64,000 bases of DNA. Origin: a virus. The position numbers were made by a program, and so were the translations under genes. The DNA is taken from IMG/VR virus record IMGVR_UViG_3300047472_000191, positions 1-64,000 of that record, one strand, 5' to 3'. The notes beneath the pieces are model-generated. The model worked only from the letters and a program-made list of their open reading frames with translations. It ran no database searches and had not been told where the DNA came from. This document shows, piece after piece, positions 1 through 64,000 of this stretch (position 1 is its first letter; each line of letters starts with the position of its first letter).

Positions 1-1
1 G

Positions 2-61
2 GGCCCAGACTTCCTGGCACCCCAGACCTGGCACGGAGAGATCACGAAGGCAGGAACCTGA
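2..61 (+). CDS. C-terminal end of an upstream gene (partial)
   Basis: An open frame enters from the left edge and ends at TGA 59-61, three bases before the next start. Only about 19 residues are visible (ending TWHGEITKAGT), so no function can be given. The AGGA that serves the next gene lies inside this tail, typical of a tightly packed operon. Confidence 0.5.
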   Translation, partial: GPDFLAPQTWHGEITKAGT

Positions 62-63
62 AC

Positions 64-384
64 ATGATCGACACCCCCGAACTCAACAAACTGTCCAAGA
101 TCGACGATGAGGGCGACAACCAGATCATCGGCGAGTTCCTGGAATGGGCCGGAGAGAACGGCTACCACTTCACCAAGACCGTGACCTACACCGACACCCG
201 TGAAAGCCTGATCCACGCGGGCCGCTTCTACGACGTTCCCGTGGAGGTAGAGCAGCCCGTCGAGATCAAAGAGGTCATCGCGCACTATTTCGGGATCGAT
301 CTGGACAAGGTGCGGGCGGAGAAGGAAGCCGTCTATGCGTCGCTCCGTGCGGCCTCCGTGTGCCAGCGTGGTGCCACCGGCTGA
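64..384 (+). CDS. conserved small phage protein
   Basis: 106 residues, mostly acidic and soluble. It resembles a small protein family common in phages, recognised from the IGEFLEWA segment near residue 23 and a C-terminal helix ending HYFGIDLDKVRAEKEAV. Function is unknown. The start is supported by AGGA 8 bases upstream. The next gene shares the YF...DLDK...A pattern, so the two may be distant paralogues. A hairpin terminator follows the gene. Confidence 0.85.
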   Translation: MIDTPELNKLSKIDDEGDNQIIGEFLEWAGENGYHFTKTVTYTDTRESLIHAGRFYDVPVEVEQPVEIKEVIAHYFGIDLDKVRAEKEAVYASLRAASVCQRGATG

Positions 385-402
385 TCTGCCGTCCAGCGTG
401 GG

Positions 403-422
403 CCCCTGCCGACTGGTAGGGG
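403..422 (+). terminator. hairpin terminator
   Basis: CCCCTGCC/GGTAGGGG stem with a 4-base loop followed by a short T-rich tail; ends the transcript of the gene at 64. Confidence 0.6.
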
Positions 423-451
423 CTTTCTGCTTGCCCTGCCTAGCCTCATCA

Positions 452-467
452 TGCTAGGGTAGATATA
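452..467 (+). promoter_or_regulatory. phage promoter/operator element
   Basis: TGCTAGGGTAGATATA with TTGCCC 18 bases upstream of TAGGGT. It drives the gene at 496 through the leader used throughout the phage (ACCGAGGAGA before ATG). Confidence 0.8.
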
Positions 468-495
468 AAGGGCGCACTGAACCGAGGAGAGTCCC

Positions 496-843
496 ATGGC
501 CAAGAAAGAGCCCCTCAAGAAAGCCACCCTGCTCCCTGGAGGCGGCCGACGCTGGGCCTGGGACGGCACAGGCGGCATACGGCACACGGTCGACTACGAC
601 GGCAAGTCAGGATCGACGGTATGGACCGTCTGGCACGGGGACCTGCCTATGCGCTGTGAGCAGCCCTGGTTCTTGGTGAGATCCCTCGGAGAAGTCCAGG
701 AGAACATCAAGTACTTCCGTAACGCCGACCTGGACAAGATCCACGCCAACAGGGCGATGCTCGCCTGCGGCCTACACCCTGACCAGCACTCGCCCATGAG
801 CTACTGCAACTGCGGCCCCTGCCAGGGCATCCCAGCCTTCTGA
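496..843 (+). CDS. hypothetical protein
   Basis: 115 residues, basic N-terminus (KKEPLKKA). Residues 75-100 (KYFRNADLDKIHANRA) resemble the C-terminal helix of the gene at 64. The C-terminus is Cys/His-bearing (YCNCGPCQG), which could bind a metal. Start chosen for GAGGAGA just upstream. First gene of a rightward operon of closely spaced genes running to 2690. No function recognised. Confidence 0.8.
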   Translation: MAKKEPLKKATLLPGGGRRWAWDGTGGIRHTVDYDGKSGSTVWTVWHGDLPMRCEQPWFLVRSLGEVQENIKYFRNADLDKIHANRAMLACGLHPDQHSPMSYCNCGPCQGIPAF

Positions 844-852
844 GAGGACCCC

Positions 853-1254
853 ATGAACACCCCCAAGAAGCCCGGCGGTATCACCGTCACCAAGGAAGCC
901 GTCTACAAGCTGCTCCCCGACGCCGACTCCCTGGCCCTGGCCTGGATCAAGGCGTGGGCCGACAAGGTGCCCTCGGGCACTGAGACGGTCGTGGCCAAGA
1001 TGAAGTGCGCCCTGGCCGACGGCCCGTGCGGGTGCCCCGAGGACGCCTACACGTTCAAGTGCACGGGCCCCTACCTGCCGGTACCCCTGGAGATCCTCAT
1101 GGACTGGATTCTCCCCTCGGACGGTTACCCGTGCCTTGTTCCCGGTGTGAAGGGTGGCATGCTCCCTGCGCCTCAGGCAGTTGTGGCGGATGGTCACGTG
1201 CGCGAGGTCCCGTTCGCGGGGCCGGGTATGGCCCTGTACGTCAAGAAGATCTGA
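853..1254 (+). CDS. hypothetical protein
   Basis: 133 residues. Visible features are an N-terminal helix-rich part (ALAWIKAWADKV) and a Cys cluster around residues 51-66 (CALADGPCGCPEDAYTFKC) that may hold a metal. GAGAGGA precedes the ATG; only 9 bases separate it from the previous stop. No family recognised. Confidence 0.75.
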   Translation: MNTPKKPGGITVTKEAVYKLLPDADSLALAWIKAWADKVPSGTETVVAKMKCALADGPCGCPEDAYTFKCTGPYLPVPLEILMDWILPSDGYPCLVPGVKGGMLPAPQAVVADGHVREVPFAGPGMALYVKKI

Positions 1255-1263
1255 GGAGACGCC

Positions 1264-1515
1264 GTGCCCGAACTGCCCGAACTGCCCGAACTGCCCGAAC
1301 TGCCCGAACTGCCTCCGCCCGGCAGCACCGTTCATTACATGGTGCTCTACCGCTTTCCGGGAGACGACACCTGGGAGGGCACTATTCCCTCCCCCGATCT
1401 CGCTTGGGTGAAGGGGCGCCGGGCCGCCTTCCGGAAGAGGTGGCCCGGTGTTGAGGCGCACATCGTCCAGCGCACCACCGACGTGACGACTGCCTTTGTG
1501 GAGGACACTCCGTGA
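1264..1515 (+). CDS. small protein with PEL tandem repeat at the N-terminus
   Basis: 83 residues from a GTG start with GAGGAGA upstream. Residues 2-16 are five copies of Pro-Glu-Leu, encoded by five perfect 9-base repeats. The remaining ~60 residues form a basic alpha/beta-looking domain (HYMVLYRFPGDDTWEG). It overlaps the next gene by 4 bases (GTGA). Function unknown; the repeat number could vary between relatives. Confidence 0.75.
   Translation: MPELPELPELPELPELPPPGSTVHYMVLYRFPGDDTWEGTIPSPDLAWVKGRRAAFRKRWPGVEAHIVQRTTDVTTAFVEDTP
1267..1311 (+). repeat. five perfect tandem copies of a 9-base unit
   Basis: CCCGAACTG repeated five times without a mismatch inside the gene at 1264. A unit length divisible by three keeps the frame open. 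Confidence 0.95.
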
Positions 1516-1760
1516 ACACTCCGACCGGCAATAGGCCCGAGAACCAACACCCCGCTCGCGGGAGTTCCCTCGGGGCATGGGTGCAGCCCGGCTTCAGTAG
1601 GCGGAAGATCGACTCTGAACAGAGTACGGAGATCCGGGAAAAGTTCAGGGCCGCCCGTGAGGAGAACCCGGATATACCCAAAGCCGTCTTCGCCCGGACT
1701 GTCGCCCCCGACTACGGGGTATCCGCCGCCACCATCGTCAAAATCATTACCAACGTCTAA
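1512..1760 (+). CDS. small HTH-containing protein
   Basis: 82 residues, GTG start overlapping the previous stop. The last ~45 residues look like a helix-turn-helix: a helix (EIREKFRAAREEN), then KAVFARTVAPDYGVSAATIV, where DYGVS-xxTI is the usual turn and recognition helix. The N-terminal third is polar and probably disordered. Likely DNA-binding; target unknown. Confidence 0.7.
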   Translation: MNTPTGNRPENQHPARGSSLGAWVQPGFSRRKIDSEQSTEIREKFRAAREENPDIPKAVFARTVAPDYGVSAATIVKIITNV

Positions 1761-1769
1761 GGAGACTCC

Positions 1770-1973
1770 ATGAACAGGCAGATCATCCCCCTGGTCTTCC
1801 GCGTGGAAGTCGAGACCAGCGACACCAGCTCCGCCGCCATAGCCGCGATCATCGACGACATCGACGACCAGGTATCCGGCCAGCTCCGCGAACTCCGGAT
1901 CAAGGACGGCACCGCCGCCCGCAGCGTCGACTACCAGGCGGTCTCGATGCACGGCCAGGAGAGGGGCGACTGA
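1770..1973 (+). CDS. hypothetical protein
   Basis: 67 residues, with AGGAGAC before ATG. The composition suggests a beta strand (IIPLVFRVEVET) followed by an amphipathic helix (AIAAIIDDIDDQVSGQLREL). No family recognised. It sits inside the 496-2690 operon. Confidence 0.7.
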   Translation: MNRQIIPLVFRVEVETSDTSSAAIAAIIDDIDDQVSGQLRELRIKDGTAARSVDYQAVSMHGQERGD

Positions 1974-1975
1974 TC

Positions 1976-2188
1976 ATGGACGGCACTACACCGGAAAACC
2001 CTGTTCCCTCCGGAAAGGCTGCTCTTGCCGCAGCCCGTGAGCTGCTGGAGAGGGCTCAAAAGGCTCTAGCGGCTGCCGAGGTGGGCGGGACGCATGGTTG
2101 GGGCCCGTTCGCAGACATCGTGATCATGGACGAGGTAGCCGAGTTCAAGACGTATCCGGCGCCGATCAAGGCAGCGAAGGGGGAGTAA
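1976..2188 (+). CDS. hypothetical protein
   Basis: 70 residues. The first half is an Ala-rich helix (AALAAARELLERAQKALAAA), possibly a short coiled coil. It begins 3 bases after the preceding stop and its TAA overlaps the next ATG (TAATG), so translation is probably coupled. Function unknown. Confidence 0.65.
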   Translation: MDGTTPENPVPSGKAALAAARELLERAQKALAAAEVGGTHGWGPFADIVIMDEVAEFKTYPAPIKAAKGE

Positions 2189-2451
2189 TGGGCTGGGGAG
2201 GACCAGGCGGCCTCACAGGAGTCGCCGCTGTAGCGGAAGGCCAGGAACTCCAGGCGTATCTGGACGGCTGGATCGAGCAGGGGATCTTCCGGGAAGGCAA
2301 GATCATCTGGGATCCCCAGGAAGGCTGCCACTGGGTAGAGGTCAGCCTCACTTACGGGCTCTCCCGGGAGTGGTCGGCTGATCAATTCCGCGCCTACATC
2401 CAGGGCGTGAAGGACGCGACCCGGCATCACGGCAGGGAGGAACGGCAGTGA
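2188..2451 (+). CDS. hypothetical protein
   Basis: 87 residues starting at the ATG that overlaps the previous stop. An upstream in-frame start at 2098 would lie wholly inside the preceding gene and is rejected. Contains an acidic domain with several Trp and an amphipathic C-terminal helix (WSADQFRAYIQGVKDATRHH). No known family. Confidence 0.7.
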   Translation: MGWGGPGGLTGVAAVAEGQELQAYLDGWIEQGIFREGKIIWDPQEGCHWVEVSLTYGLSREWSADQFRAYIQGVKDATRHHGREERQ

Positions 2452-2690
2452 CGGGGCGTTCGAAGCACCTGGAGATAGCCCACGGGATCCGCTGGCAGAT
2501 CCAGAGCGGCGACTACGAGCCCGGGGAACTCCTGCCTACCCTGGAAGAGCTGGATCAGGAGTGGGAGGTCACCAGCCCCACCATGCTCCGCGCTCTGGGG
2601 GTTCTGGAGCGGGATGACACGCTCCGGCGGGGTGAGAACGGCTGGACCGTGGTGGGGGATCCCGGGATTGGCGGCAGTGCTCGGGGGTAG
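2448..2690 (+). CDS. GntR-type winged-helix regulator (short)
   Basis: 80 residues, GTG start overlapping the previous stop by 4 bases. Residues 8-65 match the GntR winged helix: HGIRWQIQSGDYEPGELLPT, then a recognition-helix region (EVTSPTMLRALGVLER) and a wing (RRGENGWTVV). There is no effector domain, so it is a bare DNA-binding unit, as is common in actinomycete plasmids and phages. A second GntR-type protein is at 13217. Could regulate early promoters. Confidence 0.8.
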   Translation: MTGRSKHLEIAHGIRWQIQSGDYEPGELLPTLEELDQEWEVTSPTMLRALGVLERDDTLRRGENGWTVVGDPGIGGSARG

Positions 2691-2731
2691 GCTGTTTGGT
2701 GGACCCTTCGGGGTTCGTGACGGAGACAGGG

Positions 2732-2761
2732 ACGGCCGGACGTGTGGAAGCGTCTGGCCGT
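2732..2761 (+). terminator. hairpin terminator
   Basis: 11-base stem ACGGCCGGACG/CGTCTGGCCGT with one G-T pair, followed by TTCGTTG; ends the 496-2690 operon. Confidence 0.75.
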
Positions 2762-2798
2762 TTCGTTGTGTCTGGGGGTTGTGGCGCCTCAATCAACG

Positions 2799-2816
2799 TG
2801 CTAGGGTAGATATATC
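2799..2816 (+). promoter_or_regulatory. phage promoter/operator element
   Basis: Perfect TGCTAGGGTAGATATATC; TTGTGG 17 bases upstream of TAGGGT. Drives the genes at 2850-3517. Confidence 0.85.
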
Positions 2817-2849
2817 AGCACAGGGAAACACCAAACCGAGGAGAATCCC

Positions 2850-2990
2850 ATGTCGTACGCCACGATCGCCCGATTCGCCGCCATGTTCGCCCTCATGGGC
2901 ACGGGGCACTGGATCATCGCCCTGCTGGTCTGGGGAGTCGGCTACGGCGCCCAGAAGGCCCTGTACACCCACCTGATGAACAAGATCTGA
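2850..2990 (+). CDS. small single-span membrane protein
   Basis: 46 residues, preceded by the standard CGAGGAGAATCCC leader. Hydrophobic from about residue 5 to 35 (MFALMGTGHWIIALLVWGVG), enough for one membrane span, with a basic C-terminus (QKALYTHLMNKI). Function unknown; small phage membrane proteins of this type can act in exclusion or lysis control, but nothing here decides it. First gene of the 2850-3517 operon. Confidence 0.75.
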   Translation: MSYATIARFAAMFALMGTGHWIIALLVWGVGYGAQKALYTHLMNKI

Positions 2991-3001
2991 GGAGACCTGC
3001 C

Positions 3002-3202
3002 GTGGCTACGCCCTCTTACAAGATCACCTGGACTGTCGGTCTGCTCTTCCGAGGCACCGTTCGCCGGGCCTTCCTGCGGGACGGTGTCAGGTTCACCGAG
3101 GACAAAGGGCCCCTGGACTCCCAGTTCATTATCTGGCCGACTTCCAGAGCGCAGTACGACGCTCTGATGGCCTGGACGCGCCGCGTATCCGAAACCGCCT
3201 GA
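3002..3202 (+). CDS. hypothetical protein
   Basis: 66 residues, GTG start with GGAGAC upstream, 11 bases after the small membrane protein. Mixed alpha/beta with a beta-rich start (YKITWTVGLLFRG). No family recognised. Confidence 0.7.
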   Translation: MATPSYKITWTVGLLFRGTVRRAFLRDGVRFTEDKGPLDSQFIIWPTSRAQYDALMAWTRRVSETA

Positions 3203-3220
3203 GACGTCAGGAGATACCCC

Positions 3221-3517
3221 ATGCCTACGAACACCGAACGGCTGGCCCGGATCATCGGAGAGGCCGCGCCCTTGATTGCCGTGGCCTTGAGCGACGTCGA
3301 GATTCCCCAGGAGCTGATGTTTTCGTACTCCGAGTACGCCGTGATCGTTCGCCCGATAAATACGGACGCCTCGGCCCGGCGCTTCAACAAGGCGTCTTTT
3401 GCCGTGGTGGATGCCGCGTTCCAGGGCGCTGGGTGGGAGCGCCGTATCTCGTTCACTGGGGGCAATCCGAGGGCGGAGGTGCACGCGTTCGTCCCGGGGT
3501 GGTTGCCACGCCTGTAG
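3221..3517 (+). CDS. hypothetical protein
   Basis: 98 residues, AGGAGAT before ATG. Alpha/beta composition, with a central strand (EYAVIVRPI). Last gene of the 2850-3517 operon; no terminator hairpin is obvious before the next promoter, only 6 bases on. Confidence 0.7.
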   Translation: MPTNTERLARIIGEAAPLIAVALSDVEIPQELMFSYSEYAVIVRPINTDASARRFNKASFAVVDAAFQGAGWERRISFTGGNPRAEVHAFVPGWLPRL

Positions 3518-3522
3518 GGGTG

Positions 3523-3540
3523 TGCTAGGGTAGATATATC
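3523..3540 (+). promoter_or_regulatory. phage promoter/operator element
   Basis: Perfect TGCTAGGGTAGATATATC with TTGCCA 17 bases upstream of TAGGGT; drives the gene at 3574. Confidence 0.85.
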
Positions 3541-3573
3541 AGCTCAGGGGAACACCGAACCGAGGAGAATCCC

Positions 3574-3762
3574 ATGGAAGCCGTTAACAAGATCGCCACG
3601 CACCTGCTGTTCGTCGACAACGACCCCGAGATGCTGGACCACGGCAAGCAGCGCGTAGCCGAGCAGTTCGCCCGGAAGGCTGGTCTTGAGGGCCTGGGTA
3701 TCGAATACCCTGAGCTGGTGGCCCGCGCTCGCGTTCACGTCCGTGAGAACCTGATGGGCTGA
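3574..3762 (+). CDS. hypothetical protein
   Basis: 62 residues, mostly helical and acidic/basic mixed (HLLFVDNDPEMLDHGKQRVA). Standard GAGGAGAATCCC leader before ATG. Monocistronic: own promoter upstream and hairpin downstream. Function unknown. Confidence 0.75.
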   Translation: MEAVNKIATHLLFVDNDPEMLDHGKQRVAEQFARKAGLEGLGIEYPELVARARVHVRENLMG

Positions 3763-3780
3763 TCGTCTGCTGTACCGAGG

Positions 3781-3798
3781 GGGCCGGGAAACCGGCCC
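3781..3798 (+). terminator. hairpin terminator
   Basis: GGGCCGG-GAAA-CCGGCCC followed by TTTCGG; ends the gene at 3574. Confidence 0.7.
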
Positions 3799-3839
3799 TT
3801 TCGGCGTTTCCCGGGGGTGTTGTATGCCTCCACCTCATG

Positions 3840-3857
3840 TGCTAGGGTAGATATATC
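3840..3857 (+). promoter_or_regulatory. phage promoter/operator element
   Basis: Perfect TGCTAGGGTAGATATATC with TTGTAT 17 bases upstream of TAGGGT; drives the gene at 3891. Confidence 0.85.
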
Positions 3858-3890
3858 AGCAGGGAACACCACACCAGGGGAGATCTCGAA

Positions 3891-4319
3891 ATGACTGTCA
3901 AGAACTTCTGGATGAACGCAACCACCGCCGACGCCGAAGCCTTCTACTACGTCATCCCCGCCCAGGGCCGCGAATGGCAGATCACCCGAGCCCAGGCCGC
4001 CCAGTTCACCTTCGACCCCGAGTTCCCCTTCGGATGGCGCGTAGAGCGCCGCATCGTCGAATCCGAAGTAACCGCCTGCCCCTGGTGCGGCGCACGCCCC
4101 GTGATCTTCGAACGCGACGTTGACGGCTGGGCCTCCACCGGAACGTGCGGCAGCAGGCAGTGTAATGGTCTCCGACGCTGTGACGGCTGCGGCAAGGACA
4201 ACTGCCACATCCTCGGCAGCGTGCGCGGTCACCTCTGCGATACCTGCAACGAGACGGCCCGGAAGAACGGCCTGGAAGCTGCCCCCGACCGCTACGCCCT
4301 CGTAGCCTCCACCTGGTAG
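3891..4319 (+). CDS. zinc-ribbon-like protein
   Basis: 142 residues. The C-terminal half carries paired Cys motifs: CPWC (~64), CGSRQC (~86), CDGCGKDNC (~97) and CDTC (~118), enough for two zinc sites. The N-terminal half (WMNATTADAEAFYYVIPA) has no recognised fold. Probably a nucleic-acid or protein-binding zinc protein; role unknown. Monocistronic, and ends in a bidirectional terminator against the convergent gene at 4379. Confidence 0.75.
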   Translation: MTVKNFWMNATTADAEAFYYVIPAQGREWQITRAQAAQFTFDPEFPFGWRVERRIVESEVTACPWCGARPVIFERDVDGWASTGTCGSRQCNGLRRCDGCGKDNCHILGSVRGHLCDTCNETARKNGLEAAPDRYALVASTW

Positions 4320-4332
4320 GCCCTGAGCACAC

Positions 4333-4371
4333 AAAGAAGCCCCGACTCCTCCAGGAAGTCGGGGCTTCTTT
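4333..4371. terminator. bidirectional terminator
   Basis: 15-base perfect stem AAAGAAGCCCCGACT/AGTCGGGGCTTCTTT between convergent genes; T-run on both strands. Confidence 0.9.
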
Positions 4372-4378
4372 GTATGGC

Positions 4379-4915
4379 CTACTCCGAGCGGCTTGCGCGG
4401 CTCTGCCCCCACTCGATGACCTCGGGGGATGCCGGAAGGGATCCGACCTTCATCACGGGCGGCACGAACGGGTACAGCTCACCGCGCACGTTCTGCCTTA
4501 CCCGCTGCTGCATGGCCAGAAGGCCGCCCCGCGCCAACGGGTTCATCTTCTGGCCGTGCATCCGCTCCCACACCGTCACGGTCCGCTTGAACAGGGCGGC
4601 CCACCGGCCGGTGCTGATGTGGGCGGCGCACGCCTTGCACGCGGCCCAGTCTTCCCCGGACATGTGCTGGTCCTGCCCGGGGAGGGGGAAGTCCTTGACG
4701 GGCAGGATGAACGAGTCTTCGTCGTCCAGGTTGCAGAAGTCGCACCGGTACAGCGGCTTCACTTCATCCTGGTCTACCGGCACCGGGGCGTGTCCTCCGG
4801 CGTCCTGGAAGCCGTGTACCCATTCCTGCCGGGTGCCGTCGTCGTTTTCGAGCAGGGAGAGGATGCGGCGGCATACTGCGCACACTTTCGCGCGTCCGGG
4901 TCGGGTGTCGCCCAT
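4379..4915 (-). CDS. Cys-rich (zinc-finger-like) hypothetical protein
   Basis: 178 residues. Cys pairs CAVC (~12), CDFC (~58) and CKAC (~91) suggest one or two structural zinc sites in the first 100 residues; the remainder is helical and basic. ACCCCGAGGAGACC precedes the ATG. Its promoter differs from its neighbours: the common 18-base element lies upstream in the reverse orientation and a separate TATTCT follows it. Function unknown. Confidence 0.75.
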   Translation of the reverse strand: MGDTRPGRAKVCAVCRRILSLLENDDGTRQEWVHGFQDAGGHAPVPVDQDEVKPLYRCDFCNLDDEDSFILPVKDFPLPGQDQHMSGEDWAACKACAAHISTGRWAALFKRTVTVWERMHGQKMNPLARGGLLAMQQRVRQNVRGELYPFVPPVMKVGSLPASPEVIEWGQSRASRSE

Positions 4916-4954
4916 GGTGGTCTCCTCGGGGTGGGGTGGCGCTCTGTCCAGAAT

Positions 4955-4971
4955 AACAGGGTAGATAAATC
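4955..4971 (+). promoter_or_regulatory. reversed copy of the phage operator element
   Basis: AACAGGGTAGATAAATC points away from the leftward gene at 4379-4915. Read on the minus strand, the element is followed directly by TTATTCT, a separate -10 for that gene. The same arrangement occurs at 46957. As a + strand promoter it would read into the hairpin at 5059. Confidence 0.6.
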
Positions 4972-4972
4972 T

Positions 4973-5102
4973 TCGCTTGCGCGGTTCGAACGCCAGGTCT
5001 ACGGTGAAAACATAAGACTCCGGGTCAAACCGGACGACATATCAAGGACACCCATGACGGAAGGCCCGCATACGCCTCACCTTGCCTGCGTACGGGCCTT
5101 CC
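4973..5102 (+). ncRNA. possible short transcript ending in a hairpin
   Basis: Between the + oriented element at 4955 and a strong hairpin (GGAAGGCCCG/CGGGCCTTCC, 5059-5102) there is no clear gene. A 24-codon frame starts at 5054 after AAGGACACCC and runs through the hairpin to 5128. Could be a small RNA, a leader peptide or the remains of a deleted gene. Confidence 0.3.
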
Positions 5103-5213
5103 CGCCTGCTCCGGCTGGCTGTCGGTAGCCGTCCAGAGCGTGGAAGGCATCCAGCTGGGTAGACGGTCTGCACTGCTCCCTGGGACCCCTCTGACTTCTC
5201 GGGGGACAGCAAA

Positions 5214-5252
5214 GAAGGGGATCGGGCTGTCGTCTCCGGCCCGATCCCCTTC
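5214..5252 (-). terminator. hairpin terminator
   Basis: 14-base perfect stem GAAGGGGATCGGGC/GCCCGATCCCCTTC; backs up the weaker hairpin at 5263 downstream of the gene at 5304. Confidence 0.75.
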
Positions 5253-5262
5253 ATGCGGCGCC

Positions 5263-5299
5263 GACGGGGCGCAGCCTGTGCGGCTACGCCCCGTGTCGG
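5263..5299 (-). terminator. hairpin downstream of the gene at 5304
   Basis: Inverted repeat built on GGGGCG/CGCCCC with flanking CGAC/GTCG, directly after the stop of the leftward gene. Confidence 0.5.
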
Positions 5300-5303
5300 G
5301 TGA

Positions 5304-5555
5304 TCAGTTGTCGTACGGGCCGCCGATGTCGACGACGGAGCCGTTGCTGTTGACGCGCTTCCTGTAGGCCTGTTCGGCGCGCATTTTCTCGGCCTCGAAG
5401 ATCTCCAGGAGCCCGTCCAGGGTGGCTTCCGGGTTCTCCGCGATGTAGCGACGGGTGACGTTGACGGCGTAGGTGCGAGCCATGATCCAGGATTCTTCGA
5501 AGGCTCGCTGGCCGGTGATCTTGCCGGTCTCGTCGCGGCCGTTGTGGCTGTCCAT
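5304..5555 (-). CDS. hypothetical protein
   Basis: 83 residues, largely helical and charged (ARTYAVNVTRRYIAENPEAT). Leader CCGAACCGAGGAGACTCCC before ATG. Monocistronic with its own element at 5586 and double hairpin downstream. No family recognised. Confidence 0.75.
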   Translation of the reverse strand: MDSHNGRDETGKITGQRAFEESWIMARTYAVNVTRRYIAENPEATLDGLLEIFEAEKMRAEQAYRKRVNSNGSVVDIGGPYDN

Positions 5556-5585
5556 GGGAGTCTCCTCGGTTCGGTGTCTCTCTTC

Positions 5586-5603
5586 GATATATCTACCCTA
5601 GCA
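5586..5603 (-). promoter_or_regulatory. phage promoter/operator element
   Basis: Perfect element on the minus strand; TTGCAG 18 bases upstream of TAGGGT; drives the gene at 5304. Confidence 0.85.
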
Positions 5604-5627
5604 GGCGCTGTGAGGGCTCTGCAACCC

Positions 5628-5921
5628 TCAGTCCTCCTGGATGATCTCTCCGGGTTCGAGCCGGTACATGAAGCCCTTGGAGACGGCGTAGACGAGTCCG
5701 TCCCGGAACTCCCGTACCCGTCCTGTGATGACCTGTCCTTCGTACAGGAACTGGACGTTGTGGCCGACCTGGGCGAGGCAGAACAGTACGGTCTCCGTCT
5801 CCTTGAGGGCGGTCCACGTTTCGGGGGTGAAGACGCCGTCCCGGTTGTCCTTGCCGTACTCGTCGGTCATGTAGAAGTCGAGGGCTTCGGCGAGCAGTGT
5901 GAGCTGTTCGGGAGTGAACAC
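5628..5921 (-). CDS. hypothetical protein
   Basis: 97 residues. The N-terminal half is helical (FTPEQLTLLAEALDFYMTDE); the C-terminal half is beta-rich with a short SH3-like look (VQFLYEGQVITGRVREF). GAGGAGACTCCC before GTG/ATG-type start. Function unknown. Confidence 0.75.
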   Translation of the reverse strand: MFTPEQLTLLAEALDFYMTDEYGKDNRDGVFTPETWTALKETETVLFCLAQVGHNVQFLYEGQVITGRVREFRDGLVYAVSKGFMYRLEPGEIIQED

Positions 5922-5947
5922 GGGAGTCTCCTCTTTTCGGTGTCTCT

Positions 5948-5965
5948 GATGTATCTACCCTAGCA
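5948..5965 (-). promoter_or_regulatory. phage promoter/operator element
   Basis: TGCTAGGGTAGATACATC on the minus strand; drives the gene at 5628. Confidence 0.8.
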
Positions 5966-5966
5966 C

Positions 5967-6226
5967 ACTTTGAGGGAAAAGGAGACCCCCGGACAAGCCA
6001 ACCTGATTCCCAGTCCCGCAACAAACCCTACACACGCCCCAGAACCGACAGAACGGCCCCCAGGAGCGCCTAGAACCCCCTGTAAGGTCCCGAGACCTCA
6101 GAAAGATCCCGAAAGCCCTGTAGATCGCCGCACAGGGCCGTTAAGGTGAAGCGGTGCCCTCGGAGGCGCAAACCGCTCAACGCCGTCACACGAACTAGGG
6201 CGTTGCGGGGCCTTCCGAGGGCACTC
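5967..6226 (-). other. 260-base non-coding stretch with a long hairpin
   Basis: No credible gene. The right part (6154-6224) folds into a long interrupted hairpin, GTGCCCTCGGAGG pairing with CCTTCCGAGGGCAC, and an inner CAACGCC/GGCGTTG pair. It lies just after the stop of the leftward gene at 6227 and probably ends that operon. CCCTGT/ACAGGG at about 6115-6135 is a smaller hairpin. Nothing else is recognised. Confidence 0.5.
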
Positions 6227-6541
6227 TCACGCCCGGGGAGCGGTGGGGGTGATCTGCACGCTCGCTCCGCAGTCGCAGCGGTGTTCCCCGTGCCACATCG
6301 AGCCGTCGCAGTCCGGCACCCATTCCAGCGTCACCGGGATGGCCTCCATAGTCACGAGGTCGTGCCAGTCGCCCCAACTGGCGGGAGGCTGCTTGCCGCA
6401 GGCGGCATGGACCAGCTGGGCTTGCCCCTCCTCGATCTCCAGCCGGTACCGGTTGTCTCCCGGAGGGCACGTGCAGCCGGTCTCCTCGTACTCCGGTTCG
6501 TCGGAGTCGTCGGTAGGCTCAAAGAAGTTCAGAGCGGTCAC
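6227..6541 (-). CDS. hypothetical protein with Cys residues
   Basis: 104 residues from a GTG that overlaps the end of the upstream gene; a longer start at 6673 would lie inside that gene and is rejected. Acidic N-terminus (FFEPTDDSDEPEYEE), then Cys pairs (CTCPPG, HRCDCGA) that may bind a metal. Last gene of the 8220-to-6227 leftward operon. Confidence 0.65.
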   Translation of the reverse strand: MTALNFFEPTDDSDEPEYEETGCTCPPGDNRYRLEIEEGQAQLVHAACGKQPPASWGDWHDLVTMEAIPVTLEWVPDCDGSMWHGEHRCDCGASVQITPTAPRA

Positions 6542-6749
6542 GGGTGATCTCCGGATCGATCTCGTCGGCGGCCTCATTGCAGTCGCCCATGTGGTCATCG
6601 GTGTAGTCGCGGAGTCGCTCCGAGTTGCGGATCTTCTCTGCCAGCTCGTGGGCGAACGCGTCGATACGAGCACTCGCTTTCTCGGAACGCTCGGGGGAGT
6701 GGGGGCCTCCAGCCATCAGGGCCGCATATAGGTCTGCCCTGGCGCTCAC
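6519..6749 (-). CDS. small helical protein
   Basis: 76 residues from a GTG in a 4-base overlap (GTGA) with the upstream gene; longer in-frame starts lie inside that gene. Helical and charged (SARIDAFAHELAEKIRNSER). Resembles actinophage/Streptomyces small proteins of unknown role. Overlaps the downstream gene by 23 bases. Confidence 0.65.
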   Translation of the reverse strand: MSARADLYAALMAGGPHSPERSEKASARIDAFAHELAEKIRNSERLRDYTDDHMGDCNEAADEIDPEITRDRSELL

Positions 6750-7780
6750 TCTTCCAGCCCTTCCATGCGGGCCTTCAGCTCGGCGAGTTCCCGCTGATCC
6801 TTCCTCGCCTGTTCGGCCAGGGCGAGGTGAGCCTCCATCAGGGCACTGCGGTTCGCTGCCCGCCGCAGCAGCTCCTTGAGCATGTTGCCGGAGCCGGGGG
6901 CGGCCCGCCACAGGATGTAGTTCCGCATCTCCTCGAACGGGTATGCGACCTCGCAGGTGATTTCCTGCTCACAGAGCCCGTGATCGCCTTCCTCGTGCGC
7001 CCACTCCCTCTCGTGCTTGGCGCAGGGCTCCCCGCCGTCCTCGCACGGGAATTCATCGCAAGGGGTCGGCTTCGGTGTGCTGGCAGTGTCGAGGTGCACG
7101 GTCGCTGCGTCCCGGAGCGCCTGGAGCGCACCGGTCGTGAGGCCGATGTCTGCGGCCCAGATCTGGGTGTCCAGGTAGGTGATCTCTGGGAGGTGCAGTA
7201 GGACGCCGTCATCTGCGGCAGTGATCCGGGGCAAGTTCGTACCGTCGGCCTGCGCATTGTCGGCGGCGTCCGGCCGGTCACAGTTGCCGCAGGGTACGTA
7301 ACGGCAGCCCGAGCACGGGTCGGGGTTGCTGATCTCCAGGGGCTCCAGCACGCTCACGCCGCAGTGCGGGTACGAGCACGTCTTCCGCAGATCCCACGCC
7401 TCCACCTCAGACGCGGTCACCCGCAGCCAATCCAGGCTGGAATGCGGGCTCTCGGGGGCGTGCTTCAGGCAGCGGAGCATCGTGTCAAAGACCCGGGATC
7501 GGTAGCCGACGAGCCGTCCCCCGTCCCCCGTCAGGAGAGACGGCGTGTAGATCTTCCCGCCTTCTCCTTGGACCGTCCGGCCCTGCCGGAGATAGAAGAC
7601 GTCGGCGTAGCCGAGGGGTCCTCCCTGGCAGGTCATCAGCGGAGGGCAAACTTTGTCCGCCCCGGGCTTGTTCAGGCAGAGGCAGAGGTGTCCGTGCTTC
7701 GGGCCGTGGCTGACACCCGTTTCGCATTCATCCCCAGGGGCGTGCTGCGGGTGCTGGCAGTTCGGGCAGGTGTTCTTCAT
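6746..7780 (-). CDS. large Cys-rich hypothetical protein with coiled-coil tail
   Basis: 344 residues. About ten Cys/His clusters: CPNCQHPQH at residue 5, CLCLNKPGADKVCPP near 32, CSYPHCG near 136, CSGCRYVPCGNC near 158. A helical C-terminus (residues ~300-344, LAEQARKDQRELAELKARME) is a short coiled coil. Looks like a multi-zinc scaffold; no catalytic motif seen. RBS AGAGGA; ATG overlaps the upstream stop (ATGA). Confidence 0.7.
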   Translation of the reverse strand: MKNTCPNCQHPQHAPGDECETGVSHGPKHGHLCLCLNKPGADKVCPPLMTCQGGPLGYADVFYLRQGRTVQGEGGKIYTPSLLTGDGGRLVGYRSRVFDTMLRCLKHAPESPHSSLDWLRVTASEVEAWDLRKTCSYPHCGVSVLEPLEISNPDPCSGCRYVPCGNCDRPDAADNAQADGTNLPRITAADDGVLLHLPEITYLDTQIWAADIGLTTGALQALRDAATVHLDTASTPKPTPCDEFPCEDGGEPCAKHEREWAHEEGDHGLCEQEITCEVAYPFEEMRNYILWRAAPGSGNMLKELLRRAANRSALMEAHLALAEQARKDQRELAELKARMEGLEE

Positions 7781-8220
7781 GCCTGGTTTCCTCTGGCGTC
7801 GTCGCGGACGGCGTCAATGATGACCTTCCGCAGTGCGGGCGTTATCTGCGGGTGGAAAGCGAAGAGAATCCGTACGCCGATCTCGCCACCCTCGGTGGGG
7901 ATGTCGATGGTTTCAGCATGCGGTGCCAGCCCGTCGGCGCCGAGGTTGACGGCCCAGTCGGATACGTCGGCTGCGCTTGTGAGTAGGTTGTCGATGTTGC
8001 GCTGCGCCGCATCGAAGTCTTCGCGGGGGAGGTGGCTCCAAGCACGGCTCATCTCCAGCGGCTCACCGGTCTCCGGTTCCAGGTCAACGACCCTGGAAGG
8101 GATCGGCGTGCAGTCCATACGCTCTCCGATTCCCATGAAGTCGGGGTCTTCGAGGGACAGGGCGTGCTGTCGGGCGGCTTCGGCGCGTAGGTCATCGTCG
8201 GTGTACGGCTGTTCAGTCAT
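7777..8220 (-). CDS. hypothetical protein
   Basis: 147 residues, acidic, mixed alpha/beta. The N-terminus (YTDDDLRAEAARQHALSLED) looks like a short helix seen at the start of several Streptomyces phage and plasmid proteins. AGGAGATAAACG before ATG. First gene of its operon; no copy of the common element lies directly upstream. Confidence 0.7.
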   Translation of the reverse strand: MTEQPYTDDDLRAEAARQHALSLEDPDFMGIGERMDCTPIPSRVVDLEPETGEPLEMSRAWSHLPREDFDAAQRNIDNLLTSAADVSDWAVNLGADGLAPHAETIDIPTEGGEIGVRILFAFHPQITPALRKVIIDAVRDDARGNQA

Positions 8221-8244
8221 CGTTTATCTCCTGGTGGTATGAGG

Positions 8245-8275
8245 GCGGCCGTCCCGTGCTGGACGAGACGGCCGC
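8245..8275 (-). terminator. hairpin terminator
   Basis: GCGGCCGTC/GACGGCCGC stem after the leftward gene at 8287. Confidence 0.7.
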
Positions 8276-8286
8276 ATGAGGATCGG

Positions 8287-8745
8287 TCAGATCAGTCCGG
8301 CGATCAGGTCCAGTGCGGAATCCGCAGCGGCCCGCCGTTCGACGGGGGTCATGCCGTCGGCTACTGCCAGCATCTTCGTAGCGGTGGCTGTCTCGGTGAC
8401 CTGGTCGACCCCGCTGAGGGCGAGCCGCCTGAACTCCTGGGAGGCAAGCCCGGGGGCGTCAACGTCCAGCAGGGAGTCGGGAAGACCTCCGCCCAGCGCG
8501 TCAGCTGTGGCGATACAGGCCAGGGATACCAGCCGGGCGGTTGTCGTCGGGTCTTCAGCGATCTGGTCCAGCAGCGGCGGCTGACAGGCGGTACAGCCGT
8601 CGATTGCGGCGCCTACGAGGGTGTCGAGCAGCTGGCTGTCGGTGGGTCGCCCTCCGAAGTCCGGCCGGTGGTCTCCTTCGAGGCCTTGGGCGTGGTTGTG
8701 GTCGGGGCGTTCCCGGCGGGGCTTGTTCACTTTTTGCCGACCCAT
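8287..8745 (-). CDS. hypothetical protein
   Basis: 152 residues from ATG at 8745 with CGGAGAAACC upstream; an in-frame GTG at 8808 has no RBS. Basic, disordered N-terminus (KVNKPRRERPDHNHAQG) followed by a helical domain with Leu/Ala-rich segments (LLDTLVGAAIDGCTACQPP). No family recognised. Confidence 0.65.
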   Translation of the reverse strand: MGRQKVNKPRRERPDHNHAQGLEGDHRPDFGGRPTDSQLLDTLVGAAIDGCTACQPPLLDQIAEDPTTTARLVSLACIATADALGGGLPDSLLDVDAPGLASQEFRRLALSGVDQVTETATATKMLAVADGMTPVERRAAADSALDLIAGLI

Positions 8746-8855
8746 TCGGTTTCTCCGTGTTTCTGGGGGTTGTTGGGGCGGTCTGACGCTATCGGCTGGG
8801 TCTGACACACCAGAAACCCGCCGCGTGCTGCGACGGGTCCGGGGTAGAAGGGATG

Positions 8856-9194
8856 TCAGCGCGAGGTCTTGTAGCGGGCGGCGTCCTGCTGCATGCCCTG
8901 CCAGACGGTTTCGAACATTTGGGCGAGGATCAGATCGCGGGCGCCGAGGTTGCGATTGTTCTGCGTAGTCGCCTGCACGTAACGCACCTTAGCTGCACGT
9001 TTCCGACGCATTATGGAGTCGGCGATGGCTTCGTCGGTGGCCTTGCGGAGGCGCCAGTTGCCGATGGTCTGGAGGACGATCCGGAAGCCCCAGTTGAAGA
9101 GGCGGGCGGCGTCTGCCTCGGTCATGAGGCCTTGTTCGACCTTTTCGGCGAGCATGCGACGGGCAGCGGCTTCGGTGTTTTCGATGACGCGCAT
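8856..9194 (-). CDS. basic helical hypothetical protein
   Basis: 112 residues, all-helical look, rich in Arg and Lys (DSIMRRKRAAKVRYVQATTQ). GAGGGGATCGTC before ATG. A small inverted repeat ACCCG/CGGGT follows the gene near 8816-8838. Function unknown; may bind nucleic acid by charge only. Confidence 0.7.
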   Translation of the reverse strand: MRVIENTEAAARRMLAEKVEQGLMTEADAARLFNWGFRIVLQTIGNWRLRKATDEAIADSIMRRKRAAKVRYVQATTQNNRNLGARDLILAQMFETVWQGMQQDAARYKTSR

Positions 9195-9219
9195 GACGAT
9201 CCCCTCAGGTGGTCTAGCG

Positions 9220-9237
9220 GATGTATCTACTCTAACA
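9220..9237 (-). promoter_or_regulatory. variant phage promoter/operator element
   Basis: TGTTAGAGTAGATACATC on the minus strand (two changes from consensus) ahead of the gene at 8856. Confidence 0.7.
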
Positions 9238-9321
9238 GGGTTCGAGCCGTATGGCTATTACACCCCGTCAGTTCCCCGTACGGAACCGAAAGAACGGAAT
9301 CTGTCCCTCAGGAACGCAAAA

Positions 9322-9345
9322 GGGGCACCGCCGAAGCCGTGCCCC
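9322..9345 (-). terminator. hairpin terminator
   Basis: GGGGCAC/GTGCCCC stem downstream of the small gene at 9367. The rest of 9238-9366 shows only a small GTTCC/GGAAC hairpin. Confidence 0.55.
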
Positions 9346-9366
9346 ACCCCCACCCACCCAGCTACC

Positions 9367-9516
9367 TCAGTCCCACCCTTCATCGTTGCGCTGCGTCCGG
9401 GACGTGGACTCCGGCCGCTCCCACAGCAGCCGGTTCAGCTCCCACTCCTCCCGCCACGCGTTCTCTTCGCTCCAGTCGGATATCTCCGGATCGTCGTCCG
9501 GGTGTCTGCGCTTCAC
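9367..9516 (-). CDS. small acidic protein
   Basis: 49 residues from GTG with AGGGAG 6 bases upstream. Highly charged and Trp/Glu-rich (SDWSEENAWREEWELNRLLW). It follows the gene at 9526 after 9 bases. Too short to assign. Confidence 0.55.
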   Translation of the reverse strand: MKRRHPDDDPEISDWSEENAWREEWELNRLLWERPESTSRTQRNDEGWD

Positions 9517-9525
9517 TGCCGCTCC

Positions 9526-9702
9526 CTACTTGATGTAGCGCTTGCCGTCAGCAAGCCTGATGATCGTGTCCCCGGGCTTGGCGTAGACCACTTCGCCCCG
9601 CAGGCCCCAGCCCACGAGTTCGTAGGCACCTCCCGCACGCCAGCCGCCAATCCACTCGGCGATCTCGTCGGCGTTCTCCCGGGTCAGCGTCCGTTCTTCC
9701 AT
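9526..9702 (-). CDS. small conserved phage protein
   Basis: 58 residues. Pattern of a helix (TRENADEIAEWIGGW) followed by small beta strands and GDTIIRLADGKRYIK. The GDTIxRxxDG ending is seen in many actinophage proteins of unknown function. GGAGGAAGC before ATG. Confidence 0.7.
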   Translation of the reverse strand: MEERTLTRENADEIAEWIGGWRAGGAYELVGWGLRGEVVYAKPGDTIIRLADGKRYIK

Positions 9703-9717
9703 GCTTCCTCCAGACAG

Positions 9718-9752
9718 GTAGGGAGCCGTCCAAGGTCTGGAGGGCTCCCTAC
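9718..9752 (-). terminator. hairpin terminator
   Basis: Perfect 10-base stem GTAGGGAGCC/GGCTCCCTAC after the small membrane protein gene at 9756. Confidence 0.8.
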
Positions 9753-9755
9753 GGT

Positions 9756-9887
9756 TTATCCGAATACGGTGACGGCGCTGGCCATTCCTCCGAGAAAGGC
9801 CAGGGCGAGCAGTCCCGCGATCAGGAACAGTGCGACGGGTATGGCGAGTGCGATCAGGGCGATGCGGCCGATGGTGCGGGCTCTCAT
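9756..9887 (-). CDS. small membrane protein
   Basis: 43 residues; residues 7-40 are almost wholly hydrophobic (IALIALAIPVALFLIAGLLA), one long or two short spans, with a basic N-terminus (MRARTIGR). ATG overlaps the upstream stop (ATGA). Position and size do not show whether it has a holin-like role. Confidence 0.65.
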   Translation of the reverse strand: MRARTIGRIALIALAIPVALFLIAGLLALAFLGGMASAVTVFG

Positions 9888-10153
9888 GTCTTCTTCTTCG
9901 GGTCGATGAGGTTGGTGAGGATGTCGGTCATGACGACGGCGGTCCGGTAGGGCCCGTAGGGGTCGTTCATCTGGCGTGTGTGGGCCCGCTGCTTTTCGGC
10001 GAGTTGGTGGGCGTGCCGGTCGAGGATCTCCTCGGCGATGTCGGCAAACGTGATCTCGTCGTCCGGCCAGAGTTCGTCGATGATGTTGCTGGAGGTGTAC
10101 GACAGGATGTGCAGCAGGAGTTCATGGAGGGGCGTCTCTTCGGGCGTTGCCAT
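9884..10153 (-). CDS. hypothetical protein
   Basis: 89 residues, helical (LHELLLHILSYTSSNIIDEL; ADIAEEILDRHAHQLAEK) with a basic C-terminus (PKKKT). Lies between two tiny genes in a leftward operon promoted at 10277. No family recognised. Confidence 0.7.
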   Translation of the reverse strand: MATPEETPLHELLLHILSYTSSNIIDELWPDDEITFADIAEEILDRHAHQLAEKQRAHTRQMNDPYGPYRTAVVMTDILTNLIDPKKKT

Positions 10154-10155
10154 GG

Positions 10156-10260
10156 TCAGTGTGCTCCAGGAGCTAGGACGTTCAGGGCTCTGTTGAGGGT
10201 TTTCCGGGCGGTGGGGGAGAGCGGGGTGTACACGATTTTCGGGGGTTTCCGGGTGGTCAT
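10156..10260 (-). CDS. very small basic protein
   Basis: 34 residues (MTTRKPPKIVYTPL start), strongly basic and Pro-rich. Credible because ATG is preceded by TTAGGAGGT, a near-perfect RBS, and a promoter element lies 17 bases further up. First gene of the 10260-to-9756 operon. Function unknown. Confidence 0.55.
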   Translation of the reverse strand: MTTRKPPKIVYTPLSPTARKTLNRALNVLAPGAH

Positions 10261-10276
10261 CAGAGTACCTCCTAAC

Positions 10277-10293
10277 GTGTATCTACCCTAGCA
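10277..10293 (-). promoter_or_regulatory. phage promoter/operator element
   Basis: TGCTAGGGTAGATACAC on the minus strand; drives the operon beginning at 10260. Confidence 0.8.
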
Positions 10294-10295
10294 TA

Positions 10296-10331
10296 GAAGG
10301 GGGCGGGAGCCTAGTAGCCTCCCGCCCCTTC
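10296..10331 (-). terminator. hairpin terminator
   Basis: Long G/C stem around GGGCGGGAG/CTCCCGCCC directly after the leftward gene at 10334. Confidence 0.8.
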
Positions 10332-10333
10332 GC

Positions 10334-10612
10334 TTAGCAGCCCTGGCAGTGCGTCCAGTCACCCCGCTGCACCCGAGGACAGTGGGCGTCGCAGTGGGTA
10401 CGGATGCGTTCCCCGTCGTAGTCCTCGGTCACCCGGCAGTCGGGGCACCTCGGAGGCGTGGGCCGTTCAAGCTGTTCGGCATGCTTCTGCTGGGTTTCGG
10501 CTGAATAGCCCGAAGGGCATCCCGGGCGGCAGAGGGATCCGGCGGGGGCGTGGCAGTCTTCACAGTCGTCTTCGAAGTCGGCGCCTTCGAAGACCTCTCC
10601 AGGTCGGCTCAT
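10334..10612 (-). CDS. zinc-binding protein
   Basis: 92 residues with 12 Cys. CEDCHAPAGSLCRPGC (~17-32) is a Cys motif repeatedly seen in actinophage zinc proteins, followed by CPDC (~56) and CDAHCPR...CQGC at the end. Two or three zinc sites are plausible. Monocistronic between its own element and terminator. Role unknown. Confidence 0.75.
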   Translation of the reverse strand: MSRPGEVFEGADFEDDCEDCHAPAGSLCRPGCPSGYSAETQQKHAEQLERPTPPRCPDCRVTEDYDGERIRTHCDAHCPRVQRGDWTHCQGC

Positions 10613-10628
10613 GCGATCTCCTTAGTAG

Positions 10629-10646
10629 AATGTATCTACCCTAGCA
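10629..10646 (-). promoter_or_regulatory. phage promoter/operator element
   Basis: TGCTAGGGTAGATACATT on the minus strand, drives the gene at 10334; its upstream end touches the terminator at 10645. Confidence 0.8.
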
Positions 10647-10683
10647 CAAAGGGCGAGAGGCTGTCGGCCCCTCGCCCTTTGTG
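10645..10683 (-). terminator. hairpin terminator
   Basis: 13-base stem CACAAAGGGCGAG/CTCGCCCTTTGTG after the ArdC-like gene; shares bases with the next promoter. Confidence 0.85.
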
Positions 10684-10691
10684 CAGGTTAC

Positions 10692-11636
10692 CTACGCGGC
10701 TGCCAGGTCCAGCGTCTCCTGCTTGGAGGCCTTAATGTCCTTGACGAAGCTACGGAACATCGCCAGAACCTGCTTGCCGCACTGCTGGACGGCGTCCATG
10801 ACCTTCTCGGGGTCCTTACCGGCCCACGCGGCGATGTAAGGGGCCGCGTACGAGGCGGAATCCATCCCATACAGCGCGCAGACCATGTAGGAGAAACTCT
10901 CGGCGACCGTCTCCATCACGTCGCGGTGCGCCTGGTACTCCTGCATGTCGCTCACGTGGTCCGCCAGGATGTGGCCGAGTTCGTGCGCAAGCGTCTTGGT
11001 CTGCTGGGCAGGCGACACCCTGTCACTGACTCGCACAGTCATCGTCTTGGGGTCCGTGTAGCCGTTCGCGGTGCCTGTGTTGCCGTGCTCGATCGTGTAA
11101 CCGAGCTTCTCGATCTGCCCGGCGATGTCATCCCACATGTCGGCAGGTGCCGCGCCCCGGAGGTGCTTGACGACGGACGGGCGCCCCACGGACGGCGTGA
11201 TGAACATCGCCTCGTGGGCGGGGTCCTGCCACATCGGCTCGGTCTGCGAGACGTCAAACTCGGCCTGAAGGCGGAAGCCGACGATTTTCTTCTCATCCGG
11301 CCGCCGTTCGTCCTTGACCGCGATGGGGGAGGACACGCGCAGGGCCTTGGAACCCTTGCGAATCCACCGGCCGCGCGCGGCCCACGCCTTGGCGGTGACT
11401 ACGGCAGTCGCGTCCGGGCACTGCGTAAGGAGCAGCAACATGTTGTTGAAGCTGAACCGCGACAGCTCCGTGCCGTCCTTGGCGACCATGGCCTTGAGCA
11501 GCTTGGGCCACGCGTCGGAGGTAACCAGGCCGTTGACGGTTTCGGCAAGCTGGGCGTGGATCTCGGTTGCGATCTGCTTTGCGGCTGCCGGGCTCTTCTT
11601 GGCGGCGTAGCGACGGCTGCTGGTCTTGGTAGCCAT
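10692..11636 (-). CDS. ArdC-like antirestriction protein with zincin domain
   Basis: 314 residues. The N-terminal ~150 residues match the ArdC ssDNA-binding region (FSFNNMLLLLTQCPDATAVV, then KAWAARGRWIRKGSKALRV). The C-terminal part has a metallopeptidase HELGH motif (LAHELGHILADH) with a downstream Glu in ETVAESFSYM. Known ArdC proteins bind single-stranded DNA and protect incoming DNA from host nucleases. Start at MATKTSS (11636), with GAGGAGACTCCC; the 35-residue extension crosses the promoter and is rejected. Divergent from the membrane protein/Xre pair. Confidence 0.8.
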   Translation of the reverse strand: MATKTSSRRYAAKKSPAAAKQIATEIHAQLAETVNGLVTSDAWPKLLKAMVAKDGTELSRFSFNNMLLLLTQCPDATAVVTAKAWAARGRWIRKGSKALRVSSPIAVKDERRPDEKKIVGFRLQAEFDVSQTEPMWQDPAHEAMFITPSVGRPSVVKHLRGAAPADMWDDIAGQIEKLGYTIEHGNTGTANGYTDPKTMTVRVSDRVSPAQQTKTLAHELGHILADHVSDMQEYQAHRDVMETVAESFSYMVCALYGMDSASYAAPYIAAWAGKDPEKVMDAVQQCGKQVLAMFRSFVKDIKASKQETLDLAAA

Positions 11637-11669
11637 GGTGGGAGTCTCCTCGGGTTGGTGTCCCTTGCT

Positions 11670-11686
11670 GATATATCTACAGTAGC
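11670..11686 (-). promoter_or_regulatory. variant phage promoter/operator element
   Basis: GTGCTACTGTAGATATATC on the minus strand; drives the ArdC-like gene. Back-to-back with the + element at 11691. Confidence 0.7.
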
Positions 11687-11690
11687 ACAC

Positions 11691-11706
11691 TACTAGGGTA
11701 GATACG
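11691..11706 (+). promoter_or_regulatory. phage promoter/operator element
   Basis: TACTAGGGTAGATACG; could drive the pair at 11809. It lies 5 bases from the minus-strand element at 11670, so one bound protein could control both directions. Confidence 0.65.
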
Positions 11707-11808
11707 CAAGGGGGATTCACAGCCCAATCGGGAATCCGCACAGTCGCGGTGTGTGGGCGCGGTATAGTTCACACATCAGCACTGCGAAGCAGTGGAAAGG
11801 GGACACCC

Positions 11809-12297
11809 ATGTCAGAGACCGCAGCACCTGCTGCAAAGGGCCGCAACCGGTGGACGCGGCGGACCTACCTGTTGTCCATGGCCATTACGGTTGTTCCGCT
11901 CATGGCGGCCTATACGAGCTTCTTCCGTTCACCGGAGTCCAGCGAGTCCGACCGCATCCTGGGAGGCTGCTCCTGGCTCGCGGTGTGGGTGTTTTCCTTC
12001 CTCGCCACGTACGCCGTGTACCGCATCAAGATCAACATGCGGTACAACCAGCGCCCGTTCACCCCGAAGGATCAGAAGTACTGCAAGTTGGCGGCGGCCG
12101 TCACGATGGAGGGCGCGACTGCTCTCGTAATCGTCCCTCTTGCGCTGCCCCGCCCCCATCAGCACGCCATCGGTTTGACCGATGTGATCTCCGCGCAGGT
12201 GCTGTGCTGCCTCATCCTGTCCAGCGTGCTGTTCCTGCTGGCCGAGGTCCACGCGAAGGGCGCCAAGCTGTTCGATGAGCTGGAGCAGGGCGTATGA
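11809..12297 (+). CDS. integral membrane protein next to an Xre regulator
   Basis: 162 residues. Four hydrophobic stretches: ~20-38 (LLSMAITVVPLMAAYTSFF), ~54-71, ~95-113 (AAVTMEGATALVIVPLA), ~125-147 (SAQVLCCLILSSVLFLLA). Start at MSETAAP (GGGGACACCC before ATG). ATGA overlap with the Xre gene shows they are co-translated. Paired membrane protein + small Xre regulators occur in actinomycete mobile elements; an exclusion role is possible but unproven. Confidence 0.75.
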   Translation: MSETAAPAAKGRNRWTRRTYLLSMAITVVPLMAAYTSFFRSPESSESDRILGGCSWLAVWVFSFLATYAVYRIKINMRYNQRPFTPKDQKYCKLAAAVTMEGATALVIVPLALPRPHQHAIGLTDVISAQVLCCLILSSVLFLLAEVHAKGAKLFDELEQGV

Positions 12298-12530
12298 CCG
12301 AAACAACCTCTGAGACCGAGCCTGACATCCGTATCCGTCTGGATTTTCTGCTCCTTGAGCGGAAGATGACTCTCACTCAGCTTGCCGCAGAGGTCGGGAT
12401 GCACATCAACGCCTTGTCCCGGCTGAAGAACGGGGACGTCTCGTTCATCAGGATCGAGACGCTGCGGAAGCTCTGCAAGGCGCTGGACTGCCAGCCGGGG
12501 GACCTACTCAGCTACACCGACCACCTGTAG
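12294..12530 (+). CDS. Xre/Cro-family small regulator
   Basis: 78 residues. Residues 16-75 form a Cro/C1-type HTH: RLDFLLLERKMTLTQLAAEV, turn GMHINALSRLKNGDVSF, and the end ETLRKLCKALDCQPGDLL, typical of the short YozG-like Xre group. No other domain. With a divergent operator pair upstream, it is a candidate for the phage repressor or Cro, although the size favours a local regulator. Confidence 0.9.
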   Translation: MTETTSETEPDIRIRLDFLLLERKMTLTQLAAEVGMHINALSRLKNGDVSFIRIETLRKLCKALDCQPGDLLSYTDHL

Positions 12531-12545
12531 TTCAGACAGCAAAAA

Positions 12546-12577
12546 CGGCCGGTACGGGATCTCTCCCATACCGGCCG
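12546..12577. terminator. bidirectional terminator
   Basis: 13-base stem CGGCCGGTACGGG/CCCATACCGGCCG between the convergent genes at 12294 and 12589. Confidence 0.85.
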
Positions 12578-12588
12578 CTTGCGTCCCG

Positions 12589-13203
12589 CTAGTCCTCGAT
12601 CACGGTGAACGAGGTACGACGCACCCAGAGGACCGACTGACCACGGTTCCCGAACTTTCTCGGCACGTCCTCCGGCCACAGCGTGTACGCCACGCCGTCC
12701 GGATAGACCTCCGTGAGGTCGTAGTCTCCCGACGGAGGTGCCGGGTGCTGCTGCGGGTCGTCGTGCTCTACGACCACGTACACCCGGTCCATGTACATCA
12801 CCCGCACTCCCATCGGTACGGGGGCAGGCTTAGGGGGCGCGTGTAGCGGCTTCCCCTGCGCCGTCCGCACCTTCAGGATCAGCTCTCCGATCCGGCCCTC
12901 TACCTGGGCGACGTCATCCGACGTGTGGAAGTGGGTGTCTTTCTTCATCCGGCCGAGACGGTTGCCGGTGTAGTCGATGAACCCCTGAAGGTTGAACGGG
13001 GTGAGGCCGTCCCGGCTGGTCAGCGCTTCGAACGGAGATGGGCACGAACAGCCGCTGTCGCTGGCGTAGAACAGTTCCCCGGTGGTGATGTCCTGCCAGA
13101 CGGTCGTCATATCGAACTGATACGGATCGTCGTCCCAGGAGAGGTTTCCGATGATCTTCAGGCCGAACTTCTCCGGACTATGGAACAGGTCGGGGCGGTT
13201 CAT
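12589..13203 (-). CDS. conserved actinophage protein
   Basis: 204 residues. Contains SDSGCSCPSPFEAL at ~48, a Cys motif that recurs in a family of actinophage and Streptomyces proteins preceded by a tryptophan-bearing strand (TTVWQDITTGELFYA). The C-terminal half is beta-rich (VMYMDRVYVVVEHDD). Function unknown. AAAGGTAGCC before ATG; it is the second gene after the GntR gene at 13217. Confidence 0.75.
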   Translation of the reverse strand: MNRPDLFHSPEKFGLKIIGNLSWDDDPYQFDMTTVWQDITTGELFYASDSGCSCPSPFEALTSRDGLTPFNLQGFIDYTGNRLGRMKKDTHFHTSDDVAQVEGRIGELILKVRTAQGKPLHAPPKPAPVPMGVRVMYMDRVYVVVEHDDPQQHPAPPSGDYDLTEVYPDGVAYTLWPEDVPRKFGNRGQSVLWVRRTSFTVIED

Positions 13204-13216
13204 GGACGGCTACCTT

Positions 13217-13435
13217 TCAGATCGCGGTGGGGCGGGCGGTGACGAAGGTTCCCAGGTGGTTGGTGTAGATCAGCCCGTCCCGCTTGACGAGTCGGAAGGC
13301 TCGGGCGATGGACACAGGACTGACATCGAAGGCCTCTGCCAGGGCGGTGTGGGAGGGGAGGCGTTCGCCTGCAACGTAGGTTCCGTTGGCTATGCGCCGC
13401 CTGAATTCGTTAGCGATCTCTACGTACCGTGCCAT
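13217..13435 (-). CDS. GntR-type winged-helix regulator, leaderless
   Basis: 72 residues, almost only a GntR winged helix: VEIANEFRRRIANGTYVAGE, LPSHTALAEAFDVSPVSIARA (recognition helix) and the wing LGTFVT. The promoter element runs straight into the ATG (TAGGGTAGATAC-ATG), so transcription should begin at the start codon. Because it lies under the same element, it may be autoregulated; it is one candidate for the protein that binds the elements. Confidence 0.85.
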   Translation of the reverse strand: MARYVEIANEFRRRIANGTYVAGERLPSHTALAEAFDVSPVSIARAFRLVKRDGLIYTNHLGTFVTARPTAI

Positions 13436-13450
13436 GTATCTACCCTATCA
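13433..13450 (-). promoter_or_regulatory. phage promoter/operator, leaderless type
   Basis: TGATAGGGTAGATACATG on the minus strand; the final ATG is the start codon of the GntR gene. Confidence 0.85.
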
Positions 13451-13454
13451 CGAG

Positions 13455-13487
13455 AAAGCCGCCCCAGGGATCCCCTGAGGCGGCTTT
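13455..13487 (-). terminator. hairpin terminator
   Basis: AAAGCCGCC/GGCGGCTTT stem; ends the endolysin transcript. A second inverted repeat (CCTGACG/CGTCAGG, 13493-13524) sits between it and the endolysin stop. Confidence 0.8.
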
Positions 13488-13546
13488 CAGAACCTGACGA
13501 TCAGCCGGTTACGCCCCCGTCAGGCCACTTGCTGTCATCCGACCCG

Positions 13547-15094
13547 CTATCCCCGGACATCGAACCCACGGCGCCGCCCGAGGGCCGTCAGGGACGTCTT
13601 ACCGGGGTCTCCGGCGGCGTCGCTGCCGGTGAGGTGCAGCACCTCGCGCCGGAAGCGGTTGTAGGCGTCGTCGGTCTTGGTACCCCAGGAGCCGTCCACG
13701 TACTGGGCGTCGAGGAACCCTTCGGCGTGCAGGGCGTTTTCGACGATCTTGACGTCAGCGGGGAACGTCTTGTGGCCGGTCGCGGCGGGAAGATCCTTCT
13801 TGCGGGCCGCGATGATGTTGGACAGGTCGACGACCGGCTTCGGCTTCGGCTTCGGCTTCGGAGCGGGCGTCGGCTTCGGAGTCGGCTTCGGGACGACCGG
13901 AGCGGACCAGCGGTACGACGTCACGGCCTTGCCGCCGCGCGGGTCCTTCGGGTCAGCGGTGGGCGGGCACACGCCGTCCGCGAACCTCGGGGCGAAGTAG
14001 CCGATCACACGGGGCGAGCGGCGCGGGGTGCTGTGAGACCAGACCCCGTTGCCCTGCCCGGCGTCCGTCGAACCAGCCTTGACGGAGTTGCCGCCCTTGG
14101 TGAAGACGTTGTCTGCGTCGAACCCGACGACGACCTCAGTGTGCCCGTTGCCGAGGTTGACCCAGGCGCCGATGGACGGGTACTCCGACCACTGGCCGTG
14201 GGACTTGGCCCAGTTGGTGAAGACGATCACGTTGTCGACCTTGGGGACGATCCCCGATAAGCCGACCTCGTTGTACATGCACCAGTCCCAGATGACACAC
14301 CAGGGAACCTTGTTCTCCCCAAACGCCCGGCCCCAGGGGTTGTCGTTGTTCCAGCCGACGGCCGACTGCCACGTCTCGTAGACCTTCTCCGGGACGCTCA
14401 TGACGTGGTTCAGCAGGGTCAGCCACTGCGGCGTGCTCGTGCTCGGCTTCGGCGCCGGGGCAGGCGCGGGAGTCGGCTTCGGCGCGGCGGGGGAGGGAAC
14501 CGCCAGCTTCGCCCAGGCCGCCGCATCCCCGGCGAACAGGTTCCTGTCCAGGCCGCCGCTGATGGCGTACTGGTGGATCGTCCACGACGTCCAGCCCGCG
14601 ATGCTCGGCTTACCGGCCGCGTGGTTCGGGTCGGCGATCCACAGCGGGTAGGACCGCAGCGTGTTGACGTCCGCCTGCGCGGATGCCGCGATCAGGGCGT
14701 TGAGGTAGCTGGTGTAGGAGTACACCAGGGCCTTGACGCCCGTCTTCGCCTTGATCCGGGCGAGGAACTTGAGGGCGTAGGACATCCGCTGCGCCTGACT
14801 GCCCTCGGAGGCCTCTAAGTCGAGGGCGAGTAGGTCGCCGGGCTTGGCCTGCGCCTTGGACAGGAAGAAGTCGGCTTCCTTGACCGGGTCCTGCGTCGGG
14901 TGCCCGAAGTGATAGTGCCCGACCTTCTTTCCGGCCTTGCGGGCGATGGTCACGAATGCGTCGTGGTCGGCATCCGCCGTGTGTTCCCCTTCGGAAGCCT
15001 TGACGATGACGAATGCAGCGGTCGCGGCTACGAGGGCAGCGGAGACCGTGGGTATTCCGTTGTTGTTTGAGACGTCGATGCCAGTGAGAGACAT
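13547..15094 (-). CDS. multidomain endolysin (GH25 + CHAP + C-terminal binding domain)
   Basis: 515 residues. Residues 1-200 are a GH25 lysozyme: GIDVSNNNG start, IVKASEGE, GHYHFGHP, LALDLEASEG, WIADPN. A Pro/Ala/Lys linker follows. Residues ~235-390 form a CHAP amidase/endopeptidase with Cys in VPWCVIWDWCMY and His in GNGHTEVVV. A second (KP)-rich linker (~400-425) leads to a C-terminal wall-binding-like domain (VDGSWGTKTDDAYNRFRRE). It should cut both glycan and peptide of the wall at lysis. Start MSLTGIDV, with AAGGACATCC; a longer TTG frame overlaps the next gene and is rejected. Confidence 0.92.
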   Translation of the reverse strand: MSLTGIDVSNNNGIPTVSAALVAATAAFVIVKASEGEHTADADHDAFVTIARKAGKKVGHYHFGHPTQDPVKEADFFLSKAQAKPGDLLALDLEASEGSQAQRMSYALKFLARIKAKTGVKALVYSYTSYLNALIAASAQADVNTLRSYPLWIADPNHAAGKPSIAGWTSWTIHQYAISGGLDRNLFAGDAAAWAKLAVPSPAAPKPTPAPAPAPKPSTSTPQWLTLLNHVMSVPEKVYETWQSAVGWNNDNPWGRAFGENKVPWCVIWDWCMYNEVGLSGIVPKVDNVIVFTNWAKSHGQWSEYPSIGAWVNLGNGHTEVVVGFDADNVFTKGGNSVKAGSTDAGQGNGVWSHSTPRRSPRVIGYFAPRFADGVCPPTADPKDPRGGKAVTSYRWSAPVVPKPTPKPTPAPKPKPKPKPVVDLSNIIAARKKDLPAATGHKTFPADVKIVENALHAEGFLDAQYVDGSWGTKTDDAYNRFRREVLHLTGSDAAGDPGKTSLTALGRRRGFDVRG

Positions 15095-15176
15095 GTGGAT
15101 GTCCTTTCGCGCGAATTGGACAAGTGCCAGTCTCTCACGGGGGAAATAGCCCATGGGATTTGAATTGGGCATGAAA

Positions 15177-15205
15177 AAAGGGCCAACCCGTAGGCTGGCC
15201 CCTTT
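15177..15205 (-). terminator. hairpin terminator
   Basis: AAAGGGCCA/TGGCCCcTTT stem between the gene at 15214 and the endolysin start, so the endolysin should have its own promoter in 15095-15176, where no copy of the common element is seen. Confidence 0.8.
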
Positions 15206-15213
15206 GAAGAGCG

Positions 15214-15738
15214 TCAGAGGACGTTGATAGTCCCGTCTGCCTTCATCGACGCGTTCCAGGAAGTGACGGAGGGGTTGAGCTGGCTTGCGGTCCCGCCCCA
15301 GGAAGGATTTCCGGACCACCCGCTTCCAGGATCTTCTATGTACTGCCAGGCGGACATGGTGGCGGGGTTCGCCAACGTGATCATGCAGCGGTCCGGGAAC
15401 AGACTGCTCGATCCGATGGTCACGTAGGCGGTCGGGTTCTCTCCCGTCTCTCCCACGGTGGCGAGGGCGCCGATGTTCTGCTTGTTGTCGTTCAGGCTGT
15501 TCCAACGTCCGGCGCAGGCGGCTACGGAGTCGGTACCGGGGTCGGTGGTCGGGTAGTCGGTCGACTCGGAGGTGCCTACGGTCGTGCTGTTGTCTCCGCC
15601 CTGGCTACGGGTGGCGATGAAGATTCCGCCGGTTATGACGGCGCAGAGAACCGCAGCTGCTACGAGTTTCGGCGGGGTCCAGAACCGGGGCTTTCGCGGG
15701 AGGTTCGGAGGATAGGGCGGAGGGGTCGGGGTAGTCAT
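15214..15738 (-). CDS. membrane-anchored extracellular protein
   Basis: 174 residues. Pro-rich cytoplasmic tail (TPPPYPPNLPRKPRFWTPP), one transmembrane span at ~25-45 (LVAAAVLCAVITGGIFIAT), then a Ser/Thr/Gly-rich linker and a secreted domain with two Cys (AACAGRW, PDRCMI) that may form a disulphide. Neighbouring the endolysin suggests a role at the envelope, but the architecture also matches ordinary Streptomyces membrane proteins. Confidence 0.7.
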   Translation of the reverse strand: MTTPTPPPYPPNLPRKPRFWTPPKLVAAAVLCAVITGGIFIATRSQGGDNSTTVGTSESTDYPTTDPGTDSVAACAGRWNSLNDNKQNIGALATVGETGENPTAYVTIGSSSLFPDRCMITLANPATMSAWQYIEDPGSGWSGNPSWGGTASQLNPSVTSWNASMKADGTINVL

Positions 15739-15750
15739 GATCGCCTTTCG

Positions 15751-16053
15751 CTAGCGGGATTCGTTGCGACGGAGCAGAACGGACTGGGGGATTGATTCAG
15801 AGCCGAGCCATTGCATTACCTGGATCGCGAATTCCAGCTCATCCAGGTGCAGGGTGATTCGGCTCGGCCCCCATTCCGCGATGGACTGGAGTTCTTCCGG
15901 GGAAAGTCCCCATGCTTCGGTGATGAACGCGATGAGTCGGCTGCATTCGTCCCGGGGAAAGGCCAGATCCGGATGGGTCTTTTCCTGTGTGCGCAGGTCG
16001 TCGAAGTGGATGGTGAGGGCCCAGCGGTCGGGTTCGGGTTCGGGCTGGCTCAT
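15751..16053 (-). CDS. hypothetical protein
   Basis: 100 residues from ATG 16053, which overlaps the upstream stop by 4 bases; the longer frame lies inside that gene. Alpha/beta composition (WALTIHFDDLRTQEKTHPDL; EELQSIAEWGPSRITLHLDE). No family recognised. Confidence 0.7.
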   Translation of the reverse strand: MSQPEPEPDRWALTIHFDDLRTQEKTHPDLAFPRDECSRLIAFITEAWGLSPEELQSIAEWGPSRITLHLDELEFAIQVMQWLGSESIPQSVLLRRNESR

Positions 16054-16304
16054 GGGGACTCCTCGGCGGTCGGGATGAAGTGACGTGGCCAGGCGGCTTT
16101 TCCGCCTTCCGGCCGTTCCGGGGTGGGCGGGTAGATGTCGGGGCGCGGGGTGCGGTACAGAGTCCCTTTCCACCAGGTCCAGATGCGCCCGTTCACATCC
16201 ACAATGTCCGGGTGTTCCAAGCGTTCCAGTTCGGCCAGCTTGGCGCGGGCGGTCTGCCAGTCCGAGAGCAGTTGGTGCACCCGGGGGATAGCGGAGTGGG
16301 TCAT
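16050..16304 (-). CDS. hypothetical protein
   Basis: 84 residues. A short helical N-terminus (VHQLLSDWQTARAKLAELER), possibly a coiled coil, then a Trp/Pro-rich tail (IWTWWKGTLYRTPRPDIYPP). First gene of the leftward group 16304-15214. The inverted pair of elements at 16321-16365 is its control region. Confidence 0.7.
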   Translation of the reverse strand: MTHSAIPRVHQLLSDWQTARAKLAELERLEHPDIVDVNGRIWTWWKGTLYRTPRPDIYPPTPERPEGGKAAWPRHFIPTAEESP

Positions 16305-16320
16305 GAGGAGGCCCTTCGTG

Positions 16321-16365
16321 TGAGGGTAGATAAGCCATCGTTGTGACGACTTATCTACCCTATCA
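16321..16365. promoter_or_regulatory. two facing copies of the operator element
   Basis: AGGGTAGATAAG and its exact inverse CTTATCTACCCT, separated by 15 bases. The right copy (TGATAGGGTAGATAAG read leftward) is the promoter of 16304; the left copy sits in its leader, facing it. Confidence 0.75.
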
Positions 16366-16392
16366 GCTAGTCAGCGATTTTTCCGTGAAACG

Positions 16393-16620
16393 TCAGCCCC
16401 CGGACCCGCTCGGCCCCTCCGTCAGGTCCCACAGGTGCTGTACCGCCTGCTGAGCACGCCTCACGCACTGCTCCTTCTCGACGTAGACGTGCCCGCCGGG
16501 ACGGATGTCTACGTTCTTGATCGTGTGGACGTGAACGCCCAGGAAGAACACCTGAATGTCGGTGTCCAGCTCCTGGGGGTTGTCGACCTCACGGAACTCG
16601 ATGTAGTCGCGGGTCTCCAT
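16393..16620 (-). CDS. hypothetical protein
   Basis: 75 residues, beta-rich first half (IQVFFLGVHVHTIKNVDIRP) and helical end. AGGAAGGTGGC inside the end of the upstream gene is its RBS; a single base separates the two frames. Function unknown. Confidence 0.7.
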   Translation of the reverse strand: METRDYIEFREVDNPQELDTDIQVFFLGVHVHTIKNVDIRPGGHVYVEKEQCVRRAQQAVQHLWDLTEGPSGSGG

Positions 16621-16621
16621 G

Positions 16622-17395
16622 TCACGCCACCTTCCTGATGTGAGTGAAGATCACGGTCCCGGCAGCGTGCCGGTCAAAACCGCGCTCCCCGCCGTGATAG
16701 GTGAACTCGTAGACCCCCGCCGGGATGCGCACGATCTCGGCATCCTCATCAAGGTTCTTGACGTCCCCGCCGCGAGCCACCCAGTCCCCGAAATCGGCGA
16801 TCGAGTAGGACCAGATGGCACCGTCCACGCCCGCCAGCCGAGTCCAGCCCTCCGGGGTACGAGGCCCGTCCAGTTCCTCATCCCAGCCGCAGTTCGCGAG
16901 GACGTACTCACCCTCACCGGTCTGGAAGAGGTCCGGCCAGGCGTCCCCGACGAAGCCGAACGCGCAACCCTGCTTGGCGAACTCTTCGACAACCTGGGAT
17001 ACCCCGAGGTCACTGGTGTAGTCGGCGAACTTGCGGTGGGTGTCGTCGTAGCCGTCGTAGACGGGCCGCAGGTCGTCGTTGATGATGATCTTCCCGGAGG
17101 GCACGTTCAGCCGAATCGTGGTGGTGATCCCGTCGGAGAACTCGCACGGCTTGTCGACGTACACGGCATCGTCGGTGACTCGGGTCTGTACGTAGTCGCC
17201 GCAGTAGGCGCAGTTGAACAGGTGGCCCACGACCGTCCCGAAGGTCGCTGTTGTCGCGATACCGGCCGTTTCGGCTTGTTCGGCCAGATCGGGGTCGATG
17301 GTGTACTCGGTGAACAGGACCTTTACGGTGCCGTCGCCGTTGTAGCCGGTGACTCGGTGGCCGTTGGCGTGGATGGGGAGGGTTCGAATCGTCAT
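16622..17395 (-). CDS. hypothetical protein, leaderless
   Basis: 257 residues. Central Cys pair (FNCAYCGDYVQTRV) and a second region with single Cys; the rest is a mixed alpha/beta protein with repeated acidic turns. No family recognised. The start codon directly abuts the promoter element, so the mRNA should have no 5' leader. Followed by the small gene at 16393. Confidence 0.75.
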   Translation of the reverse strand: MTIRTLPIHANGHRVTGYNGDGTVKVLFTEYTIDPDLAEQAETAGIATTATFGTVVGHLFNCAYCGDYVQTRVTDDAVYVDKPCEFSDGITTTIRLNVPSGKIIINDDLRPVYDGYDDTHRKFADYTSDLGVSQVVEEFAKQGCAFGFVGDAWPDLFQTGEGEYVLANCGWDEELDGPRTPEGWTRLAGVDGAIWSYSIADFGDWVARGGDVKNLDEDAEIVRIPAGVYEFTYHGGERGFDRHAAGTVIFTHIRKVA

Positions 17396-17410
17396 GTATC
17401 TACCCTAGCA
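17393..17410 (-). promoter_or_regulatory. phage promoter/operator, leaderless type
   Basis: TGCTAGGGTAGATACATG on the minus strand; final ATG is the start codon of the gene at 16622. Confidence 0.85.
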
Positions 17411-17431
17411 CATCTACCACGACCAGAAAAG

Positions 17432-17481
17432 CCCGAAGCCCCCACGCCCTACGGGGGGTTAAGGGCGATGGAGGCTTCGGG
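17432..17481 (-). terminator. hairpin terminator
   Basis: CCCGAAGCC/GGCTTCGGG stem with inner pairing, downstream of the gene at 17550. A degenerate element copy (17535-17552) overlaps the stop of that gene. Confidence 0.7.
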
Positions 17482-17549
17482 AGGGGGTCCGGTCATCAGG
17501 GGAGACCTCCCCAGGTTCCCTTTACACCGGCCGGACAGTATCTACCGTA

Positions 17550-17831
17550 CTACTGTTTGAGCAGCGGGGGTAGCACCCCGGCCTCCCGCAGCTTCTTCCG
17601 GAGCGTCTTCATGCGCCCCATGCTCGGGATGAAGATGTGCCAGGTCTCGGGGTCGTCGCCCCCGGTGCAGCGGTGGGCCTGGGCCAGACTGCGCGGGGTC
17701 CCCGGTGTGGACGCCTCGCGCATCTCTGTTGCATCGAGTATCGCGGTTACCTTGTCGTATTTCAGCAGGCCGTGGACTGCGCAGACGCTTGGATCGTCTG
17801 TGGTCTCGTCGTTCAAGCGCTGGTAGGTCAT
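17550..17831 (-). CDS. hypothetical protein, leaderless
   Basis: 93 residues. Polar N-terminus, then a helical/basic C-terminus (MGRMKTLRKKLREAGVLPPL). ATG is contiguous with the promoter element. No family recognised. Confidence 0.75.
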   Translation of the reverse strand: MTYQRLNDETTDDPSVCAVHGLLKYDKVTAILDATEMREASTPGTPRSLAQAHRCTGGDDPETWHIFIPSMGRMKTLRKKLREAGVLPPLLKQ

Positions 17832-17846
17832 GTATCTACCCTAACT
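17829..17846 (-). promoter_or_regulatory. phage promoter/operator, leaderless type
   Basis: AGTTAGGGTAGATACATG on the minus strand; final ATG starts the gene at 17550. Confidence 0.8.
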
Positions 17847-17969
17847 CATTGGCTCATAAACGTCCCAGTACCCCGAGAGAACTTGCGCCCGACAGATTCT
17901 CTTCCCTACGGTGGTCTTGCACAGAGATTCTCCCTCTCTGGGTGCTTGGCTTCAACGGACTGCAAACGA

Positions 17970-18024
17970 CGAGAGGCCCGCACGACTGCAACCCTGTTGG
18001 CGCAGGAGTCGTACGGGCCTCTCG
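17970..18024 (-). terminator. hairpin terminator
   Basis: CGAGAGGCCCG(c)ACGACT pairs with AGTCGT(a)CGGGCCTCTCG, downstream of the gene at 18037. The 120 bases between it and 17847 hold only a small CAGAGA/TCTCTG hairpin. Confidence 0.8.
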
Positions 18025-18036
18025 CTGTGTCCCGAG

Positions 18037-18276
18037 TCAGGTCAAACCCTGGTCGTGGATCCGGATCAGCCGCTCCGTGACCTGGTCGGCGACTCTCCTG
18101 GCCCTGTCCGCATCGCCCCCGAACGTCTCCTGGATGACCTTGGCGGACCGGTGGCTCATCCAGGTGTCGACGGGTACGAGACGGTGAATCAGGGCCGCCA
18201 GCTCGCTCTGAGAGAGCTGGATACGGATCTCGGGTTCGGTGACGCTGCGCGGAAGCCATTCGGGGTCTGATGTCAT
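18037..18276 (-). CDS. small helical protein, leaderless
   Basis: 79 residues. Charged helices (LSQSELAALIHRLVPVDTWM; RARRVADQVTERLIRIHDQG). ATG abuts the element. It follows the integrase by 12 bases but is separately promoted; size and position would fit an excisionase-like accessory factor, although no winged-helix signature is evident. Confidence 0.7.
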   Translation of the reverse strand: MTSDPEWLPRSVTEPEIRIQLSQSELAALIHRLVPVDTWMSHRSAKVIQETFGGDADRARRVADQVTERLIRIHDQGLT

Positions 18277-18291
18277 GTATCTACCCTATCA
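18274..18291 (-). promoter_or_regulatory. phage promoter/operator, leaderless type
   Basis: TGATAGGGTAGATACATG on the minus strand; overlaps the stop codon of the integrase gene and ends in the start codon of the gene at 18037. Confidence 0.85.
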
Positions 18292-19323
18292 CAGCACCCC
18301 TCGCATCGCGTTGTCCTGCTCTTCAGGCTGGTCGTACTCGTAGACGACGTTCGACTCCTTTGACCAATCTCCTTGTTCCCGGATCAGGTCCCACGACTTC
18401 CCCGCACGTCGGGCTACCGTGACACCGGAGGACCGAAGCGTATGGGCGCGATAGGGCCGGTTCTTCAAGGACTTCAATCCGGCCTCCGCAGCAGCCTTCT
18501 TGACGACCCGGCGTACCCAGTCAGGGTTGATGCGCCGATCCAGCACGCGCCCCGCTCGGGACACCGGACGGAACAGAGGCCCCTCGGCGATGCCCTGGAC
18601 TTTCAGGACGTTCAGCCAGGCGTTCAGCAGCCCTACAGGGTCCGACAACGGGTCTTCCCCGGGCGGGATGATGCGCGTCCGTCCACGGCCGGACTGATCG
18701 GTCTTGGAGCGGGTAACGTACAGCTTCAAGTCGCCCCACTCGGTGGGCATCACATCCCCAAGATCCAACCGGATGATGTTGCTGCGCCGAAAAAATCCGG
18801 ACAGCCCGATAGCGAGGATGGCCCGGTCCCGGACGCCGGAGAGAGTGTCGGCGGGGAGGGTGGCCACCATGCGCCGGAACTCTTCCACGGTGACCGTGGC
18901 GGACTTGGTGGGCCTCCAGCCCTCATCCAACCGAGTCACTTTGTACTGCCGGAGCAGTGCCCAGGCGTCTTCGGAGAAGGGCTGTTTCCGGTAGCCCGCT
19001 AGGTGGTGGATGCGGCGGACAGCTCCGATACCCTGCCCAATGCGAGAGGGGCCGTGCCGCTCAGCAATCCGGTATGCGACCCATTCGACAAGGTCTGCTT
19101 CAGAAGCTGGAAGCGGGTTTCGTTGCTGAGTTGCACACCACTCGGCAAAGCGATTCCACTCCCGGGTGTACACCGTCCGCGTCTCCTCGGGGATGGTCTG
19201 CATGAGGAGAGCCCGTGTGGCGTCAGATAGCTCGTCGTAGAAGTCCTGCCGTGGGTGGCGAACGATCGGGAGAAGCGATCCTGACGAAGAATCGAACGGA
19301 CGTGCGTCAGGCAGATGTTCCAT
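18289..19323 (-). CDS. int: tyrosine recombinase / integrase
   Basis: 344 residues. The N-terminal SAM-like core-binding domain (~40-140, TRTVYTREWNRFAEWCATQQ) is followed by the catalytic domain with Arg in LSGFFRRSNII, Lys in TRSKTDQSG, HTLR, Trp in GDWSKESN and the nucleophile Tyr in VVYEYDQ. Likely inserts or excises the phage, or resolves multimers if the element is a plasmid. ATG at 19323 has CAGGGAG upstream; the GTG at 19353 gives a 10-residue extension with a rare TTA codon. The C-terminus ends soon after the catalytic Tyr. Confidence 0.92.
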   Translation of the reverse strand: MEHLPDARPFDSSSGSLLPIVRHPRQDFYDELSDATRALLMQTIPEETRTVYTREWNRFAEWCATQQRNPLPASEADLVEWVAYRIAERHGPSRIGQGIGAVRRIHHLAGYRKQPFSEDAWALLRQYKVTRLDEGWRPTKSATVTVEEFRRMVATLPADTLSGVRDRAILAIGLSGFFRRSNIIRLDLGDVMPTEWGDLKLYVTRSKTDQSGRGRTRIIPPGEDPLSDPVGLLNAWLNVLKVQGIAEGPLFRPVSRAGRVLDRRINPDWVRRVVKKAAAEAGLKSLKNRPYRAHTLRSSGVTVARRAGKSWDLIREQGDWSKESNVVYEYDQPEEQDNAMRGVL

Positions 19324-19353
19324 TCGGGGTAGCTCCCTGAGGTCGGGTAACAC

Positions 19354-19500
19354 AGCTTACGCCATGCGACTCGTCAGTAACCCAAATTCCGGGGGAGTCA
19401 CCCATCTGACAGCTAGCCTCACCCGCTAGCACTTCGTTGACTAACGCAACTACTAACTACCTACTAGTAACTTTCAAACTAGTACTTGCGCACGCGGGTA
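19354..19500. other. integrase-upstream non-coding region (possible attP)
   Basis: About 150 bases, locally A+T-rich, with repeated ACTA/CTAG words and an inverted repeat TACTAGT/ACTAGTA (19462-19484) flanked by GCAACTAC and GTACTTGC. Such short repeats beside an integrase could be arm or core sites, or an operator. No gene fits here. Confidence 0.3.
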
Positions 19501-19513
19501 GTTGCAGACAGCA

Positions 19514-19545
19514 AACGGCCCCTCCCGGAATCGGGAGGGGCCGTT
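19514..19545 (-). terminator. hairpin terminator
   Basis: Perfect 13-base stem AACGGCCCCTCCC/GGGAGGGGCCGTT after the gene at 19565. Confidence 0.85.
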
Positions 19546-19564
19546 CTGTTCTCGCCGGGCCGGT

Positions 19565-19822
19565 CTAGCCTTCAGTGTTCCGACGCGCCTGGCTCGCTTG
19601 CCAGTCTTCGTACTCCGCCTGACGTCGGGTGTCTTCGCAGTGCCTTTCGGTCTGCGGGGACCAGGGGCGTGCGGGGATGGCGTATTGGGTGTCCCAGTCG
19701 CCTCCGTGCAGCAGAATACTCCGCTGCATGCGTAGATCGGCTTCGGTGAACTGCCGCGCCGGGGGCTTTTTCGGAGGGGCGGTCTGCCCCGGGAACTTGA
19801 GTCGGTTCACTCGCGGGTCCAT
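19565..19822 (-). CDS. hypothetical protein
   Basis: 85 residues from ATG 19822, with GCTGAGGCAAGC upstream; an in-frame GTG 10 codons earlier overlaps the preceding gene. Basic, Pro-rich start, then a charged helical part (DLRMQRSILLHGGDWDTQYA; YEDWQASQARRN). Pairs with the zinc-ribbon gene at 19834. Confidence 0.6.
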   Translation of the reverse strand: MDPRVNRLKFPGQTAPPKKPPARQFTEADLRMQRSILLHGGDWDTQYAIPARPWSPQTERHCEDTRRQAEYEDWQASQARRNTEG

Positions 19823-19833
19823 GTCTGCTTGCC

Positions 19834-19941
19834 TCAGCTGCACGCGGGGCACTTGATGTCCCCGATCCAGCCGGTGCCTCCGCAGTGCTCACAGTTGCTC
19901 TTACATAGCGGCTTGGGTGCGGGTGCTTCGGTGGTCTCCAT
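19834..19941 (-). CDS. tiny zinc-ribbon protein
   Basis: 35 residues if started at the ATG at 19941; CKSNCEHCGGTGWIGDIKC with CPAC resembles half of a DnaJ-type zinc finger. No RBS precedes this ATG, but TGCTAGACT lies 8-17 bases upstream, so a leaderless start is possible. An in-frame GTG at 20049 would give 71 residues. Confidence 0.45.
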   Translation of the reverse strand: METTEAPAPKPLCKSNCEHCGGTGWIGDIKCPACS

Positions 19942-20052
19942 GCCGGAGAAGTCTAGCAATTCCCCGGTGTCGTGAGGGCCTTGAGGGGTTCTTCGCCCCT
20001 GATCGTGCTGTGTGCCCTTGCCGAAAACCCCCAGGGGACGAAGCTGCACCCA

Positions 20053-20086
20053 CTACACTCCATAACTACCCGATTACCGAGTGTAG
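20053..20086 (+). promoter_or_regulatory. inverted repeat in the leader of the gene at 20096
   Basis: CTACACTC and GAGTGTAG, a perfect 8-base inverted repeat with an 18-base spacer, ending at the RBS. Could be an operator (TACACT would serve as -10) or an RNA hairpin over the RBS. Confidence 0.4.
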
Positions 20087-20095
20087 GAGTAGAAG

Positions 20096-20341
20096 ATGCG
20101 TATTGTCCGACGTCTCGACCAGACCCCCGCGTGCGGCGAGAACAACAGCTGCCCGGCCGTCTTCGTCCTCGAAGACGGGAGCATCGCGGTCATCGGTGCG
20201 GTCGCTTCCGATGAGGTGAAGGCGTCGATCCCCGAGGGGAGCGGTGTCGGTGAGGGTGAAGTCCTCTCGGTGATCCCGCGCGAGGTGCTGATCGAAGCTG
20301 GCTGGACCGAGCTGGTCCGGGAATCGGCGGGTAGCTGGTAA
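20096..20341 (+). CDS. conserved small actinobacterial protein
   Basis: 81 residues. Matches a family widespread in Streptomyces genomes, with CGENNSCPAVFVLEDGSIAV followed by a short acidic helix and IPREVLIEAGW. These often sit beside Xre-type regulators; the function is not known. GTAGGAGTAGAAG before ATG. An isolated rightward gene in a leftward region, with no copy of the phage element; it may be host-derived. Confidence 0.75.
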   Translation: MRIVRRLDQTPACGENNSCPAVFVLEDGSIAVIGAVASDEVKASIPEGSGVGEGEVLSVIPREVLIEAGWTELVRESAGSW

Positions 20342-20356
20342 CCCCCAGTTGCACCA

Positions 20357-20395
20357 AAAAGACCCCTCCTGCCGGATGGCCAGGAGGGGTCTTTT
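20357..20395. terminator. bidirectional terminator
   Basis: 15-base stem AAAAGACCCCTCCTG/CAGGAGGGGTCTTTT between convergent genes at 20096 and 20397. Confidence 0.9.
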
Positions 20396-20396
20396 G

Positions 20397-20570
20397 TCAC
20401 ACGCTAGCAGGCATCGGGGAGAACAGACGGCAGTTCAGGCACAACCGTCCTTCCACCAGGCACTCCGGCGTGCATGGTCCGTTGTGCTTGCGCGGCGGCT
20501 TGGTGGTGTAGGCCGTGGTGTTGGTTGACCTACAGCTACGACACTGGTGCGGGGTGGCGGGAGTACTCAT
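20397..20570 (-). CDS. small zinc-binding protein
   Basis: 57 residues. CRSCRS near the N-terminus and CTPECLVEGRLCLNC near the C-terminus give a four- to six-Cys zinc ribbon. TAGAGGAGACTATCC before ATG. It follows the gene at 20586 with 15 bases between. Role unknown. Confidence 0.65.
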   Translation of the reverse strand: MSTPATPHQCRSCRSTNTTAYTTKPPRKHNGPCTPECLVEGRLCLNCRLFSPMPASV

Positions 20571-20585
20571 GGTGGATAGTCTCCT

Positions 20586-21320
20586 CTACACCGTGGGCGG
20601 CAAGTACCGGGAGATATTGGCGGCCTGCGGTACGAACTCGGCGTTGTTGGGGAACCTCTCGTGCCACTTCGGGGGGATCGGGCCCTGGTACCACAGGTTG
20701 TGTGTGATGACCGTGCGGCCGTCGAAGAACTTGATCTCGAAGCGGCGTCCGCCGTGGCCCTGGGATCCCCTGTTGGTGGTATCGGGTGAGATCAGGTAGT
20801 GCACGTGGTCCACAACGACTCGCTCATGTGGATCATCACCGTCGCGCACACCTCCGGGGCCCCAGAACCAGTCGGCGTCGTCCGGGGATTCGTCTATCTG
20901 CACGGTGATCTGACCGTCCGGCAGCCGGGTCGCGGTCAGATCGTAGTTCGTGTTGGTGCCGTCCTGGTTGCCGTGGTTGTAGCGGCACCTTCCTACCGCC
21001 GTACCGTCCTCGTGGTGGGTGAACAGGCCGGTTCCGCGTGAGTTGCCTCGGTGCCCCTTGGGGAGGGTTTCCACGGCGGCGAGGAGGGTCGTCCAGAGGG
21101 CGTCTTCTTCCGGCTTCTTGGAGGCGATGAACTCCAGGGCCTGGGTGCCGAGTTCGGTGATGACGCCCTGGTGGGGGCCGGTGCTTTCTACGAGGCCCTG
21201 CGCGATGAGGGTGTCCAGAAGCGTCTTGTCCGTGGCGCTGTAGGCCCGGAAGACTCCCTTGCTGTGCTGGGCGGCTTCCATCTTCCAGCGTTCGTTCTGG
21301 GTGAGGTTGATGATGGGCAC
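20586..21320 (-). CDS. hypothetical protein with possible N-terminal winged helix
   Basis: 244 residues from GTG with TTGAGGAGACCAC. Residues 25-65 (YSATDKTLLDTLIAQGLVES ... GVITELGTQAL) look like a winged-helix segment. A beta-rich central region and a C-terminal domain with many His/Trp residues follow. No enzyme motif recognised. Confidence 0.65.
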   Translation of the reverse strand: MPIINLTQNERWKMEAAQHSKGVFRAYSATDKTLLDTLIAQGLVESTGPHQGVITELGTQALEFIASKKPEEDALWTTLLAAVETLPKGHRGNSRGTGLFTHHEDGTAVGRCRYNHGNQDGTNTNYDLTATRLPDGQITVQIDESPDDADWFWGPGGVRDGDDPHERVVVDHVHYLISPDTTNRGSQGHGGRRFEIKFFDGRTVITHNLWYQGPIPPKWHERFPNNAEFVPQAANISRYLPPTV

Positions 21321-21343
21321 GTGGTCTCCTCAATCTCAAAGAT

Positions 21344-21361
21344 GATGTATCTACCCTAACA
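21344..21361 (-). promoter_or_regulatory. phage promoter/operator element
   Basis: TGTTAGGGTAGATACATC on the minus strand; drives 21320-to-20397. Confidence 0.8.
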
Positions 21362-21364
21362 CTA

Positions 21365-21391
21365 AGGGGGAGGGTTGTCGACCCTCCCCCT
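21365..21391 (-). terminator. hairpin terminator
   Basis: Perfect stem AGGGGGAGGG/CCCTCCCCCT after the gene at 21407. Confidence 0.8.
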
Positions 21392-21406
21392 AGCTTTGAC
21401 CTGGGA

Positions 21407-21682
21407 TTAGTCCTCCAGGCCCGTCGCCCACGCGAACAGAGTGGCCAGGTTGACGGCTGCAACCGGCTCCCCGTCCTTGTGCAGCACCACGTACTGCTCT
21501 GTGTACTCGTGCTTGTCGTCGTCCGAGGAGATGTAGGGCCTGCCCCAGAATCCGGCGTTGTCGAACGAGACGCCGTGGGTAGTGGCGGTAAGGTCCTGCT
21601 CATCCGGCTCGTGCCAGTCGGAGCGGACGCCCAGCTCGCGGGCGAGGTCGATCAGGTCAGCTCGGGTGTTGATGCGTCGCAT
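21407..21682 (-). CDS. hypothetical protein
   Basis: 91 residues. Short helical start (INTRADLIDLARELGVRSDW) then a beta-rich acidic section with DDDKHEYTEQYVVLHKDGEP. Monocistronic. Resembles small actinophage proteins of unknown function. Confidence 0.75.
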   Translation of the reverse strand: MRRINTRADLIDLARELGVRSDWHEPDEQDLTATTHGVSFDNAGFWGRPYISSDDDKHEYTEQYVVLHKDGEPVAAVNLATLFAWATGLED

Positions 21683-21703
21683 GGGATCTCCCTGGGTGGT
21701 TGG

Positions 21704-21721
21704 TATGTATCTACCCTAGCA
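21704..21721 (-). promoter_or_regulatory. phage promoter/operator element
   Basis: TGCTAGGGTAGATACATA on the minus strand; drives the gene at 21407 and begins 3 bases before the next gene's stop. Confidence 0.8.
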
Positions 21722-21723
21722 CA

Positions 21724-21918
21724 TCAGTCGGAGACCCGTCGAGACGCAGCCAGCAACCAGATACGGACATCCGCCAGTTGCGCCGCCGACTCCCGATCCT
21801 CCTTCAGCACACCCCGTTCCCCGAGACGTTCAGCCACCTCCCGGACGTTCTCCTCAGCCGTCCGCAGCAGAGCGGCCAGCGGGATGCTCCCGAGCGGAAC
21901 AGTGGACTCCTCAGCCAT
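21724..21918 (-). CDS. small helical protein
   Basis: 64 residues from ATG 21918 with TGGAGGTGTCGT; the GTG at 21945 has no RBS. Helical and charged (SIPLAALLRTAEENVREVAE). No copy of the common element lies in the 79 bases up to the terminator at 21998, and no alternative promoter was identified. Confidence 0.6.
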   Translation of the reverse strand: MAEESTVPLGSIPLAALLRTAEENVREVAERLGERGVLKEDRESAAQLADVRIWLLAASRRVSD

Positions 21919-21997
21919 ACGACACCTCCAGTCGATATGGCCCACACGCTAGGGGACACCACTGACAAATGCCGTCCACTGACGCACTCCAGACACA

Positions 21998-22060
21998 AAA
22001 GATCCGCCCCTGTGGACCGTCGTAGCCACGCCCGGCTCAGGTCTTCAGGGGCGGATCTTT
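21998..22060 (-). terminator. long hairpin terminator
   Basis: Perfect 15-base stem AAAGATCCGCCCCTG/CAGGGGCGGATCTTT with a 33-base loop, after the gene at 22100. Confidence 0.8.
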
Positions 22061-22099
22061 GTCATTACCCAGTGCTTGGAGAAGCACCGCGCGAGCCTA

Positions 22100-22309
22100 T
22101 CAGTCATCCGCTACAGGCAGGCCGCAGTCCCCGGGGCAGAAGTCGAACATGCTGTGCACCCCTGGAGGGCACTCGACCGGCTTATGCGTGACTTCGCGAT
22201 CAAGGTAGGGGTCGTGACCCATGGGGAGGTATCCGTTCTGGTGGCGCCAACTGGCCAGCGTATTGGGGTGTTCGGCGAACCACGCGGCCCATATCTCGTC
22301 GAAGGTCAT
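22100..22309 (-). CDS. hypothetical protein with C-terminal Cys
   Basis: 69 residues from ATG 22309 with CTGGAGGACTAG; the upstream stop overlaps the RBS. Helical start (TFDEIWAAWFAEHPNTLASW) and a Cys/His tail (KPVECPPGVHSMFDFCPGDC). Last gene of the 22981-22100 operon. Confidence 0.65.
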   Translation of the reverse strand: MTFDEIWAAWFAEHPNTLASWRHQNGYLPMGHDPYLDREVTHKPVECPPGVHSMFDFCPGDCGLPVADD

Positions 22310-22313
22310 TCGG

Positions 22314-22592
22314 CTAGTCCTCCAGGGCGTCAATGGTGACGGTGCGGTAGAGGTGCACGAGTTTGAACTTCACACTGCCCCCGCTGGATGCCCACTGATC
22401 TCGTAGGCGGGCGAGGTGCGCCCGGCCTTCGTCCAGGGAGGTGATCGCGTAGTTTTTCAGGAACCACTCTTGCTTCTTTGCATCCCAGACGGCGATGTCC
22501 AGGCCGTTTTCCTTGTAGGTGCCGCTCGGGTCGTCTGCGTTGCTCGGGTGGTACATCTGGATGCCGCCGAGGTCGATGGAGGGGTCTGTCAT
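22314..22592 (-). CDS. hypothetical protein
   Basis: 92 residues from ATG 22592, AAGGAACAGCC upstream; the long open frame beyond it is non-coding. Alpha/beta (IAVWDAKKQEWFLKNYAITS; VKFKLVHLYRTVTIDAL). No family recognised. Confidence 0.7.
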   Translation of the reverse strand: MTDPSIDLGGIQMYHPSNADDPSGTYKENGLDIAVWDAKKQEWFLKNYAITSLDEGRAHLARLRDQWASSGGSVKFKLVHLYRTVTIDALED

Positions 22593-22606
22593 GGCTGTTC
22601 CTTGGG

Positions 22607-22981
22607 TTAGTCGTTGGGGAGGCCGTTGCAGGGTCCGGCGCCGGGTGTACGGCAGGCGTGGTCCGGGCGGGTGCACTTCTGGGGGTCGTTGCGGTGGATG
22701 ATGGCGCGGGCTGCGATCTCGGCGAGGTCGGGGAAGTGGTCGGCGCTCACGGCAACGTCTGAGGCGCGGAAGGCCTGTTCGATCAGGTTGGCGAGTTCCC
22801 GCGTGGTGTAGCTGTCGCTGCCGATGGAGTTGTATCCGTCGGTGTCGCGGTAGATGTAGGACATGCTGACGGTTGGTTCGGGTCGTGCGGATTCGGGGGC
22901 AAGGTCGCAGTCTCCCCAGGCGTAGGTGTGCTGTTCGGAGCAGCTGCGTTTGCAGCCGCGTTCGTACCAGTCGGTGGGCAT
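22607..22981 (-). CDS. hypothetical Cys-bearing protein
   Basis: 124 residues from ATG 22981 with TTGGAGGATCG. Cys at residues ~10-25 (ERGCKRSCSEQHTYAWGDC) and in the C-terminus (KCTRPDHACRTPGAGPC) could form metal sites around a helical middle (LANLIEQAFRASDVAVSADH). First gene of the operon. Confidence 0.7.
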   Translation of the reverse strand: MPTDWYERGCKRSCSEQHTYAWGDCDLAPESARPEPTVSMSYIYRDTDGYNSIGSDSYTTRELANLIEQAFRASDVAVSADHFPDLAEIAARAIIHRNDPQKCTRPDHACRTPGAGPCNGLPND

Positions 22982-23006
22982 TCGATCCTCCAAGATCAAC
23001 TTGCAA

Positions 23007-23024
23007 GTTGTATCTACCCTATCA
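23007..23024 (-). promoter_or_regulatory. phage promoter/operator element
   Basis: TGATAGGGTAGATACAAC on the minus strand; drives 22981-to-22100. Confidence 0.8.
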
Positions 23025-23054
23025 GAAATTCTGTAGGAAGTCGACAAAGAGATA

Positions 23055-23091
23055 CGCCCTAGCCCCTGCCTGAAACAGAGTGGACTAGGGC
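23055..23091 (-). terminator. hairpin terminator
   Basis: CGCCCTAG/CTAGGGCG stem downstream of the gene at 23130. Confidence 0.65.
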
Positions 23092-23129
23092 GCGGCGCGA
23101 AGATTTGTCACAGACGATCGAAACTAGAG

Positions 23130-23387
23130 TTACTCGCCGGTAGCTCGGGTGCCCGGCTTCCGCAGTTCGTAGAGATCGTCCTTGAAGCGGATGGTGTAGG
23201 CGGACTTGTCGTCGTTCTCGACGAGACGGGCGCTCTTGTTCTCCTCGGCCAGCAGCAATTCCCAGGCGTCATCGGGATTGCAGCAGTCCATCTCTCCGGT
23301 GATCGGGTTGTACTTGCGGCAGTCGGTGTATTCATCCCGGATGTTGATCACGTACTGGCGCCGGTTGCGCCCGATGGTCGTCGGCAT
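23130..23387 (-). CDS. hypothetical protein
   Basis: 85 residues, alpha/beta with three Cys near residues 23-36 (YTDCRKYNPITGEMDCCNPD) and a beta-hairpin-like end (KSAYTIRFKDDLYELRK). Monocistronic. Function unknown. Confidence 0.7.
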   Translation of the reverse strand: MPTTIGRNRRQYVINIRDEYTDCRKYNPITGEMDCCNPDDAWELLLAEENKSARLVENDDKSAYTIRFKDDLYELRKPGTRATGE

Positions 23388-23418
23388 GAGTACTCCCAGG
23401 TTAGAGCGGTCGTAAGGG

Positions 23419-23437
23419 CTATGTATCTATCCTAACA
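23419..23437 (-). promoter_or_regulatory. variant phage promoter/operator element
   Basis: TGTTAGGATAGATACATAG on the minus strand (TAGGAT as -10); drives the gene at 23130. Confidence 0.75.
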
Positions 23438-23473
23438 GGAAGCCCGACGATCGCAAGATCATCGGGCTTCCTG
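23437..23473 (-). terminator. hairpin terminator
   Basis: Perfect stem CAGGAAGCCCGA/TCGGGCTTCCTG after the gene at 23509, abutting the next promoter. Confidence 0.85.
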
Positions 23474-23508
23474 TCACATCTGTCTCACACGGTGTCCATG
23501 TCAGACCG

Positions 23509-23991
23509 TCATACGGCGTTCCGGCTGGACGGACGGGTCTGCCCGTCCAGCACCTGCGCGAAGCCCTTCTCTTCCGCCTCCTGGAGATCCTTCTCGAACG
23601 AGTAGCCGAGAGCCCACGCCTCGTCACACTTGTCGTCGAACAGCAACTTCGCGATCTGACCGGCGATGTGGACCTGCGAGAGGGTCCCGCTGATCCAGTT
23701 GAACAGCCAGACCTTGCCGTCCTGGTACGTGTGCAGCGTGTCCGTTTCGTAGCCGAGCATGCAGAACATGCCGAAGAACTGCTCGAACTGGTCCCGCTCT
23801 CCCCGGAAGGCTTCGATCAGGGACAGCGACTCCGGGAAGTGCTTGTCTGCGGGCCAGGCAACCATGGAGCCTCCGGCGCTCATGCCCATCTTCCACTTAC
23901 CGGAGGTGTTTGCCGTCCTGGGCAGGCGGTCATACGGCCACGCGGTGGGGTTCGCGACGCTGGCCGGGATTTGCGGGTTCCGGTGTGCCAT
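23509..23991 (-). CDS. hypothetical protein
   Basis: 160 residues. Polar N-terminus, then a helical and Phe-rich core (LIEAFRGERDQFEQFFGMFC) and a C-terminal helix (CDEAWALGYSFEKDLQEAEE). AGGACACGTC before ATG. No family recognised. Confidence 0.7.
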   Translation of the reverse strand: MAHRNPQIPASVANPTAWPYDRLPRTANTSGKWKMGMSAGGSMVAWPADKHFPESLSLIEAFRGERDQFEQFFGMFCMLGYETDTLHTYQDGKVWLFNWISGTLSQVHIAGQIAKLLFDDKCDEAWALGYSFEKDLQEAEEKGFAQVLDGQTRPSSRNAV

Positions 23992-24029
23992 GACGTGTCC
24001 TGTCTCTTGGGTGGTGGGTTGAAACGCTA

Positions 24030-24060
24030 CCGGGACGGTCTGACATGCAGACCGTCCCGG
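24030..24060 (-). terminator. hairpin terminator
   Basis: Perfect stem CCGGGACGGTCT/AGACCGTCCCGG after the gene at 24067. Confidence 0.85.
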
Positions 24061-24066
24061 CGGGTT

Positions 24067-24600
24067 TTACTGCTGTCCCAGGGCCTTGCGGACCGCATCG
24101 ACGACCGGAGCCCCCGCGAGGTCCCCCACGGCCTTCAGGGCGGCTTCCTGGGCCTTCTTGACGGCCTTCTGGACCTCGCCGTGCAGCTCCTTGCGGACGG
24201 CCTCGGCGATGACCTGATCGATCGACCGGTCACTGTTGCTGTAGGAGTTCCGGTTGGGCGTCCACGCCTTCTTCGCCTCATCCATGATGATGTCCCGCAG
24301 CGTGGAAGCCTCCCCAGTCGCCTCCCCCCAGCTGTTCGTCTTCCGGATCGGGTTCTGGAGAGCCGCCTCGATGATCGGGTCCAGCTTCTCCCGGATCAGC
24401 GCGGTACGGATCTCGGTGACCCGGGCCTTGAGACCGGTGTACTCCGGGGACTTGAACACCGCCTCCGCGATGCGCTTGGCGACCTTGTCACCGACGGTCT
24501 CCACACCGTCCGGGTACGGCTCGCCGTCCTCATCGACGGAGATGACGTCCGCGACGACCGTAGCCAGCGTGACTTCCGGGACAATTACCTGGATTTCCAC
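24067..24600 (-). CDS. helical hypothetical protein
   Basis: 177 residues from GTG with AAAAGGAAGCACT. Long amphipathic helices (VGDKVAKRIAEAVFKSPEYT; VIAEAVRKELHGEVQKAVKK). Resembles phage structural-accessory or tail-accessory proteins only by composition. The C-terminal Ala/Lys helix could be a coiled coil. Confidence 0.7.
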   Translation of the reverse strand: MEIQVIVPEVTLATVVADVISVDEDGEPYPDGVETVGDKVAKRIAEAVFKSPEYTGLKARVTEIRTALIREKLDPIIEAALQNPIRKTNSWGEATGEASTLRDIIMDEAKKAWTPNRNSYSNSDRSIDQVIAEAVRKELHGEVQKAVKKAQEAALKAVGDLAGAPVVDAVRKALGQQ

Positions 24601-24659
24601 AGTGCTTCCTTTTCAAGATGGGGCAGGGGACGGCCGGTTGATCGCCCCCTGAGGGTTGA

Positions 24660-25073
24660 TCAGGCGGCCAGCGCGTACTTCGCGACCAGCGCGGCCTTTG
24701 CGGCGACGTAAGCCCCCTTACGGGGCTTGTAGGTGTTCAGCAGGGCCTGTACCTGGAGGGCAGTGAAGTGATAAACCACGTGCGACTTGGCCTCCCGCCG
24801 CGCCGGGTCCCCTGCCCGCCCCGACAGACGGGCCATACGGCCGCCCTTCCCGTCCACCGTGTTCCGGGTGCGCGTGATCTTCGCAGGCTTCATGCCGGTG
24901 CGCTTGGCGACACCTCGCAGGGCAATCACCATGCCCTTGGCCGTCTCGGGGTCGATGTCGGCTGCGATCATGTGCGTGGCGAGCGAACGGCCGCGCTTGA
25001 GGGAGGCGTTGAAGCGTGTGGCGGCGCTGCGCTGGCGGATGGTGCAACGGTTCTGACGGGTGTTGGCGAGCAT
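24660..25073 (-). CDS. basic hypothetical protein
   Basis: 137 residues, very Arg/Lys/Ala-rich (TRQNRCTIRQRSAATRFNAS; HFTALQVQALLNTYKPRKGA). GAGGGAGACCCAAA before ATG. Probably nucleic-acid-binding by charge, but no domain is recognised. First gene after the divergent element pair at 25105. Confidence 0.7.
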   Translation of the reverse strand: MLANTRQNRCTIRQRSAATRFNASLKRGRSLATHMIAADIDPETAKGMVIALRGVAKRTGMKPAKITRTRNTVDGKGGRMARLSGRAGDPARREAKSHVVYHFTALQVQALLNTYKPRKGAYVAAKAALVAKYALAA

Positions 25074-25104
25074 TTTGGGTCTCCCTCGTGGTGTCCCTTG
25101 GGCT

Positions 25105-25122
25105 GATGTATCTACCCTAGCG
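25105..25122 (-). promoter_or_regulatory. phage promoter/operator element
   Basis: CGCTAGGGTAGATACATC on the minus strand; drives 25073-to-24067. Confidence 0.8.
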
Positions 25123-25126
25123 CACC

Positions 25127-25144
25127 TTCAGGGTAGATACAATC
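25127..25144 (+). promoter_or_regulatory. orphan rightward element with relic leader
   Basis: TTCAGGGTAGATACAATC, 4 bases from the minus-strand copy. It is followed by CCGACACCGAGGAAAC, the usual leader with RBS, but no rightward gene follows; the end of the leftward gene at 25162 occupies the position. Confidence 0.6.
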
Positions 25145-25161
25145 CGACACCGAGGAAACTG

Positions 25162-25707
25162 CTAATCCCAAGACCTGTCGTCCCACTGCACCGTGAGGTA
25201 CAGCCCCCGGTCGTCCCCGTAGCCCTTGATCTCTGTGCGTACCTTCTGACCGATCGGGCAGACCTGCCCACCCGGCAGATTGACGTACACCAGGCGGGCC
25301 CCGTTGTTGAGGTCAACAGTCCGGTCGAACGGTTCCCGCAACCAGCCCGTGATGCTCCGGCACCCAGTACGCCCGACAGGCCAGTTCGAGTGCACGTTCC
25401 AGGTCCACCCGTGGATGCGGAGTTCGCACACCGCATCCCCCTTACCGATCCGGAGCGTGGCATCGGGGGATGCCGGGCAGGCGTACCGGCCGTGCCCGAA
25501 GTCGGGTCCCTGGGACACCATCACATCCCACGACATACCGCACGCACACGTCACCTGTGGGTCTTTCTTGAGCACAGCCCACAGGAAGTCTTCATGAATC
25601 GTGTCGTAGGCGTTGGCGAGGTAGAACCGGGCGTCGTCCCGGCAGCCGGGGGAGGCCCCGGTCATCGCGGCGTCAACCCAAGCCAACGGGACGTCAGCTT
25701 CCTTCAT
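25162..25707 (-). CDS. hypothetical protein with Cys residues
   Basis: 181 residues from ATG 25707 with GAGGAGACGAAC; longer frames are rejected because they overlap the upstream gene. Helical start (WVDAAMTGASPGCRDDARFY), Cys pair (TCACGMSWDV) and CPAS, then a beta-rich C-terminus. No family recognised. Confidence 0.7.
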   Translation of the reverse strand: MKEADVPLAWVDAAMTGASPGCRDDARFYLANAYDTIHEDFLWAVLKKDPQVTCACGMSWDVMVSQGPDFGHGRYACPASPDATLRIGKGDAVCELRIHGWTWNVHSNWPVGRTGCRSITGWLREPFDRTVDLNNGARLVYVNLPGGQVCPIGQKVRTEIKGYGDDRGLYLTVQWDDRSWD

Positions 25708-25936
25708 TGTTCGTCTCCTCAGGCTCAAATCCCAGCCAGCGGGCCGCATACCGCAGGTGCTCCCGCTCTTCCTCGGTGTACAGATCCGATGTCCCGGTCG
25801 TCCACAGTGCCAGGGCGACCCGTTGGACGCTGGCCCGGTAGTAGGTGCTGATCCGGCGCCCGGCAACCTGCGGGGTCAGCCCGGCCTTCCGTAGACCCGC
25901 GTCCAGCTTCTGGTGGGCCTCTTCAAAGTCATCCAT
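25694..25936 (-). CDS. small hypothetical protein
   Basis: 80 residues, acidic and basic mixed helices (EEAHQKLDAGLRKAGLTPQV; TEEEREHLRYAARWLGFEPE). Overlaps the downstream gene by 14 bases and abuts the upstream one. Function unknown. Confidence 0.7.
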   Translation of the reverse strand: MDDFEEAHQKLDAGLRKAGLTPQVAGRRISTYYRASVQRVALALWTTGTSDLYTEEEREHLRYAARWLGFEPEETNNEGS

Positions 25937-26088
25937 CAGACGTACTTCCAGTTGCGTCGGGTGATGATGTGGCCAATGGTTGTCCGGGACACTTTGTACT
26001 TATCGGCCAACTCCCGCTCAAGTACCCCGCCTTCGGCGTATTCCCTACGTATCGCCCATACGTCCTGCCTGCTGAGCTTTGCGGTCAT
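25936..26088 (-). CDS. small HTH protein
   Basis: 50 residues from ATG 26088 (ATGA overlap with the upstream stop). Almost entirely a helix-turn-helix: LSRQDVWAIRREYAEGGVLE then LADKYKVSRTTIGHIITRRN, the pattern of phage resolvase-like/psq HTH domains that read DNA near late or early promoters. Size matches other stand-alone HTH phage proteins. Confidence 0.75.
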   Translation of the reverse strand: MTAKLSRQDVWAIRREYAEGGVLERELADKYKVSRTTIGHIITRRNWKYV

Positions 26089-26630
26089 ACCGTCACCACC
26101 CGATAAGTCGGACGGAGCCAGAGAACAGACTCGACGTCCCAACCGTAGAGCGACAGGCTCCTGTCGTCCGGAATGCGTGTGACTCCTTGCCCATGGCCCG
26201 TCAGATAGAGCGCGTCGTAGCCGTCGTCTGCCATCTGCTCCCAGTTGAAAATCGCCCAGAACCCCCCGAGAAAGTCCGGCTCAGCGTCTACCCGGTAGGT
26301 CCCGAGGATCGTTGCAGCATCCGAAAGGCTGTCGATGACCAGGCCCTTGAAGTCGGGGGCAGGGGCGATCTCCAGGAAGCGCGTGTAGTCGTTTTGACCG
26401 AAATCCTCGGACTGGTAGTACTCGGTCCAGGCTGTAGAGATGATCTCCCCGGTGTAATCCACGTCGGTGATGGTGGAGGTCCACATGCCCCCGGCCAGCG
26501 GCTTGGGGTCGTATGTGGTGTTGATGACCGGCCGGAACTTCTGGGGATGTGTCAGCGCCGGGTCGTGCTCCATCCCGTGGGCGTAGGCCTGTCTGGGCAG
26601 ATCGCTGGCGGTAATGGTCGGCAGGGTCAC
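26085..26630 (-). CDS. hypothetical protein
   Basis: 181 residues from GTG 26630 with CGGAGACCGCGAA, overlapping the upstream stop by 4 bases. Alpha/beta with Trp/Tyr-rich strands (WTEYYQSEDFGQNDYTRFLE; GFWAIFNWEQMADDGYDALY). No family recognised. Confidence 0.7.
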   Translation of the reverse strand: MTLPTITASDLPRQAYAHGMEHDPALTHPQKFRPVINTTYDPKPLAGGMWTSTITDVDYTGEIISTAWTEYYQSEDFGQNDYTRFLEIAPAPDFKGLVIDSLSDAATILGTYRVDAEPDFLGGFWAIFNWEQMADDGYDALYLTGHGQGVTRIPDDRSLSLYGWDVESVLWLRPTYRVVTV

Positions 26631-27067
26631 TTCGCGGTCTCCGAGTCCTTGTAGGGGTGCCAGGTGGATACAACTCGCCAGGGCAGTACATCTGCCACGA
26701 TCCGGGGCCAGTCCAGCTGCTGCCGTGTGAGGGGGGTGGTGGGGTGCTTTGCCCAGTTGGGGGAGTAGCGGTTTTCGGAGAGCAGGGCTTCCCGAAGGCA
26801 TTCGCCGCAGACGTCCGATGTGGTTACCCGTCGTGCGTCGGGTACCTGATCGGGGTGCACTTCTCCGTGCCGCCAGTAGGCCTCTTCCAGGAGGCGTTCC
26901 CAGTCAACGGCTGCGGCTACGCGTTCCAGGATGGCTGCTGCGGCTTCTTCCATCCGGTCGTGGTCTTCGGTGGGCATGCGTTCGTACGTATCGGTGAGTC
27001 CGTTGCGTACCTGGTTTCCCAGGACATCCTGGGTGAGGACGCGCCATACGGCAAGGCTGTTGGGCAT
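26627..27067 (-). CDS. hypothetical protein
   Basis: 146 residues. Helical start, then VCGECLREAL (CxxC). Resembles actinophage/Streptomyces proteins in which one Cys pair precedes a helix. CAAGGGGGGATC before ATG. First gene of the 27067-25162 operon. Confidence 0.7.
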   Translation of the reverse strand: MPNSLAVWRVLTQDVLGNQVRNGLTDTYERMPTEDHDRMEEAAAAILERVAAAVDWERLLEEAYWRHGEVHPDQVPDARRVTTSDVCGECLREALLSENRYSPNWAKHPTTPLTRQQLDWPRIVADVLPWRVVSTWHPYKDSETAK

Positions 27068-27087
27068 CGGGATCCCCCCTTGGTGAT

Positions 27088-27105
27088 GGTATATCTATCC
27101 TATCA
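27088..27105 (-). promoter_or_regulatory. variant phage promoter/operator element
   Basis: TGATAGGATAGATATACC on the minus strand; drives 27067-to-25162. Confidence 0.75.
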
Positions 27106-27120
27106 CAAAGAGCCTGAAAA

Positions 27121-27165
27121 CGCGGAAGGGGTGTCGAGCCTCAACAGCCCAACACCCCTTCCGCG
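27121..27165 (-). terminator. hairpin terminator
   Basis: Perfect 14-base stem CGCGGAAGGGGTGT/ACACCCCTTCCGCG after the ParB-like gene. Confidence 0.85.
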
Positions 27166-27174
27166 AAACCGGCC

Positions 27175-28098
27175 CTACAGGATCTCAGGGATCGGCTCAC
27201 CCTGCGGGTGGACCATCCGAGACAGCGGCTTTCCACGCCGGTGGGCGTTCCAGGCCCGCACGATGTAGCCGATCGCCCGCACATCCTTGACCCGGATGCC
27301 CTGGTCACGGTCGCTGCGGACACGCTCCCGCAACGTCAGCACCGGATCGTTCTCTTCCAGCTTCGCGCCCGTCTCGATGGCACCGAAAAACCAGGGGGTG
27401 TCCTCCGCGCTGACTTGGTGCAGCAGGAAATGCGACGTGCCCAGCACCGACGGAGACAGCGGCTTGAAGGAACGATGCACCCGCTCCCCGATCTCCGCCG
27501 AACGCCGGATCTCCGGGTGCTTCTCCATCGTCTCCGACAGCTCACCGAACGACACGGCCTCCCGGAACGACCGGTCTCCCCGCTCCCACAGCGCCACGCG
27601 GCGCGCAATCGCGGCAAGAGCCTTGGAGTTCGTCTCACCTCGCAAGGTCAGGTTGTCGGTGTGGGTGCGCTTGCGGCCCGCGTCCATCGTCTCCTGGGCC
27701 TTCAGGGGCAGGTTGAAGATGACCAGCATCTTGACGGGGATACCGGCCCTGACGATGGCCCACAGGCGGTGCTGGCCGTTCAGGAGGGTGCCGTCGACAG
27801 CGATCTGGATGGCTTCGCCGTTCAGCAGCCACCGGCCTTCCTGCATGTCCCGGGTGTACAGCTGGACAGCGGCCTCGCTGAGCCTGCGGTTGCTGACGTT
27901 CTTCTTGAGCCACTCCGCCGCCTGTTCGGGGGTGACGTCGATGATCTCTGTGGTGATCTCGGGAACAACCAGCGCCTTCTTTGCGCGGGGGCGGGGTGTG
28001 CGGGTGGATCCGGTGGTGGCCTCTGAGAAGGTCGGCGCGGGGACCTTCGCGGCGGTCTTTTGCGGTGCATCGACGGCTGTCTTACGGGCGGCTGCCAT
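27175..28098 (-). CDS. ParB-like nuclease-domain protein
   Basis: 307 residues. Residues ~50-110 hold a ParB/sulfiredoxin-type domain with LNGQHRLWAIVRAGIPVKML, as in phage ParB-like proteins. A Pro/Lys-rich, probably disordered N-terminus and a helical C-terminal half follow. Known relatives bind DNA or NTP and serve partition or replication; this one is separate from the ParA gene (15 kb away) and lies beside the iteron-like region at 28205, so an origin-linked role fits. ATG at 28098 has CAGGAAGG; GTG at 28107 is too close to it. Confidence 0.8.
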   Translation of the reverse strand: MAAARKTAVDAPQKTAAKVPAPTFSEATTGSTRTPRPRAKKALVVPEITTEIIDVTPEQAAEWLKKNVSNRRLSEAAVQLYTRDMQEGRWLLNGEAIQIAVDGTLLNGQHRLWAIVRAGIPVKMLVIFNLPLKAQETMDAGRKRTHTDNLTLRGETNSKALAAIARRVALWERGDRSFREAVSFGELSETMEKHPEIRRSAEIGERVHRSFKPLSPSVLGTSHFLLHQVSAEDTPWFFGAIETGAKLEENDPVLTLRERVRSDRDQGIRVKDVRAIGYIVRAWNAHRRGKPLSRMVHPQGEPIPEIL

Positions 28099-28126
28099 AG
28101 CTGGCACACCTTCCTGCTGGGGTTGG

Positions 28127-28144
28127 GATGTATCTACCCTAGAT
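28127..28144 (-). promoter_or_regulatory. phage promoter/operator element
   Basis: ATCTAGGGTAGATACATC on the minus strand; drives the ParB-like gene. Confidence 0.8.
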
Positions 28145-28204
28145 CATACGGAGCGACGTGGGCAACCATCGCTCGATTCTGGTCGTAAGCCTTCCACGAG
28201 TAGG

Positions 28205-28480
28205 CGTCGGCGGTTACCCCGAAATTCGTAACCTGCCGGGTAACCGGCCCCCTCTTTGTTAGGCTGTCTAACGGTTTGAAGATCATCTTTTACCAAACGA
28301 ATGGACGTTACTCGACGATTACCCTACTGGTTGCCCCAAAAGTTACTTCTAGAAAACCCTATCTGACCTGCACATATTCATGATCGTTACCTGGTTACCC
28401 GTGTTTGTGTGCCTGCATACGCGCGCACGCTACGCGCACGGAACGACGGCACCTCATCTTTCTGGAAGGGGTAACCGGGC
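28205..28480. other. iteron-like repeat region, candidate replication origin
   Basis: The 420 bases between divergent transcripts hold no gene. About ten copies of GGTTACC or close variants occur on both strands, at 28212, 28227, 28239, 28307, 28317, 28329, 28341, 28386, 28393 and 28470, in DNA that is A+T-richer than its surroundings. A palindromic GCGCGCACGC stretch lies near 28420. This fits an iteron-type origin or a partition site. Confidence 0.55.
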
Positions 28481-28519
28481 TTCGGGATAGAGAAGGGGCT
28501 CGTGTACATGATCAATATG

Positions 28520-28535
28520 TGCTAGGGTAGATACG
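28520..28535 (+). promoter_or_regulatory. phage promoter/operator element
   Basis: TGCTAGGGTAGATACG; first rightward promoter after the iteron region, drives the gene at 28569. Confidence 0.85.
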
Positions 28536-28568
28536 TACTGAAGGGGACACCGAACCCGAGGGGACCTC

Positions 28569-28757
28569 ATGAACGAGCAGCGCGAACAGACCGCAGACAA
28601 GACGGTCATCGACTCGTACCCGACCGAAGAGGCGGCGTGGGCTCAGGCGCACAAGTTCGCCGCGACGCTCAAGTCCCGTGGCCTGGCAGCCAAGATGGGC
28701 GTCACCGTTAAGAAGGCGTCTGGAGTCTGGCTGATCGTCCTGGTCAAGCGAGGCTAG
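28569..28757 (+). CDS. small hypothetical protein
   Basis: 62 residues, alpha/beta (YPTEEAAWAQAHKFAATLKS; WLIVLVKRG). Standard leader CGAACCCGAGGGGACCTC before ATG. Monocistronic. Function unknown. Confidence 0.75.
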   Translation: MNEQREQTADKTVIDSYPTEEAAWAQAHKFAATLKSRGLAAKMGVTVKKASGVWLIVLVKRG

Positions 28758-28787
28758 GCCCCTGGGGTTGTATCTGCCCCAGGAACC

Positions 28788-28805
28788 TGTTAGTGTAGAT
28801 ACATC
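28788..28805 (+). promoter_or_regulatory. variant phage promoter/operator element
   Basis: TGTTAGTGTAGATACATC; drives the gene at 28839. Confidence 0.8.
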
Positions 28806-28838
28806 GAAACGGACAACACCGAACCGAGGAGACCGTCC

Positions 28839-29186
28839 ATGAGCACCCAGAAGCCCGCCGCCACCATCGTCCCTGTTGCCGCGATCCGCGCCGGATACAA
28901 GGTCGCGTTCGCCGTGGGCGTCAACGGCAAGGAGATCCTGTCCCGTGGCGAGGTCTTCTCGTTCCGCCGCGTCGGCAAGAACCGCGCGGAGATCGTTCTC
29001 CTCCATGCCAAGACCGGCTCGCTCTTCACGAACATTTTGAAGGGTGACAGCCCCGTGGAGGTGCACGCTGAGGCCCTGGTGGCAGACCCCACGGACGCGC
29101 TCTCCGTCGCCCTCATGGTGCACGTGCAGGAGCTGCTGAAGGGCCAGGCTTCCGACTTTTACACGATCATGCCCATCGAGGACTGA
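28839..29186 (+). CDS. hypothetical protein
   Basis: 115 residues, beta-rich and basic in the middle (ILSRGEVFSFRRVGKNRAEI), with a helical C-terminus. Standard GAGGAGACCGTCC leader. No family recognised. Confidence 0.75.
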   Translation: MSTQKPAATIVPVAAIRAGYKVAFAVGVNGKEILSRGEVFSFRRVGKNRAEIVLLHAKTGSLFTNILKGDSPVEVHAEALVADPTDALSVALMVHVQELLKGQASDFYTIMPIED

Positions 29187-29200
29187 TCGTCCCTCACACT

Positions 29201-29233
29201 CCCGGCCGTCCGTGTCCATGCCGGACGGCCGGG
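29201..29233 (+). terminator. hairpin terminator
   Basis: 12-base stem CCCGGCCGTCCG/CGGACGGCCGGG after the gene at 28839. Confidence 0.85.
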
Positions 29234-29262
29234 GGCACCACCTCGCACACCCTCCTGATGGA

Positions 29263-29297
29263 GAAAGGGCGGGAGAGCACCAGCTCTCCCGCCTTTC
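29263..29297 (+). terminator. second hairpin terminator
   Basis: Stem around AGGCGGGAGAGC/GCTCTCCCGCCT with A/T flanks, 30 bases after the first hairpin. Confidence 0.7.
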
Positions 29298-29298
29298 G

Positions 29299-29314
29299 CG
29301 CTAGCGTAGACACC
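29299..29314 (+). promoter_or_regulatory. degenerate phage promoter/operator element
   Basis: CGCTAGCGTAGACACC in the right place for the gene at 29346 (leader CCAAGGAGACC). Two core changes from consensus. Confidence 0.6.
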
Positions 29315-29345
29315 CCAAAACTGGACACCACCCAAGGAGACCAAA

Positions 29346-29645
29346 ATGGCCCAGTACCCGTTTGCCGTCGTGTTCACGACCGAGACCGACCTGTTCAGGT
29401 ACGTCGTGACCGCCAACGACCGCGTGCAGGCCCAGGCCCGCGCCCGCAAGAAGCACTACGCGGCGCAGGGGGAGGACGCTCCGGGGGATGTGGGCCGGAC
29501 TCTGAATCTCGACCCGAAGCGGGTGGACGGCAAGTTCCTCCCGCGTATCGACGGAACGGTGATGTCCCAGGTACCGCGCGATACCAAGGCGGAGGCGGTC
29601 GACGCTGCGCTGGAGTTCCTCAACACCCGGAGGTCAAACGCATGA
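29346..29645 (+). CDS. hypothetical protein
   Basis: 99 residues. Beta-alpha start with an Ala/Arg-rich helix (RVQAQARARKKHYAAQGEDA). Resembles small actinophage proteins of the type FxVxFxTETD. CAAGGAGACCAAA before ATG. ATGA overlap with the next gene. Confidence 0.75.
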   Translation: MAQYPFAVVFTTETDLFRYVVTANDRVQAQARARKKHYAAQGEDAPGDVGRTLNLDPKRVDGKFLPRIDGTVMSQVPRDTKAEAVDAALEFLNTRRSNA

Positions 29646-29881
29646 TGACGGAGCTGGAACGAGCGGTGGTCCGCTACCTGAGGCACAACCAGGTGACGTA
29701 CACGAAGAGCTGTCGGTGTCCGGCGGACAGCTGGGCGCCGTGTGGTGGGCAGTATGAGGGCCGCTACAGCCCGGCTTGCCCGCAGCACAGCAAGCGTCAG
29801 CCGCTGGAGACGTCGCATCATCCGGCGGGGTGCCCGGTGAGGTCGGTGGATCCGCTGGTCACAGCAGTGGAAGGCATCTGA
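29642..29881 (+). CDS. small Cys/His-bearing protein
   Basis: 79 residues from ATG 29642 overlapping the previous stop. A helical N-terminus (ELERAVVRYLRHNQVTYTKS) followed by CRCPADSWAPCGG and CPQH, so a zinc-bound fold is possible. Function unknown. Confidence 0.65.
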   Translation: MMTELERAVVRYLRHNQVTYTKSCRCPADSWAPCGGQYEGRYSPACPQHSKRQPLETSHHPAGCPVRSVDPLVTAVEGI

Positions 29882-30001
29882 CGGTGTTAGGGATATTAGG
29901 GGCGTTAGGCGGGTGGGATCCGGGTCTTCCTCGCAGCCATTTACGCCTTCTGCTGTAGCCCGTACGACGAAGAACACCCACCCGGACAAGGGAGCACGAC
30001 C

Positions 30002-30139
30002 ATGAACTGCCCCAAGTGCGCGTCCACCAACGTCACATCGGCTGCGGGCAAGTCTGGAATCTGGAAGTGCCTGTCCCCGGACTGCGGTATCGAGTTCAAC
30101 CGTGATGCGCAGGCCAGGCGCCTCGGTGTCATCCGGTAG
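30002..30139 (+). CDS. tiny zinc-ribbon protein
   Basis: 45 residues: CPKC at 3-6 and CLSPDCG at 23-29 form a four-Cys zinc ribbon of the type found in small phage transcription or DNA-binding factors. AAGGGAGCACGACC before ATG. No element lies just upstream (GTGTTAGGGATATTA at 29884 is only similar). A strong terminator follows. Confidence 0.7.
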   Translation: MNCPKCASTNVTSAAGKSGIWKCLSPDCGIEFNRDAQARRLGVIR

Positions 30140-30150
30140 AAGTGGCACTA

Positions 30151-30192
30151 GCAGAAAGCCCCGGAGGGTTTCCGAACTCCGGGGCTTTCTGC
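30151..30192 (+). terminator. hairpin terminator overlapping the next promoter
   Basis: 15-base stem GCAGAAAGCCCCGGA/TCCGGGGCTTTCTGC; its last bases are the first bases of the promoter element at 30190. Confidence 0.85.
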
Positions 30193-30207
30193 TAGGGTAG
30201 ATACATC
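30190..30207 (+). promoter_or_regulatory. phage promoter/operator element
   Basis: Perfect TGCTAGGGTAGATACATC; drives 30236-30943. Confidence 0.85.
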
Positions 30208-30235
30208 AAGTCGGGACACCGTCCAAGGAGACCCC

Positions 30236-30739
30236 ATGCCCAAGATCGTCGTCAGTGCTGAAGTCGAAAGCCGGACCACCCGTTGCGCCGACCCCAGCGA
30301 CCCCTGGGACGCCGGTGACACCGAAGGCCGGGTGAGCAACGTAGAGGCGTTTCTTGACCGCCACGACGGCCGCTATTACGGAGAGTCCGTCGCCCGCGAT
30401 CTGGACGTGAAGATCGGCGACACCGTGTTTGCGGTCGTTGCCGACTACGAGAGCGGCAGCACCTTCGGCCGCAGCGGAGGACACGCGACCGTTCTCGACG
30501 TCTTCACCACTCTGCCGGAAGCGGAAGCCCTGCTGGAAGCCGCCCAGGCGCCTCCGGCAAGCGACGACTACAGCGACAAGTACTGTTTCACGCACAACGG
30601 CGTGGGCTACCACCGAAGCTGGGTCGGCCACTTCGAGAGCCTCAACGAGCTGGCGATCTGGGACATACAGGTCAAGCAGAACCCCCACGACCCGATCAAG
30701 CGCGGTCCCGGCCGCTACAGCCTCAAGCGAGGGCACTGA
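30236..30739 (+). CDS. hypothetical protein
   Basis: 167 residues, mixed alpha/beta, acidic. A central beta section (VKIGDTVFAVVADYESGSTF) precedes a helix; the end contains HNGVGYHRSWVGHFESLNEL. No family recognised. CAAGGAGACCCC before ATG. Confidence 0.75.
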   Translation: MPKIVVSAEVESRTTRCADPSDPWDAGDTEGRVSNVEAFLDRHDGRYYGESVARDLDVKIGDTVFAVVADYESGSTFGRSGGHATVLDVFTTLPEAEALLEAAQAPPASDDYSDKYCFTHNGVGYHRSWVGHFESLNELAIWDIQVKQNPHDPIKRGPGRYSLKRGH

Positions 30740-30742
30740 TTC

Positions 30743-30943
30743 ATGCCGCAAGTGATCGACCGTCAGCCGGACAACCCCCGTCCCGTGTGCGAAAGGTGCG
30801 CTGTCTGGATCTGCACCGAATGCTGGGAATACCGGCGACGTGGGGCAGTACTGACCGAGCCGCCGATCTGCCGACGCTGCGGGGGAATCCAGGGGCAGTT
30901 CATCGCCCTGCGGCATCGGTCCGGTAAGTCGTGTACGCCGTAA
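30743..30943 (+). CDS. small zinc-binding protein
   Basis: 66 residues with CERC, CTEC and CRRC motifs, giving one six-Cys or two zinc sites, and a basic C-terminus. Three bases after the previous stop; no separate RBS is obvious. Function unknown. Confidence 0.7.
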   Translation: MPQVIDRQPDNPRPVCERCAVWICTECWEYRRRGAVLTEPPICRRCGGIQGQFIALRHRSGKSCTP

Positions 30944-30966
30944 CGGTTTTCTCTCGCCCTGCTTTC

Positions 30967-30984
30967 TGCTAGGGTAGATACATT
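30967..30984 (+). promoter_or_regulatory. phage promoter/operator element
   Basis: TGCTAGGGTAGATACATT; drives the TerD-family gene at 31021. Confidence 0.85.
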
Positions 30985-31020
30985 ACATCGCAACCCCAAC
31001 TGACTATGGAGGACACACCT

Positions 31021-31614
31021 ATGAGCGCTCCGATCACCCTCAGCAAGGACGACGGCGCCGCCGATCTCGACGGAGTCACCCACATGGCCATCGGCGTCTC
31101 CTGGGACACCACCGCCGGGAGCAGCGGTGGCGTGGCGGGCTTCCTGCGCAACAAGGTCGGCACCGACCTCGACCTGATCGCCATCGCCATGCAGGGGCCG
31201 GACCCGGTGCGTCTCGCGGGCCTGGACTCCCTGGACCCCATGACCAACGGGTCCCTGGTGCACAGCGGCGACAACCAGACGGGCAAGGGCGAGGGGGACG
31301 ACGAGATCGTCACGGTTGACTTCGCCCGGATCCCGCCGAACGTCACGGCGATCGTCTTCGTCGCTGCCGCCTACAAGAAGGGCAGTTCCTTCCAGAAGGC
31401 CCGAAACATCAGCTTCAAGGTGTACGACGCCACCGGCGGCAGCAGTACGCAGGTGGCCGACATCTGGCCGTCCCTCCTCAGCGCGGACAACGGCTGCGCG
31501 GTCGCCAAGGCGTTTCGCGATGGCAACGGCTGGAAGCTCCAGGTCGTCAACGAGACGGGGAAGATCAAGCAGGGTGACGAGTACGCTCTGATGCGCTTCG
31601 CCATCAACAAGTGA
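31021..31614 (+). CDS. TerD-family protein
   Basis: 197 residues. TerD/TerE signatures: GVSWDTTAG near residue 24, DLDLIAIAM, GSLVHSGDNQTG, GEGDDEIVTVD and a strand-rich C-terminal half. The family is calcium-binding and is linked to tellurite resistance, phage resistance and stress in bacteria. In a phage it may be a moron gene that changes the host during lysogeny. Start MSAPITL chosen for ATGGAGGACACACC; an in-frame ATG 5 codons up overlaps this RBS. Confidence 0.88.
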   Translation: MSAPITLSKDDGAADLDGVTHMAIGVSWDTTAGSSGGVAGFLRNKVGTDLDLIAIAMQGPDPVRLAGLDSLDPMTNGSLVHSGDNQTGKGEGDDEIVTVDFARIPPNVTAIVFVAAAYKKGSSFQKARNISFKVYDATGGSSTQVADIWPSLLSADNGCAVAKAFRDGNGWKLQVVNETGKIKQGDEYALMRFAINK

Positions 31615-31793
31615 CCGTCTACCACGACTTCGTGCCCGCCAAGGATGGCAACCCGGTCATGGACCGCTGTCCGGCCGAGGGCTGTGAAGCCACCGAAGGT
31701 CTGTGGATCATGGAGTGTGCTCCCGGGTACACCTGGACCTTCGTCAACGACTGCGGTCACTGGGGCTTCATCCACAAGAAGCCCGACGCGTGA
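31611..31793 (+). CDS. small protein with Cys/His residues
   Basis: 60 residues from GTG overlapping the TerD stop. CPAEGCEA and CGHWGF with intervening Cys suggest a zinc fold. Translationally coupled to the TerD gene. Function unknown. Confidence 0.7.
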   Translation: MTVYHDFVPAKDGNPVMDRCPAEGCEATEGLWIMECAPGYTWTFVNDCGHWGFIHKKPDA

Positions 31794-31799
31794 TTCCAT

Positions 31800-31829
31800 A
31801 ACCCCCGGGGCTTCCGAGCCTCGGGGGTT
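31800..31829 (+). terminator. hairpin terminator
   Basis: AACCCCCG/CGGGGGTT stem with inner pairs; abuts the promoter at 31832. Confidence 0.8.
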
Positions 31830-31831
31830 TA

Positions 31832-31849
31832 TGCTAGGGTAGATACATC
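31832..31849 (+). promoter_or_regulatory. phage promoter/operator element
   Basis: Perfect TGCTAGGGTAGATACATC; drives the gene at 31877. Confidence 0.85.
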
Positions 31850-31876
31850 GAGCAGGACACCGACTAAGGAGACCTC

Positions 31877-32182
31877 ATGGCATCGCTGGATACCCCCGCC
31901 ACCCTCCCCCTCACCCGTAACCACCTCGTGGAAGTTATCCGGTACACGGACGGCGTGGACGTCGGTGAGATCGTCTGGGAGTACGACGGGATGCACGGCT
32001 TCGGCTTCACCGTCGTCGGCAACGAAATCGCCGCGTTCGGCCGGTTCCTCCAGGCGATCACCCGAGTGTTCGACAATGACCGGCTGACGCAGATCTTCGT
32101 GGACCGGGTCATCATCGGCTACCCCTTCAGCCAGGGCAACCCCACCAAGCTCGTGTTCTTCCCGGTTCAGCTCATCGACTGA
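31877..32182 (+). CDS. hypothetical protein
   Basis: 101 residues, alpha/beta (HLVEVIRYTDGVDVGEIVWE; FGRFLQAITRVFDNDRLTQI). Standard leader AAGGAGACCTC. Monocistronic. No family recognised. Confidence 0.75.
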   Translation: MASLDTPATLPLTRNHLVEVIRYTDGVDVGEIVWEYDGMHGFGFTVVGNEIAAFGRFLQAITRVFDNDRLTQIFVDRVIIGYPFSQGNPTKLVFFPVQLID

Positions 32183-32200
32183 CCGACTCGCACGACCCCC

Positions 32201-32232
32201 GGCGCCACCCCTCACTTCCGAGGGGTGGCGCC
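32201..32232 (+). terminator. hairpin terminator
   Basis: Perfect 13-base stem GGCGCCACCCCTC/GAGGGGTGGCGCC after the gene at 31877. Confidence 0.85.
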
Positions 32233-32253
32233 TAGTACGTTCCACCTGCAAGA

Positions 32254-32270
32254 GATAGGCTAGATCCATG
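32254..32270 (+). promoter_or_regulatory. degenerate phage element, leaderless type
   Basis: GATAGGCTAGATCCATG: two changes from the leaderless consensus TAGGGTAGATACATG; its ATG is the start of the primase gene, and no RBS is present. Confidence 0.65.
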
Positions 32271-33200
32271 TCCGAAAAGCTAGATGCCGCCCTCGAATGG
32301 CTGGAGGACGGGTACGTCCTTGCCAAGCTGCACGGCCTGACCCGCCGGGGCGTCTGCACCTGCGGTAAGCCCTGCGGCAAGCGCGCGGGCAAGCATCCAG
32401 TGTTCAAGGACCCGCACGGCGAGCACGCCATCCGTACCCCCGAACAGGCCGAGGCCGCGTTCTCCAGCGGTTTGTACAACTTGGGGCTAGTTACCGGCAG
32501 TCCTACCGGCATCGTCGTACTGGACGTGGACACGGACGAAGGCAAGGTGGGCCGGGAGTCTCTGGAGAAGCTGGCAGCCGCGCACGGCTGGGACGATCTG
32601 ACCGCGACCCGGCAGCACCGGACCGGAGGCGGCGGGACGCAATTTCTCTTCAGCTACAAGGGACCGGTCCTCAAGACCACGCTGTCGGTGCTCGGACCAG
32701 ACCTGGACTTCAAGGCCGGGGACGGCGGGGCGTTCATCGTGCTCCCTCCGTCGCGCAGTGCGAAGGGCCTGTACGAGGTGCTGTCGGACGACCCCATCCA
32801 GAAAGCCCCCAGCTGGCTCCTGAAGCTCTGCGAGAGGCAGACCGACCCGACGGGCCGGGAGGGCACTGTTCAAGCCTCCAGCGTGGCGTGGACGGCCCCT
32901 CCGGACGGTGCCACGGCTCAACGGTGGGACTACTACGCGGAGCGGGTCATCTGGGAAGCACGGGAGAAACTCCGGGACCTCCAGACCGCCAAGAGCGGCT
33001 GGACGATGGGGATCTTCTCCGCCTGCTGCACGATCTTCGAAATAGCGAATTCGCCCTGGAATACGGTCGGTGTCCGGGAAGCGGAGCGGCTGATCCGGCA
33101 GGTACTGCCTGTCGTGACCGACGGCAGCGACTTCAATCCGTGGGATGTAGTCGAGCAGGCAAAGCGCAGAACAGCAGGCAAGGGGCGCCCTGCCCCCTGA
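32268..33200 (+). CDS. Prim-Pol primase/polymerase-like replication protein
   Basis: 310 residues. Residues 1-190 match the bifunctional primase/polymerase domain: LEWLEDGYVLAKLH start, the Cys motif (CTCGKPCGKRAGKHP), NLGLVTGSPTGIVVLDVD with catalytic VLDVD, and RTGGGGTQFLFSY. The C-terminal ~110 residues are helical; there is no helicase domain, unlike the longer fusions. It probably starts DNA replication for the element together with a separate or host helicase. It has no RBS and appears leaderless. Confidence 0.85.
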   Translation: MSEKLDAALEWLEDGYVLAKLHGLTRRGVCTCGKPCGKRAGKHPVFKDPHGEHAIRTPEQAEAAFSSGLYNLGLVTGSPTGIVVLDVDTDEGKVGRESLEKLAAAHGWDDLTATRQHRTGGGGTQFLFSYKGPVLKTTLSVLGPDLDFKAGDGGAFIVLPPSRSAKGLYEVLSDDPIQKAPSWLLKLCERQTDPTGREGTVQASSVAWTAPPDGATAQRWDYYAERVIWEAREKLRDLQTAKSGWTMGIFSACCTIFEIANSPWNTVGVREAERLIRQVLPVVTDGSDFNPWDVVEQAKRRTAGKGRPAP

Positions 33201-33224
33201 CCTTGGAAGGCTTGGGAGGGTGTA

Positions 33225-33593
33225 ATGGATCTGACGGTTGGGCAGATGGCGCACGTGGTGCACGAGGCGAACCGGGCGTTACAGCGGATTGTCGGGGATG
33301 CCGTGGTATCCCCGACGTGGTGGGAGGCCCCACTGCATCAGCGGGACGGGCTCATGCACGGCGTGCGGAGGGCTCTTGCGGGCGCTACGCCGGAAGAGCT
33401 GCACGAGGAATGGGTGCAGTGGCGCACGGACCGGGGATGGCGGTACGGGCTGATCAAAGATGACTTTGCCAAGACCCATCCGTGTCTGGTCCCGTATGAC
33501 CAGCTGCCTGCCGAACAGCGGGTGAAGGATCATCTGTTGTTGGCGATCGTGACCACGCTGGCGGCGCACTTGTCTCCGGTGGAATCGGCCTAG
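33225..33593 (+). CDS. RyR-domain protein
   Basis: 122 residues. The C-terminal part matches the phage RyR-like module: WVQWRTDRGWRYGLIKDDFA, KTHPCLVPYDQLPAEQRVKD and a closing helix. RyR modules are fused to signalling and defence proteins in bacteria and occur alone in phages; the ligand is unknown. GGAGGGTGTA before ATG. Follows the primase in the same transcript. Confidence 0.8.
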   Translation: MDLTVGQMAHVVHEANRALQRIVGDAVVSPTWWEAPLHQRDGLMHGVRRALAGATPEELHEEWVQWRTDRGWRYGLIKDDFAKTHPCLVPYDQLPAEQRVKDHLLLAIVTTLAAHLSPVESA

Positions 33594-33614
33594 TTGCACA
33601 CCCCTAGTTCATTG

Positions 33615-33632
33615 TGCTAGGGTAGATATATC
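33615..33632 (+). promoter_or_regulatory. phage promoter/operator element
   Basis: Perfect TGCTAGGGTAGATATATC with TTGCAC 18 bases upstream of TAGGGT; drives the gene at 33665. Confidence 0.85.
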
Positions 33633-33664
33633 GCAACGAGGAACACCGAACCGAGGAGACCCTC

Positions 33665-34177
33665 ATGCCCGTAACACCCCTGCTGCAACTCGATGTCGAC
33701 GGCGTGCTTTCGCCGGATAAAGCCTGGTCAAAGCCCCAGGGCTACAACGCGTTCCAGGTCTGGCGTACCGAGCTGGGTATCACCCAGAGGAAGCCCCAGC
33801 GCATGTGGCTGAACAAGAACCATGGGACGTGGCTCAAGGCACTCGACGTCGACATGATCTGGGCAACCGCCTGGGAGGGTGCTGCGAACTGGGAGATCGG
33901 CCCGCGCATCGGCCTGGATCCCATGGACCACATCACCTTCAGCAATCGCAGCTATCTGCGAAACCCCGACGGGTCTCACTGGAAGTTGGACGACGTGATG
34001 CTGAACGCGGACGGGCGGCCGTTCGTATGGGTGGATGACGGTATCTCGGGTGCGGACACCGTCAGGGTCGCACTGGAGTACCCGGCGCCTGCTCTCCTGT
34101 ACCGCGTCGATCCCCGGTGGGGGCTCACCATTGACGACATGACCAGCATCTGGCAGTGGATCGATGTCGTGTCGTAA
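33665..34177 (+). CDS. HAD-like phosphatase family protein
   Basis: 170 residues. The first motif is LLQLDVDGVLSP (DxDGxL), with a Thr-bearing strand (IWATAWEGAAN) as second motif and VWVDDGIS as the acidic fourth motif, which is the HAD order. Close relatives occur as single-domain hydrolases in Streptomyces. Substrate unknown; a nucleotide or polynucleotide phosphate is plausible in a phage. Confidence 0.8.
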   Translation: MPVTPLLQLDVDGVLSPDKAWSKPQGYNAFQVWRTELGITQRKPQRMWLNKNHGTWLKALDVDMIWATAWEGAANWEIGPRIGLDPMDHITFSNRSYLRNPDGSHWKLDDVMLNADGRPFVWVDDGISGADTVRVALEYPAPALLYRVDPRWGLTIDDMTSIWQWIDVVS

Positions 34178-34204
34178 CGGGGTACGCACGTTCTGTAGCA
34201 GGGA

Positions 34205-34230
34205 AGCCTGTCAGCTCCGGCTGGCGGGCT
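34205..34230 (+). terminator. hairpin terminator
   Basis: AGCCTGTCAG/CTGGCGGGCT stem followed by TTCTT after the HAD gene. Confidence 0.75.
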
Positions 34231-34254
34231 TTCTTGCGCGTAAGATCTCTTTTT

Positions 34255-34276
34255 CACTAGGGTAGATAAAATTATC
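34255..34276 (+). promoter_or_regulatory. phage promoter/operator element
   Basis: CACTAGGGTAGATAAAATTA; drives the gene at 34293. Confidence 0.75.
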
Positions 34277-34292
34277 TAGCGAGGGATGCAAC

Positions 34293-34523
34293 ATGGATCT
34301 GTCCAGTCTTGAGTCGGACCCGGTGAGCGCGGTCAATCCCAATGAGCTGCTGAACAGGCTGCGGGAGGCCTGTCAGCAGACGATGACGGACTTGGACGAC
34401 CCGGAGACTGCGGAAGAGGTTGCTAGCAACGAGGCGGTCATGGCGACGCTTTTCTTGCAGCTGGACGACTGGCTGTCCCGGAGGGGGTTCCTGCCCGCCG
34501 CGTGGCAGGACACAACCGAGTAG
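34293..34523 (+). CDS. acidic helical protein
   Basis: 76 residues, strongly acidic (ELLNRLREACQQTMTDLDDP; ETAEEVASNEAVMATLFLQL). Short leader; GCGAGGGATGCAAC before ATG. Function unknown. Confidence 0.7.
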   Translation: MDLSSLESDPVSAVNPNELLNRLREACQQTMTDLDDPETAEEVASNEAVMATLFLQLDDWLSRRGFLPAAWQDTTE

Positions 34524-34526
34524 GTG

Positions 34527-34544
34527 TGCTAGGGTAGAACTATC
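34527..34544 (+). promoter_or_regulatory. variant phage promoter/operator element
   Basis: TGCTAGGGTAGAACTATC; begins 3 bases after the previous stop and drives the 147-base leader of the NlpC/P60 gene. Confidence 0.75.
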
Positions 34545-34691
34545 CGCGTGAGGCAGGTTGGCGGTCGAATCGCAACACTCTACCGAACATACGAGTGATA
34601 GCTCACAGATTCGACTCAAATCACCCATAAACAAGCCTGACCCCGGTGTAATACCGGGGTCAAGTTGTGTTCCGAACAAGGAGAGTTCCCC
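34545..34691 (+). other. long 5' leader with a terminator-like hairpin
   Basis: Unlike the ~30-base leaders elsewhere, this one is 147 bases. It ends in a perfect stem TGACCCCGG/CCGGGGTCA (34638-34662) followed by AGTTGTGTT. ATTCGACTC and GGTCGAATC (34563-34612) could pair upstream of it. Could be an attenuator, or a small RNA ending at 34662. No match to the c-di-AMP riboswitch that precedes many actinobacterial wall-hydrolase genes was seen. Confidence 0.4.
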
Positions 34692-35168
34692 ATGCACATG
34701 ATCACGGGCACCGCACTGTCTCTTTCCATGGCAGGAGGCCTGGTCCTCGCCGCTGCACCAGACTCCCAGGCAGCCCCGTCGCTACGCGTCCAAGCAGAGT
34801 CGATAGCCGAAAAACAGATCGGCGACCCCTACCGCTGGGGCGCCACCGGCCCTAACGCCTTCGACTGCTCCGGCCTCGTGAAGTACGCGTTCAGCAAGGT
34901 CGGAAAAACGATTCCCCGCACAGCCCAGCAGCAGTACAACGCCTCCCGCCACGAGTCCTGGCGCTCCCGCACGAAGGGCGACATCGTTGCCTTCGGCACG
35001 TCGGCCCGCCGCATCACGCACATCGGGATCTACGTGGGGTACTGGAAGGGCAAGAGCTGGATGATCAACGCGAACACAGGCGCCTACCGGGGCCGCAAGG
35101 TCGTCATCGCCCCCATCCTCGAATACCTCGGCGGCGGCCGTCACGCGTACTACGGACGCATCGGCTAA
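34692..35168 (+). CDS. secreted NlpC/P60 cell-wall peptidase
   Basis: 158 residues. Signal peptide at 1-29 (MITGTALSLSMAGGLVLAAA) with cleavage likely after SQAA. NlpC/P60 domain follows: Cys in FDCSGLVKYAFSKVG, His in ITHIGIYVGYW. The family cuts the D-Glu-meso-DAP link in peptidoglycan. A secreted version outside the lysis cassette may act in superinfection exclusion, host wall remodelling or release. AAGGAGAGTTCCCC before ATG. Confidence 0.88.
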   Translation: MHMITGTALSLSMAGGLVLAAAPDSQAAPSLRVQAESIAEKQIGDPYRWGATGPNAFDCSGLVKYAFSKVGKTIPRTAQQQYNASRHESWRSRTKGDIVAFGTSARRITHIGIYVGYWKGKSWMINANTGAYRGRKVVIAPILEYLGGGRHAYYGRIG

Positions 35169-35190
35169 GCAGTATCTGGTGCAGTAGACC

Positions 35191-35220
35191 AGGGCGGGAT
35201 ACCTACGGGTACCCCGCCCT
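35191..35220 (+). terminator. hairpin terminator
   Basis: AGGGCGGG/CCCGCCCT stem followed by TCGTCTTTTC after the NlpC/P60 gene. Confidence 0.85.
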
Positions 35221-35245
35221 TCGTCTTTTCAGGTACTAGGGTCTG

Positions 35246-35260
35246 CGCTAGTGTAGATAC
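35246..35260 (+). promoter_or_regulatory. phage promoter/operator, leaderless type
   Basis: CGCTAGTGTAGATAC joined directly to the GTG start at 35261. Confidence 0.8.
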
Positions 35261-35773
35261 GTGACTGACTCTCCTCTTCTCTCCGAGCGTGAGCGGGTCG
35301 TGCTCCGCCTCACCGCCGAAGGCCTCACCGCTGAGCAGATCGGGACCTTCCTGGACCTGACCCCCACCACGGTGCACGTACACCTGTTCCGGGTCCGTCA
35401 GAAGCTCGGCGCCCAGACCAACCCGCATGCAGTCCTCATAGCAGCCTGGCATCACGCGCATCTTCTGGCAGGTGCAGTTGCCAAGCACGGCACCGCGAAG
35501 GCTGTAGACGCGCACGACGAATATGAGACTCCGCTGTGTGGGCCGTGTGCGGAGCATGCTGAGATCCCGGTGCGCAAGCCGTCCTCGCCCTACCGTCGTC
35601 TCACACCGGTGGGTGAGCGGTTGAAGCGGGGGGAGGATGTGGCCTGCGGGACCATTCAGGCGGCGCGGCGGCATCTCCGGAACAAGGAGCGGCTCGACGA
35701 TCTCACCTGCGGGTGCCAGGAGGCGTATCAGGAGTGGTGGCGGGAGTACCGGCGCTTGCGCCCCTCCGCATGA
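35261..35773 (+). CDS. LuxR/GerE-type HTH protein, leaderless
   Basis: 170 residues. Residues 5-60 are a LuxR-type HTH: LSERERVVLRLTAEGLTAEQ, then IGTFLDLTPTTVHVHLFRVR as turn and recognition helix. There is no receiver or sensor domain. The C-terminal half is basic with two Cys pairs (LCGPCAEHAE; CGCQEAYQEW), perhaps a zinc site. GTG directly abuts the promoter element. A candidate phage transcription regulator. Confidence 0.8.
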   Translation: MTDSPLLSERERVVLRLTAEGLTAEQIGTFLDLTPTTVHVHLFRVRQKLGAQTNPHAVLIAAWHHAHLLAGAVAKHGTAKAVDAHDEYETPLCGPCAEHAEIPVRKPSSPYRRLTPVGERLKRGEDVACGTIQAARRHLRNKERLDDLTCGCQEAYQEWWREYRRLRPSA

Positions 35774-35776
35774 GCG

Positions 35777-35814
35777 ACCCCCGGACAGGCTGGCATAGGC
35801 CCTTGTCCGGGGGT
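35777..35814 (+). terminator. hairpin terminator
   Basis: ACCCCCGGACA/TGTCCGGGGGT stem, then TTTTGCGTTT, after the LuxR-type gene. Confidence 0.85.
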
Positions 35815-35836
35815 TTTGCGTTTCCTTCGAGTCGTA

Positions 35837-35854
35837 TGCTAGGGTAGATATATC
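35837..35854 (+). promoter_or_regulatory. phage promoter/operator element
   Basis: Perfect TGCTAGGGTAGATATATC with TTGCGT 18 bases upstream of TAGGGT; drives the gene at 35886. Confidence 0.85.
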
Positions 35855-35885
35855 AGCCGGGCACACCAGAACCGAGGAGACCGCC

Positions 35886-36182
35886 ATGTCTGTACGCCTG
35901 ATCGCCATCGACCCCTGGGACTGCGGGTGCACCGAATGCATCATCGGCGAGTACAAGCCCCTGATGAGCGCGACGGACGACGACATCGCGGATCTGCTGG
36001 CGGGGCGCCTGCGGGACAACACCTATGACGGGTCGCTGGATGTCTCGATGAACTACCGGACCAGCAAGGACGACAACTCCCGGCTGACGTTGGAAATCGA
36101 GAGCGTCACGGTGACGTACACGGACTACGACGGCTCCGAGAGGACGTGGAGCCCCGACCCGTACCGCGCGGGCCTGGCGTAG
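35886..36182 (+). CDS. conserved phage protein
   Basis: 98 residues. AIDPWDCGCTECIIGEYKPL near the N-terminus is a Cys motif conserved in actinophage proteins of unknown function; the C-terminal half is strand-rich (NSRLTLEIESVTVTYTDYDG). GAGGAGACCGCC before ATG. Confidence 0.75.
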   Translation: MSVRLIAIDPWDCGCTECIIGEYKPLMSATDDDIADLLAGRLRDNTYDGSLDVSMNYRTSKDDNSRLTLEIESVTVTYTDYDGSERTWSPDPYRAGLA

Positions 36183-36192
36183 TAGTTCGACC

Positions 36193-36221
36193 AGGGAGGC
36201 GGGTTGCATGCTCGCCTCCCT
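36193..36221 (+). terminator. hairpin terminator
   Basis: AGGGAGGC/GCCTCCCT stem between the genes at 35886 and 36269, 2 bases ahead of the promoter element. Confidence 0.75.
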
Positions 36222-36223
36222 GC

Positions 36224-36240
36224 TGCTAGGGTAGATATAA
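36224..36240 (+). promoter_or_regulatory. phage promoter/operator element
   Basis: TGCTAGGGTAGATATAA; drives the seven-gene operon 36269-38485. Confidence 0.85.
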
Positions 36241-36268
36241 CGCAGACACCGAAACCGAGGAGACCGCG

Positions 36269-36508
36269 ATGGACGCCACCGAGATGTACGCCTTCCAGTA
36301 CAACGAGGAAAACGGCTACCTGCCGGAGGAGGTCTACATCCCCACCGACGAAGACGACCTGTCCGACCCCGAGCAGCGCGAGATCATCGAGATGGTCATG
36401 GACGGCTACCGCCTGACCAACGAGGCCCGCCGTGCCCAGCGTGACCGGGACCGCATCGCGTGCCTGACGCAGCTCCTTGCCGAGAACGGAATCGAGATCC
36501 CGGAATGA
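36269..36508 (+). CDS. small acidic protein
   Basis: 79 residues, very acidic (YIPTDEDDLSDPEQREIIEM) with a helical basic end (EARRAQRDRDRIACLTQLLA). Standard leader. ATGA overlap with the next gene. Confidence 0.75.
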   Translation: MDATEMYAFQYNEENGYLPEEVYIPTDEDDLSDPEQREIIEMVMDGYRLTNEARRAQRDRDRIACLTQLLAENGIEIPE

Positions 36509-36774
36509 CCGAGCGGATCACCTGGTCCGGCGACTGGTCCAAGAACGTGGGGACGGTGAACGGGGTCCACCTGTTCACCATCTACCGCAACCACGGCCAC
36601 AACCCCGCCGGTTTCCCCTTCCACTTTGAGCACCGCTTCGGCGGATTCTCCCAGGTCAAGAGGTGCTACGCGGCGGAGCCGGTCGCCAAGGAACGCTGCG
36701 AGACCGTGCTGATGAACATCATGACGAAGCTGGGGTTCGTCCCGGCGCCCGACCCGACTGAGGAGACCCCATGA
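36505..36774 (+). CDS. hypothetical protein
   Basis: 89 residues from ATG 36505 overlapping the previous stop; upstream in-frame starts are inside that gene. Beta-rich start (ERITWSGDWSKNVGTVNGVH), then a His/Phe-rich strand and a C-terminal helix. ATGA overlap with the next gene. Confidence 0.7.
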   Translation: MTERITWSGDWSKNVGTVNGVHLFTIYRNHGHNPAGFPFHFEHRFGGFSQVKRCYAAEPVAKERCETVLMNIMTKLGFVPAPDPTEETP

Positions 36775-37091
36775 ACAGTGTGCGTGCCGATGAGGTGCAC
36801 CTGCGAGACCGAATCACGATCAAGGATTCGGACGGAGAGTGGGTCACCGGCAAGGTCATCGAACTCGCCCTGTTCGGGGAGCAGTACGAAACCATCAGCA
36901 TCACGATCCTGACCGACTTCCCCAGGCTGGTGCGCGATCACTTCGTGCCTGATCACCTCATCACGTGCGAGCGCGGCACGGAGGACCCGGCCACCGTGAG
37001 GACTCGGGAACACGCCCGGGAGCAGGCCCGGAATGCCCTGCTGAAGAACTCTGCGCACGTCCCCATCGACCCCACTCACGACCCTCACTGA
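36771..37091 (+). CDS. hypothetical protein, paralogue of the gene at 38258
   Basis: 106 residues. The first half (VHLRDRITIKDSDGEWVTGK then VIELAL) aligns with the gene at 38258 (SLADRIAIRDDDGKTWVTAR), suggesting duplication inside the same operon. C-terminal helix is Arg/Ala-rich. Function unknown. Confidence 0.7.
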   Translation: MNSVRADEVHLRDRITIKDSDGEWVTGKVIELALFGEQYETISITILTDFPRLVRDHFVPDHLITCERGTEDPATVRTREHAREQARNALLKNSAHVPIDPTHDPH

Positions 37092-37109
37092 GAACGGAAT
37101 CGAGACCCC

Positions 37110-37346
37110 GTGACCTCCATCAGCTACGAGGACGTCCTCACCGAAGCGAACCGCGTCGGCTCTTCCAGGGCGTCTGATGCCGGACTCATGGCGCAACTCT
37201 GTGCGAACGTCCTCCAGACCTTGGTGGGGGCCGTCTCCCCGAAGCTCGTGTGGGAGGGCGCGCAGAAACAGGGCCTGACCTCGCAAGACTTGATGCGCAT
37301 GGCGCGCGACGAACCCCGCGCAGTCCACAACCTGATGTGGATCTAA
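37110..37346 (+). CDS. small helical protein
   Basis: 78 residues from GTG with GAGAACGGAATCGAGACCCC upstream. Helical (AGLMAQLCANVLQTLVGAVS; TSQDLMRMARDEPRAVHNLM). Function unknown. Confidence 0.7.
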   Translation: MTSISYEDVLTEANRVGSSRASDAGLMAQLCANVLQTLVGAVSPKLVWEGAQKQGLTSQDLMRMARDEPRAVHNLMWI

Positions 37347-37355
37347 GGAGACCTC

Positions 37356-37889
37356 ATGACCACCCCGGAGCAGCCGTCCCGTTTCCACGCCTCCCCCGCC
37401 GACATTGACGCGTTCCTCCGCGAGAACTTCGCCGAGGACGTCCTCCTGAACTTCTACCGGGCCGTCGGGGATGAGGTGCTGGACGAAGTACGGATCAGCG
37501 CCCAGGCGTTCAAGAACCTCAAGGCGCAGGGGCAGGCCAAGCACGTCTACCTGGCAGCTATCGACGACACCATGGACTACGTCTGGGATGACCGGTTCTT
37601 CCCGGCCAAGCTGCCGCAGATGACGCACCACAACCGGCCGTTCAACCCGCCCCGAACCGCGCAGGACTGGGGGCGCGGGTTCCTTCCTTGCACAAAGTGC
37701 GGCGGTCCTCCTGAGGACCACATCGGATGGGACCGGCGTCACCTGTACACCACGGTCTCCCAGGGCCCCGCCCCGGCCCCGGAGCCGGACCCCTCCCCGT
37801 GCTACCGCAAGAAGGTGCACGAGCCCCACAAGTGGCTGAAAGGCCGCAAGGCTGTCCCGTGCCCCGGCATCCCCAAGGAGTCTTCGTGA
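37356..37889 (+). CDS. hypothetical protein
   Basis: 177 residues. Helical N-terminal half (FAEDVLLNFYRAVGDEVLDE), a single CTKCGGPPEDHIG motif at ~111 and a Pro-rich stretch (APAPEPDPSPCYRKKVHEPH) near the C-terminus. AAGGAGACCTC before ATG. No family recognised. Confidence 0.7.
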   Translation: MTTPEQPSRFHASPADIDAFLRENFAEDVLLNFYRAVGDEVLDEVRISAQAFKNLKAQGQAKHVYLAAIDDTMDYVWDDRFFPAKLPQMTHHNRPFNPPRTAQDWGRGFLPCTKCGGPPEDHIGWDRRHLYTTVSQGPAPAPEPDPSPCYRKKVHEPHKWLKGRKAVPCPGIPKESS

Positions 37890-38248
37890 CCACCGAACAG
37901 CACCCCATGGCTGCCCTTCTCCAGTACATCGACGGCGCCCACCTGGACCCCGAGTACGTGGAAACCCTGATCGACCAGATCGCCTCCAAGGCCGTTGAGG
38001 GTGCCAGGACCCGCATGGTGAGGGCCGTGTGGGCGCAGATGTGGCCGATCGCGCAGAAAGACCGCCAGGGGCTCAGCCAGGCCTATGTCGGCGGCTGGGA
38101 CGACGCCACCGCGACCGCCGTGGACAACATCAAAAGCGCCTGGCTCCACACCTGCGCCGAGTGCAAGCAGCCCATCGGCTACACCGGATCCCGGTGGGCG
38201 CACGAAACCCATCCTGACGACAACCACGACGCCCGCCCCGTCCGATAG
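37886..38248 (+). CDS. hypothetical protein
   Basis: 120 residues from GTG overlapping the previous stop by 4 bases. Helical, with a Cys pair near the end (TCAECKQPIGYTGSRWAHET), a motif seen as a small zinc knuckle in actinophage proteins. Function unknown. Confidence 0.7.
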   Translation: MTTEQHPMAALLQYIDGAHLDPEYVETLIDQIASKAVEGARTRMVRAVWAQMWPIAQKDRQGLSQAYVGGWDDATATAVDNIKSAWLHTCAECKQPIGYTGSRWAHETHPDDNHDARPVR

Positions 38249-38257
38249 GAGCCCCTG

Positions 38258-38485
38258 ATGGCTTTCACCGACTCTGCTGCCGTATCCGATCTGTCTCTCG
38301 CGGACCGCATCGCCATCCGTGACGACGATGGCAAGACGTGGGTCACCGCCCGCGTGACCAACCTCGCCTATCTCGACGAAACCGCGATGACAGACACCCG
38401 CATCACGTTGCAGCTGGACGACGGGTCCATCCGCCAGTTCGACCGCAAGCCCACCGACCTGATCCTGTACAACTTTGAGAAGTAG
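38258..38485 (+). CDS. hypothetical protein, paralogue of the gene at 36771
   Basis: 75 residues, strand-rich; the DRIAIRDDDGKTWVTARVTN segment matches the gene at 36771. ATAGGAGCCCCTG before ATG. Last gene of the 36269-38485 operon. Confidence 0.7.
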   Translation: MAFTDSAAVSDLSLADRIAIRDDDGKTWVTARVTNLAYLDETAMTDTRITLQLDDGSIRQFDRKPTDLILYNFEK

Positions 38486-38554
38486 ATACGGCCTACTTCG
38501 GACTAAACTCCGTGGTATGCGGTAAGCACTGAACACGATAGACTGTCACTACCC

Positions 38555-38579
38555 ACCCAGCCTCCTCGCGAGGCTGGGT
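38555..38579 (+). terminator. rho-independent terminator
   Basis: ACCCAGCCT/AGGCTGGGT stem followed by TTCTTTTT; ends the 36269-38485 operon. Confidence 0.92.
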
Positions 38580-38605
38580 TTCTTTTTGCCCAGAGGAGAT
38601 CCGCT

Positions 38606-38821
38606 GTGACCATGGAAGAAGCAATGCGTAGGGTCACCGGGGTCATCCTCCACCCTGTCTTCGAAAAAGCCCGCCCCGATATCGTCGTGGCGCCCGGCCC
38701 CAACCGGACTGTATCCGTGAGCGGCCCGCAAAACCATCTGGACGGCATTTCACGGGCCTTACAGCGCACCGGCTTAGCGATACACCGTCCGGCCCCTGCA
38801 ACGCTCTTAGTGGTCTTCTGA
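38606..38821 (+). CDS. hypothetical protein
   Basis: 71 residues from GTG with AGAGGAGATCCGCT. Small alpha/beta (AMRRVTGVILHPVFEKARPD; RTVSVSGPQNHLDGISRALQ). Three TTA codons in the last third, unusual for this region. Paired with the gene at 38832. Confidence 0.65.
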   Translation: MTMEEAMRRVTGVILHPVFEKARPDIVVAPGPNRTVSVSGPQNHLDGISRALQRTGLAIHRPAPATLLVVF

Positions 38822-38831
38822 GGGCTGTGCA

Positions 38832-39398
38832 TTGCCGTCCACGACTCCGACCCCCGCCGCCGAACAGAAAATCCTGCTACGCGCCCGGGAGGTCGCTTTG
38901 ATCCGCAATACACCACGGCCGGGGGATATCGGCTTAACGTCCATAGAGGGCTATGTCGGGTTCCTTATCCGATTAGGCCAGTGGCTCAATGGAGACGGCT
39001 TTTCCCACTACGAGCACGCTTTCATCGTCCTCGAAGACGGCATGCTGATAGAGGCCATGCCGGGCGGTGCGCAGATCGTCCCGCTATCCGAATACGACGA
39101 CCGCGACGTGCTGTATGTGAGCCCCGCTGGTCTCACCGATGCGGACCGGAAACGGATATGCGATGCGGCACGGAATTTCGAGCACACGCCGTACAGCTTT
39201 CTCGACTACGCGGCGATAGCAGCCCACCGGTTACGGCTGCCCTTACCGGGGCTCCGGGATTACGTGGCAGCAACGGACCATCTCATTTGCAGTCAGTTGG
39301 TTGACCGGGCGTACGAAGACGCCGGGATCAAGATCTTTTCCGATTCGAGATGGGATGGCTGGGTGACCCCAGGAGCGCTGTACAAGCGGCTGAAGTGA
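38832..39398 (+). CDS. permuted NlpC/P60 (YiiX-like) cysteine peptidase-fold protein
   Basis: 188 residues from TTG with GAGGGCTGTGCA. The order His-before-Cys is that of the permuted papain-like group: SHYEHAFIVLEDGMLIEAMP provides the His and DHLICSQLVDRAYEDAG the Cys. Family members cut amide or lipid-linked bonds at the envelope. Four or more TTA codons and no signal peptide. The start codon TTG is rare but no better one fits. Confidence 0.7.
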   Translation: MPSTTPTPAAEQKILLRAREVALIRNTPRPGDIGLTSIEGYVGFLIRLGQWLNGDGFSHYEHAFIVLEDGMLIEAMPGGAQIVPLSEYDDRDVLYVSPAGLTDADRKRICDAARNFEHTPYSFLDYAAIAAHRLRLPLPGLRDYVAATDHLICSQLVDRAYEDAGIKIFSDSRWDGWVTPGALYKRLK

Positions 39399-39417
39399 CG
39401 GCTGTACGCTGACACAC

Positions 39418-39455
39418 GAACGCCCCCTCCTGCTTCGATCGGGAGGGGGCGTTCG
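39418..39455. terminator. bidirectional terminator
   Basis: CGAACGCCCCCTCC pairs with GGAGGGGGCGTTCG between convergent genes at 38832 and 39470. Confidence 0.88.
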
Positions 39456-39469
39456 TTGCGGTCTCGGGG

Positions 39470-40162
39470 TCAGCGAGTCCAGGGGGTCGGCTGACCCTTG
39501 GCTTCGCAGAGCCGGGCGTATGCCGTGGTCCTTGGCAGACCCAGTTCGTCCATGACCCGGGGGATGTCCACTGCCTCCCCTCCTTCGCGTGCCAGTAGCT
39601 CCTTGACCTGCTGGACTTCCTGCATCTTGCGGATACGGCGGGGACCGCGCGGCTGAGGGATCACCGTAGAAGTGCTGACGGGTGTGGGCTGGTGGCGCTT
39701 GTCCGCAATGAACTGGAGGATCTCTGGTGTCATCTCGAACCACTCGGTGCCCGGGATACGACAGACGGCAAATTTGCGGTGCAACGCGCGCTCCAGAGAT
39801 TCCCCGCCTTCGAGCAACAGCAGCACGGCGTCGTCCCGGAGGGAAAGCGTTCGCAGGCGGCGCCGGAGACTACCCGTGTAGCCGATCTTGATGCGGCCTC
39901 CGTTGGGGGCGAAATAGACCACATCAGGGTGCTTGTCATCCACGGGCGTCGGGACTGCGGTCGACCTCCCGATCAACTGCGCGTCGTTCCTGGTTGCTGA
40001 CCCATCTTCAGCGTCCCGTTCCTCGTGTGCCAGTGCAGTGGCCAGCATGTTCGGAAGGACGGATGCGGCCACCTCCAGCTGGTGCCGGGTACACAGCAGG
40101 ACCGGCGTCCGAATCGTGGGCGGTTTGGTGCAGGCCGGGGCGGTGCAGGTTTCAGAGTTCAT
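39470..40162 (-). CDS. T5orf172-like (GIY-YIG group) nuclease with C-terminal HTH
   Basis: 230 residues. Cys pairs at the N-terminus (CTAPACTKPP; CTRH) give a small zinc site. Residues ~80-160 fit the T5orf172/MUG113 fold: VYFAPNGGRIKIGYTGSLRR and the ending RIPGTEWFEMTPE. The C-terminal ~45 residues (DELGLPRTTAYARLCEAKG) are an HTH shared with the DUF2637 protein next door. Possibly a site-specific DNA-processing protein. GAAGGACACGTGC before ATG. Confidence 0.75.
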   Translation of the reverse strand: MNSETCTAPACTKPPTIRTPVLLCTRHQLEVAASVLPNMLATALAHEERDAEDGSATRNDAQLIGRSTAVPTPVDDKHPDVVYFAPNGGRIKIGYTGSLRRRLRTLSLRDDAVLLLLEGGESLERALHRKFAVCRIPGTEWFEMTPEILQFIADKRHQPTPVSTSTVIPQPRGPRRIRKMQEVQQVKELLAREGGEAVDIPRVMDELGLPRTTAYARLCEAKGQPTPWTR

Positions 40163-40202
40163 GCACGTGTCCTTCGATTTGAGTTTGAGTGGGAGTTTGC
40201 TG

Positions 40203-41393
40203 TCAGGTTCCGCTCATGGTTTGGGTTTCAGTCGCTGGGTTTGCCCGCCGGTGCCACGCGGCACGTGCCTCCTTGAGCCGGGCGTACGCAGTGGACCGAG
40301 TGAGTTCGAGTTCGTTCTGAACCACCGGGATGTTCACTAGGTCAAACCCGAGCAGATCCATCAGTTCGAGAACAGCTGTGACCTGCGCGGTCTTCGTCGT
40401 GGCCCGGTCGGTCAAACTCACAGGCGTGGGCGCAGTTTGCTCCACAGGGGGTTCGGGTTTGAGTTTACCTGGCCCCTGAGCAGCAGCCTGCTCCGATTCG
40501 AGTTTGCCGGGCTCCTCAGGAAGTTCGGCAGGGAGTTCGAGTTCGTCAGAGAGTTCACCGGAGAGTTCGCCCGGAAGTTCGCTGGGCATCTCAGGGAGTT
40601 CGGCGGGGGCGAGTTCGGGTTCAGCCGGGGGTTCGGCGGGCTCCGTAGGAAGTTCGGGTTCGTTGGGGAGTTCGGCCGGTACGCGTTCAAGCACGGGACT
40701 GGGCGCCGCCGTCAGTTCCGGAACCCCCTCCGCAGGCGCCAGCTCTCCCATCCGCAGCCGTACCCGCTGAATCTGCGTCGTCTTCCGGCGCCACCCTCGC
40801 CCGTGCTTGTCCCTCAGCTCCGCCCTAGCCATGAGGCGCGCGCTCTCCAGCCGCAGCCCTGTCCGGTACGACGTGACCTCCCACAGGACCATTCGCCGCC
40901 ACAGCCGGGCTGTAGAGAATGGGGCCAGGAGCCACCGGGACTTTCTCACCCGTTCCATGCGGCGCCCGGTGACGGCCCCGATAAGCGCCCGGTACACGTG
41001 TGCGGCGATTTCTGAGCAGACCACCCACAGCAGCGGGAGGGCGCCGTGGCCGATCTGAGGTGCGAGACTGTTTCCGGCTGCGGAGACATTCAGGTACATC
41101 GTCACCGCTGTGAGCGTCCACGGAACTGCCCGCACCCACCCGAGGGGCATATCGGCCCGAATTAGCAGGAGGTGGGCCAGGGAGAATACGGGGATGGCTA
41201 TGTCGACGGCTACGGGGAGAATCCAGAAGGGACGGAATCCCCATTCCTGTGCCTGCTGTCCGACCGTATCGAAGGATGCGAGTAGGCCGAGTGCGCCGAC
41301 CCCGAACGCGCCTATGATCACCGCTACGAGAAGGTATCGTTCGAATCGCAGCAGGTCGGGGATTTTGTTGTCGGGGGGCTGATCCGGCGTCAT
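40203..41393 (-). CDS. DUF2637-type membrane protein with Glu/Pro repeats and HTH
   Basis: 396 residues. Four membrane spans in the first ~145 residues (YLLVAVIIGAFGVGALGLLA; FWILPVAVDIAIPVFSLAHL; then two more) match the DUF2637 family of actinomycete plasmids, where SpdB-like proteins assist plasmid spread. Residues ~230-330 are an ELPxEL/EPxEL repeat, probably an extended linker. The C-terminus is an HTH like that of the gene at 39470. AAAGGACATGCGAA before ATG at 41393; an upstream TTG-type extension is rejected. Confidence 0.82.
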   Translation of the reverse strand: MTPDQPPDNKIPDLLRFERYLLVAVIIGAFGVGALGLLASFDTVGQQAQEWGFRPFWILPVAVDIAIPVFSLAHLLLIRADMPLGWVRAVPWTLTAVTMYLNVSAAGNSLAPQIGHGALPLLWVVCSEIAAHVYRALIGAVTGRRMERVRKSRWLLAPFSTARLWRRMVLWEVTSYRTGLRLESARLMARAELRDKHGRGWRRKTTQIQRVRLRMGELAPAEGVPELTAAPSPVLERVPAELPNEPELPTEPAEPPAEPELAPAELPEMPSELPGELSGELSDELELPAELPEEPGKLESEQAAAQGPGKLKPEPPVEQTAPTPVSLTDRATTKTAQVTAVLELMDLLGFDLVNIPVVQNELELTRSTAYARLKEARAAWHRRANPATETQTMSGT

Positions 41394-41460
41394 TTCGCAT
41401 GTCCTTTCGAGGTAGATCAAGTGGTGGTAGTCTAGCACTTTTGTGCTGGTCAGAGACGGA

Positions 41461-41488
41461 TATAGCCGCCCATCACTGGACGGCTATA
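41461..41488 (-). terminator. hairpin terminator
   Basis: TATAGCCG/CGGCTATA stem after the gene at 41505. CTAGCAC-TTTT-GTGCTGG lies 15 bases to the left, inside the upstream region of the DUF2637 gene. Confidence 0.7.
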
Positions 41489-41504
41489 GACCTGATTTCA
41501 CCGG

Positions 41505-42194
41505 TCAGGAACGGGGCTTTTTCCGTGGAATGTCCGGAAGCCACCAGTCCAATACCGCGTCAAGGAAATCCGACCGGGACGGGAACCCGTACCCCTCCCA
41601 GATGACGTCAATGACAGCCAGCTCCTGCCGAGAAGGCCGGAAAGGCTGCTGGGCAGTCTGTTTGATCCGGCCCCGAGCCGATCGCCGTCCTTCTACCTCC
41701 CCGAACAGACTGCCTGAATCGTCTTCATCGTCTTCATCCGGTTGGAGCCGTGCGAGGGCCCTTTCCCGGATTTCGAAGAAGGCCCCAGCGTTGTTTGCAG
41801 CGTTCACAGCCCGCCGGACCACCACGGCATTAGTGGGAGTCCGGCTCGTCTCCTGGGTCTTGGCCGCCTGGTACGTGTCGAACCTGTCCCGTACGTCCAA
41901 GGAGATGTTGACCGCGCACTGCATGGTCAGTTTCCCTGTCGGTCCAAGGTCCGGAAACGTGAGAGCGATCGGGTCGGGCCGGATGCTCTCCACCGGGGCA
42001 GGCTGTGCAGGCACCAGGACGGGTTCAGGGGCCTCCGGCTCGACAACGGGAGCCGGTTCCTCGGCGACAACCGGCAGAGGCGCTACAGGGGCCTCTGGAG
42101 CCTTTGCAACCCGGGGCTTCTCCCGCTGCGGTCGCCGGGCGAAAGCCGCCGCCAGATCCGGATCATCCGGAAGCCCGCCAAGCCGCTCGGTCAT
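41505..42194 (-). CDS. probable ParB-type partner of ParA
   Basis: 229 residues, overlapping the ParA stop by 4 bases. Long Pro/Val/Glu-rich N-terminal region (~25-75), then NISLDVRDRFDTYQAAKTQE...RTPTNAVVVRRAVNA, which resembles a ribbon-helix-helix strand-helix pair, an acidic linker and a C-terminal helix pair. Partner genes after parA in actinomycete plasmids often have this layout and bind repeated centromere sites. Identity rests mainly on position. Confidence 0.65.
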   Translation of the reverse strand: MTERLGGLPDDPDLAAAFARRPQREKPRVAKAPEAPVAPLPVVAEEPAPVVEPEAPEPVLVPAQPAPVESIRPDPIALTFPDLGPTGKLTMQCAVNISLDVRDRFDTYQAAKTQETSRTPTNAVVVRRAVNAANNAGAFFEIRERALARLQPDEDDEDDSGSLFGEVEGRRSARGRIKQTAQQPFRPSRQELAVIDVIWEGYGFPSRSDFLDAVLDWWLPDIPRKKPRS

Positions 42195-43162
42195 GCCGCG
42201 TCCACCTCGTCATCCAGGGCGAACCACGTCTGCACGACCTCCATCGCAAGGGACTGGTAGTCCCCGGCGAGCGCCCGGATAGACGGCAGCAGCTTGGGGT
42301 CCACCTCCTTGGAATTCCGCAGCTCCTGCGGCACCTTGCCAAGCTCACGGCACTTCACGGCCGCGGCCTCCACATGGCGGATGGCCTGATCGAACACCGG
42401 GGCGGTGCCCTGGAGATCCCTCTCCAGCTGCTCCTTGATGTTCTTCTGCACCTTCGTGGCCGACGTGTTCGTGGAGAACAGGACGACGCCCAGCAGCCGC
42501 AGAAGCGGGTTCAAGTCCAGTGCGGTGACGAAACGCCGGGCCACGACCCGCAGCCCCTTACGGGACGAAGGATCCGACTTGGACGGAATCAGCACCATGT
42601 CGCCGGACGTGAGCGCCTGTAGCTGGAGAACATCCGACCCGGGGGCTACGTCGAGGATGATGCAGTCGAACTCCTCGCGCAGCGGGTCGATCGCAGCCGC
42701 GTACATACCCATCCACGCGGTGCGATCCTCAGACTCGCCCTGGGACATGGCGATACGCCGCTGTACATACAGCTCCTCGACCACGTTCTCCAGCTCGGTA
42801 CCGCCCGGGACGACGTACAAGTTCGGGCGTGCGGGGCCGGTCGGGGCCAGAGGCTTGCCTTCCAGGATGGCGGCGGCTTGAGCGGAACCGTTGTCGTCGA
42901 GCTGAGTTTTGGTGATGCCGAGGTCTTCACAGTTGTTGCCCTGTTCGTCCATCTCGATGAGCAGGGTCTTTTTGCCGATGGCTGCCAGCGCCACAGCGAG
43001 GGCGGCTGCCGTGGACGATTTGCCGACGCCTCCCTTGCCGTTGACGATGACGATGATCTTTCGGAGCAGGTCGCCGTTGTCGATGAGCTGGAGTCGGCGG
43101 CGGAGTGCCTTCTTCACCGTGTCGAGCTGGACCAGCGTGATGCTGGCTTGGATGGCTGGCAT
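42191..43162 (-). CDS. parA: ParA-family partition ATPase
   Basis: 323 residues. Deviant Walker A KGGVGKSSTAAALAVALAAI near residue 45, switch I/Walker A' region EMDEQGNN, and Walker B FDCIILDVAPGSDVLQL. N-terminal ~35-residue helix. Drives plasmid-type segregation with its partner at 41505. GGAAGGCACCCCC before ATG. No copy of the phage element lies upstream; TAGCACG repeats at 43331 may be the centromere or operator. Confidence 0.92.
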   Translation of the reverse strand: MPAIQASITLVQLDTVKKALRRRLQLIDNGDLLRKIIVIVNGKGGVGKSSTAAALAVALAAIGKKTLLIEMDEQGNNCEDLGITKTQLDDNGSAQAAAILEGKPLAPTGPARPNLYVVPGGTELENVVEELYVQRRIAMSQGESEDRTAWMGMYAAAIDPLREEFDCIILDVAPGSDVLQLQALTSGDMVLIPSKSDPSSRKGLRVVARRFVTALDLNPLLRLLGVVLFSTNTSATKVQKNIKEQLERDLQGTAPVFDQAIRHVEAAAVKCRELGKVPQELRNSKEVDPKLLPSIRALAGDYQSLAMEVVQTWFALDDEVDAA

Positions 43163-43280
43163 GGGGGTGCCTTCCTGTGACGGGTTGGGGTCGGGCCAGT
43201 CCCAGAGGTTACACAGGATGAGGGGAGATACAACGGTGACGGGTCGTTATGTACTCGTATGGGAGGCCCTGGACGCACGA

Positions 43281-43305
43281 AAGGCCCGGCACGTGGCCGG
43301 GCCTT
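43281..43305 (-). terminator. hairpin terminator
   Basis: Perfect stem AAGGCCCGGC/GCCGGGCCTT between the dCMP deaminase gene and parA. Confidence 0.75.
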
Positions 43306-43330
43306 CGGTGTTTGGTGCGGAGTGCGCGCT

Positions 43331-43385
43331 TAGCACGCTAGAGGACATGACCATTAGCACGTCGTCTAGCACGGGTATTAGCAAA
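43331..43385. repeat. TAGCACG repeats with 12-base spacing (possible parS)
   Basis: TAGCACG at 43331, 43355 and 43367 and TAGCAAA at 43379. The steps are 24, 12 and 12 bases, so all copies lie on one face of the helix. Located 170 bases upstream of parA. A related CTAGCAC/GTGCTGG pair is at about 41435. Confidence 0.5.
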
Positions 43386-43396
43386 GCGGTGCGGGG

Positions 43397-44047
43397 CTAC
43401 GGCTTGAGGGGCTCCCAGCAGCCGCACTTGAAACGACAGTGGGTGTGCTGGCGGGTAGTCGGGTCCCAGTGACTGGTGAGGACGTGCCCGCACCCCCGGC
43501 GCTCACACACCGGCGGGTCATCGACCGGATACCGGTCCGTGTTGTACGCGATGGACCTTGGGTCCCGGTTGTCGCCCCACTCCCGCATGAGCCGTTCCCG
43601 CGTAACGATCCGGGTGATCCCCATGGCACCTATGAGCGCCTCGCATTGCGGGCAAGGTTCATCGGTGATGTAGATGGTGGCGCCCTTGAGGGCTTCCCGG
43701 CCTACTGCCGCGACAGCCTGGAGAACGGCGTTGTGCTCGGCGTGAATGGCAGAACAGCGCCAGCCCGGGGCGTTGTAGTCCCCGCCCGGCGGGACGTCCT
43801 CCTTGGACCGCAGGCCGCGCTCACAGCCCTTCTCCTCGAAGGAGCAGTGGGGTTTCCCGGAGCCGGTGCCGTTGTAGCCGGTGCCGACTATGTTCGGCGG
43901 GGACCCGGCCGTGATGACCGCGCCGACGTGGCGACGGGTGCAGATGGCCATCTCAGCTTCGCCATGGGCGTGTTTCAGGTTGACCTTGTCCCGGAGTTCC
44001 TTGCGCTGCTGCTCGTATTCCGGGCCGCGTTCGACGGGTCGTTCCAT
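43397..44047 (-). CDS. deoxycytidylate deaminase family protein
   Basis: 216 residues from ATG 44047 with AACGGAGAACACC. Zinc-binding HAEHNAVLQAVAAVGREALK with catalytic Glu and PCPQCEALIGAMG, the CDA/dCMP-deaminase signature; an insertion with Cys/His (CSFEEKGCERGLRS) lies between. The C-terminus has extra Cys (CERRGCGH; CRFKCGCWE), possibly a second zinc. Converts dCMP to dUMP to feed dTTP for phage DNA. Confidence 0.88.
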   Translation of the reverse strand: MERPVERGPEYEQQRKELRDKVNLKHAHGEAEMAICTRRHVGAVITAGSPPNIVGTGYNGTGSGKPHCSFEEKGCERGLRSKEDVPPGGDYNAPGWRCSAIHAEHNAVLQAVAAVGREALKGATIYITDEPCPQCEALIGAMGITRIVTRERLMREWGDNRDPRSIAYNTDRYPVDDPPVCERRGCGHVLTSHWDPTTRQHTHCRFKCGCWEPLKP

Positions 44048-44071
44048 GGTGTTCTCCGTTCCACGAAAAGA

Positions 44072-44097
44072 GGGCTGCACGGTTTCCCGTACAGCCC
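44072..44097 (-). terminator. hairpin terminator
   Basis: GGGCTGCACGG/CCGTACAGCCC stem between the ADP-ribosylglycohydrolase and the deaminase. Confidence 0.75.
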
Positions 44098-44107
44098 CCA
44101 GGGGTTG

Positions 44108-45154
44108 TTACAGCTGCTCTGCCAGCTTGCGCAGCTCCTGCGCGGGACCCGTCTCCAGCTGGTCCACCCACTCGGTCGGCCACTCGACTCCGGCCGCGCC
44201 ACGGATGTTGCCCGCGATCGCCGCGAGGGAGTCGCTGTCTCCGTTCGAGACGGCTGCACGCTGGAGAACCTGAACCGGCTTGTCCCAGAGACCGACGGTG
44301 CACAGCATGGCCCCGGCAAGCGCCTCGGGAGCCGTCCAGCCCTCACCCGTGATCTGGCAGGGGTCGCTGTCTCCGGCCCAGCCGTGGCGGAGCGCGTTCT
44401 GTGCCTCCATCAGGTACTTGGCGCACAGGTCGTATCCGGCCCGCAGGTACTCCTTGCTGGAGTGGTACTCGGACTGCTCCCACAGGTCACCGAGCACCCG
44501 GGTGGGGTAGCTAGTGCGCAGATGGGCATTCAGGGATTCCTCAATGAGGAAGTCCAGAAGCTCCATTCCCTCCATGCCGTCGTAGGCGCCGAGGGTTGCC
44601 GCCACCGTGAGCCCTGCCGCCGCCAGTGCTGCCGGGTGAGCGTGCGTTACGGCAGCTGACAGGTAGGCCAGGTTGATGGGGGACTCGTACAGGTCGTTGG
44701 ACAGTGCGATCGGTGCGACGCGCATGTTGGCGCCGCATCCCATGGTGTTGATGTCCGTGGCGTCCTGCCAGGTGTAGCCGTCGCGCAGCATGTCGCAGGC
44801 TCGCATGCAGGCGTTGCCGGGTGCCCGGCGGTTGTCGGGGTGCTGGGACCAGTAGACGTACTTACTGACCAGCTCGTCCGCGAAGCTCTCCGTGTACGTC
44901 CCGAGGTTGCTGGGTCGCATCTGGAGGAGGGCCCGGCCGGTGGCGATGGTCATCTGGGTGTCGTCGGAGATGAGTACCTTGCCGTCGGCGTCGCGGTAGC
45001 GCTTCGGGTGAGGGGCGTTGTCAAAGTCGGCGGTCTGCCAGTTCCGGCCGGGAAGGAAGTTCAGGATGTCGTTGGTGCGGTTGAACTCGCGGCTGTAGCC
45101 GAGGGCGTCTCCGAGGGCGCCTCCGATAAGCGAGGAAAGGGCCTTGGCATTCAA
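44108..45154 (-). CDS. ADP-ribosylglycohydrolase (ARH/DraG family)
   Basis: 348 residues. Family signatures: IGGALGDALGYSRE at the N-terminus, ISDDTQMTIATGRALLQM (metal-binding Asp pair), NMRVAPIAL and the C-terminal SNGDSDSLAAIAGNIRGAAG. These hydrolyse N- or O-linked ADP-ribose from proteins or DNA using two Mg ions. In a phage it may reverse host ADP-ribosylation, including toxin-based defence, or remodel NAD metabolism. Leftward and controlled by the element at 45184. CTCAGGAGCACCCTTGA before ATG. Confidence 0.9.
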   Translation of the reverse strand: MNAKALSSLIGGALGDALGYSREFNRTNDILNFLPGRNWQTADFDNAPHPKRYRDADGKVLISDDTQMTIATGRALLQMRPSNLGTYTESFADELVSKYVYWSQHPDNRRAPGNACMRACDMLRDGYTWQDATDINTMGCGANMRVAPIALSNDLYESPINLAYLSAAVTHAHPAALAAAGLTVAATLGAYDGMEGMELLDFLIEESLNAHLRTSYPTRVLGDLWEQSEYHSSKEYLRAGYDLCAKYLMEAQNALRHGWAGDSDPCQITGEGWTAPEALAGAMLCTVGLWDKPVQVLQRAAVSNGDSDSLAAIAGNIRGAAGVEWPTEWVDQLETGPAQELRKLAEQL

Positions 45155-45183
45155 GGGTGCTCCTGAGGTGGGGTGGTTGGGTT

Positions 45184-45201
45184 GATGTATCTACCCTAGC
45201 A
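45184..45201 (-). promoter_or_regulatory. phage promoter/operator element
   Basis: Perfect TGCTAGGGTAGATACATC on the minus strand; drives 45154-to-43397. Only common element near the 39.4-45.2 kb block. Confidence 0.85.
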
Positions 45202-45228
45202 CACTTGTGAAATGATGCGCAAGCGTGA

Positions 45229-45444
45229 TCAGTCCGACTGCCGGGCAATCGCCGCGTTGGACCACATCATGACCTCTTCCAGATGCGTCACCGCGAGCGC
45301 CTTCTCCCGCCCCTCCGGCAACAAGAAGTTGAGCAGCAGAGCGAACATCAGACACTGATTCCTCACCTCCTCATGCTGGCTCACCCGCTCCGGCGTCTTC
45401 GGCGGGTGATACGCGAACCGGTTCCTCAGGTCGTCATCGTTCAT
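45229..45444 (-). CDS. Acb2/Tad1-hairpin-like small protein
   Basis: 71 residues. Pattern NRFAYHPPKTPERVSQHEEV, then LLLNFLLPEGREKALAVTHL and EEVMMWSNAAIARQ, two helices with a conserved end. This matches the small phage family whose members include Acb2 and Tad1-type proteins that bind cyclic nucleotides and blunt CBASS or Thoeris defence. Assignment is by sequence pattern recalled from that family; the ligand is not shown. AAGGAGACGACCG before ATG. Confidence 0.65.
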   Translation of the reverse strand: MNDDDLRNRFAYHPPKTPERVSQHEEVRNQCLMFALLLNFLLPEGREKALAVTHLEEVMMWSNAAIARQSD

Positions 45445-45465
45445 CGGTCGTCTCCTTCTCGTAGT

Positions 45466-45483
45466 TCCGCAGGAACCTGCGGA
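45466..45483 (-). terminator. small intercistronic hairpin
   Basis: TCCGCAGG/CCTGCGGA with a 2-base gap between the genes at 45502 and 45229. Too short a loop and no T-run; may stabilise or process the mRNA. Confidence 0.35.
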
Positions 45484-45501
45484 CAGTCTTCGGGGGTCTC
45501 C

Positions 45502-45708
45502 TCAGTCTTCGAAGCAATCGCACCGAACACCGGTACGGATCGCACAGGACTCCTTGTGATTCGCCAGCACATGCACGCAAGGGATCTCTCCCCAGACGAA
45601 CCAACGCATGTAGTGGCGCCGGGGGTTGCCCTCCTCATCCCTGGGTGAGAGCGCCCCGCACTCGGTCTTGGTGCACCCATCCAGGACGTCAGAACACATT
45701 CCACACAT
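45502..45708 (-). CDS. small Cys-rich protein
   Basis: 68 residues with eight Cys: CGMCSDVLDGCTKTEC near the start, then CVHVLANHKESC and CDCFED. Two zinc sites are likely. The ATG overlaps the upstream stop (TGATG). A frame overlapping on the same strand (45441-45704) is a shadow. Function unknown. Confidence 0.7.
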   Translation of the reverse strand: MCGMCSDVLDGCTKTECGALSPRDEEGNPRRHYMRWFVWGEIPCVHVLANHKESCAIRTGVRCDCFED

Positions 45709-45896
45709 CAGATCCCCTCCAGATACGCGTCAAGGGCCTGCTCGCCTCCACTGCGGAGAACGTGCAGACCCTTCTCTATGTCGGTCGGATAGGTGGCGGC
45801 GTACGCGGCGTACCAGTCGTCATCGGCGGCCGGGCCCAGGTACCAGAGTGCCGCCGTGAGGATGGCATCCCCAAGGGCTTTCTGGGCAGTGTTCAC
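45708..45896 (-). CDS. small helical protein directly after the tRNA
   Basis: 62 residues from GTG at 45896, two bases after the tRNA discriminator. There is no room for an RBS, so 3' processing of the tRNA would leave a leaderless mRNA. Helical, Ala/Tyr-rich (DDDWYAAYAATYPTDIEKGL). Function unknown. Confidence 0.6.
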   Translation of the reverse strand: MNTAQKALGDAILTAALWYLGPAADDDWYAAYAATYPTDIEKGLHVLRSGGEQALDAYLEGI

Positions 45897-45897
45897 G

Positions 45898-45972
45898 TGC
45901 CCCCGGTGAGATTCGAACTCACGCTGTACGGCTTTTGAGGCCGTCGTCTCCTGGCCGCTGGACTACGAGGGC
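45898..45972 (-). tRNA. tRNA, anticodon CAA (Leu codon UUG) but class I shape
   Basis: 75 bases. Acceptor GCCCTCG/CGGGGGC with one U-G pair and discriminator A, T arm GTGAG-TTCGAAT-CTCAC, anticodon stem ACGGC/GCCGT with loop CTCAAAA, so anticodon CAA. The variable region is only 5 bases, whereas leucine tRNAs have a long arm. The D arm is loose: either three pairs GTC/GAC with a 12-base loop, or shorter. No encoded CCA. Confidence 0.75.
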
Positions 45973-45976
45973 GGGC

Positions 45977-45996
45977 CCTGCAATTAATGCTGCAAT
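45977..45996 (-). repeat. TTGCAG direct repeat upstream of the tRNA
   Basis: Minus strand reads ATTGCAGCATTAATTGCAGG: two TTGCAG copies 12 bases apart, ending 5 bases before the tRNA. The same element is at 50355 ahead of the late operon. Confidence 0.55.
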
Positions 45997-46024
45997 GGGT
46001 GTTCGTGCTGGTCAGAGTACGGCT

Positions 46025-46054
46025 GAGGGGGACCGCCGTCAAACAGTCCCCCTC
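46025..46054 (-). terminator. hairpin terminator
   Basis: GAGGGGGAC/GTCCCCCTC stem between the DUF2786 gene and the tRNA. Confidence 0.75.
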
Positions 46055-46083
46055 TAGCACCCGAACCCGAGAGGATCCTATCA

Positions 46084-46917
46084 CTACTCCAGTGCGAGAC
46101 GCCCCCCGTGGACCTCGGTCTGACCGACCATCGCCCGCCGCCCGGCGGCACTGCCGTGCTCCCAGCCGTGGGTACTCCACTGCCCGCCAGTACGGGCGTT
46201 CCGGAGCCCGTCAAGCTCTTCGAACATCTGGGCAATCCGGGCGGCGGTGTCGACAAGTACCACCTCGTATCCCCTGCCCGCCTCCTGGACGGCATCCGCC
46301 CGCTTGAGCCGGATCCGCTCGGCGGCCTCCGAGTAAAACGCCAGGCAGAACGAACGGCGCCGCGTACGGATCTCAGAGTTGAGGTGCCTCACGAAGTCCT
46401 TGGGATCGTTCCCGTCGTTCTTCATCGCTGTGATGAGGCGCTGAATGTGGGCGATGGACGGTTCCTGCCGGGTCTCCGCGATGTACTTGATGCCCGCGTT
46501 GACCTCTTGCAGCATCAGGGACGGGAGCAGCACCTTGAGGATCTCCATGGCCGACTCGGTGGCGTAGGCCACGAGTTCCTCTTGTTCGCCCTTCCCGTGC
46601 GGGATGCTGCGTACGTACCCTCTGCCTCCGATGGCGTTCAGTACCTCGATGACGCCGTAGCCCCGGGTCGTATTGAGGCCGTAGGACGTCGGGTAGGTGA
46701 ACGTGTGGATGACGATGTCTTCCCGCTGGTACTGCCCGCTGTGCGGGTCCAGCTTCGCGGTGTCTACCCGGTGCTTGTCTGCGAGCCGGTACACCCGCTC
46801 CATGGCGACGTCGCGTTCTTCCTGCGTAGTGCCGGGGTCTTCGGCGAGTCTCAGCAGGCTTTTGATCTTTTCCTGGATGCGCTCGGAGGCGCCTGGGGCG
46901 GTGGTCGGGTCGGTCAT
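46084..46917 (-). CDS. DUF2786-domain protein
   Basis: 277 residues from ATG 46917 with TCGAGGAAAA. The N-terminal ~40 residues match DUF2786 (IQEKIKSLLRLAEDPGTTQE then MERVYRLADKHRVD), common in actinophages. A central helical region and Arg-rich segment (TRRRSFCLAFYSEAAERIRL) follow. Role unknown. Promoter is the reversed-operator type at 46957. Confidence 0.82.
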   Translation of the reverse strand: MTDPTTAPGASERIQEKIKSLLRLAEDPGTTQEERDVAMERVYRLADKHRVDTAKLDPHSGQYQREDIVIHTFTYPTSYGLNTTRGYGVIEVLNAIGGRGYVRSIPHGKGEQEELVAYATESAMEILKVLLPSLMLQEVNAGIKYIAETRQEPSIAHIQRLITAMKNDGNDPKDFVRHLNSEIRTRRRSFCLAFYSEAAERIRLKRADAVQEAGRGYEVVLVDTAARIAQMFEELDGLRNARTGGQWSTHGWEHGSAAGRRAMVGQTEVHGGRLALE

Positions 46918-46956
46918 TTTTCCTCGAAACGTGATGGGGGTTAGGTGCCTCAGCAT

Positions 46957-46973
46957 ATCAGGGTAGATAGATC
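46957..46973 (+). promoter_or_regulatory. reversed copy of the phage operator element
   Basis: ATCAGGGTAGATAGATC. Read on the minus strand it is CTATCTACCCTGATATGCTG, where TATGCT is a separate -10 for the leftward gene at 46084. Same layout as at 4955. Confidence 0.65.
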
Positions 46974-47005
46974 TTGGATTTGGGTTGCGCCGTCTTCTCA
47001 GAGCG

Positions 47006-47023
47006 TGCTAGTGTAGATACATC
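47006..47023 (+). promoter_or_regulatory. variant phage promoter/operator element
   Basis: TGCTAGTGTAGATACATC; drives the rightward genes 47055-48143; 33 bases from the reversed copy at 46957. Confidence 0.8.
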
Positions 47024-47054
47024 GAACAGGGACACCAGAACCGAGGAGACCCCC

Positions 47055-47540
47055 ATGGCTGCCACCACCTACGCCCCCAAGACGATCAGCCCCAAGCAGT
47101 CCGCCTACATCGCGAGCCTCTTGGAGCTGCGGGAGGTCCCTCGGATCTTCGTCCTCCAGTTCACCGAGGACATGACCGCGTCGGCCGCCTCGGACCTGAT
47201 CGATTCGCTCAAGGAATGCCCCTGGAAGAACGACAAGCCCCAGGTCAAGAAGGGGGAGCCCGTCGGCGAGGGCTTCTACTGCCACGGAGAGAACTACTAC
47301 AAGGTTCAGACCTCCAAGACCTCTGGCAAGCGCTACGCGAAGATCTGGAACGGCAAGGGCTGGGACTACGCCTCGGGCGCGCTCTTCAAGCTCACCGACG
47401 CCAACAAGCTCACGGAGGCGCAGGCGGTGAAGTTCGGCAAGAAGACCGGACACTGCTGCATCTGCTCCAAACTCCTGACGAACCCCGAGTCCGTTTCGGC
47501 CGGAATTGGGCCGATTTGCAAGGGCAACATGGGCTGGTAA
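47055..47540 (+). CDS. DUF6011-like zinc-binding protein
   Basis: 161 residues from ATG 47055 with CCGAGGAGACCCCC. N-terminal PKQSAYIASLLELREV helix and a beta-rich middle; C-terminus GHCCICSKLLTNPESVSAGI GPIC, a CxxC...GxGPxC motif of a small phage zinc domain. Function unknown. Confidence 0.75.
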   Translation: MAATTYAPKTISPKQSAYIASLLELREVPRIFVLQFTEDMTASAASDLIDSLKECPWKNDKPQVKKGEPVGEGFYCHGENYYKVQTSKTSGKRYAKIWNGKGWDYASGALFKLTDANKLTEAQAVKFGKKTGHCCICSKLLTNPESVSAGIGPICKGNMGW

Positions 47541-47549
47541 GACCCAACT

Positions 47550-47567
47550 GGGGGCCTTCGGGCCCCT
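47550..47567 (+). terminator. hairpin terminator or attenuator
   Basis: GGGGGCC-TTC-GGGCCCC followed by TTTCACCTTTTTG, between two rightward genes. Confidence 0.65.
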
Positions 47568-47591
47568 TTCACCTTTTTGAGAGGAAACCCC

Positions 47592-48143
47592 ATGGAAGAT
47601 ATGGTCATCTGGCCGGGCACGCTGGACTACGAGGACTCCGGGGAGGGTGGCCTGTTCGCCTGGATGATCGTCCCCGAGTACATCGGCGACGGTGAGCCCT
47701 ACGGGACCGCCGCCAACACCTACGGCAACAACTGCCACGTAGACGTGACCGCGTACCTGTCCCGGCCCCGGGTCCTGCTCAAGTCCCCGGACGTGTGCGT
47801 GAGTCCCGAGGGGCGCAAGGTGTTCATGCCGTGGAAGCACCGGGACAGCTGGTTCGACCACTCTCAGGCGATCGACAAGCGCCTGAATCTCGACCCGAAC
47901 ATTGACGGGGACCGGAGGCTCCGGATGGCCCTCTTGCAGACCCTCGGTGCCGATGACATCAGCGTTCCGATGCTGGCGTCGGTGTTCCTCGGGTCGACGG
48001 GTCAGAGCCTGTACAGCAACCGTCAGGGCGGCTACTTCGCCGCGACAAAGGACGACCTGACCCTGAACGGGAAGACGCTGTACAACGCCTTCCAGCAGGT
48101 GTACGGGGTCGATCCGATCATCTTGACATTTTTGGATACGTGA
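47592..48143 (+). CDS. hypothetical protein
   Basis: 183 residues from ATG 47592 with GAGAGGAAACCCC. Acidic, Trp/Tyr-bearing N-terminal half (WPGTLDYEDSGEGGLFAWMI), then a helix/strand mix. No family recognised. Confidence 0.7.
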   Translation: MEDMVIWPGTLDYEDSGEGGLFAWMIVPEYIGDGEPYGTAANTYGNNCHVDVTAYLSRPRVLLKSPDVCVSPEGRKVFMPWKHRDSWFDHSQAIDKRLNLDPNIDGDRRLRMALLQTLGADDISVPMLASVFLGSTGQSLYSNRQGGYFAATKDDLTLNGKTLYNAFQQVYGVDPIILTFLDT

Positions 48144-48150
48144 CCGTACC

Positions 48151-48181
48151 GGGGAGGGGGCCATTTGCGGTTCCCCTCCCC
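48151..48181 (+). terminator. hairpin terminator
   Basis: GGGGAGGGG/CCCCTCCCC stem after the gene at 47592, followed directly by the next promoter. Confidence 0.8.
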
Positions 48182-48184
48182 TTT

Positions 48185-48202
48185 CGCTAGGGTAGATACA
48201 AC
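48185..48202 (+). promoter_or_regulatory. phage promoter/operator element
   Basis: CGCTAGGGTAGATACAAC; drives the gene at 48228. Confidence 0.8.
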
Positions 48203-48227
48203 GTACTTGAACCGCCCGGAGGTTCCC

Positions 48228-49337
48228 ATGGCCGATCTCAGTATCCCCCGCAGCATGATCAACATGTTCCCCTACGACACACACCCGTGGACCGCCGCCA
48301 AATTTGTGTCCGAGCTGGAACGCCGCCACCTGGGGGCTATCGAGTGGCTCGAACAGGCCGAATGGCTGCCAGTTGCCGACGCCCTGCTGGGGGAGGACGG
48401 AAAGATGCCCGCCGTCCCCATGTCGAGGAGTTCCGTCCTTAACTACCACCTACAGATGACTGCACAGGAAGTTGCCGTCCACCGCCTGTGGAACCGGCAC
48501 CGGGTCGTGTTCGACGTCCACCCCGGGCTGACCCGTCATCTGCGGTCGTCCGGCAGCGACAAGTTCCCGCCGATGGTGCTTCAGAGCCTGACCCACATCA
48601 ACCCTGTGGTGTTCCTCGAAGAGCCGGTGAACATGCGGGACTCGGCAGACAAGCCGGTCCGGCTGGTCGGATGGTACGTAGCAGGCATGAGCGCCCGTAA
48701 GGGGTATATCGACACCACGGACTCCCGGGCGCGTGCATTCCATCTCACTGCCGTTTCTGAGGTGCTGAGCCCCGACGGAAAGGAAGTGATCGACTGGGAC
48801 CACTGCCGGATCACGATGCCGGTCACGGGGGCCGATGCCACGGTGGGCGAACTCATTGAGCAGGCTCTCGACGCGTTCCAGTGGGATCCGACGATTTCCG
48901 GGCAGACTCAAGACTTGCAGCGGAAGTTCATCTCGGATCTGCTGTATGTGGCGGTGCCTCACATGCTGTACCTCGTGTCGCAGGGGCTGGAGAGCCAGCC
49001 GAAGCCGTTCCACACGCCTGCGGCACCGAGGAAGAACCGTTGGGACCGTAAGCAGGGCGGCGGCAGGGTCACCAGGCAGCTGGTGGGGTTCCGTACGGGG
49101 CCTGCGCTGGCGACTATCGACCGGTGGGGGGATGCCGCGTCTGATCCTCGGGAGGCGAAGGGTCCGCAGGGGCTGCGGCGGTCTCCTGTGGCCCATATGA
49201 GGCGGGCGCACTTCCACACGTTCCTGGCGGGCCCCCGGGATGCGGCGGAGCGCGAGAAGCGCGTGAAGTGGCTGCCGCCGATCCCGGTCAACGCGGACGG
49301 GCCGTCTACGGAGACGGTGGCAGTGAAGATCAAGTAG
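48228..49337 (+). CDS. AcrVA2-like protein
   Basis: 369 residues from ATG 48228 with GGAGGTTCCC. The C-terminus (SPVAHMRRAHFHTFLAGPRD then VKWLPPIPVN) carries the RRxHxHxxxxGP...KWxPPxxVN ending I associate with AcrVA2 homologues, anti-CRISPR relatives widespread in phages and plasmids. The N-terminal ~220 residues resemble no other family. Known AcrVA2 lowers Cas12a production through its mRNA; whether this one acts on Cas12a or another target is unknown. Confidence 0.6.
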   Translation: MADLSIPRSMINMFPYDTHPWTAAKFVSELERRHLGAIEWLEQAEWLPVADALLGEDGKMPAVPMSRSSVLNYHLQMTAQEVAVHRLWNRHRVVFDVHPGLTRHLRSSGSDKFPPMVLQSLTHINPVVFLEEPVNMRDSADKPVRLVGWYVAGMSARKGYIDTTDSRARAFHLTAVSEVLSPDGKEVIDWDHCRITMPVTGADATVGELIEQALDAFQWDPTISGQTQDLQRKFISDLLYVAVPHMLYLVSQGLESQPKPFHTPAAPRKNRWDRKQGGGRVTRQLVGFRTGPALATIDRWGDAASDPREAKGPQGLRRSPVAHMRRAHFHTFLAGPRDAAEREKRVKWLPPIPVNADGPSTETVAVKIK

Positions 49338-49341
49338 TACT

Positions 49342-49370
49342 GGGGGAGGGGACTTGAGTTCCCCTCCCCC
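49342..49370 (+). terminator. hairpin terminator
   Basis: GGGGGAGGGG/CCCCTCCCCC stem after the AcrVA2-like gene. Confidence 0.85.
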
Positions 49371-49374
49371 TTAG

Positions 49375-49392
49375 TGTTAGGGTAGATATATC
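49375..49392 (+). promoter_or_regulatory. phage promoter/operator element
   Basis: TGTTAGGGTAGATATATC with TTGAGT 18 bases upstream of TAGGGT; drives the gene at 49416. Confidence 0.82.
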
Positions 49393-49415
49393 GCAATCGA
49401 CGGATGGGACACACC

Positions 49416-49646
49416 ATGATCACTCGCACGAACGACTACCCCACCGGCAGCGCGGACGGCATGTCATTCATCTGCAACCGATGGGTGTTCACCGGCCCCA
49501 AGGGCTACCGCGTCAAGCCCAACGACGACGGCACGTTCAACGTGTACTCGTACGCGCACATGCAGGAGCGAGTGGTCGGCACGTTCGGTATGAACCTGAC
49601 GGAGGACGCGGCGCACGCCCTGGCGGCGTCCCTCGCAAAGCACTGA
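49416..49646 (+). CDS. small hypothetical protein
   Basis: 76 residues, strand-rich (WVFTGPKGYRVKPNDDGTFN). Two possible ATG starts (49404 and 49416); 49416 gives the spacing seen elsewhere, but neither has a strong RBS. Ends in a strong terminator against a leftward gene. Confidence 0.65.
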   Translation: MITRTNDYPTGSADGMSFICNRWVFTGPKGYRVKPNDDGTFNVYSYAHMQERVVGTFGMNLTEDAAHALAASLAKH

Positions 49647-49653
49647 AGCCGGA

Positions 49654-49700
49654 TACGCCGAAGGGGCGGGAGTCTTCTGACTCTCCGCCCCTTCGGCGTA
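49654..49700. terminator. bidirectional terminator
   Basis: Long stem TACGCCGAAGGGGCGG/CCGCCCCTTCGGCGTA with inner AGT/ACT between convergent genes. Confidence 0.9.
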
Positions 49701-49708
49701 TCTGCGGC

Positions 49709-50242
49709 CTAGTAGTTGCCGTTGCTCAGGATCTCTCCGCGCGAGTCGTAGACCGTGACCAGCCCGTTCTTGCTGTCCTTGCCCCGGCTGGTCTGCCAGT
49801 CCGTGAAGGCGCTGGCGATCAGCTTGCCGTCGCTCTGGTGCGGGCCCATCATGCCGCCGCTGTAGTCGGTGTAGATGTCGGCGGTGTCCAGAACGTCGTT
49901 CTTCTTGTCGGCGCCCTGGATCTTGGTGACGTGACCGGCGGCGGCCTTCTCGGTGGCCGTACCGTTCTTGGCCACGTACGCCTTGAACTCCTGTACCGGG
50001 CTCTGCGCGGCGCCCGCGTCCTCGCCAGCGGTCAGGGTAGGACGGCTGCTGTGAGGGGAGGAGTCGTCGGTCGTGCCCTTGCTGCCGTTGGACGACGCGG
50101 CGACCGCGACAACTCCGACCGCGACGAAACCGATGAAGACGTAGAGGCAGCCCTTGCCCTTGCGCTTCTTCTTCGGCTCGGGCTGCGGGGCGTACTGCGG
50201 GCCCTGGTTGGGCAACGGCTGCTGCGGGTCCTGCTGAGACAT
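49709..50242 (-). CDS. membrane-anchored extracellular protein
   Basis: 177 residues from ATG 50242 with CAGGGGGAACTCCC. Gln/Pro-rich then basic N-terminus (PEPKKKRKGKGC), one membrane span at ~32-50 (LYVFIGFVAVGVVAVAASS), then a Ser-rich linker and an extracellular domain. The architecture is common in Streptomyces; the role is unknown. Promoter is the variant element at 50326. Confidence 0.7.
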   Translation of the reverse strand: MSQQDPQQPLPNQGPQYAPQPEPKKKRKGKGCLYVFIGFVAVGVVAVAASSNGSKGTTDDSSPHSSRPTLTAGEDAGAAQSPVQEFKAYVAKNGTATEKAAAGHVTKIQGADKKNDVLDTADIYTDYSGGMMGPHQSDGKLIASAFTDWQTSRGKDSKNGLVTVYDSRGEILSNGNY

Positions 50243-50325
50243 GGGAGTTCCCCCTGAGGTGAGTTGGGGCCATCGCAGCGCGTGCCAGCGAAGGCGGAGA
50301 GCAGCATACGGCACTGTCCGTGTCC

Positions 50326-50343
50326 GATCAATCTACCCTCTCA
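50326..50343 (-). promoter_or_regulatory. variant phage promoter/operator element
   Basis: TGAGAGGGTAGATTGATC on the minus strand; drives the gene at 49709. Last common element before the late operon. Confidence 0.65.
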
Positions 50344-50354
50344 CCGCTTTGCAC

Positions 50355-50421
50355 TTGCAGCGCTAATTGCAGGACTAGTTGTAGGCTGACGTAAACGTGA
50401 TCGGTAAGCTACCGTAAACGT
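50355..50421 (+). promoter_or_regulatory. repeat-rich control region of the late operon
   Basis: TTGCAGCGCTAATTGCAGG (50355-50373) repeats the element upstream of the tRNA. Further right, CGTAAACGT occurs twice (50390 and 50413), 23 bases apart. No copy of the common element points right, so late genes probably use a different activator here. The 50243-50474 gap holds no gene. Confidence 0.5.
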
Positions 50422-50474
50422 CACCGGAAACAATCAGGCCAAGTACGCCGGTCCTGTAGCACCTGTAGGGGATC

Positions 50475-50741
50475 ATGAGCCTCATAAACGACTTGGTGAG
50501 CATCGAATCCCGACGCGGCACCTATCCCGGCCCCCAGTGCACCGTCGCGCGAATCATGGGCCAGATCAGCGAAGACGACCGCGCCCAGCTGTGCCGCGTC
50601 CTCGACAACCCCGACATCCCCGGCTCCGTCATCGCCGGGGCGCTCACCAGCAACGGATACCCGGTGGCCGACAAAACGGTTCTGCGGCACCGCAAGCGCG
50701 GCACCGCGTCTGGCTGCCACTGCCCCAAGGGTGATGAGTGA
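50475..50741 (+). CDS. probable terminase small subunit
   Basis: 88 residues. Pattern SLINDLVSIESRRGTYPGPQ, then DRAQLCRVLDNPDIPGSVIA and a closing HTH (NGYPVADKTVLRHRKRG), similar to small actinophage packaging/DNA-binding proteins placed at the start of late operons. Basic C-terminus with CHCPKG. Start at ATG with TGTAGGGGATC. ATGA overlap with the next gene. Confidence 0.7.
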   Translation: MSLINDLVSIESRRGTYPGPQCTVARIMGQISEDDRAQLCRVLDNPDIPGSVIAGALTSNGYPVADKTVLRHRKRGTASGCHCPKGDE

Positions 50742-51988
50742 ACGGGGGCCTCTCCAGCGACCTGGAGGCGTTACTACGGCTCCCCGCCGGACAAGCAGGA
50801 CCCTCACGTACCGGTCACACCCCGACCTCCCCCGTCGGCCGCGAATGGCAGCCCGGAGTCGCGTTCAACCCCGACGGCGCCATGACCGTGGTCACCGCCC
50901 CAACTGCCACAGGCCCGCAGGATCCTGACGCCTGGAAGGCTGCTGTTGAGGAACTCGGGCTCGCGGTCCCCGAGGGCTGGACCGTGCAGCTCACCGAAGC
51001 CAAATACGATCCCGCCGCCTGGACCCGCTCCGCCGAAGGTGCGGACGCCGTCACCCAGGCCGTGTGGCGCCTGAAATTCCGGGTGGCCCCGTCCTCCCTG
51101 GCCGGGTACGGCGCTGAGGACGTCGCGACGATGGTTCGGGACGCCATGCGCGTCAAACGCACTCGTAGGGCCCTTGTAGCCCCGTCTCGGGGCCTTGTCG
51201 TCGCCTACTCAGACCCCCAGACAGGCAAAGTGGACCGTCGCGGTGGTACTCCGGAACTTGTATCCCGCATCGCGGAAAAGTTTGACCGGCTCCAGGACCA
51301 CGTCCGCGACCTCAAGGCCCTCGGCCGCCCCGTGGACTCCGCGTACTGGATGGACGCCGGAGACTGCGTCGAAGGACAGCAGAACGTCGCCTCGCAGCTC
51401 GCCACGAACGATCTGACCATGACCGAGATGGTCCGGCTGCACCGCCGTCTGACCTTCGATGGACTGACCCGGCTCGCCCGGCAGTTCGACTCCGTGACCG
51501 CAGCAGTGTGCGCCTCCAACCACGCCCAGCACCGCATCAACGGCAAAGTCGTCGGGCCTCCCTCAGACGACTGGGGCATCGAGACGATGCAGCAAGTCGC
51601 CGACGCGTTCAACTGCAACCCCGACGCGTTCGGCCACGTCAAGTTCGTCCTGCCTGAAGAATGGCAGGAGACGGTGAGTATCGACGTCGCCGGAACGGTC
51701 GTCGGCCTCTCCCACGGGCACCAAGTACGAGGTCCCGGCAAGGTCGTGGACTGGTGGCGCGGCCAGACTTTCGGAGAGCAGCCGGTGGCAGCCGCCAAGA
51801 TCCTCCTGACCGGGCATTTCCACCACTTCCGGGCCGAGGAAGTCGGCTCCGGCAAGCTCTGGCTGCAAGCCCCCGCCCTGGACAACGGCTCTTCCTGGTA
51901 CGCCAACCGCTCCGGGGACGACTCCCGGGCCGGACTGATGGTCTTTTCCGTAGGTCCGGACGGCTGGTCCGACCTTGTCATCCTCTGA
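50738..51988 (+). CDS. metallophosphoesterase-like protein
   Basis: 416 residues. Calcineurin-type motifs appear in order: YSDPQTGK (first), DAGDCVEG (GDxxE), ASNHAQH (NH), LSHGHQ (His) and TGHFHHF (GHxH). The N-terminal ~150 residues are basic and have no recognised fold. Similar proteins sit near terminase in actinophages; it may process DNA ends for packaging or act as nuclease. The first motif lacks the usual His (DP instead of DxH). Confidence 0.75.
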   Translation: MNGGLSSDLEALLRLPAGQAGPSRTGHTPTSPVGREWQPGVAFNPDGAMTVVTAPTATGPQDPDAWKAAVEELGLAVPEGWTVQLTEAKYDPAAWTRSAEGADAVTQAVWRLKFRVAPSSLAGYGAEDVATMVRDAMRVKRTRRALVAPSRGLVVAYSDPQTGKVDRRGGTPELVSRIAEKFDRLQDHVRDLKALGRPVDSAYWMDAGDCVEGQQNVASQLATNDLTMTEMVRLHRRLTFDGLTRLARQFDSVTAAVCASNHAQHRINGKVVGPPSDDWGIETMQQVADAFNCNPDAFGHVKFVLPEEWQETVSIDVAGTVVGLSHGHQVRGPGKVVDWWRGQTFGEQPVAAAKILLTGHFHHFRAEEVGSGKLWLQAPALDNGSSWYANRSGDDSRAGLMVFSVGPDGWSDLVIL

Positions 51989-51999
51989 GGGGAGTTCCC

Positions 52000-52329
52000 G
52001 TGTCTCACGACGACGCCGAATCCGACGGTGAAGAGCTGGCGATCCCTCCGGGGATGCTCCCCCTGATCCACATCGAAGAGCCGGAGGTTGCCGCACTGCG
52101 GTGGACGCCCACCACGTTCTTCATCGACCTGTTCATGTCCGTCGCGGGCATCATGGAGGCCATCGCCGGTTTCTACGGTGACCAGGCCCGATCCCTCGCC
52201 GCCCGCGCCTCCCTCAAGGAGGAACTGAAGGACCGCGCGATCCGGCAGCAGATCAGAGCCGAGGAACGCCGCCGGATGCAGCTCCACACCCTGGAAGACA
52301 TCGCCTACTTACCCGAGGCCACAGAGTGA
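52000..52329 (+). CDS. hypothetical protein between terminase-region genes
   Basis: 109 residues from GTG 52000 with GAGGGGAGTTCCC; longer frames lie inside the previous gene. Hydrophobic middle (FFIDLFMSVAGIMEAIAGFY) and a charged C-terminal helix (LKEELKDRAIRQQIRAEERR), possibly coiled coil. Function unknown. Confidence 0.65.
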   Translation: MSHDDAESDGEELAIPPGMLPLIHIEEPEVAALRWTPTTFFIDLFMSVAGIMEAIAGFYGDQARSLAARASLKEELKDRAIRQQIRAEERRRMQLHTLEDIAYLPEATE

Positions 52330-52340
52330 TAGGGTAGCCG
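52327..52340 (+). promoter_or_regulatory. truncated phage promoter/operator element
   Basis: TGATAGGGTAGCCG overlaps the preceding stop and points to the 207-base gap before the terminase. It has the extended -10 but not the right half of the element. Confidence 0.5.
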
Positions 52341-52452
52341 TAGGCGGTCCGGCCGGGTTCCCGGCAAGGTCCGCATACCGCAGTCAGGGCCGAGACGGTC
52401 GGTCAGGTCTGCTTCCACGAAACCCCCCCGGTGGTCTTCACCGGGGGGTTTC
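52341..52452 (+). ncRNA. possible small structured RNA before terminase
   Basis: About 110 bases between the -10-like site at 52327 and a perfect terminator GAAACCCCCC/GGGGGGTTTC with GGTG/CACC (52419-52452). It has an inner GCCGGG/CCCGGC hairpin and no open frame. Could be a packaging-related RNA, an sRNA or simply the end of the upstream transcript; the region may also hold the cos or pac site. Confidence 0.35.
52419..52452 (+). terminator. hairpin terminator
   Basis: Perfect long stem around CCCCCCGGTG/CACCGGGGGG with A/T flanks, 85 bases before the terminase start. Confidence 0.85.
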
Positions 52453-52536
52453 GTCATTTCCGGCATTCCCCTGCCTCTTGACTTTTCCGTACAATGATCA
52501 GACAAGTGCGGATTAGCTGGAGAAAGAGGGCAGGGC

Positions 52537-54240
52537 GTGGCACGCAACGCATGGGCGGACCGTCTCGCCACCCTCTACGAATTACAGGCAAAACAGGATT
52601 CACACCGCAATCCCGCCGTATGGGTAAAAGACATCCTCGGCGAGGACATGTGGTCCATGCAGACCGCCATTTGTGAGAGCGTCCGGGACCACCGATTCAC
52701 TGCCGTCCAGTCCTGCCACGCCGCCGGGAAAAGTCATCTGGCCTCCCGGCTGGCCGCCTGGTGGATCGCCACCACGCCCATGGAAGAGGTCTTCCTCGTC
52801 ACCACGGCGCCCACAGCCCGCCAGGTGGCCTCCATCCTCTGGCGCTACATTCAGCGCGCCCACAACCTTGCCAAAGAGCGGGGCTTCACCATCCCCGGGC
52901 AGATCCTTTCCTCACCCATCCCGTCGTGGAAGATCAACGGGGAACTTGTCGGTATCGGGCAGAAGCCGCCGGACAAGGAAGACTCTGCCTTCCAGGGTTT
53001 CCACGCCGAAAAGATCCTGGTCGTCATCGACGAAGCGTGTGGTGTCGACCGTTCCATCTGGGACGCCGTGGACTCCCTCGTGACCAACGAATCGTCCCGG
53101 GTGCTGGCCATCGGAAACCCTACCGACCCGGCTTCCCATTTCCGGCAGGTGTGCTCCCCGGAATCCCCGCTAGGTGAGAAGTGGAACAAGCTGCGGATCG
53201 ATGCCCTGCGGTCCCCGCTGATGACGGAAGAGGCGTGCTCCCGGTACCCGAAGCTGGTGGAGTACATGAAGGCGGAGGGGATCCCCTTCTCCACCGAGGC
53301 GGTGTCCTCCACGCTCCAGAAGACTCTGGTGGGTCCGACGTGGGTGTATGAGTCCATGATCGGATGGGGCAAGGAATCTTCGCTGTTCAATGCGAAGGTC
53401 CGGGCGATCTTCCCCGAGACGTCCGCTGAGGGCACCATCCCGCTGGCCTGGGCCGAGGCAGCCATGGCCCGGTGGGAACGCTGGCGCGACGGCACGTACA
53501 TCATCGACCCCGACACCGAAGAGCCGGTGTGCGTGGAAGAGCCGCGCGCCCAGCAGATCGGTGAGATCGTCATCGGCGCGGACATCTCCGACGGCGGCGA
53601 GGACGAGACAGTCGCGGCCGTCCGGCAGGGCGATGTAGTCCGCGAACTGCTGGCTTTCCCCTCCAAGGACCCGCTGACCACTGCGGACGATCTCCAGATC
53701 ATTGCCGCCAAACACGGGGCGCCGACGAACGCGAAATACATCGTGGACGGTATCGGCGTCGGCTCCGGTGTCGTGGCCAAGCTGCGCCGGGACGGTCAGG
53801 ATACGTACGCGTTCATCGCCGCCGCCAACTCCGGCCGCAAGGACACCACACAGAAGATGTCGTTCATCAACGACCGTGCGGCGGCCTGGTGGAATCTGCG
53901 GGAGCTGCTGAACCCCTCCCGCAAGGGCGGCGCCACGATCGCGTTCCCCCGGGACGAAAAGCTGCTGGCGGAGCTGACCTGCCCGCGCTACGACACACAG
54001 CCCGGTACCCCGAAGTACAAGATCGAAAAGAAGGAAGACATCAAGACCCGGCTGGGGCGGTCGACCGACCGGGCCGACGCTGTCATTCACGCGTTCTGGA
54101 TGCCGTACGGACCGGCTCCTTTCGAGGCGCCGAAGGACCACGACTGGAAGGCCTCCGACGAACGCTATACCGACAACGATTCAGAGGCCGTGGTGGAGAC
54201 ATGGGATACCACCACGGATATGGAACTCTCGGGCTGGTAG
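52537..54240 (+). CDS. terL: terminase large subunit
   Basis: 567 residues from GTG with AGAAAGAGGGCAGGGC. ATPase domain: Walker A-like SCHAAGKSHLASRLAAWW (~60), Walker B KILVVIDEACGVDRSIW (~160), and a coupling region VLAIGNPTDPASHF. The nuclease domain from ~340 has VIGADISDGGEDET, KYIVDGIGVGSGVV and STDRADAVIHAFW, giving three acidic metal ligands. Drives and cuts DNA at the portal. A TTA codon lies at residue 16. Confidence 0.93.
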   Translation: MARNAWADRLATLYELQAKQDSHRNPAVWVKDILGEDMWSMQTAICESVRDHRFTAVQSCHAAGKSHLASRLAAWWIATTPMEEVFLVTTAPTARQVASILWRYIQRAHNLAKERGFTIPGQILSSPIPSWKINGELVGIGQKPPDKEDSAFQGFHAEKILVVIDEACGVDRSIWDAVDSLVTNESSRVLAIGNPTDPASHFRQVCSPESPLGEKWNKLRIDALRSPLMTEEACSRYPKLVEYMKAEGIPFSTEAVSSTLQKTLVGPTWVYESMIGWGKESSLFNAKVRAIFPETSAEGTIPLAWAEAAMARWERWRDGTYIIDPDTEEPVCVEEPRAQQIGEIVIGADISDGGEDETVAAVRQGDVVRELLAFPSKDPLTTADDLQIIAAKHGAPTNAKYIVDGIGVGSGVVAKLRRDGQDTYAFIAAANSGRKDTTQKMSFINDRAAAWWNLRELLNPSRKGGATIAFPRDEKLLAELTCPRYDTQPGTPKYKIEKKEDIKTRLGRSTDRADAVIHAFWMPYGPAPFEAPKDHDWKASDERYTDNDSEAVVETWDTTTDMELSGW

Positions 54241-54297
54241 GGCGAAAATTCCGAATGTTAGCATAAGCCGGACAGATGCATAGACTAGGGGAGCACC

Positions 54298-55854
54298 GTG
54301 GCGGATGAGAAGTTAGGCGACGACAACCTGCCTCAGGGCGGTGTTCTCGCCGATTACGCCCTGGATTACCCGGACAAACCTCTCGTCAAAACGGCCAGTG
54401 GTGCCCCCGAGGTGGCTCTTGAAGCCGAAGAGGGAAGCCTTTACACCTGGTCCGACTCTTTCGCCGCTTCCTGGTCCGGTGTCCCCGGCCGCATCCTTCT
54501 CGACGAGAACGAATTCGAAAGTCTTTCGTTTGAGGAGATGCTCGGCCGGGACGGTAAGGCCCGGACCATTCAGCAGGTCCTTACTCTCCCGATCCGGTCG
54601 GCGCCGTGGAAGATCCTCCCGGGCCCTGGGGACAGCGGCGAGGCTGCCTTCGTTCAGGACGCGCTGACCAAGCCCGCCAACCTGGGCGGTATGAAGACCC
54701 CGATGCGGCTGCTCATCGCACAGGCCCTGTCTGCCCGTACCAACCGCAAGGCGTGCTTCGAGAAAGTCTTCGTGGAGCGGGACGGCAAGATCGTATACGA
54801 CCGGCTGGCCTTCCGGCCCTCCCCGACCACTGCGATAGCCCGCGACCCGAAGACGGGTGCGTTCCGGGGCTTCCGGCAGCGCCCAGTGTCCGTCGGCGGC
54901 GCCGTGTGGCCGAACATCTGGATAGACATCCCCGCCCAGTACAGCTGGGTGCACCTGAACAACCAGCACATCAACGCCGCACGCGGACACTCCGACATGG
55001 AGCTGATCTACTGGCTGCACGACAAGAAGCAGAAGGTGCTGTTCCTCTGGGCCTCGTTCCTGGAAGCGAACGCCACCGGCCGGTACGTCGTGCAGGCCGA
55101 GGACGAGACCCGGGCCAAGCAGTACGCAAAGGCCCTGCGGTACGTCAAGAACGGCGGCGTCCTCGGTACGTCCTCGGAGATCAAGATCGACACCCTGGAG
55201 CTGGGCACCGGGGCGGCCGGGCTGTTCAGGGACTTCATCGACTACCTGGACAACCAGATGGCAGCGTCGGTGTTGGCCGGGTTCACCAACCTCCCCGACA
55301 GTCCCGGCGGGTCCTACGCGCTGTCCAAGGACCAGTCGGACTTCTTTCTCCAGTCCCTCACCGGCACCGCGAAGGAGCTGGCCGAGTCCATCACGAACTA
55401 CGTGATCGCCGACCTGGTCATGTACAACTACGGGCCGAAGGGCGTCTGCCCAAGTTTCGAGTTCGGGCCGCTGTCCGAGGGCGACTTGGAGACGGTCAAG
55501 GGGCTGCTGCTCGGCTTCGGTACGACCCCGACGGAACTCCGTGTCCCGCAGGCCTTCATGACCGAGCTGACCAAGATGATGGGCACCTATCTGGACATGC
55601 CCATGGAAGAGGTCAACAAGGAGTTCCAGCAGCTGGAGGACCGCATCGACCAGCGGATGGATCTGGAGCTGGAGACCAAGAAGGCCGGTCTGGACGCCCA
55701 GAAGCAGATGGCGGCGCAGGGCGGTCCTCAGGCGGGTGCCGCCGTGGGCGCGGCCAATCAGCAGAAGAAGGCTGAGATGGCGAAGGCCGGGGCGAAGATC
55801 AATAAGGCGGCGCAGATGGTCCAGCAGAAGGCTGCGGCCGTAAAGGGCAAATAA
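54298..55854 (+). CDS. portal protein (Mu gp29/DUF935-like)
   Basis: 518 residues from GTG with TAGGGGAGCACC. The MuGp29-like order includes ARTIQQVLTLPIRSAPWKIL early, then IYWLHDKKQKVLFLWASFLE, KTLELG-type clip region DTLELGTGAAGLF, LAGFTNLPDSPGGSYALSKD and a helical crown. The C-terminal ~90 residues are Gln/Ala/Lys-rich, probably inside the capsid. It forms the DNA channel and meets TerL. TTA at codon 6. Confidence 0.88.
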   Translation: MADEKLGDDNLPQGGVLADYALDYPDKPLVKTASGAPEVALEAEEGSLYTWSDSFAASWSGVPGRILLDENEFESLSFEEMLGRDGKARTIQQVLTLPIRSAPWKILPGPGDSGEAAFVQDALTKPANLGGMKTPMRLLIAQALSARTNRKACFEKVFVERDGKIVYDRLAFRPSPTTAIARDPKTGAFRGFRQRPVSVGGAVWPNIWIDIPAQYSWVHLNNQHINAARGHSDMELIYWLHDKKQKVLFLWASFLEANATGRYVVQAEDETRAKQYAKALRYVKNGGVLGTSSEIKIDTLELGTGAAGLFRDFIDYLDNQMAASVLAGFTNLPDSPGGSYALSKDQSDFFLQSLTGTAKELAESITNYVIADLVMYNYGPKGVCPSFEFGPLSEGDLETVKGLLLGFGTTPTELRVPQAFMTELTKMMGTYLDMPMEEVNKEFQQLEDRIDQRMDLELETKKAGLDAQKQMAAQGGPQAGAAVGAANQQKKAEMAKAGAKINKAAQMVQQKAAAVKGK

Positions 55855-55859
55855 AAAAC

Positions 55860-55898
55860 CGAACCCCGCCAGGAGCTGTGCTCAACTAGCGGGGTTCG
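55860..55898 (+). terminator. hairpin terminator
   Basis: CGAACCCCGC/GCGGGGTTCG stem with A-rich flank, after the portal gene; may only reduce downstream expression. Confidence 0.75.
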
Positions 55899-55938
55899 AT
55901 CACCCAACCACCCAAAATGGATATTACTGGGAGGGTGT

Positions 55939-56568
55939 ATGTCGGAGCAAGCGCAGCAAATGGCCCAAAGCGAATCTTCACAACATGAGGCTGAGATTGC
56001 TGCCGTGGTTGCCATTTTGGTGGCCGGGCCTCCGCTCGTCACCGCGATACAGGCTATTTCAGCTGTGTTGAAAACTCCCAAAAAGCTCGCACTCGGTCTA
56101 CTCGCCCTCATCAAGTACAAACCCGGCAAAAAGACGAAGGCGACCGCAGCCGGACCCGTCGCAGCCGCCATAAAAAAGAACATGCGCTTCCGGGCCGCCT
56201 ATGTGATCAACGCTGTCCGGCGGCTCGCCGACGCCCCCGACCTTCCCGCAGCACTCGCCCGGGAAAAGCAGCTGTTTGCCGCTCACAAAGAAGCCGCCGC
56301 ACGCCGCACAGCCGCCGCGAAAGCCTCCGCCGACATGGCTGCAACCAGCAACAGCCGCACCCTGGGCTGGGGCGGAATTCTCGACGATCGCACCACCCCC
56401 GACTGCCGCTGGCTCATCGGGAAAAACTATTCCGTCGACAATCCGCCTGAAGGCCTGCACCCCGGAGGACGGCACCCGCGCTGCCGCTGCTACCCGACCC
56501 CGGCCTACCCTGGAAAACCCGTCGTCACGGAACTCCCCGCGCACCTCCGAGGAAATTCGCCGCTATAG
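55939..56568 (+). CDS. MuF-like head morphogenesis protein (short)
   Basis: 209 residues. Hydrophobic/helical N-terminal half (AAVVAILVAGPPLVTAIQAI) and Ala/Lys-rich middle. The C-terminus is the MuF signature: LDDRTTPDCRWLIGKN, PPEGLHPGGRHPRCRCYPTP, with Cys/His pairs. Minor capsid proteins of this type sit next to the portal. The N-terminal head-binding region is shorter than in full-length MuF. Confidence 0.82.
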   Translation: MSEQAQQMAQSESSQHEAEIAAVVAILVAGPPLVTAIQAISAVLKTPKKLALGLLALIKYKPGKKTKATAAGPVAAAIKKNMRFRAAYVINAVRRLADAPDLPAALAREKQLFAAHKEAAARRTAAAKASADMAATSNSRTLGWGGILDDRTTPDCRWLIGKNYSVDNPPEGLHPGGRHPRCRCYPTPAYPGKPVVTELPAHLRGNSPL

Positions 56569-56651
56569 GTACTAGCCTCCCAGATTGACGAATAAACAGG
56601 TAGTTTGGTATCCGGCATGCCAGCTGAAAACTCGCGCGAGGAGACCGAACC

Positions 56652-56975
56652 ATGGCCACAGCTTTAACCGTCATTTCCGCTTCCAATGGCGGTCTGACCA
56701 CCTTCCCGCCCGTCGCGGCGGACACCACGGGAAACACGTTCACGAACGACGGCCGCACCTGGCTGTTCATCGACGGCGGCGCCGCCGGTGGAACTCTCGT
56801 CGTGAAGTCGAACGTCATTCTCCCCACGGGCCTGGTCGTGCCGGACAAGACGTACACCATCGCCGCGACCACCACGTACCTGCTCGACCCGTCCGACTTC
56901 CCGTACGTCGTCACCGGCGACACGGTCAAGGTCACGGCGTCCGTCAACACCATCAAGCTCGCCGCGTTCCACTAA
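56652..56975 (+). CDS. small beta-rich virion protein, decoration-like
   Basis: 107 residues, almost all strands with Thr/Val/Gly (TVISASNGGLTTFPPVAADT; TYTIAATTTYLLDPSDFPYV). Composition and place between MuF and later head genes fit a head-decoration or stabilisation protein. GCGAGGAGACCGAACC before ATG. TTA at codon 5. Confidence 0.65.
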   Translation: MATALTVISASNGGLTTFPPVAADTTGNTFTNDGRTWLFIDGGAAGGTLVVKSNVILPTGLVVPDKTYTIAATTTYLLDPSDFPYVVTGDTVKVTASVNTIKLAAFH

Positions 56976-57005
56976 ACCCGACGTAACCTTTCTGGAGCGC
57001 AGGAC

Positions 57006-58982
57006 ATGAGTGCAGAGACAGGGGCGTTAGCGACCACCCCGCATCCGTTAGGAAAACCGAACGGACCGGGGCTATTTCACGACAAGTCGTTGAGCCTGCC
57101 GCCGTACATCGAAAATATCGCGCATTCCCTCATGACTAAGCGCGGGATGGACAAGTCCAAGGCCATACAGACCGCAATTGGGGTCTGTCAGCGCTGGGCG
57201 GCCGGGGGCGGCGACGTCAAGCCTGAAGTACACGCTGCCGCACAGGCTGCTGTCGCTGCCTGGGAAGCCGCCAAGGCCAAGGCCCGCGCGACCCCCAACA
57301 AGGGCGACGTGAAGCTGTCCCAGCCGATGACCCTCCTGCGCTCCATCCTGGATGGCTCCAGTGCGGTGGAACTGGCTCAGATCGCGGCGGAGCCCACGGG
57401 TCAGCCGGTGAAGGCCAAGACCTCGAAGCAGCCCGCCAAGGCCCCCCAGAAGGGCCAGCAGCAGACCAAGCACCAGCTGCCGCCGGGGGCCGTCGGCTGG
57501 AAGCACAACTGGGTTCCCGTCGACAAGAACGGCAACGCGGTCGGTCCGTCGCAGAAGGACAAGTCTGCGTCAGAGATCAAGGACATGGCGGGCCACGACC
57601 AGGCCACCAAGGATGCGATCGCCTCGGCGTACCACAACAAGGCAGTGGCGGACGGCAAGAAGGCGGCCACCAAGGCGAAGTCGGCCAAGAAGGCTGCCGC
57701 TGCGGCTGCCAAGCGGGCTGCGAAGGCGAAGGCCGCTGCCGCCAAGAAGGCACTCCGGGCCAAGGTGGTTGCCGCCAAGAAGGCGGCGGTGGCCACCAAG
57801 AGGACCGCAGCTGCTGCTGCGAAGGCCAAGGCGGCGAAGGACAAGGCGCGTAAGCAGCTGGTCAGTCAGGCCACCAAGCAGGCTATTGCGGACAAGAAGG
57901 CGGGCCGGTCTCTGACGCCGTCTCAGCAGAGGCTGCTGGACGCGTACAACGGTCAGCAGGCCGCGACGCTGGACAACCTGCGCAACAACGTATCCCTGTC
58001 CCAGCCGATGCAGACTCTCCGCGCCGTGCTGGATGACCCGTCGGCAGTGGATCTGGCGGCCCCCGGCTCCCGGGGTTACATCTACACCCACAACTGGCAC
58101 CTGAAGGCGGGGGTGAACCTGCCGAACAGGGGACAGCTGCCGAAAAGCCACGGGAAGACCGTGGGTCACAAAGTTGTGGGGAAGGACTTTGCGTCTCCGG
58201 AGATCAACAAGGCCAAGGCGGCATTCGCCGCTGGTCACAAGGCCCCGAAGGTGAAGGCGACCGCCCCGAAGGTGCAGGGGGCCGCCCCAAAGGCGCCGGG
58301 AGCTGCCCCGCCTGACGGGAAGCCGTCCGAAATCCTCAAGTACACCGCCGCCAAGAAGGCTCACACGGCGGCCTATCACGCTGTCGGCAAGGCGCAGCAG
58401 GAGAACACCGTCAAGGCGCATGAGGCCGCCGTCAAGGCGCTTCTGGAGTCCCACCAGGCCAACTTGAAGGTGGGTCTGAACGGCGCGGCGAAATCCTCAC
58501 TGCAAGGGGCTCAGGTGCACGCGCAGAAGGCACTCTCTCTGGGTGGCAAGCCGACTGCCTCGACCCTGGACGCCCCGTTCACGCCGCATGAGGAAGTGCA
58601 GATTCAGACGGCGGTGCACAAGCTCAGCCAGATGTCAGACACCCAGTTCGCGGGACTGGCGAAGACCCACGGGAACGTCTCGAAGACCGCTACTCGCAAG
58701 GAGCGGATGCAGGCCGAGGCGGTACGACGTGCGGAGCAACTCCGGGTGGGGCTGGCTCCGACCAGTAACCCCGTGGCGCTGTCCCAGCCGGTGGAGCTGG
58801 GGGCGTCTGCGGAGTTCGGCGGGGACTCCGGCGGCCCGGTCCCCACGGTCAGTTCCCAGGACGGTCCCCGGGTCTCTGTAAACACTCTGATGGCCAACGT
58901 CCCGAAGCGCGTGCTCACCGATGCCGCGAAGAAGGCGCAGAAGAAGCGGCGCGGGGATGCCCGAAAGGGTGTCAAGAAGTGA
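57006..58982 (+). CDS. long Ala/Lys-rich virion-associated protein
   Basis: 658 residues. N-terminal domain (~28-80) with SLPPYIENIAHSLMTKRGMD and IQTAIGVCQRWAAGGGDVKP. Residues ~200-310 are a very basic Ala/Lys helical stretch. LSQPMTLLRSILDGSSAVEL (~100) recurs as LSQPMQTLRAVLDDPSAVDL (~335), and LSQPVELG appears near the end; these may be cleavage or binding repeats. Two KHNW/YTHNW segments (~160, ~360) are also similar. Position suggests a scaffold, internal or maturation protein. TTA at codons 8 and 15. Confidence 0.65.
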   Translation: MSAETGALATTPHPLGKPNGPGLFHDKSLSLPPYIENIAHSLMTKRGMDKSKAIQTAIGVCQRWAAGGGDVKPEVHAAAQAAVAAWEAAKAKARATPNKGDVKLSQPMTLLRSILDGSSAVELAQIAAEPTGQPVKAKTSKQPAKAPQKGQQQTKHQLPPGAVGWKHNWVPVDKNGNAVGPSQKDKSASEIKDMAGHDQATKDAIASAYHNKAVADGKKAATKAKSAKKAAAAAAKRAAKAKAAAAKKALRAKVVAAKKAAVATKRTAAAAAKAKAAKDKARKQLVSQATKQAIADKKAGRSLTPSQQRLLDAYNGQQAATLDNLRNNVSLSQPMQTLRAVLDDPSAVDLAAPGSRGYIYTHNWHLKAGVNLPNRGQLPKSHGKTVGHKVVGKDFASPEINKAKAAFAAGHKAPKVKATAPKVQGAAPKAPGAAPPDGKPSEILKYTAAKKAHTAAYHAVGKAQQENTVKAHEAAVKALLESHQANLKVGLNGAAKSSLQGAQVHAQKALSLGGKPTASTLDAPFTPHEEVQIQTAVHKLSQMSDTQFAGLAKTHGNVSKTATRKERMQAEAVRRAEQLRVGLAPTSNPVALSQPVELGASAEFGGDSGGPVPTVSSQDGPRVSVNTLMANVPKRVLTDAAKKAQKKRRGDARKGVKK

Positions 58983-59005
58983 CTCTAGCTGGGGTTTTCG
59001 CTACC

Positions 59006-59031
59006 ATCATGAGTTATACTTATCTCATGAT
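59006..59031 (+). promoter_or_regulatory. palindromic promoter of the HNH gene
   Basis: ATCATGAG/CTCATGAT, perfect 8-base inverted repeat. The loop holds TATACT (59015-59020) as -10 and TATCTC, then ATG at 59027, so the start codon is at the expected +1. No RBS is present. Confidence 0.5.
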
Positions 59032-59557
59032 GGTGACGGATGCGCAGCGCGAGGAACGACTGTGGGCCCGGGTGGAACCCGACGGGATCTGCTGGCGGTG
59101 GACAGGAGACACCACCAAGTCGGGGTATGCCGTTGTGACTTGGAAGGGCAAGATCTGGCGGGTACACCGTCTGATCTGGGAAAAGCTAGTCGGCCCCTGC
59201 CCCGAAGGGCTGGAGCCGGATCACCTCTGCCGGGTGCGGCACTGCGTAAATCCCGACTGCATCGAGTGGGTGACGCCGGAGGAAAACAAACGGCGCATGC
59301 ACGTGGCACGCGGTACCCAGACTTGGAACGGTGCCAAGACGCACTGCCCCCAAGACCACGAGTACACACCTGAGAACACCGGTCGTGACAAGAAGAACCG
59401 GCGCTACTGCAAGACGTGCAACCGGGAGAAGGCCAACAAGCGCCGTATCTCTTGGACGTACGAGGAGTGGGAAGCCAAGAAGGCCAAGGACAGGGCGTAT
59501 TACTACGCCAAAGTTGCTGCGCGGGCAGATGAGATTGATAAGGCAGGTACGCCGTGA
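59027..59557 (+). CDS. HNH endonuclease (free-standing, homing-type)
   Basis: 176 residues. An N-terminal AP2/NUMOD-like strand region (GICWRWTGDTTKSGYAVVTW) is followed by the HNH motif: LEPDHLCRVRHCVNPDCIEW VTPEENKRR, and a C-terminal Cys pair zone (HCPQDHEYTPENTGRDKKNR; YCKTCNREK). Such genes sit between phage structural genes as mobile homing nucleases; some serve packaging, but those lie by the terminase. GTGA overlap with the next gene; the GTG at 58979 extends the frame across the palindromic promoter. Confidence 0.82.
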   Translation: MMVTDAQREERLWARVEPDGICWRWTGDTTKSGYAVVTWKGKIWRVHRLIWEKLVGPCPEGLEPDHLCRVRHCVNPDCIEWVTPEENKRRMHVARGTQTWNGAKTHCPQDHEYTPENTGRDKKNRRYCKTCNREKANKRRISWTYEEWEAKKAKDRAYYYAKVAARADEIDKAGTP

Positions 59558-62500
59558 CACCCGATTACTCGCAGGAGTACGAGTTAGTGTTCGTGGAGGT
59601 GTTACCGCCGGGCTATACGGTAGTTGACCCCTCCGCGATCGACCCCTCCGCAATCGAGCTGTCAAACAACCCGGCCGGTGCGTTAGCATTCCGTTATAAG
59701 CACGGATGGCACTTAATAAACCCCCTGATCCCCTCCCGGGGACTCAGCGGCGGCGGTCTCGCCCGGCAGCACGGCCACCTCTCCGGCGGCTACACCACCG
59801 GCCACTTCCACAAGGGCGCGGACGGCAAGGTCCACTTCAAGGCCGCCAACCGGTACGCCGACAAGGCCGACTGGGAAAAGGAAGTCAAGGCCGGAGCTGC
59901 GGGCGTCGCCGCCAAGCAGGAAGCGGCAAAGGCTGCCGTCCAGAAGGCCGAGGACGCCACCAGCCTCACGGAGAAGCTGGCCGGGGAGAAGGCCCCCAAG
60001 GCGGCCCAGGCTGCGGCCCACGCGGCTGCCGCTGCGGCCCACCAGGACGCGGTCAAGCAGTTCCAGGCGATGGGGCAGGACGGTCTCAAGTCCGGGGTGC
60101 TGACGCATTCGGCCCACAGTGCGATCCACGCGTCCAAGGCGGACCAGCTGGGCTCGGCCGCCAAGGCGGAGAAGGCCCAGAAGCTGATCCAGCGCAAGGA
60201 GCTGGCAACCGGCCTGTCCAAGAAGGCCAACAACCTCAGCTTCTCGTCGCACGGGTCTACGGCGCTCCCGAAGGACAAGGCCGCGCTTCACCAGAAGGCT
60301 GCGGCGGCTCACACGGCCGCCCAGAAGGCCCACGAGCTGGCTGGGAACCCCAACACGGCCGAGACCCACGGAATGGCCGCTGCGAAGCACGAGACGCTCG
60401 CCGCGCACCAGCTGGAGAAGCACAAGCAGCTGGAGCACGGGGCCGGGGTCAAGTCGAACAAGGCTGTGACTGCCTCCAAGAGCGCCCACATCGCGGGCGA
60501 AGAGGGTGACTCCCTGCCCTCTCAGATCGCCGCGCACCAGCACGCTGCACAGGCCCACGGAGAGGCCTCCGCCGCGCACAACAGCCTCGGTAACATCAAG
60601 GCTGCGCAGGATCACCTGACCAGCAAGATGGCCCACAACGGTCACGCTGCCCAGCTGAAGGAGAAGCACGCCAAGCACGAGGCGGCGACGGCCGAGCACA
60701 ACCAGCTGAAGGGCGCCGCCAACGCGGCGTACCAGAAGGCCATCGGCATGCCTGAGGGCACGGTGTTCGAGAAGACCGCCAAGGCAGATGCCCTCAAGGA
60801 GGCGTCCGAGAAGACCGGCGCTGCCATACAGCACGGCGCGAAGCACGGCCTGCCCGACGATCAGCTGATAACGGCGAAGCACGAGCAGCTGACCGATTTC
60901 GCCAAGCAGTTGACGGGTGAGGTCGAGCAGGAGCACAAGGCCACGGCGAAGCTGAACCAGGCTGCGTTCGACGCCACCGACAAGGCCAAGGCGGCGTCCC
61001 TGGATGCCCAGGTCTCCGGCGCGCTCGCGGACCACTGGGCGGCTCACGACGCGCATCAGGCTGCTGCGGAAGCCGGTCAGGCGGCGGGCCACGGGGCGGA
61101 CATCCAGCAGTTCCACGCGAAGCAGAAGGAAGCCCACCTGGACAAGATCGCCAAGATCCAGGAAGAGCAGGACGCCGCCAAGAAGGCCGCTGCCGAGGCC
61201 AAGAAGGCTGCACAGCTCAAGGCGATCGACATGTCGGACGCCGCCAAAGCGGCCAGCCTCGACGCCGAGAACACGCCCCACGGCAAGACCCTGGTCGGCA
61301 AGCACCTGGACGCTGCCGCCGCGCACCTGGACGCCGCCGACGCGGCAAAGGACGCCAGTGGCGGGGCAAAGCTGGTCGAGCACCACACGGCCATGGCGAA
61401 AGAGCACACCGCAACGGCCAAGAAGGTCAGTGCGGACGTCTCGAAGGCCGACCAGACGGCCGGGGACCACTTCAACAAGGGCGACGACGCCGAAACCACC
61501 GGGGACCACAGCGCTGCGGTCCAGCACTACAAGAAGGCCGCCGAGGAAGCCGATAAGGCTGGGAACATCACGCTCAAGGCCAACGCCCTGCACTCCGTCG
61601 CCAACATCACGGGGACGAAAGAGGACCACAAGGCGGCCGGTAAGGCTGCACTGAAGGTCCAGATCGCGGAGAACAAGAAGGCCAAGCCCAGCGAGTTCAT
61701 CCAGAACAAGTACGAAAACATGGCGGAGGAGCACCTCGCTGCCATCGACGCGGGCAGCACCGCTCCGAAGGCCTCCGAGGCGCCCGCGCAGGCGGAGGGC
61801 AAGGTTCTCAAGCCGGTAGGCAAGTTGACCGGTACTGGCAAACAGCTCGGTTCCCACGCCAATGAGGTACTGGTCGACGAGGCCGGGAACCAGTGGCTGA
61901 AGAAGGCCGACGCCAAGGGGTATTCCCGGGTACTGGACCCGGCGCTCGCCTCCCTTCAGCGCAAGGTCGGCATCGAGACGCCTGTCTTCGTGAAGACGAA
62001 GGAGGGGCACCTCCAGGGCATGATCCCTGGTGCGGCGGACGCCTTCCCCGGTGGCAAATTCGACCCGGAGAAGCTGTCCCCTGAGGACGTCACCAAGATG
62101 CTCCAGCACCAGGTGCTGGATTTCGCGACGGGCAACCAGGACACCCACTCAGGGCAGTGGCTGCGTAACCCGGACGGGTCTCTCACGCAGATCGACCAGG
62201 CCCAGGCGTTCAAGTTCGGTGTCGGCAAGGGGTCGGGCGGCTACGGCAAGGGTGACCCGACGACTACGTACCCGCCGAACCACCCGGATACCGAGGTGTA
62301 TCCGAAGCTGTGGGCTGCCGCCCAGGCAGGCAAGATCGAAATCCCGGACCCCAGCGGGGACAACGAGTTCGCTAAGACGATCCAGGCGATTCAGGACATG
62401 CCGGACGAACAGTTCAAGGCACTGTTCAAGCCGTACGCCACACAGGTAGTCGCCAACGGCGGCAACCCGGGCGGGCACGCCACGGTGGACGAGTTCCTGA

Positions 62501-64000
62501 ACGCCATCACCGAGCACAAGAACAGCATCGGCAGCGACTTCCAGAAGCTGTACAACAAGCTCCCGGAGTCCTCGAAGATCAGTACTGCGGCGCCGGAGGC
62601 CCCCGAACCGCACGTACCTACAGGTGCAACGGCAGACACGAAGAAGAACGCGCTGGAAGCCATCCAGACGTACGCGGTGTCCGGGAACGGCCAGCCGCTG
62701 ACCCCGTGGATGACGCAGATGGCCAAGGAAGCCGGGCTGACCGACGCCGAAATCCACCAGGCGTTCAAGGACGGCCCGAAGGATATAGCGCTCCAGGAGG
62801 TCGCGAAGCAGGCCGCCAACGGCACCTTGCTGAACAGCGGCGCGATCACCAAGGCCAAGGACGCCGGTGCGAGCCTCAAGGAAATCCACGAGGTCATACA
62901 GGCCGCCAAGAATCCTGCCCCGGCCTCCGGCAACAGCGGACTGTCCAAGAAGGAGCAGGCCCTCAAGGCGCTCGCGGAGCACGAGCAGAGCGATGGAGAC
63001 ATCGCCAAGGGCGGCCAGCTGGAGAAGGCTGCTGTGGCGGCGGGGGCGTCTCAGCAGGAACTGGTGCAGGCGGCGCACCACCCCGAGACGTACCTGAAGT
63101 CCCTTGAGGGCAAAACGGGTTCCGCTGCTCCGGCGACGGCCCCGGAGCCGTCGGGTCTGTCCGCGAAGCAGGAGGCCTTGAAAAAGGTTGCCGAATTTTC
63201 GAGCAACCCGCCCGAGGACTGGACCGTGATGAAGTTCCAGGAAGTCCAGAAGGCAGCGAAAGCGGCAGGGGCTTCCCCCGCCGAGGTGCAGGAAGCTAAG
63301 TACACCCCGGAGAAGTTCCTCAAGAGTCTTCCGGCCGCCGCGCCGTCCGTCGCCGCTCCGTCGGCCCCTGCGGCAGTCGCCCCTGCGGCTCCCAGCGCCC
63401 CGGCAGGCCCGAAGGTCGACCCGTTCAAGCCGCAGGCCAAATGGACCAAGGGCGTTGCGGGACTCAAGATGCCGTCCGGCGAAACGCAGGAAACCGACGT
63501 CGTCGCCGGTCCGAAGGGGCTCGTCGTCCACAAGACGACCAATGGCCCCGGCTGGACCGTGTCCTCTTCCGACGGCCTCTCCCTGGGCAACAAGTTCAAG
63601 ACCCAGAAGGAAGCCAAGCTCGCCGCCGAGTGGATGGCGAAGAACCACGGCGCCACCGGGGCGATCACGCTCGACAACCACAAGGCGTGGGGGGCGTCTC
63701 ACCCGGAGGAGCTGACCAAGTTCAAGCAGGGGGTCGTCAACAGCCAGTGGAACAAGGACGCCCAGGCGACGCTGGACGCGCACAACGGCATGGCCCCTGC
63801 TGGAACTGCTGCTCCGGCCGCGATGACCGCTAAGGAGGACGCGCTCAAGAAGCTGGCAGAACACAACCTGCCGGAAAACGGCGACGACTGGGATTACGAC
63901 AAGAACGCGGACCTGAAGGACTCCGCATCTGCTGCGGGCGCCAGCCCGGCCGAGATCGCCTCTGCGGCAGGAAAGCCGAAGACGTACATCAAGTCCCTGG
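59554..64000 (+). CDS. giant virion-associated protein with kinase-like domain (partial, open at window end)
   Basis: At least 1,482 residues from GTG overlapping the HNH stop; no stop before 64000. Layout: TTA-bearing N-terminus (~1-55); Gly/His region (~70-90, GHLSGGYTTGHFHKGADGKV); ~650 residues of Ala/Lys/His helical heptads; residues ~755-900 resemble a PI3/PI4-kinase or HipA-type lobe, with GSHANEVLVDEAGNQWLKKA, VLDFATGNQDTHSGQWL and IDQAQAFKF; from ~1030 on at least three ~60-residue modules (AGASxxE...TYLKSL) joined by Pro/Ala linkers. Role unknown; could be an injected or internal head protein. Confidence 0.8.
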   Translation, partial: MTPDYSQEYELVFVEVLPPGYTVVDPSAIDPSAIELSNNPAGALAFRYKHGWHLINPLIPSRGLSGGGLARQHGHLSGGYTTGHFHKGADGKVHFKAANRYADKADWEKEVKAGAAGVAAKQEAAKAAVQKAEDATSLTEKLAGEKAPKAAQAAAHAAAAAAHQDAVKQFQAMGQDGLKSGVLTHSAHSAIHASKADQLGSAAKAEKAQKLIQRKELATGLSKKANNLSFSSHGSTALPKDKAALHQKAAAAHTAAQKAHELAGNPNTAETHGMAAAKHETLAAHQLEKHKQLEHGAGVKSNKAVTASKSAHIAGEEGDSLPSQIAAHQHAAQAHGEASAAHNSLGNIKAAQDHLTSKMAHNGHAAQLKEKHAKHEAATAEHNQLKGAANAAYQKAIGMPEGTVFEKTAKADALKEASEKTGAAIQHGAKHGLPDDQLITAKHEQLTDFAKQLTGEVEQEHKATAKLNQAAFDATDKAKAASLDAQVSGALADHWAAHDAHQAAAEAGQAAGHGADIQQFHAKQKEAHLDKIAKIQEEQDAAKKAAAEAKKAAQLKAIDMSDAAKAASLDAENTPHGKTLVGKHLDAAAAHLDAADAAKDASGGAKLVEHHTAMAKEHTATAKKVSADVSKADQTAGDHFNKGDDAETTGDHSAAVQHYKKAAEEADKAGNITLKANALHSVANITGTKEDHKAAGKAALKVQIAENKKAKPSEFIQNKYENMAEEHLAAIDAGSTAPKASEAPAQAEGKVLKPVGKLTGTGKQLGSHANEVLVDEAGNQWLKKADAKGYSRVLDPALASLQRKVGIETPVFVKTKEGHLQGMIPGAADAFPGGKFDPEKLSPEDVTKMLQHQVLDFATGNQDTHSGQWLRNPDGSLTQIDQAQAFKFGVGKGSGGYGKGDPTTTYPPNHPDTEVYPKLWAAAQAGKIEIPDPSGDNEFAKTIQAIQDMPDEQFKALFKPYATQVVANGGNPGGHATVDEFLNAITEHKNSIGSDFQKLYNKLPESSKISTAAPEAPEPHVPTGATADTKKNALEAIQTYAVSGNGQPLTPWMTQMAKEAGLTDAEIHQAFKDGPKDIALQEVAKQAANGTLLNSGAITKAKDAGASLKEIHEVIQAAKNPAPASGNSGLSKKEQALKALAEHEQSDGDIAKGGQLEKAAVAAGASQQELVQAAHHPETYLKSLEGKTGSAAPATAPEPSGLSAKQEALKKVAEFSSNPPEDWTVMKFQEVQKAAKAAGASPAEVQEAKYTPEKFLKSLPAAAPSVAAPSAPAAVAPAAPSAPAGPKVDPFKPQAKWTKGVAGLKMPSGETQETDVVAGPKGLVVHKTTNGPGWTVSSSDGLSLGNKFKTQKEAKLAAEWMAKNHGATGAITLDNHKAWGASHPEELTKFKQGVVNSQWNKDAQATLDAHNGMAPAGTAAPAAMTAKEDALKKLAEHNLPENGDDWDYDKNADLKDSASAAGASPAEIASAAGKPKTYIKSL

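What the first reader, a model, noticed from the sequence alone, without database searches (positions are those of the whole stretch)
28205..28480. Iteron-like cluster of GGTTACC: candidate replication origin
The only long gene-free gap between divergent transcripts holds about ten GGTTACC-type words in both orientations (28212 to 28478) in A+T-richer DNA. A ParB-like gene lies on one side and, 4 kb on, the Prim-Pol gene. This is the expected signature of an iteron origin or a partition locus.
Basis: partly seen in the sequence, partly recalled or inferred. Interest (0 to 1): 0.75.

Follow-up and report, generated by a model that had tools for sequence, protein, structure and literature searches.

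The report
Conserved iteron replication origin in actinophage
The cluster of short repeated words is real and belongs to a conserved, fast-changing DNA element that sits beside the replication helicase gene in many viruses of soil actinobacteria, so it is very probably a place where this virus starts copying its genome, and this virus carries three such places.

Summary
In detail: 28205-28480 carries 8 GTTAC words (background 0.26 per 276 bp) plus two degenerate ones, in both orientations, in A+T-richer DNA. The window is half of a 124.9-kb phage record, which holds exactly three such clusters: C1 (this one), C2 (67985-68242) and C3 (119056-119389). C2 and C3 each abut one of two paralogous helicase genes. 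These match the C-terminal half of actinophage 'DNA primase/polymerase/helicase' proteins, and the fold search's only significant PDB hit is SaPIbov1 Rep, an iteron-binding initiator helicase. The only Prim-Pol gene lies 3.8 kb from C1. Four related phages carry a C1-type array and eleven or more contigs a C2-type array; word order, orientation and spacing are kept (> << >>> >> <) around an invariant TCTGACCTGC box. Most characterised Streptomyces, Arthrobacter, Microbacterium and Micrococcus phages examined carry the analogous array 3' of the fused gene, with lineage-specific words (GATACAC, GTTACA, TGCTAGA, GACACAC). Best reading: C1 is an iteron origin, or cis replication site, of the helicase-A system. 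Partition is not supported: a relative keeps C1 without the ParB-like gene. New features: split initiator/primase, an orphan array, three arrays per genome. No binding or replication was tested.

The parts
28205..28480 (.). C1: iteron array, candidate replication origin (whole element)
   Evidence: 8 GTTAC words against 1.1 expected; second copy in the same genome; conserved in G001, G002 and G003
28212..28245 (.). left iteron cluster: one direct (28212-28218) and two inverted (28228-28233, 28239-28245), the inverted pair 12 bp apart
   Evidence: the > < < order is kept in 10 of the 12 aligned arrays, with an extra inverted word in one of them (G002 C1); G001 C1 and G012 C2 have degenerate words there
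28250..28306 (.). A+T-rich spacer with the shared core AAGATCATCTTTTACCAAACGAATGGAC (core starts 28279); candidate melting region
   Evidence: core identical in C1 and C2 of this genome; G+C 0.38-0.42
28307..28346 (+). middle direct iterons at 28307, 28317 (GATTACC), 28329 (GGTTGCC) and 28342, about 10-13 bp apart
   Evidence: 11-12 bp period in relatives
28362..28371 (+). TCTGACCTGC box, not an iteron, invariant in all 12 aligned arrays and also in C3
28385..28399 (+). right direct iteron pair, 8 bp apart
28417..28439 (.). alternating purine-pyrimidine CGCGCGCAC tract
   Evidence: same place in other arrays of this group and in Stuff, JackieB, Johann and FireCastle by inspection
28470..28476 (-). 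terminal inverted iteron
28130..28143 (-). promoter-like element of the ParB-like gene, outside the array
28521..28534 (+). promoter-like element of the rightward genes, outside the array
27175..28107 (-). ParB-like (phrog_5931) gene, neighbour, probably not part of the origin
   Evidence: absent from G003, which keeps C1
28569..28757 (+). 62-aa ORF, right neighbour
   Evidence: read from the sequence
28839..29186 (+). 115-aa conserved gene; a similar protein lies beside C1 in G003
   Evidence: similarity seen by reading the two sequences
32268..33200 (+). Prim-Pol primase gene, the only PF09250 match in the record
   Evidence: PF09250 E=1.9e-21; single match in the genome

Best explanation
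C1 is an iteron-type replication origin, or an initiator-binding cis site needed for replication, of a large actinobacterial, probably Streptomyces, phage. The GGTTACC words would be bound in trans by helicase A, encoded 38 kb away beside the sister array C2. Helicase A would assemble on the two iteron groups, open the A+T-rich spacer, and recruit the separately encoded Prim-Pol (32268-33200), which makes the primers. Shown here: the array, its conservation, its sister copies, their position beside helicase genes, the homology of those helicases to the C-terminal half of phage primase/polymerase/helicase proteins, and lineage-specific words in equivalent arrays. Inferred: binding, melting, priming, and that C1 itself fires.
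For: (1) C2, a second copy about 70% identical, starts 89 bp upstream of helicase A. C3 starts directly after the stop codon of helicase B, 41% identical to A. (2) Both helicases match phrog_5177 'DNA polymerase/primase' over its C-terminal two thirds (E=3e-102 and 1e-85). The model of helicase A finds only SaPIbov1 Rep in the PDB (8tch, E=1e-6, prob 1.00, 640 columns). Published: SaPI Rep recognises iterons directly downstream of its own gene through its C-terminal domain (PMC7581432). (3) In phages with the fused gene, the gap 3' of it holds an array with an enriched word: Stuff, JackieB, Microdon, HeadNerd, RAP15, Greenhouse, Hiyaa, Johann, FireCastle, IndiRoo and Olihed, and the Streptomyces AcH 505 prophage. 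(4) C1-type arrays in 4 related phages, C2-type in 11 or more contigs, with order, orientation and spacing kept. Iteron columns are 0.81 identical, the other columns 0.46; 0 of 270 shifted masks reach 0.81. (5) Between G000 and G001 the array is 64.5% identical while the genes on either side are 88% and 86%; in G001, C1 resembles its own C2 (0.70) more than C1 of G000 (0.64). (6) The only Prim-Pol gene lies beside C1.
Against: No binding or replication data. C1 is 38 kb from the nearest helicase gene, unlike the adjacent origins of SaPI or of the fused-gene phages. Cumulative GC skew shows no clear turn at C1. The helicase A model is poor overall (pLDDT 50, TM about 0.2); the SaPI Rep match rests on local similarity. 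A C-terminal winged helix is suggested by the predicted strand and helix order, but its own fold search was not significant. Two Gordonia phages (Archimedes, Ghobes) have the fused gene but no gap 3' of it; Archimedes has no comparable array elsewhere. Pumancara and Vulture arrays are weak.
Confidence: 0.72

Rival explanations
1. C1 binds the initiator but is not the start site. It is an auxiliary cis element, like the P4 crr, or a titration and handcuffing site, while initiation occurs at C2 and/or C3.
For: C1 has no helicase gene beside it. P4, from my own knowledge, needs a second iteron array several kb from its origin. C1 and C2 lie 33-40 kb apart in G000, G001 and G003.
Against: C1 has the full architecture, spacer, box and terminal iteron included, and lies beside the only Prim-Pol gene.
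Confidence: 0.16
2. C1 is an operator or enhancer for the two divergent early transcripts, and helicase binding is incidental or absent.
For: It lies between two divergent promoter-like elements, 28130-28143 and 28521-28534. C2 lies upstream of the helicase A gene.
Against: The promoter-like elements lie outside the array. The 29 such elements elsewhere in the window carry no GTTAC cluster. C3 and the arrays of fused-gene phages lie 3' of genes. A purely regulatory site need not track the helicase gene across lineages.
Confidence: 0.06
3. C1 is a partition (parS or centromere) site bound by the ParB-like protein, perhaps with the ParA-like ATPase at 42191-43162.
For: Adjacent phrog_5931 gene; a ParA-family gene exists in the phage; the ParB-like gene is also beside C1 in G001 and G002.
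Against: G003 keeps C1 without a ParB-like gene in its 89-kb contig. C2 and C3 have none beside them. The ParB-like gene lies 14 kb from the ParA-like gene. No Streptomyces-type parS within 3 mismatches.
Confidence: 0.04
4. C1 is a degenerate relic copy of C2 with no function.
For: Iterons at 28317 and 28329 are degenerate; C1 scores lowest of the three.
Against: Kept in four genomes with conserved word order while the spacers diverge.
Confidence: 0.02

Closest known systems
SaPI rep-ori replicon (SaPIbov1 Rep; DUF927 helicase family)
   Same: Initiator helicase with the same fold-search hit; short iterons in two groups around A+T-rich DNA; ori beside the rep gene (true of C2 and C3); separate primase protein. 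SaPI facts from PMC7581432 and my own knowledge.
   Different: This is a whole 125-kb phage, not a satellite. C2 is upstream of the gene rather than downstream. C1 is an orphan array 38 kb from any helicase gene. Three arrays and two helicases in one genome. The primase is of Prim-Pol type.
Actinophage primase/polymerase/helicase (phrog_5177) replication module, e.g. Stuff, HeadNerd, Johann
   Same: Homologous helicase half; array with the same general order of parts, found here 3' of the fused gene.
   Different: There one fused gene and one array; here a split primase and helicase, a duplicated helicase and three arrays; different iteron word. I found no paper describing these arrays as origins, but the library is incomplete.
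Bacteriophage P4 alpha protein with ori and crr
   Same: Primase-helicase initiator that binds repeats through a winged helix (PMC4234260); two separated arrays needed in cis (own knowledge).
   Different: P4 alpha has a Toprim-type primase and a fused protein; a different iteron; the second array is a few kb, not 40 kb, away.
pRN1 ORF904 plasmid replicon
   Same: Prim-Pol and helicase initiator with a cis element directly 3' of the gene (PMC4234260).
   Different: The pRN1 element is a stem-loop without iterons.

Membership tests
Iteron-type replication origin | Multiple short repeats beyond chance in a non-coding region | tested here: met
Iteron-type replication origin | A+T-rich melting region next to or between the repeats | tested here: met
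   G+C 0.38-0.47 at 28265-28385 between the repeat groups
Iteron-type replication origin | Initiator protein encoded by the same replicon | tested here: met
   Helicases A and B encoded elsewhere in the same record
Iteron-type replication origin | Initiator binds the repeats and the fragment replicates | not testable with these tools
   needs bench work
SaPI rep-ori replicon | Initiator with the SaPI Rep helicase fold | tested here: inconclusive
   only significant PDB hit is 8tch (E=1e-6), but the model is poor, pLDDT 50, TM 0.2; no sequence match; DUF927 hit below cutoff for the Hiyaa homologue
SaPI rep-ori replicon | Origin directly beside the rep gene | tested here: not met
   not met for C1 (38 kb away); met for C2 and C3
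SaPI rep-ori replicon | Carried by a phage satellite | tested here: not met
   terminase, portal and endolysin genes present in a 125-kb record
Actinophage primase/polymerase/helicase origin array | Array linked to a helicase of phrog_5177 type | tested here: met
   C2 and C3 directly linked; C1 by sequence likeness to C2
Actinophage primase/polymerase/helicase origin array | Same order of parts as in fused-gene phages | tested here: met
   compared by inspection: direct repeats, alternating CGCG tract, terminal inverted word
P4-type ori plus crr | Two arrays, both required in cis | not testable with these tools
   two C1/C2 arrays found in G000, G001 and G003; the requirement was not tested
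ParABS partition locus | Centromere linked to a ParB gene | tested here: not met
   array persists without a ParB-like gene in G003; no parS
DnaA-dependent oriC | DnaA boxes in the element | tested here: not met
   no TTRTCCACA within 1 mismatch near 28.2 kb; 14 in the window, 14.2 expected
Repressor stoperators or operators | Sites dispersed at many promoters | tested here: not met
   GTTAC clusters only at C1, C2 and C3

The most novel reading that the evidence does not exclude
The phage is a multi-origin replicon. Two SaPI-Rep-like helicases serve three iteron origins, and the ancestral fused primase-helicase module has split so that the primase gene and the helicase gene each keep an array about 35-40 kb apart, held alike by within-genome exchange. 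C1 is an orphan origin fired in trans, coupling early-region replication to the primase gene.
Probability: 0.33. Interest if true: 0.75.

Novelty: new variant of a known kind. Interest (0 to 1): 0.6.

Why it matters
Origins are unknown for most tailed phages. Here one alignment points to the origin in a set of 147 sequenced actinophage records that carry this helicase, many of them laboratory isolates. Each lineage shows its own iteron word beside its own helicase, so initiator-iteron specificity can be tested by swaps. A phage with three arrays and two initiators would ask how a 125-kb phage genome coordinates several origins. The arrays could also yield new Streptomyces and Arthrobacter replicons.

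Tried and rejected
Partition site (parS search empty; G003 lacks the ParB-like gene). DnaA origin (no boxes above chance). Known structured RNA (no Rfam match at 27000-29500). Repressor operators (not dispersed). Attachment site (the integrase lies at 18289-19353, 9 kb away) and packaging site (the terminase lies at 52537-54240, 24 kb away) were judged by position only. Near-identical phages: none by megablast. A helicase-B relative in IMG/VR: the scan found none, but peptide patterns find close relatives only. The genome-contig scan gave one relative, and 393 Streptomyces genomes gave no further helicase relative, only Prim-Pol matches, so the module is rare in chromosomes. GC skew gave no clear origin signal. 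The C-terminal model found no significant PDB match. CTGACCTGCAT hits at G001:46284 and G012:9804 are not arrays. The final base of the iteron (C or A) does not separate helicase A from B, since G005 (helicase A) uses GGTTACA.

Full report
Where it is. The window is bases 1-64000 of a 124,939-bp virus record, G000. It carries endolysin, terminase, portal and integrase genes, so it is a tailed phage; the G+C of about 0.64 and its relatives suggest a Streptomyces-like host (inference). Megablast of 24 kb found no close phage in the public phage collection.

The observation. The gap 28108-28569 holds 8 exact GTTAC words, plus GATTACC and GGTTGCC, at 28212-28476, in both orientations. Exact GGTTACC alone is not remarkable in the window (10 against 5.4 expected), but its concentration here is. 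Shuffling gives 0 of 1000 for 8 near-matches, and at most 6 of the 8 GTTAC words in 2000 shuffles. In the whole record only three places have six or more GTTAC words per 276 bp, and a scan without a preset motif ranked the same three among its top five.

Sister copies. C2 (67985-68242) aligns with C1 at 70% and shares a 34-bp identical core. It lies 89 bp upstream of a divergent gene for a 614-aa P-loop ATPase, helicase A. C3 (119056-119389, GGTTACA-type words) begins directly after the stop codon of a 612-aa paralogue, helicase B, 41% identical. No third paralogue exists in the record.

What the helicases are. Pfam gives no confident match, but both proteins match PHROG 5177, 'DNA polymerase/primase', from about position 302 to the end of its 876 positions. 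In 147 phage records this helicase is fused to an N-terminal Prim-Pol domain (fusion checked for those aligned). In G000 the Prim-Pol is a separate gene, 32268-33200, the only PF09250 match in the record. An AlphaFold model of helicase A is poor overall (pLDDT 50), yet its only significant PDB match is SaPIbov1 Rep (8tch, E=1e-6, probability 1.00, 640 columns). TM-scores are low, so this supports kinship and not a detailed structure. Published work says that SaPI Rep recognises iterons directly downstream of its gene through its C-terminal domain (PMC7581432). The C-terminal part of helicase A is predicted as strand-helix-helix-strand-strand-helix, a winged-helix order, at pLDDT 75; its own fold search found nothing significant.

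The same arrangement in other phages. In Stuff, Microdon, JackieB, HeadNerd, RAP15, Greenhouse, Hiyaa and Johann the fused gene is followed by a 290-610 bp gap, and in Olihed, IndiRoo and FireCastle the array is displaced by one or two inserted minus-strand genes. Each array is enriched for one word: GATACAC, GTTACA, GTTACCCC, TGCTAGA, TGCTAAA or GACACAC. The AcH 505 prophage has GGAAACC/GGTTTCC. The general order, direct repeats 11-12 bp apart, then an alternating CGCG tract, then a terminal inverted word, recurs by inspection. Exceptions: Pumancara and Vulture are not significantly enriched, and the Gordonia phages Archimedes and Ghobes lack the gap; Archimedes shows no comparable array elsewhere. 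Control gaps were mostly not enriched; one Johann gap (GC-rich words) and one Archimedes gap were.

Conservation near G000. G001, G002 and G003 have C1-type arrays; G001 and G003 also have C2-type arrays, and eleven or more contigs have C2-type arrays upstream of helicase A. G003 has a third array with a different word, GGATTACA, near its contig end. In 12 aligned arrays the order > << >>> >> < and the TCTGACCTGC box are kept. Iteron columns average 0.81 identity against 0.46 elsewhere, and no shifted mask reaches that; the aligner itself is drawn to such words, so this is supportive and not independent. G000 and G001 share 88% of the ParB-like gene and 86% of the right-hand genes but only 64.5% of the array. 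In G001, C1 is closer to its own C2 (0.70) than to C1 of G000 (0.64), which suggests exchange between the two arrays or joint adaptation to one protein.

ParB and partition. The ParB-like gene is beside C1 in G000, G001 and G002. G003 keeps C1 and a neighbour similar to 28839-29186, but the gene on the other side is different and no ParB-like gene is found in the contig. No parS-like site occurs. The phage does encode a ParA-family ATPase at 42191-43162, 14 kb away, so a partition system may exist elsewhere; it does not explain the arrays.

Mechanism. Most likely helicase A binds the iterons of C1 and C2, opens the A+T-rich spacer and loads, and Prim-Pol primes. Steps shown: the DNA element, its conservation, its linkage and the homologies. 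Steps inferred: binding, melting, priming and firing of C1. The main open question is whether C1 is a start site or an auxiliary site like crr of P4 (own knowledge).

Novelty. The kind, an iteron origin served by a helicase initiator, is known from SaPIs and P4. The split module, the orphan array beside the primase and three arrays in one phage genome are a new variant as far as the searched library shows. The library lacks most subscription papers, including the phiC31 genome paper, so a prior description cannot be excluded.

Noticed in passing
window, 29 sites including 28130-28143 and 28521-28534: A 14-bp element GCTAGGGTAGATAC occurs 29 times with up to 1 mismatch (0.03 expected), ahead of many genes: a recurrent phage promoter-like element.
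   Followed up: partly
42191-43162: ParA-family ATPase (AAA_31, E=3e-26) with no recognised ParB partner beside it; together with the integrase at 18289-19353 it suggests a temperate or plasmid-like state.
   Followed up: partly
18289-19353: Tyrosine integrase gene (PF00589); no attachment site was sought.
   Followed up: no
31006-31614: TerD-domain protein in the early region near the origin candidate.
   Followed up: no
33225-33593: RyR-domain protein directly after the Prim-Pol gene.
   Followed up: no
44108-45154: ADP-ribosylglycohydrolase-like protein (phrog_6572), and a dCMP deaminase at 43397-44080.
   Followed up: no
40203-41438: DUF2637 protein whose gene contains a dense run of AGTTCG repeats at about 40.3-40.7 kb.
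   Followed up: no
L009:2409-2885 (G000 68408-68884): HNH endonuclease gene just beyond C2; an HTH gene lies upstream of helicase B, and an HTH-like gene end precedes the third array of G003.
   Followed up: no
L079:34175-34844 (Gordonia phage Archimedes): A 670-bp gap with a CTGACCTGC box, GTGAAC words and a DnaA-box-like TTGTGGATAAG instead of the usual array; possibly a different origin type.
   Followed up: no
10692-11741: Anti-restriction-like protein (phrog_7245, E=9e-9).
   Followed up: no
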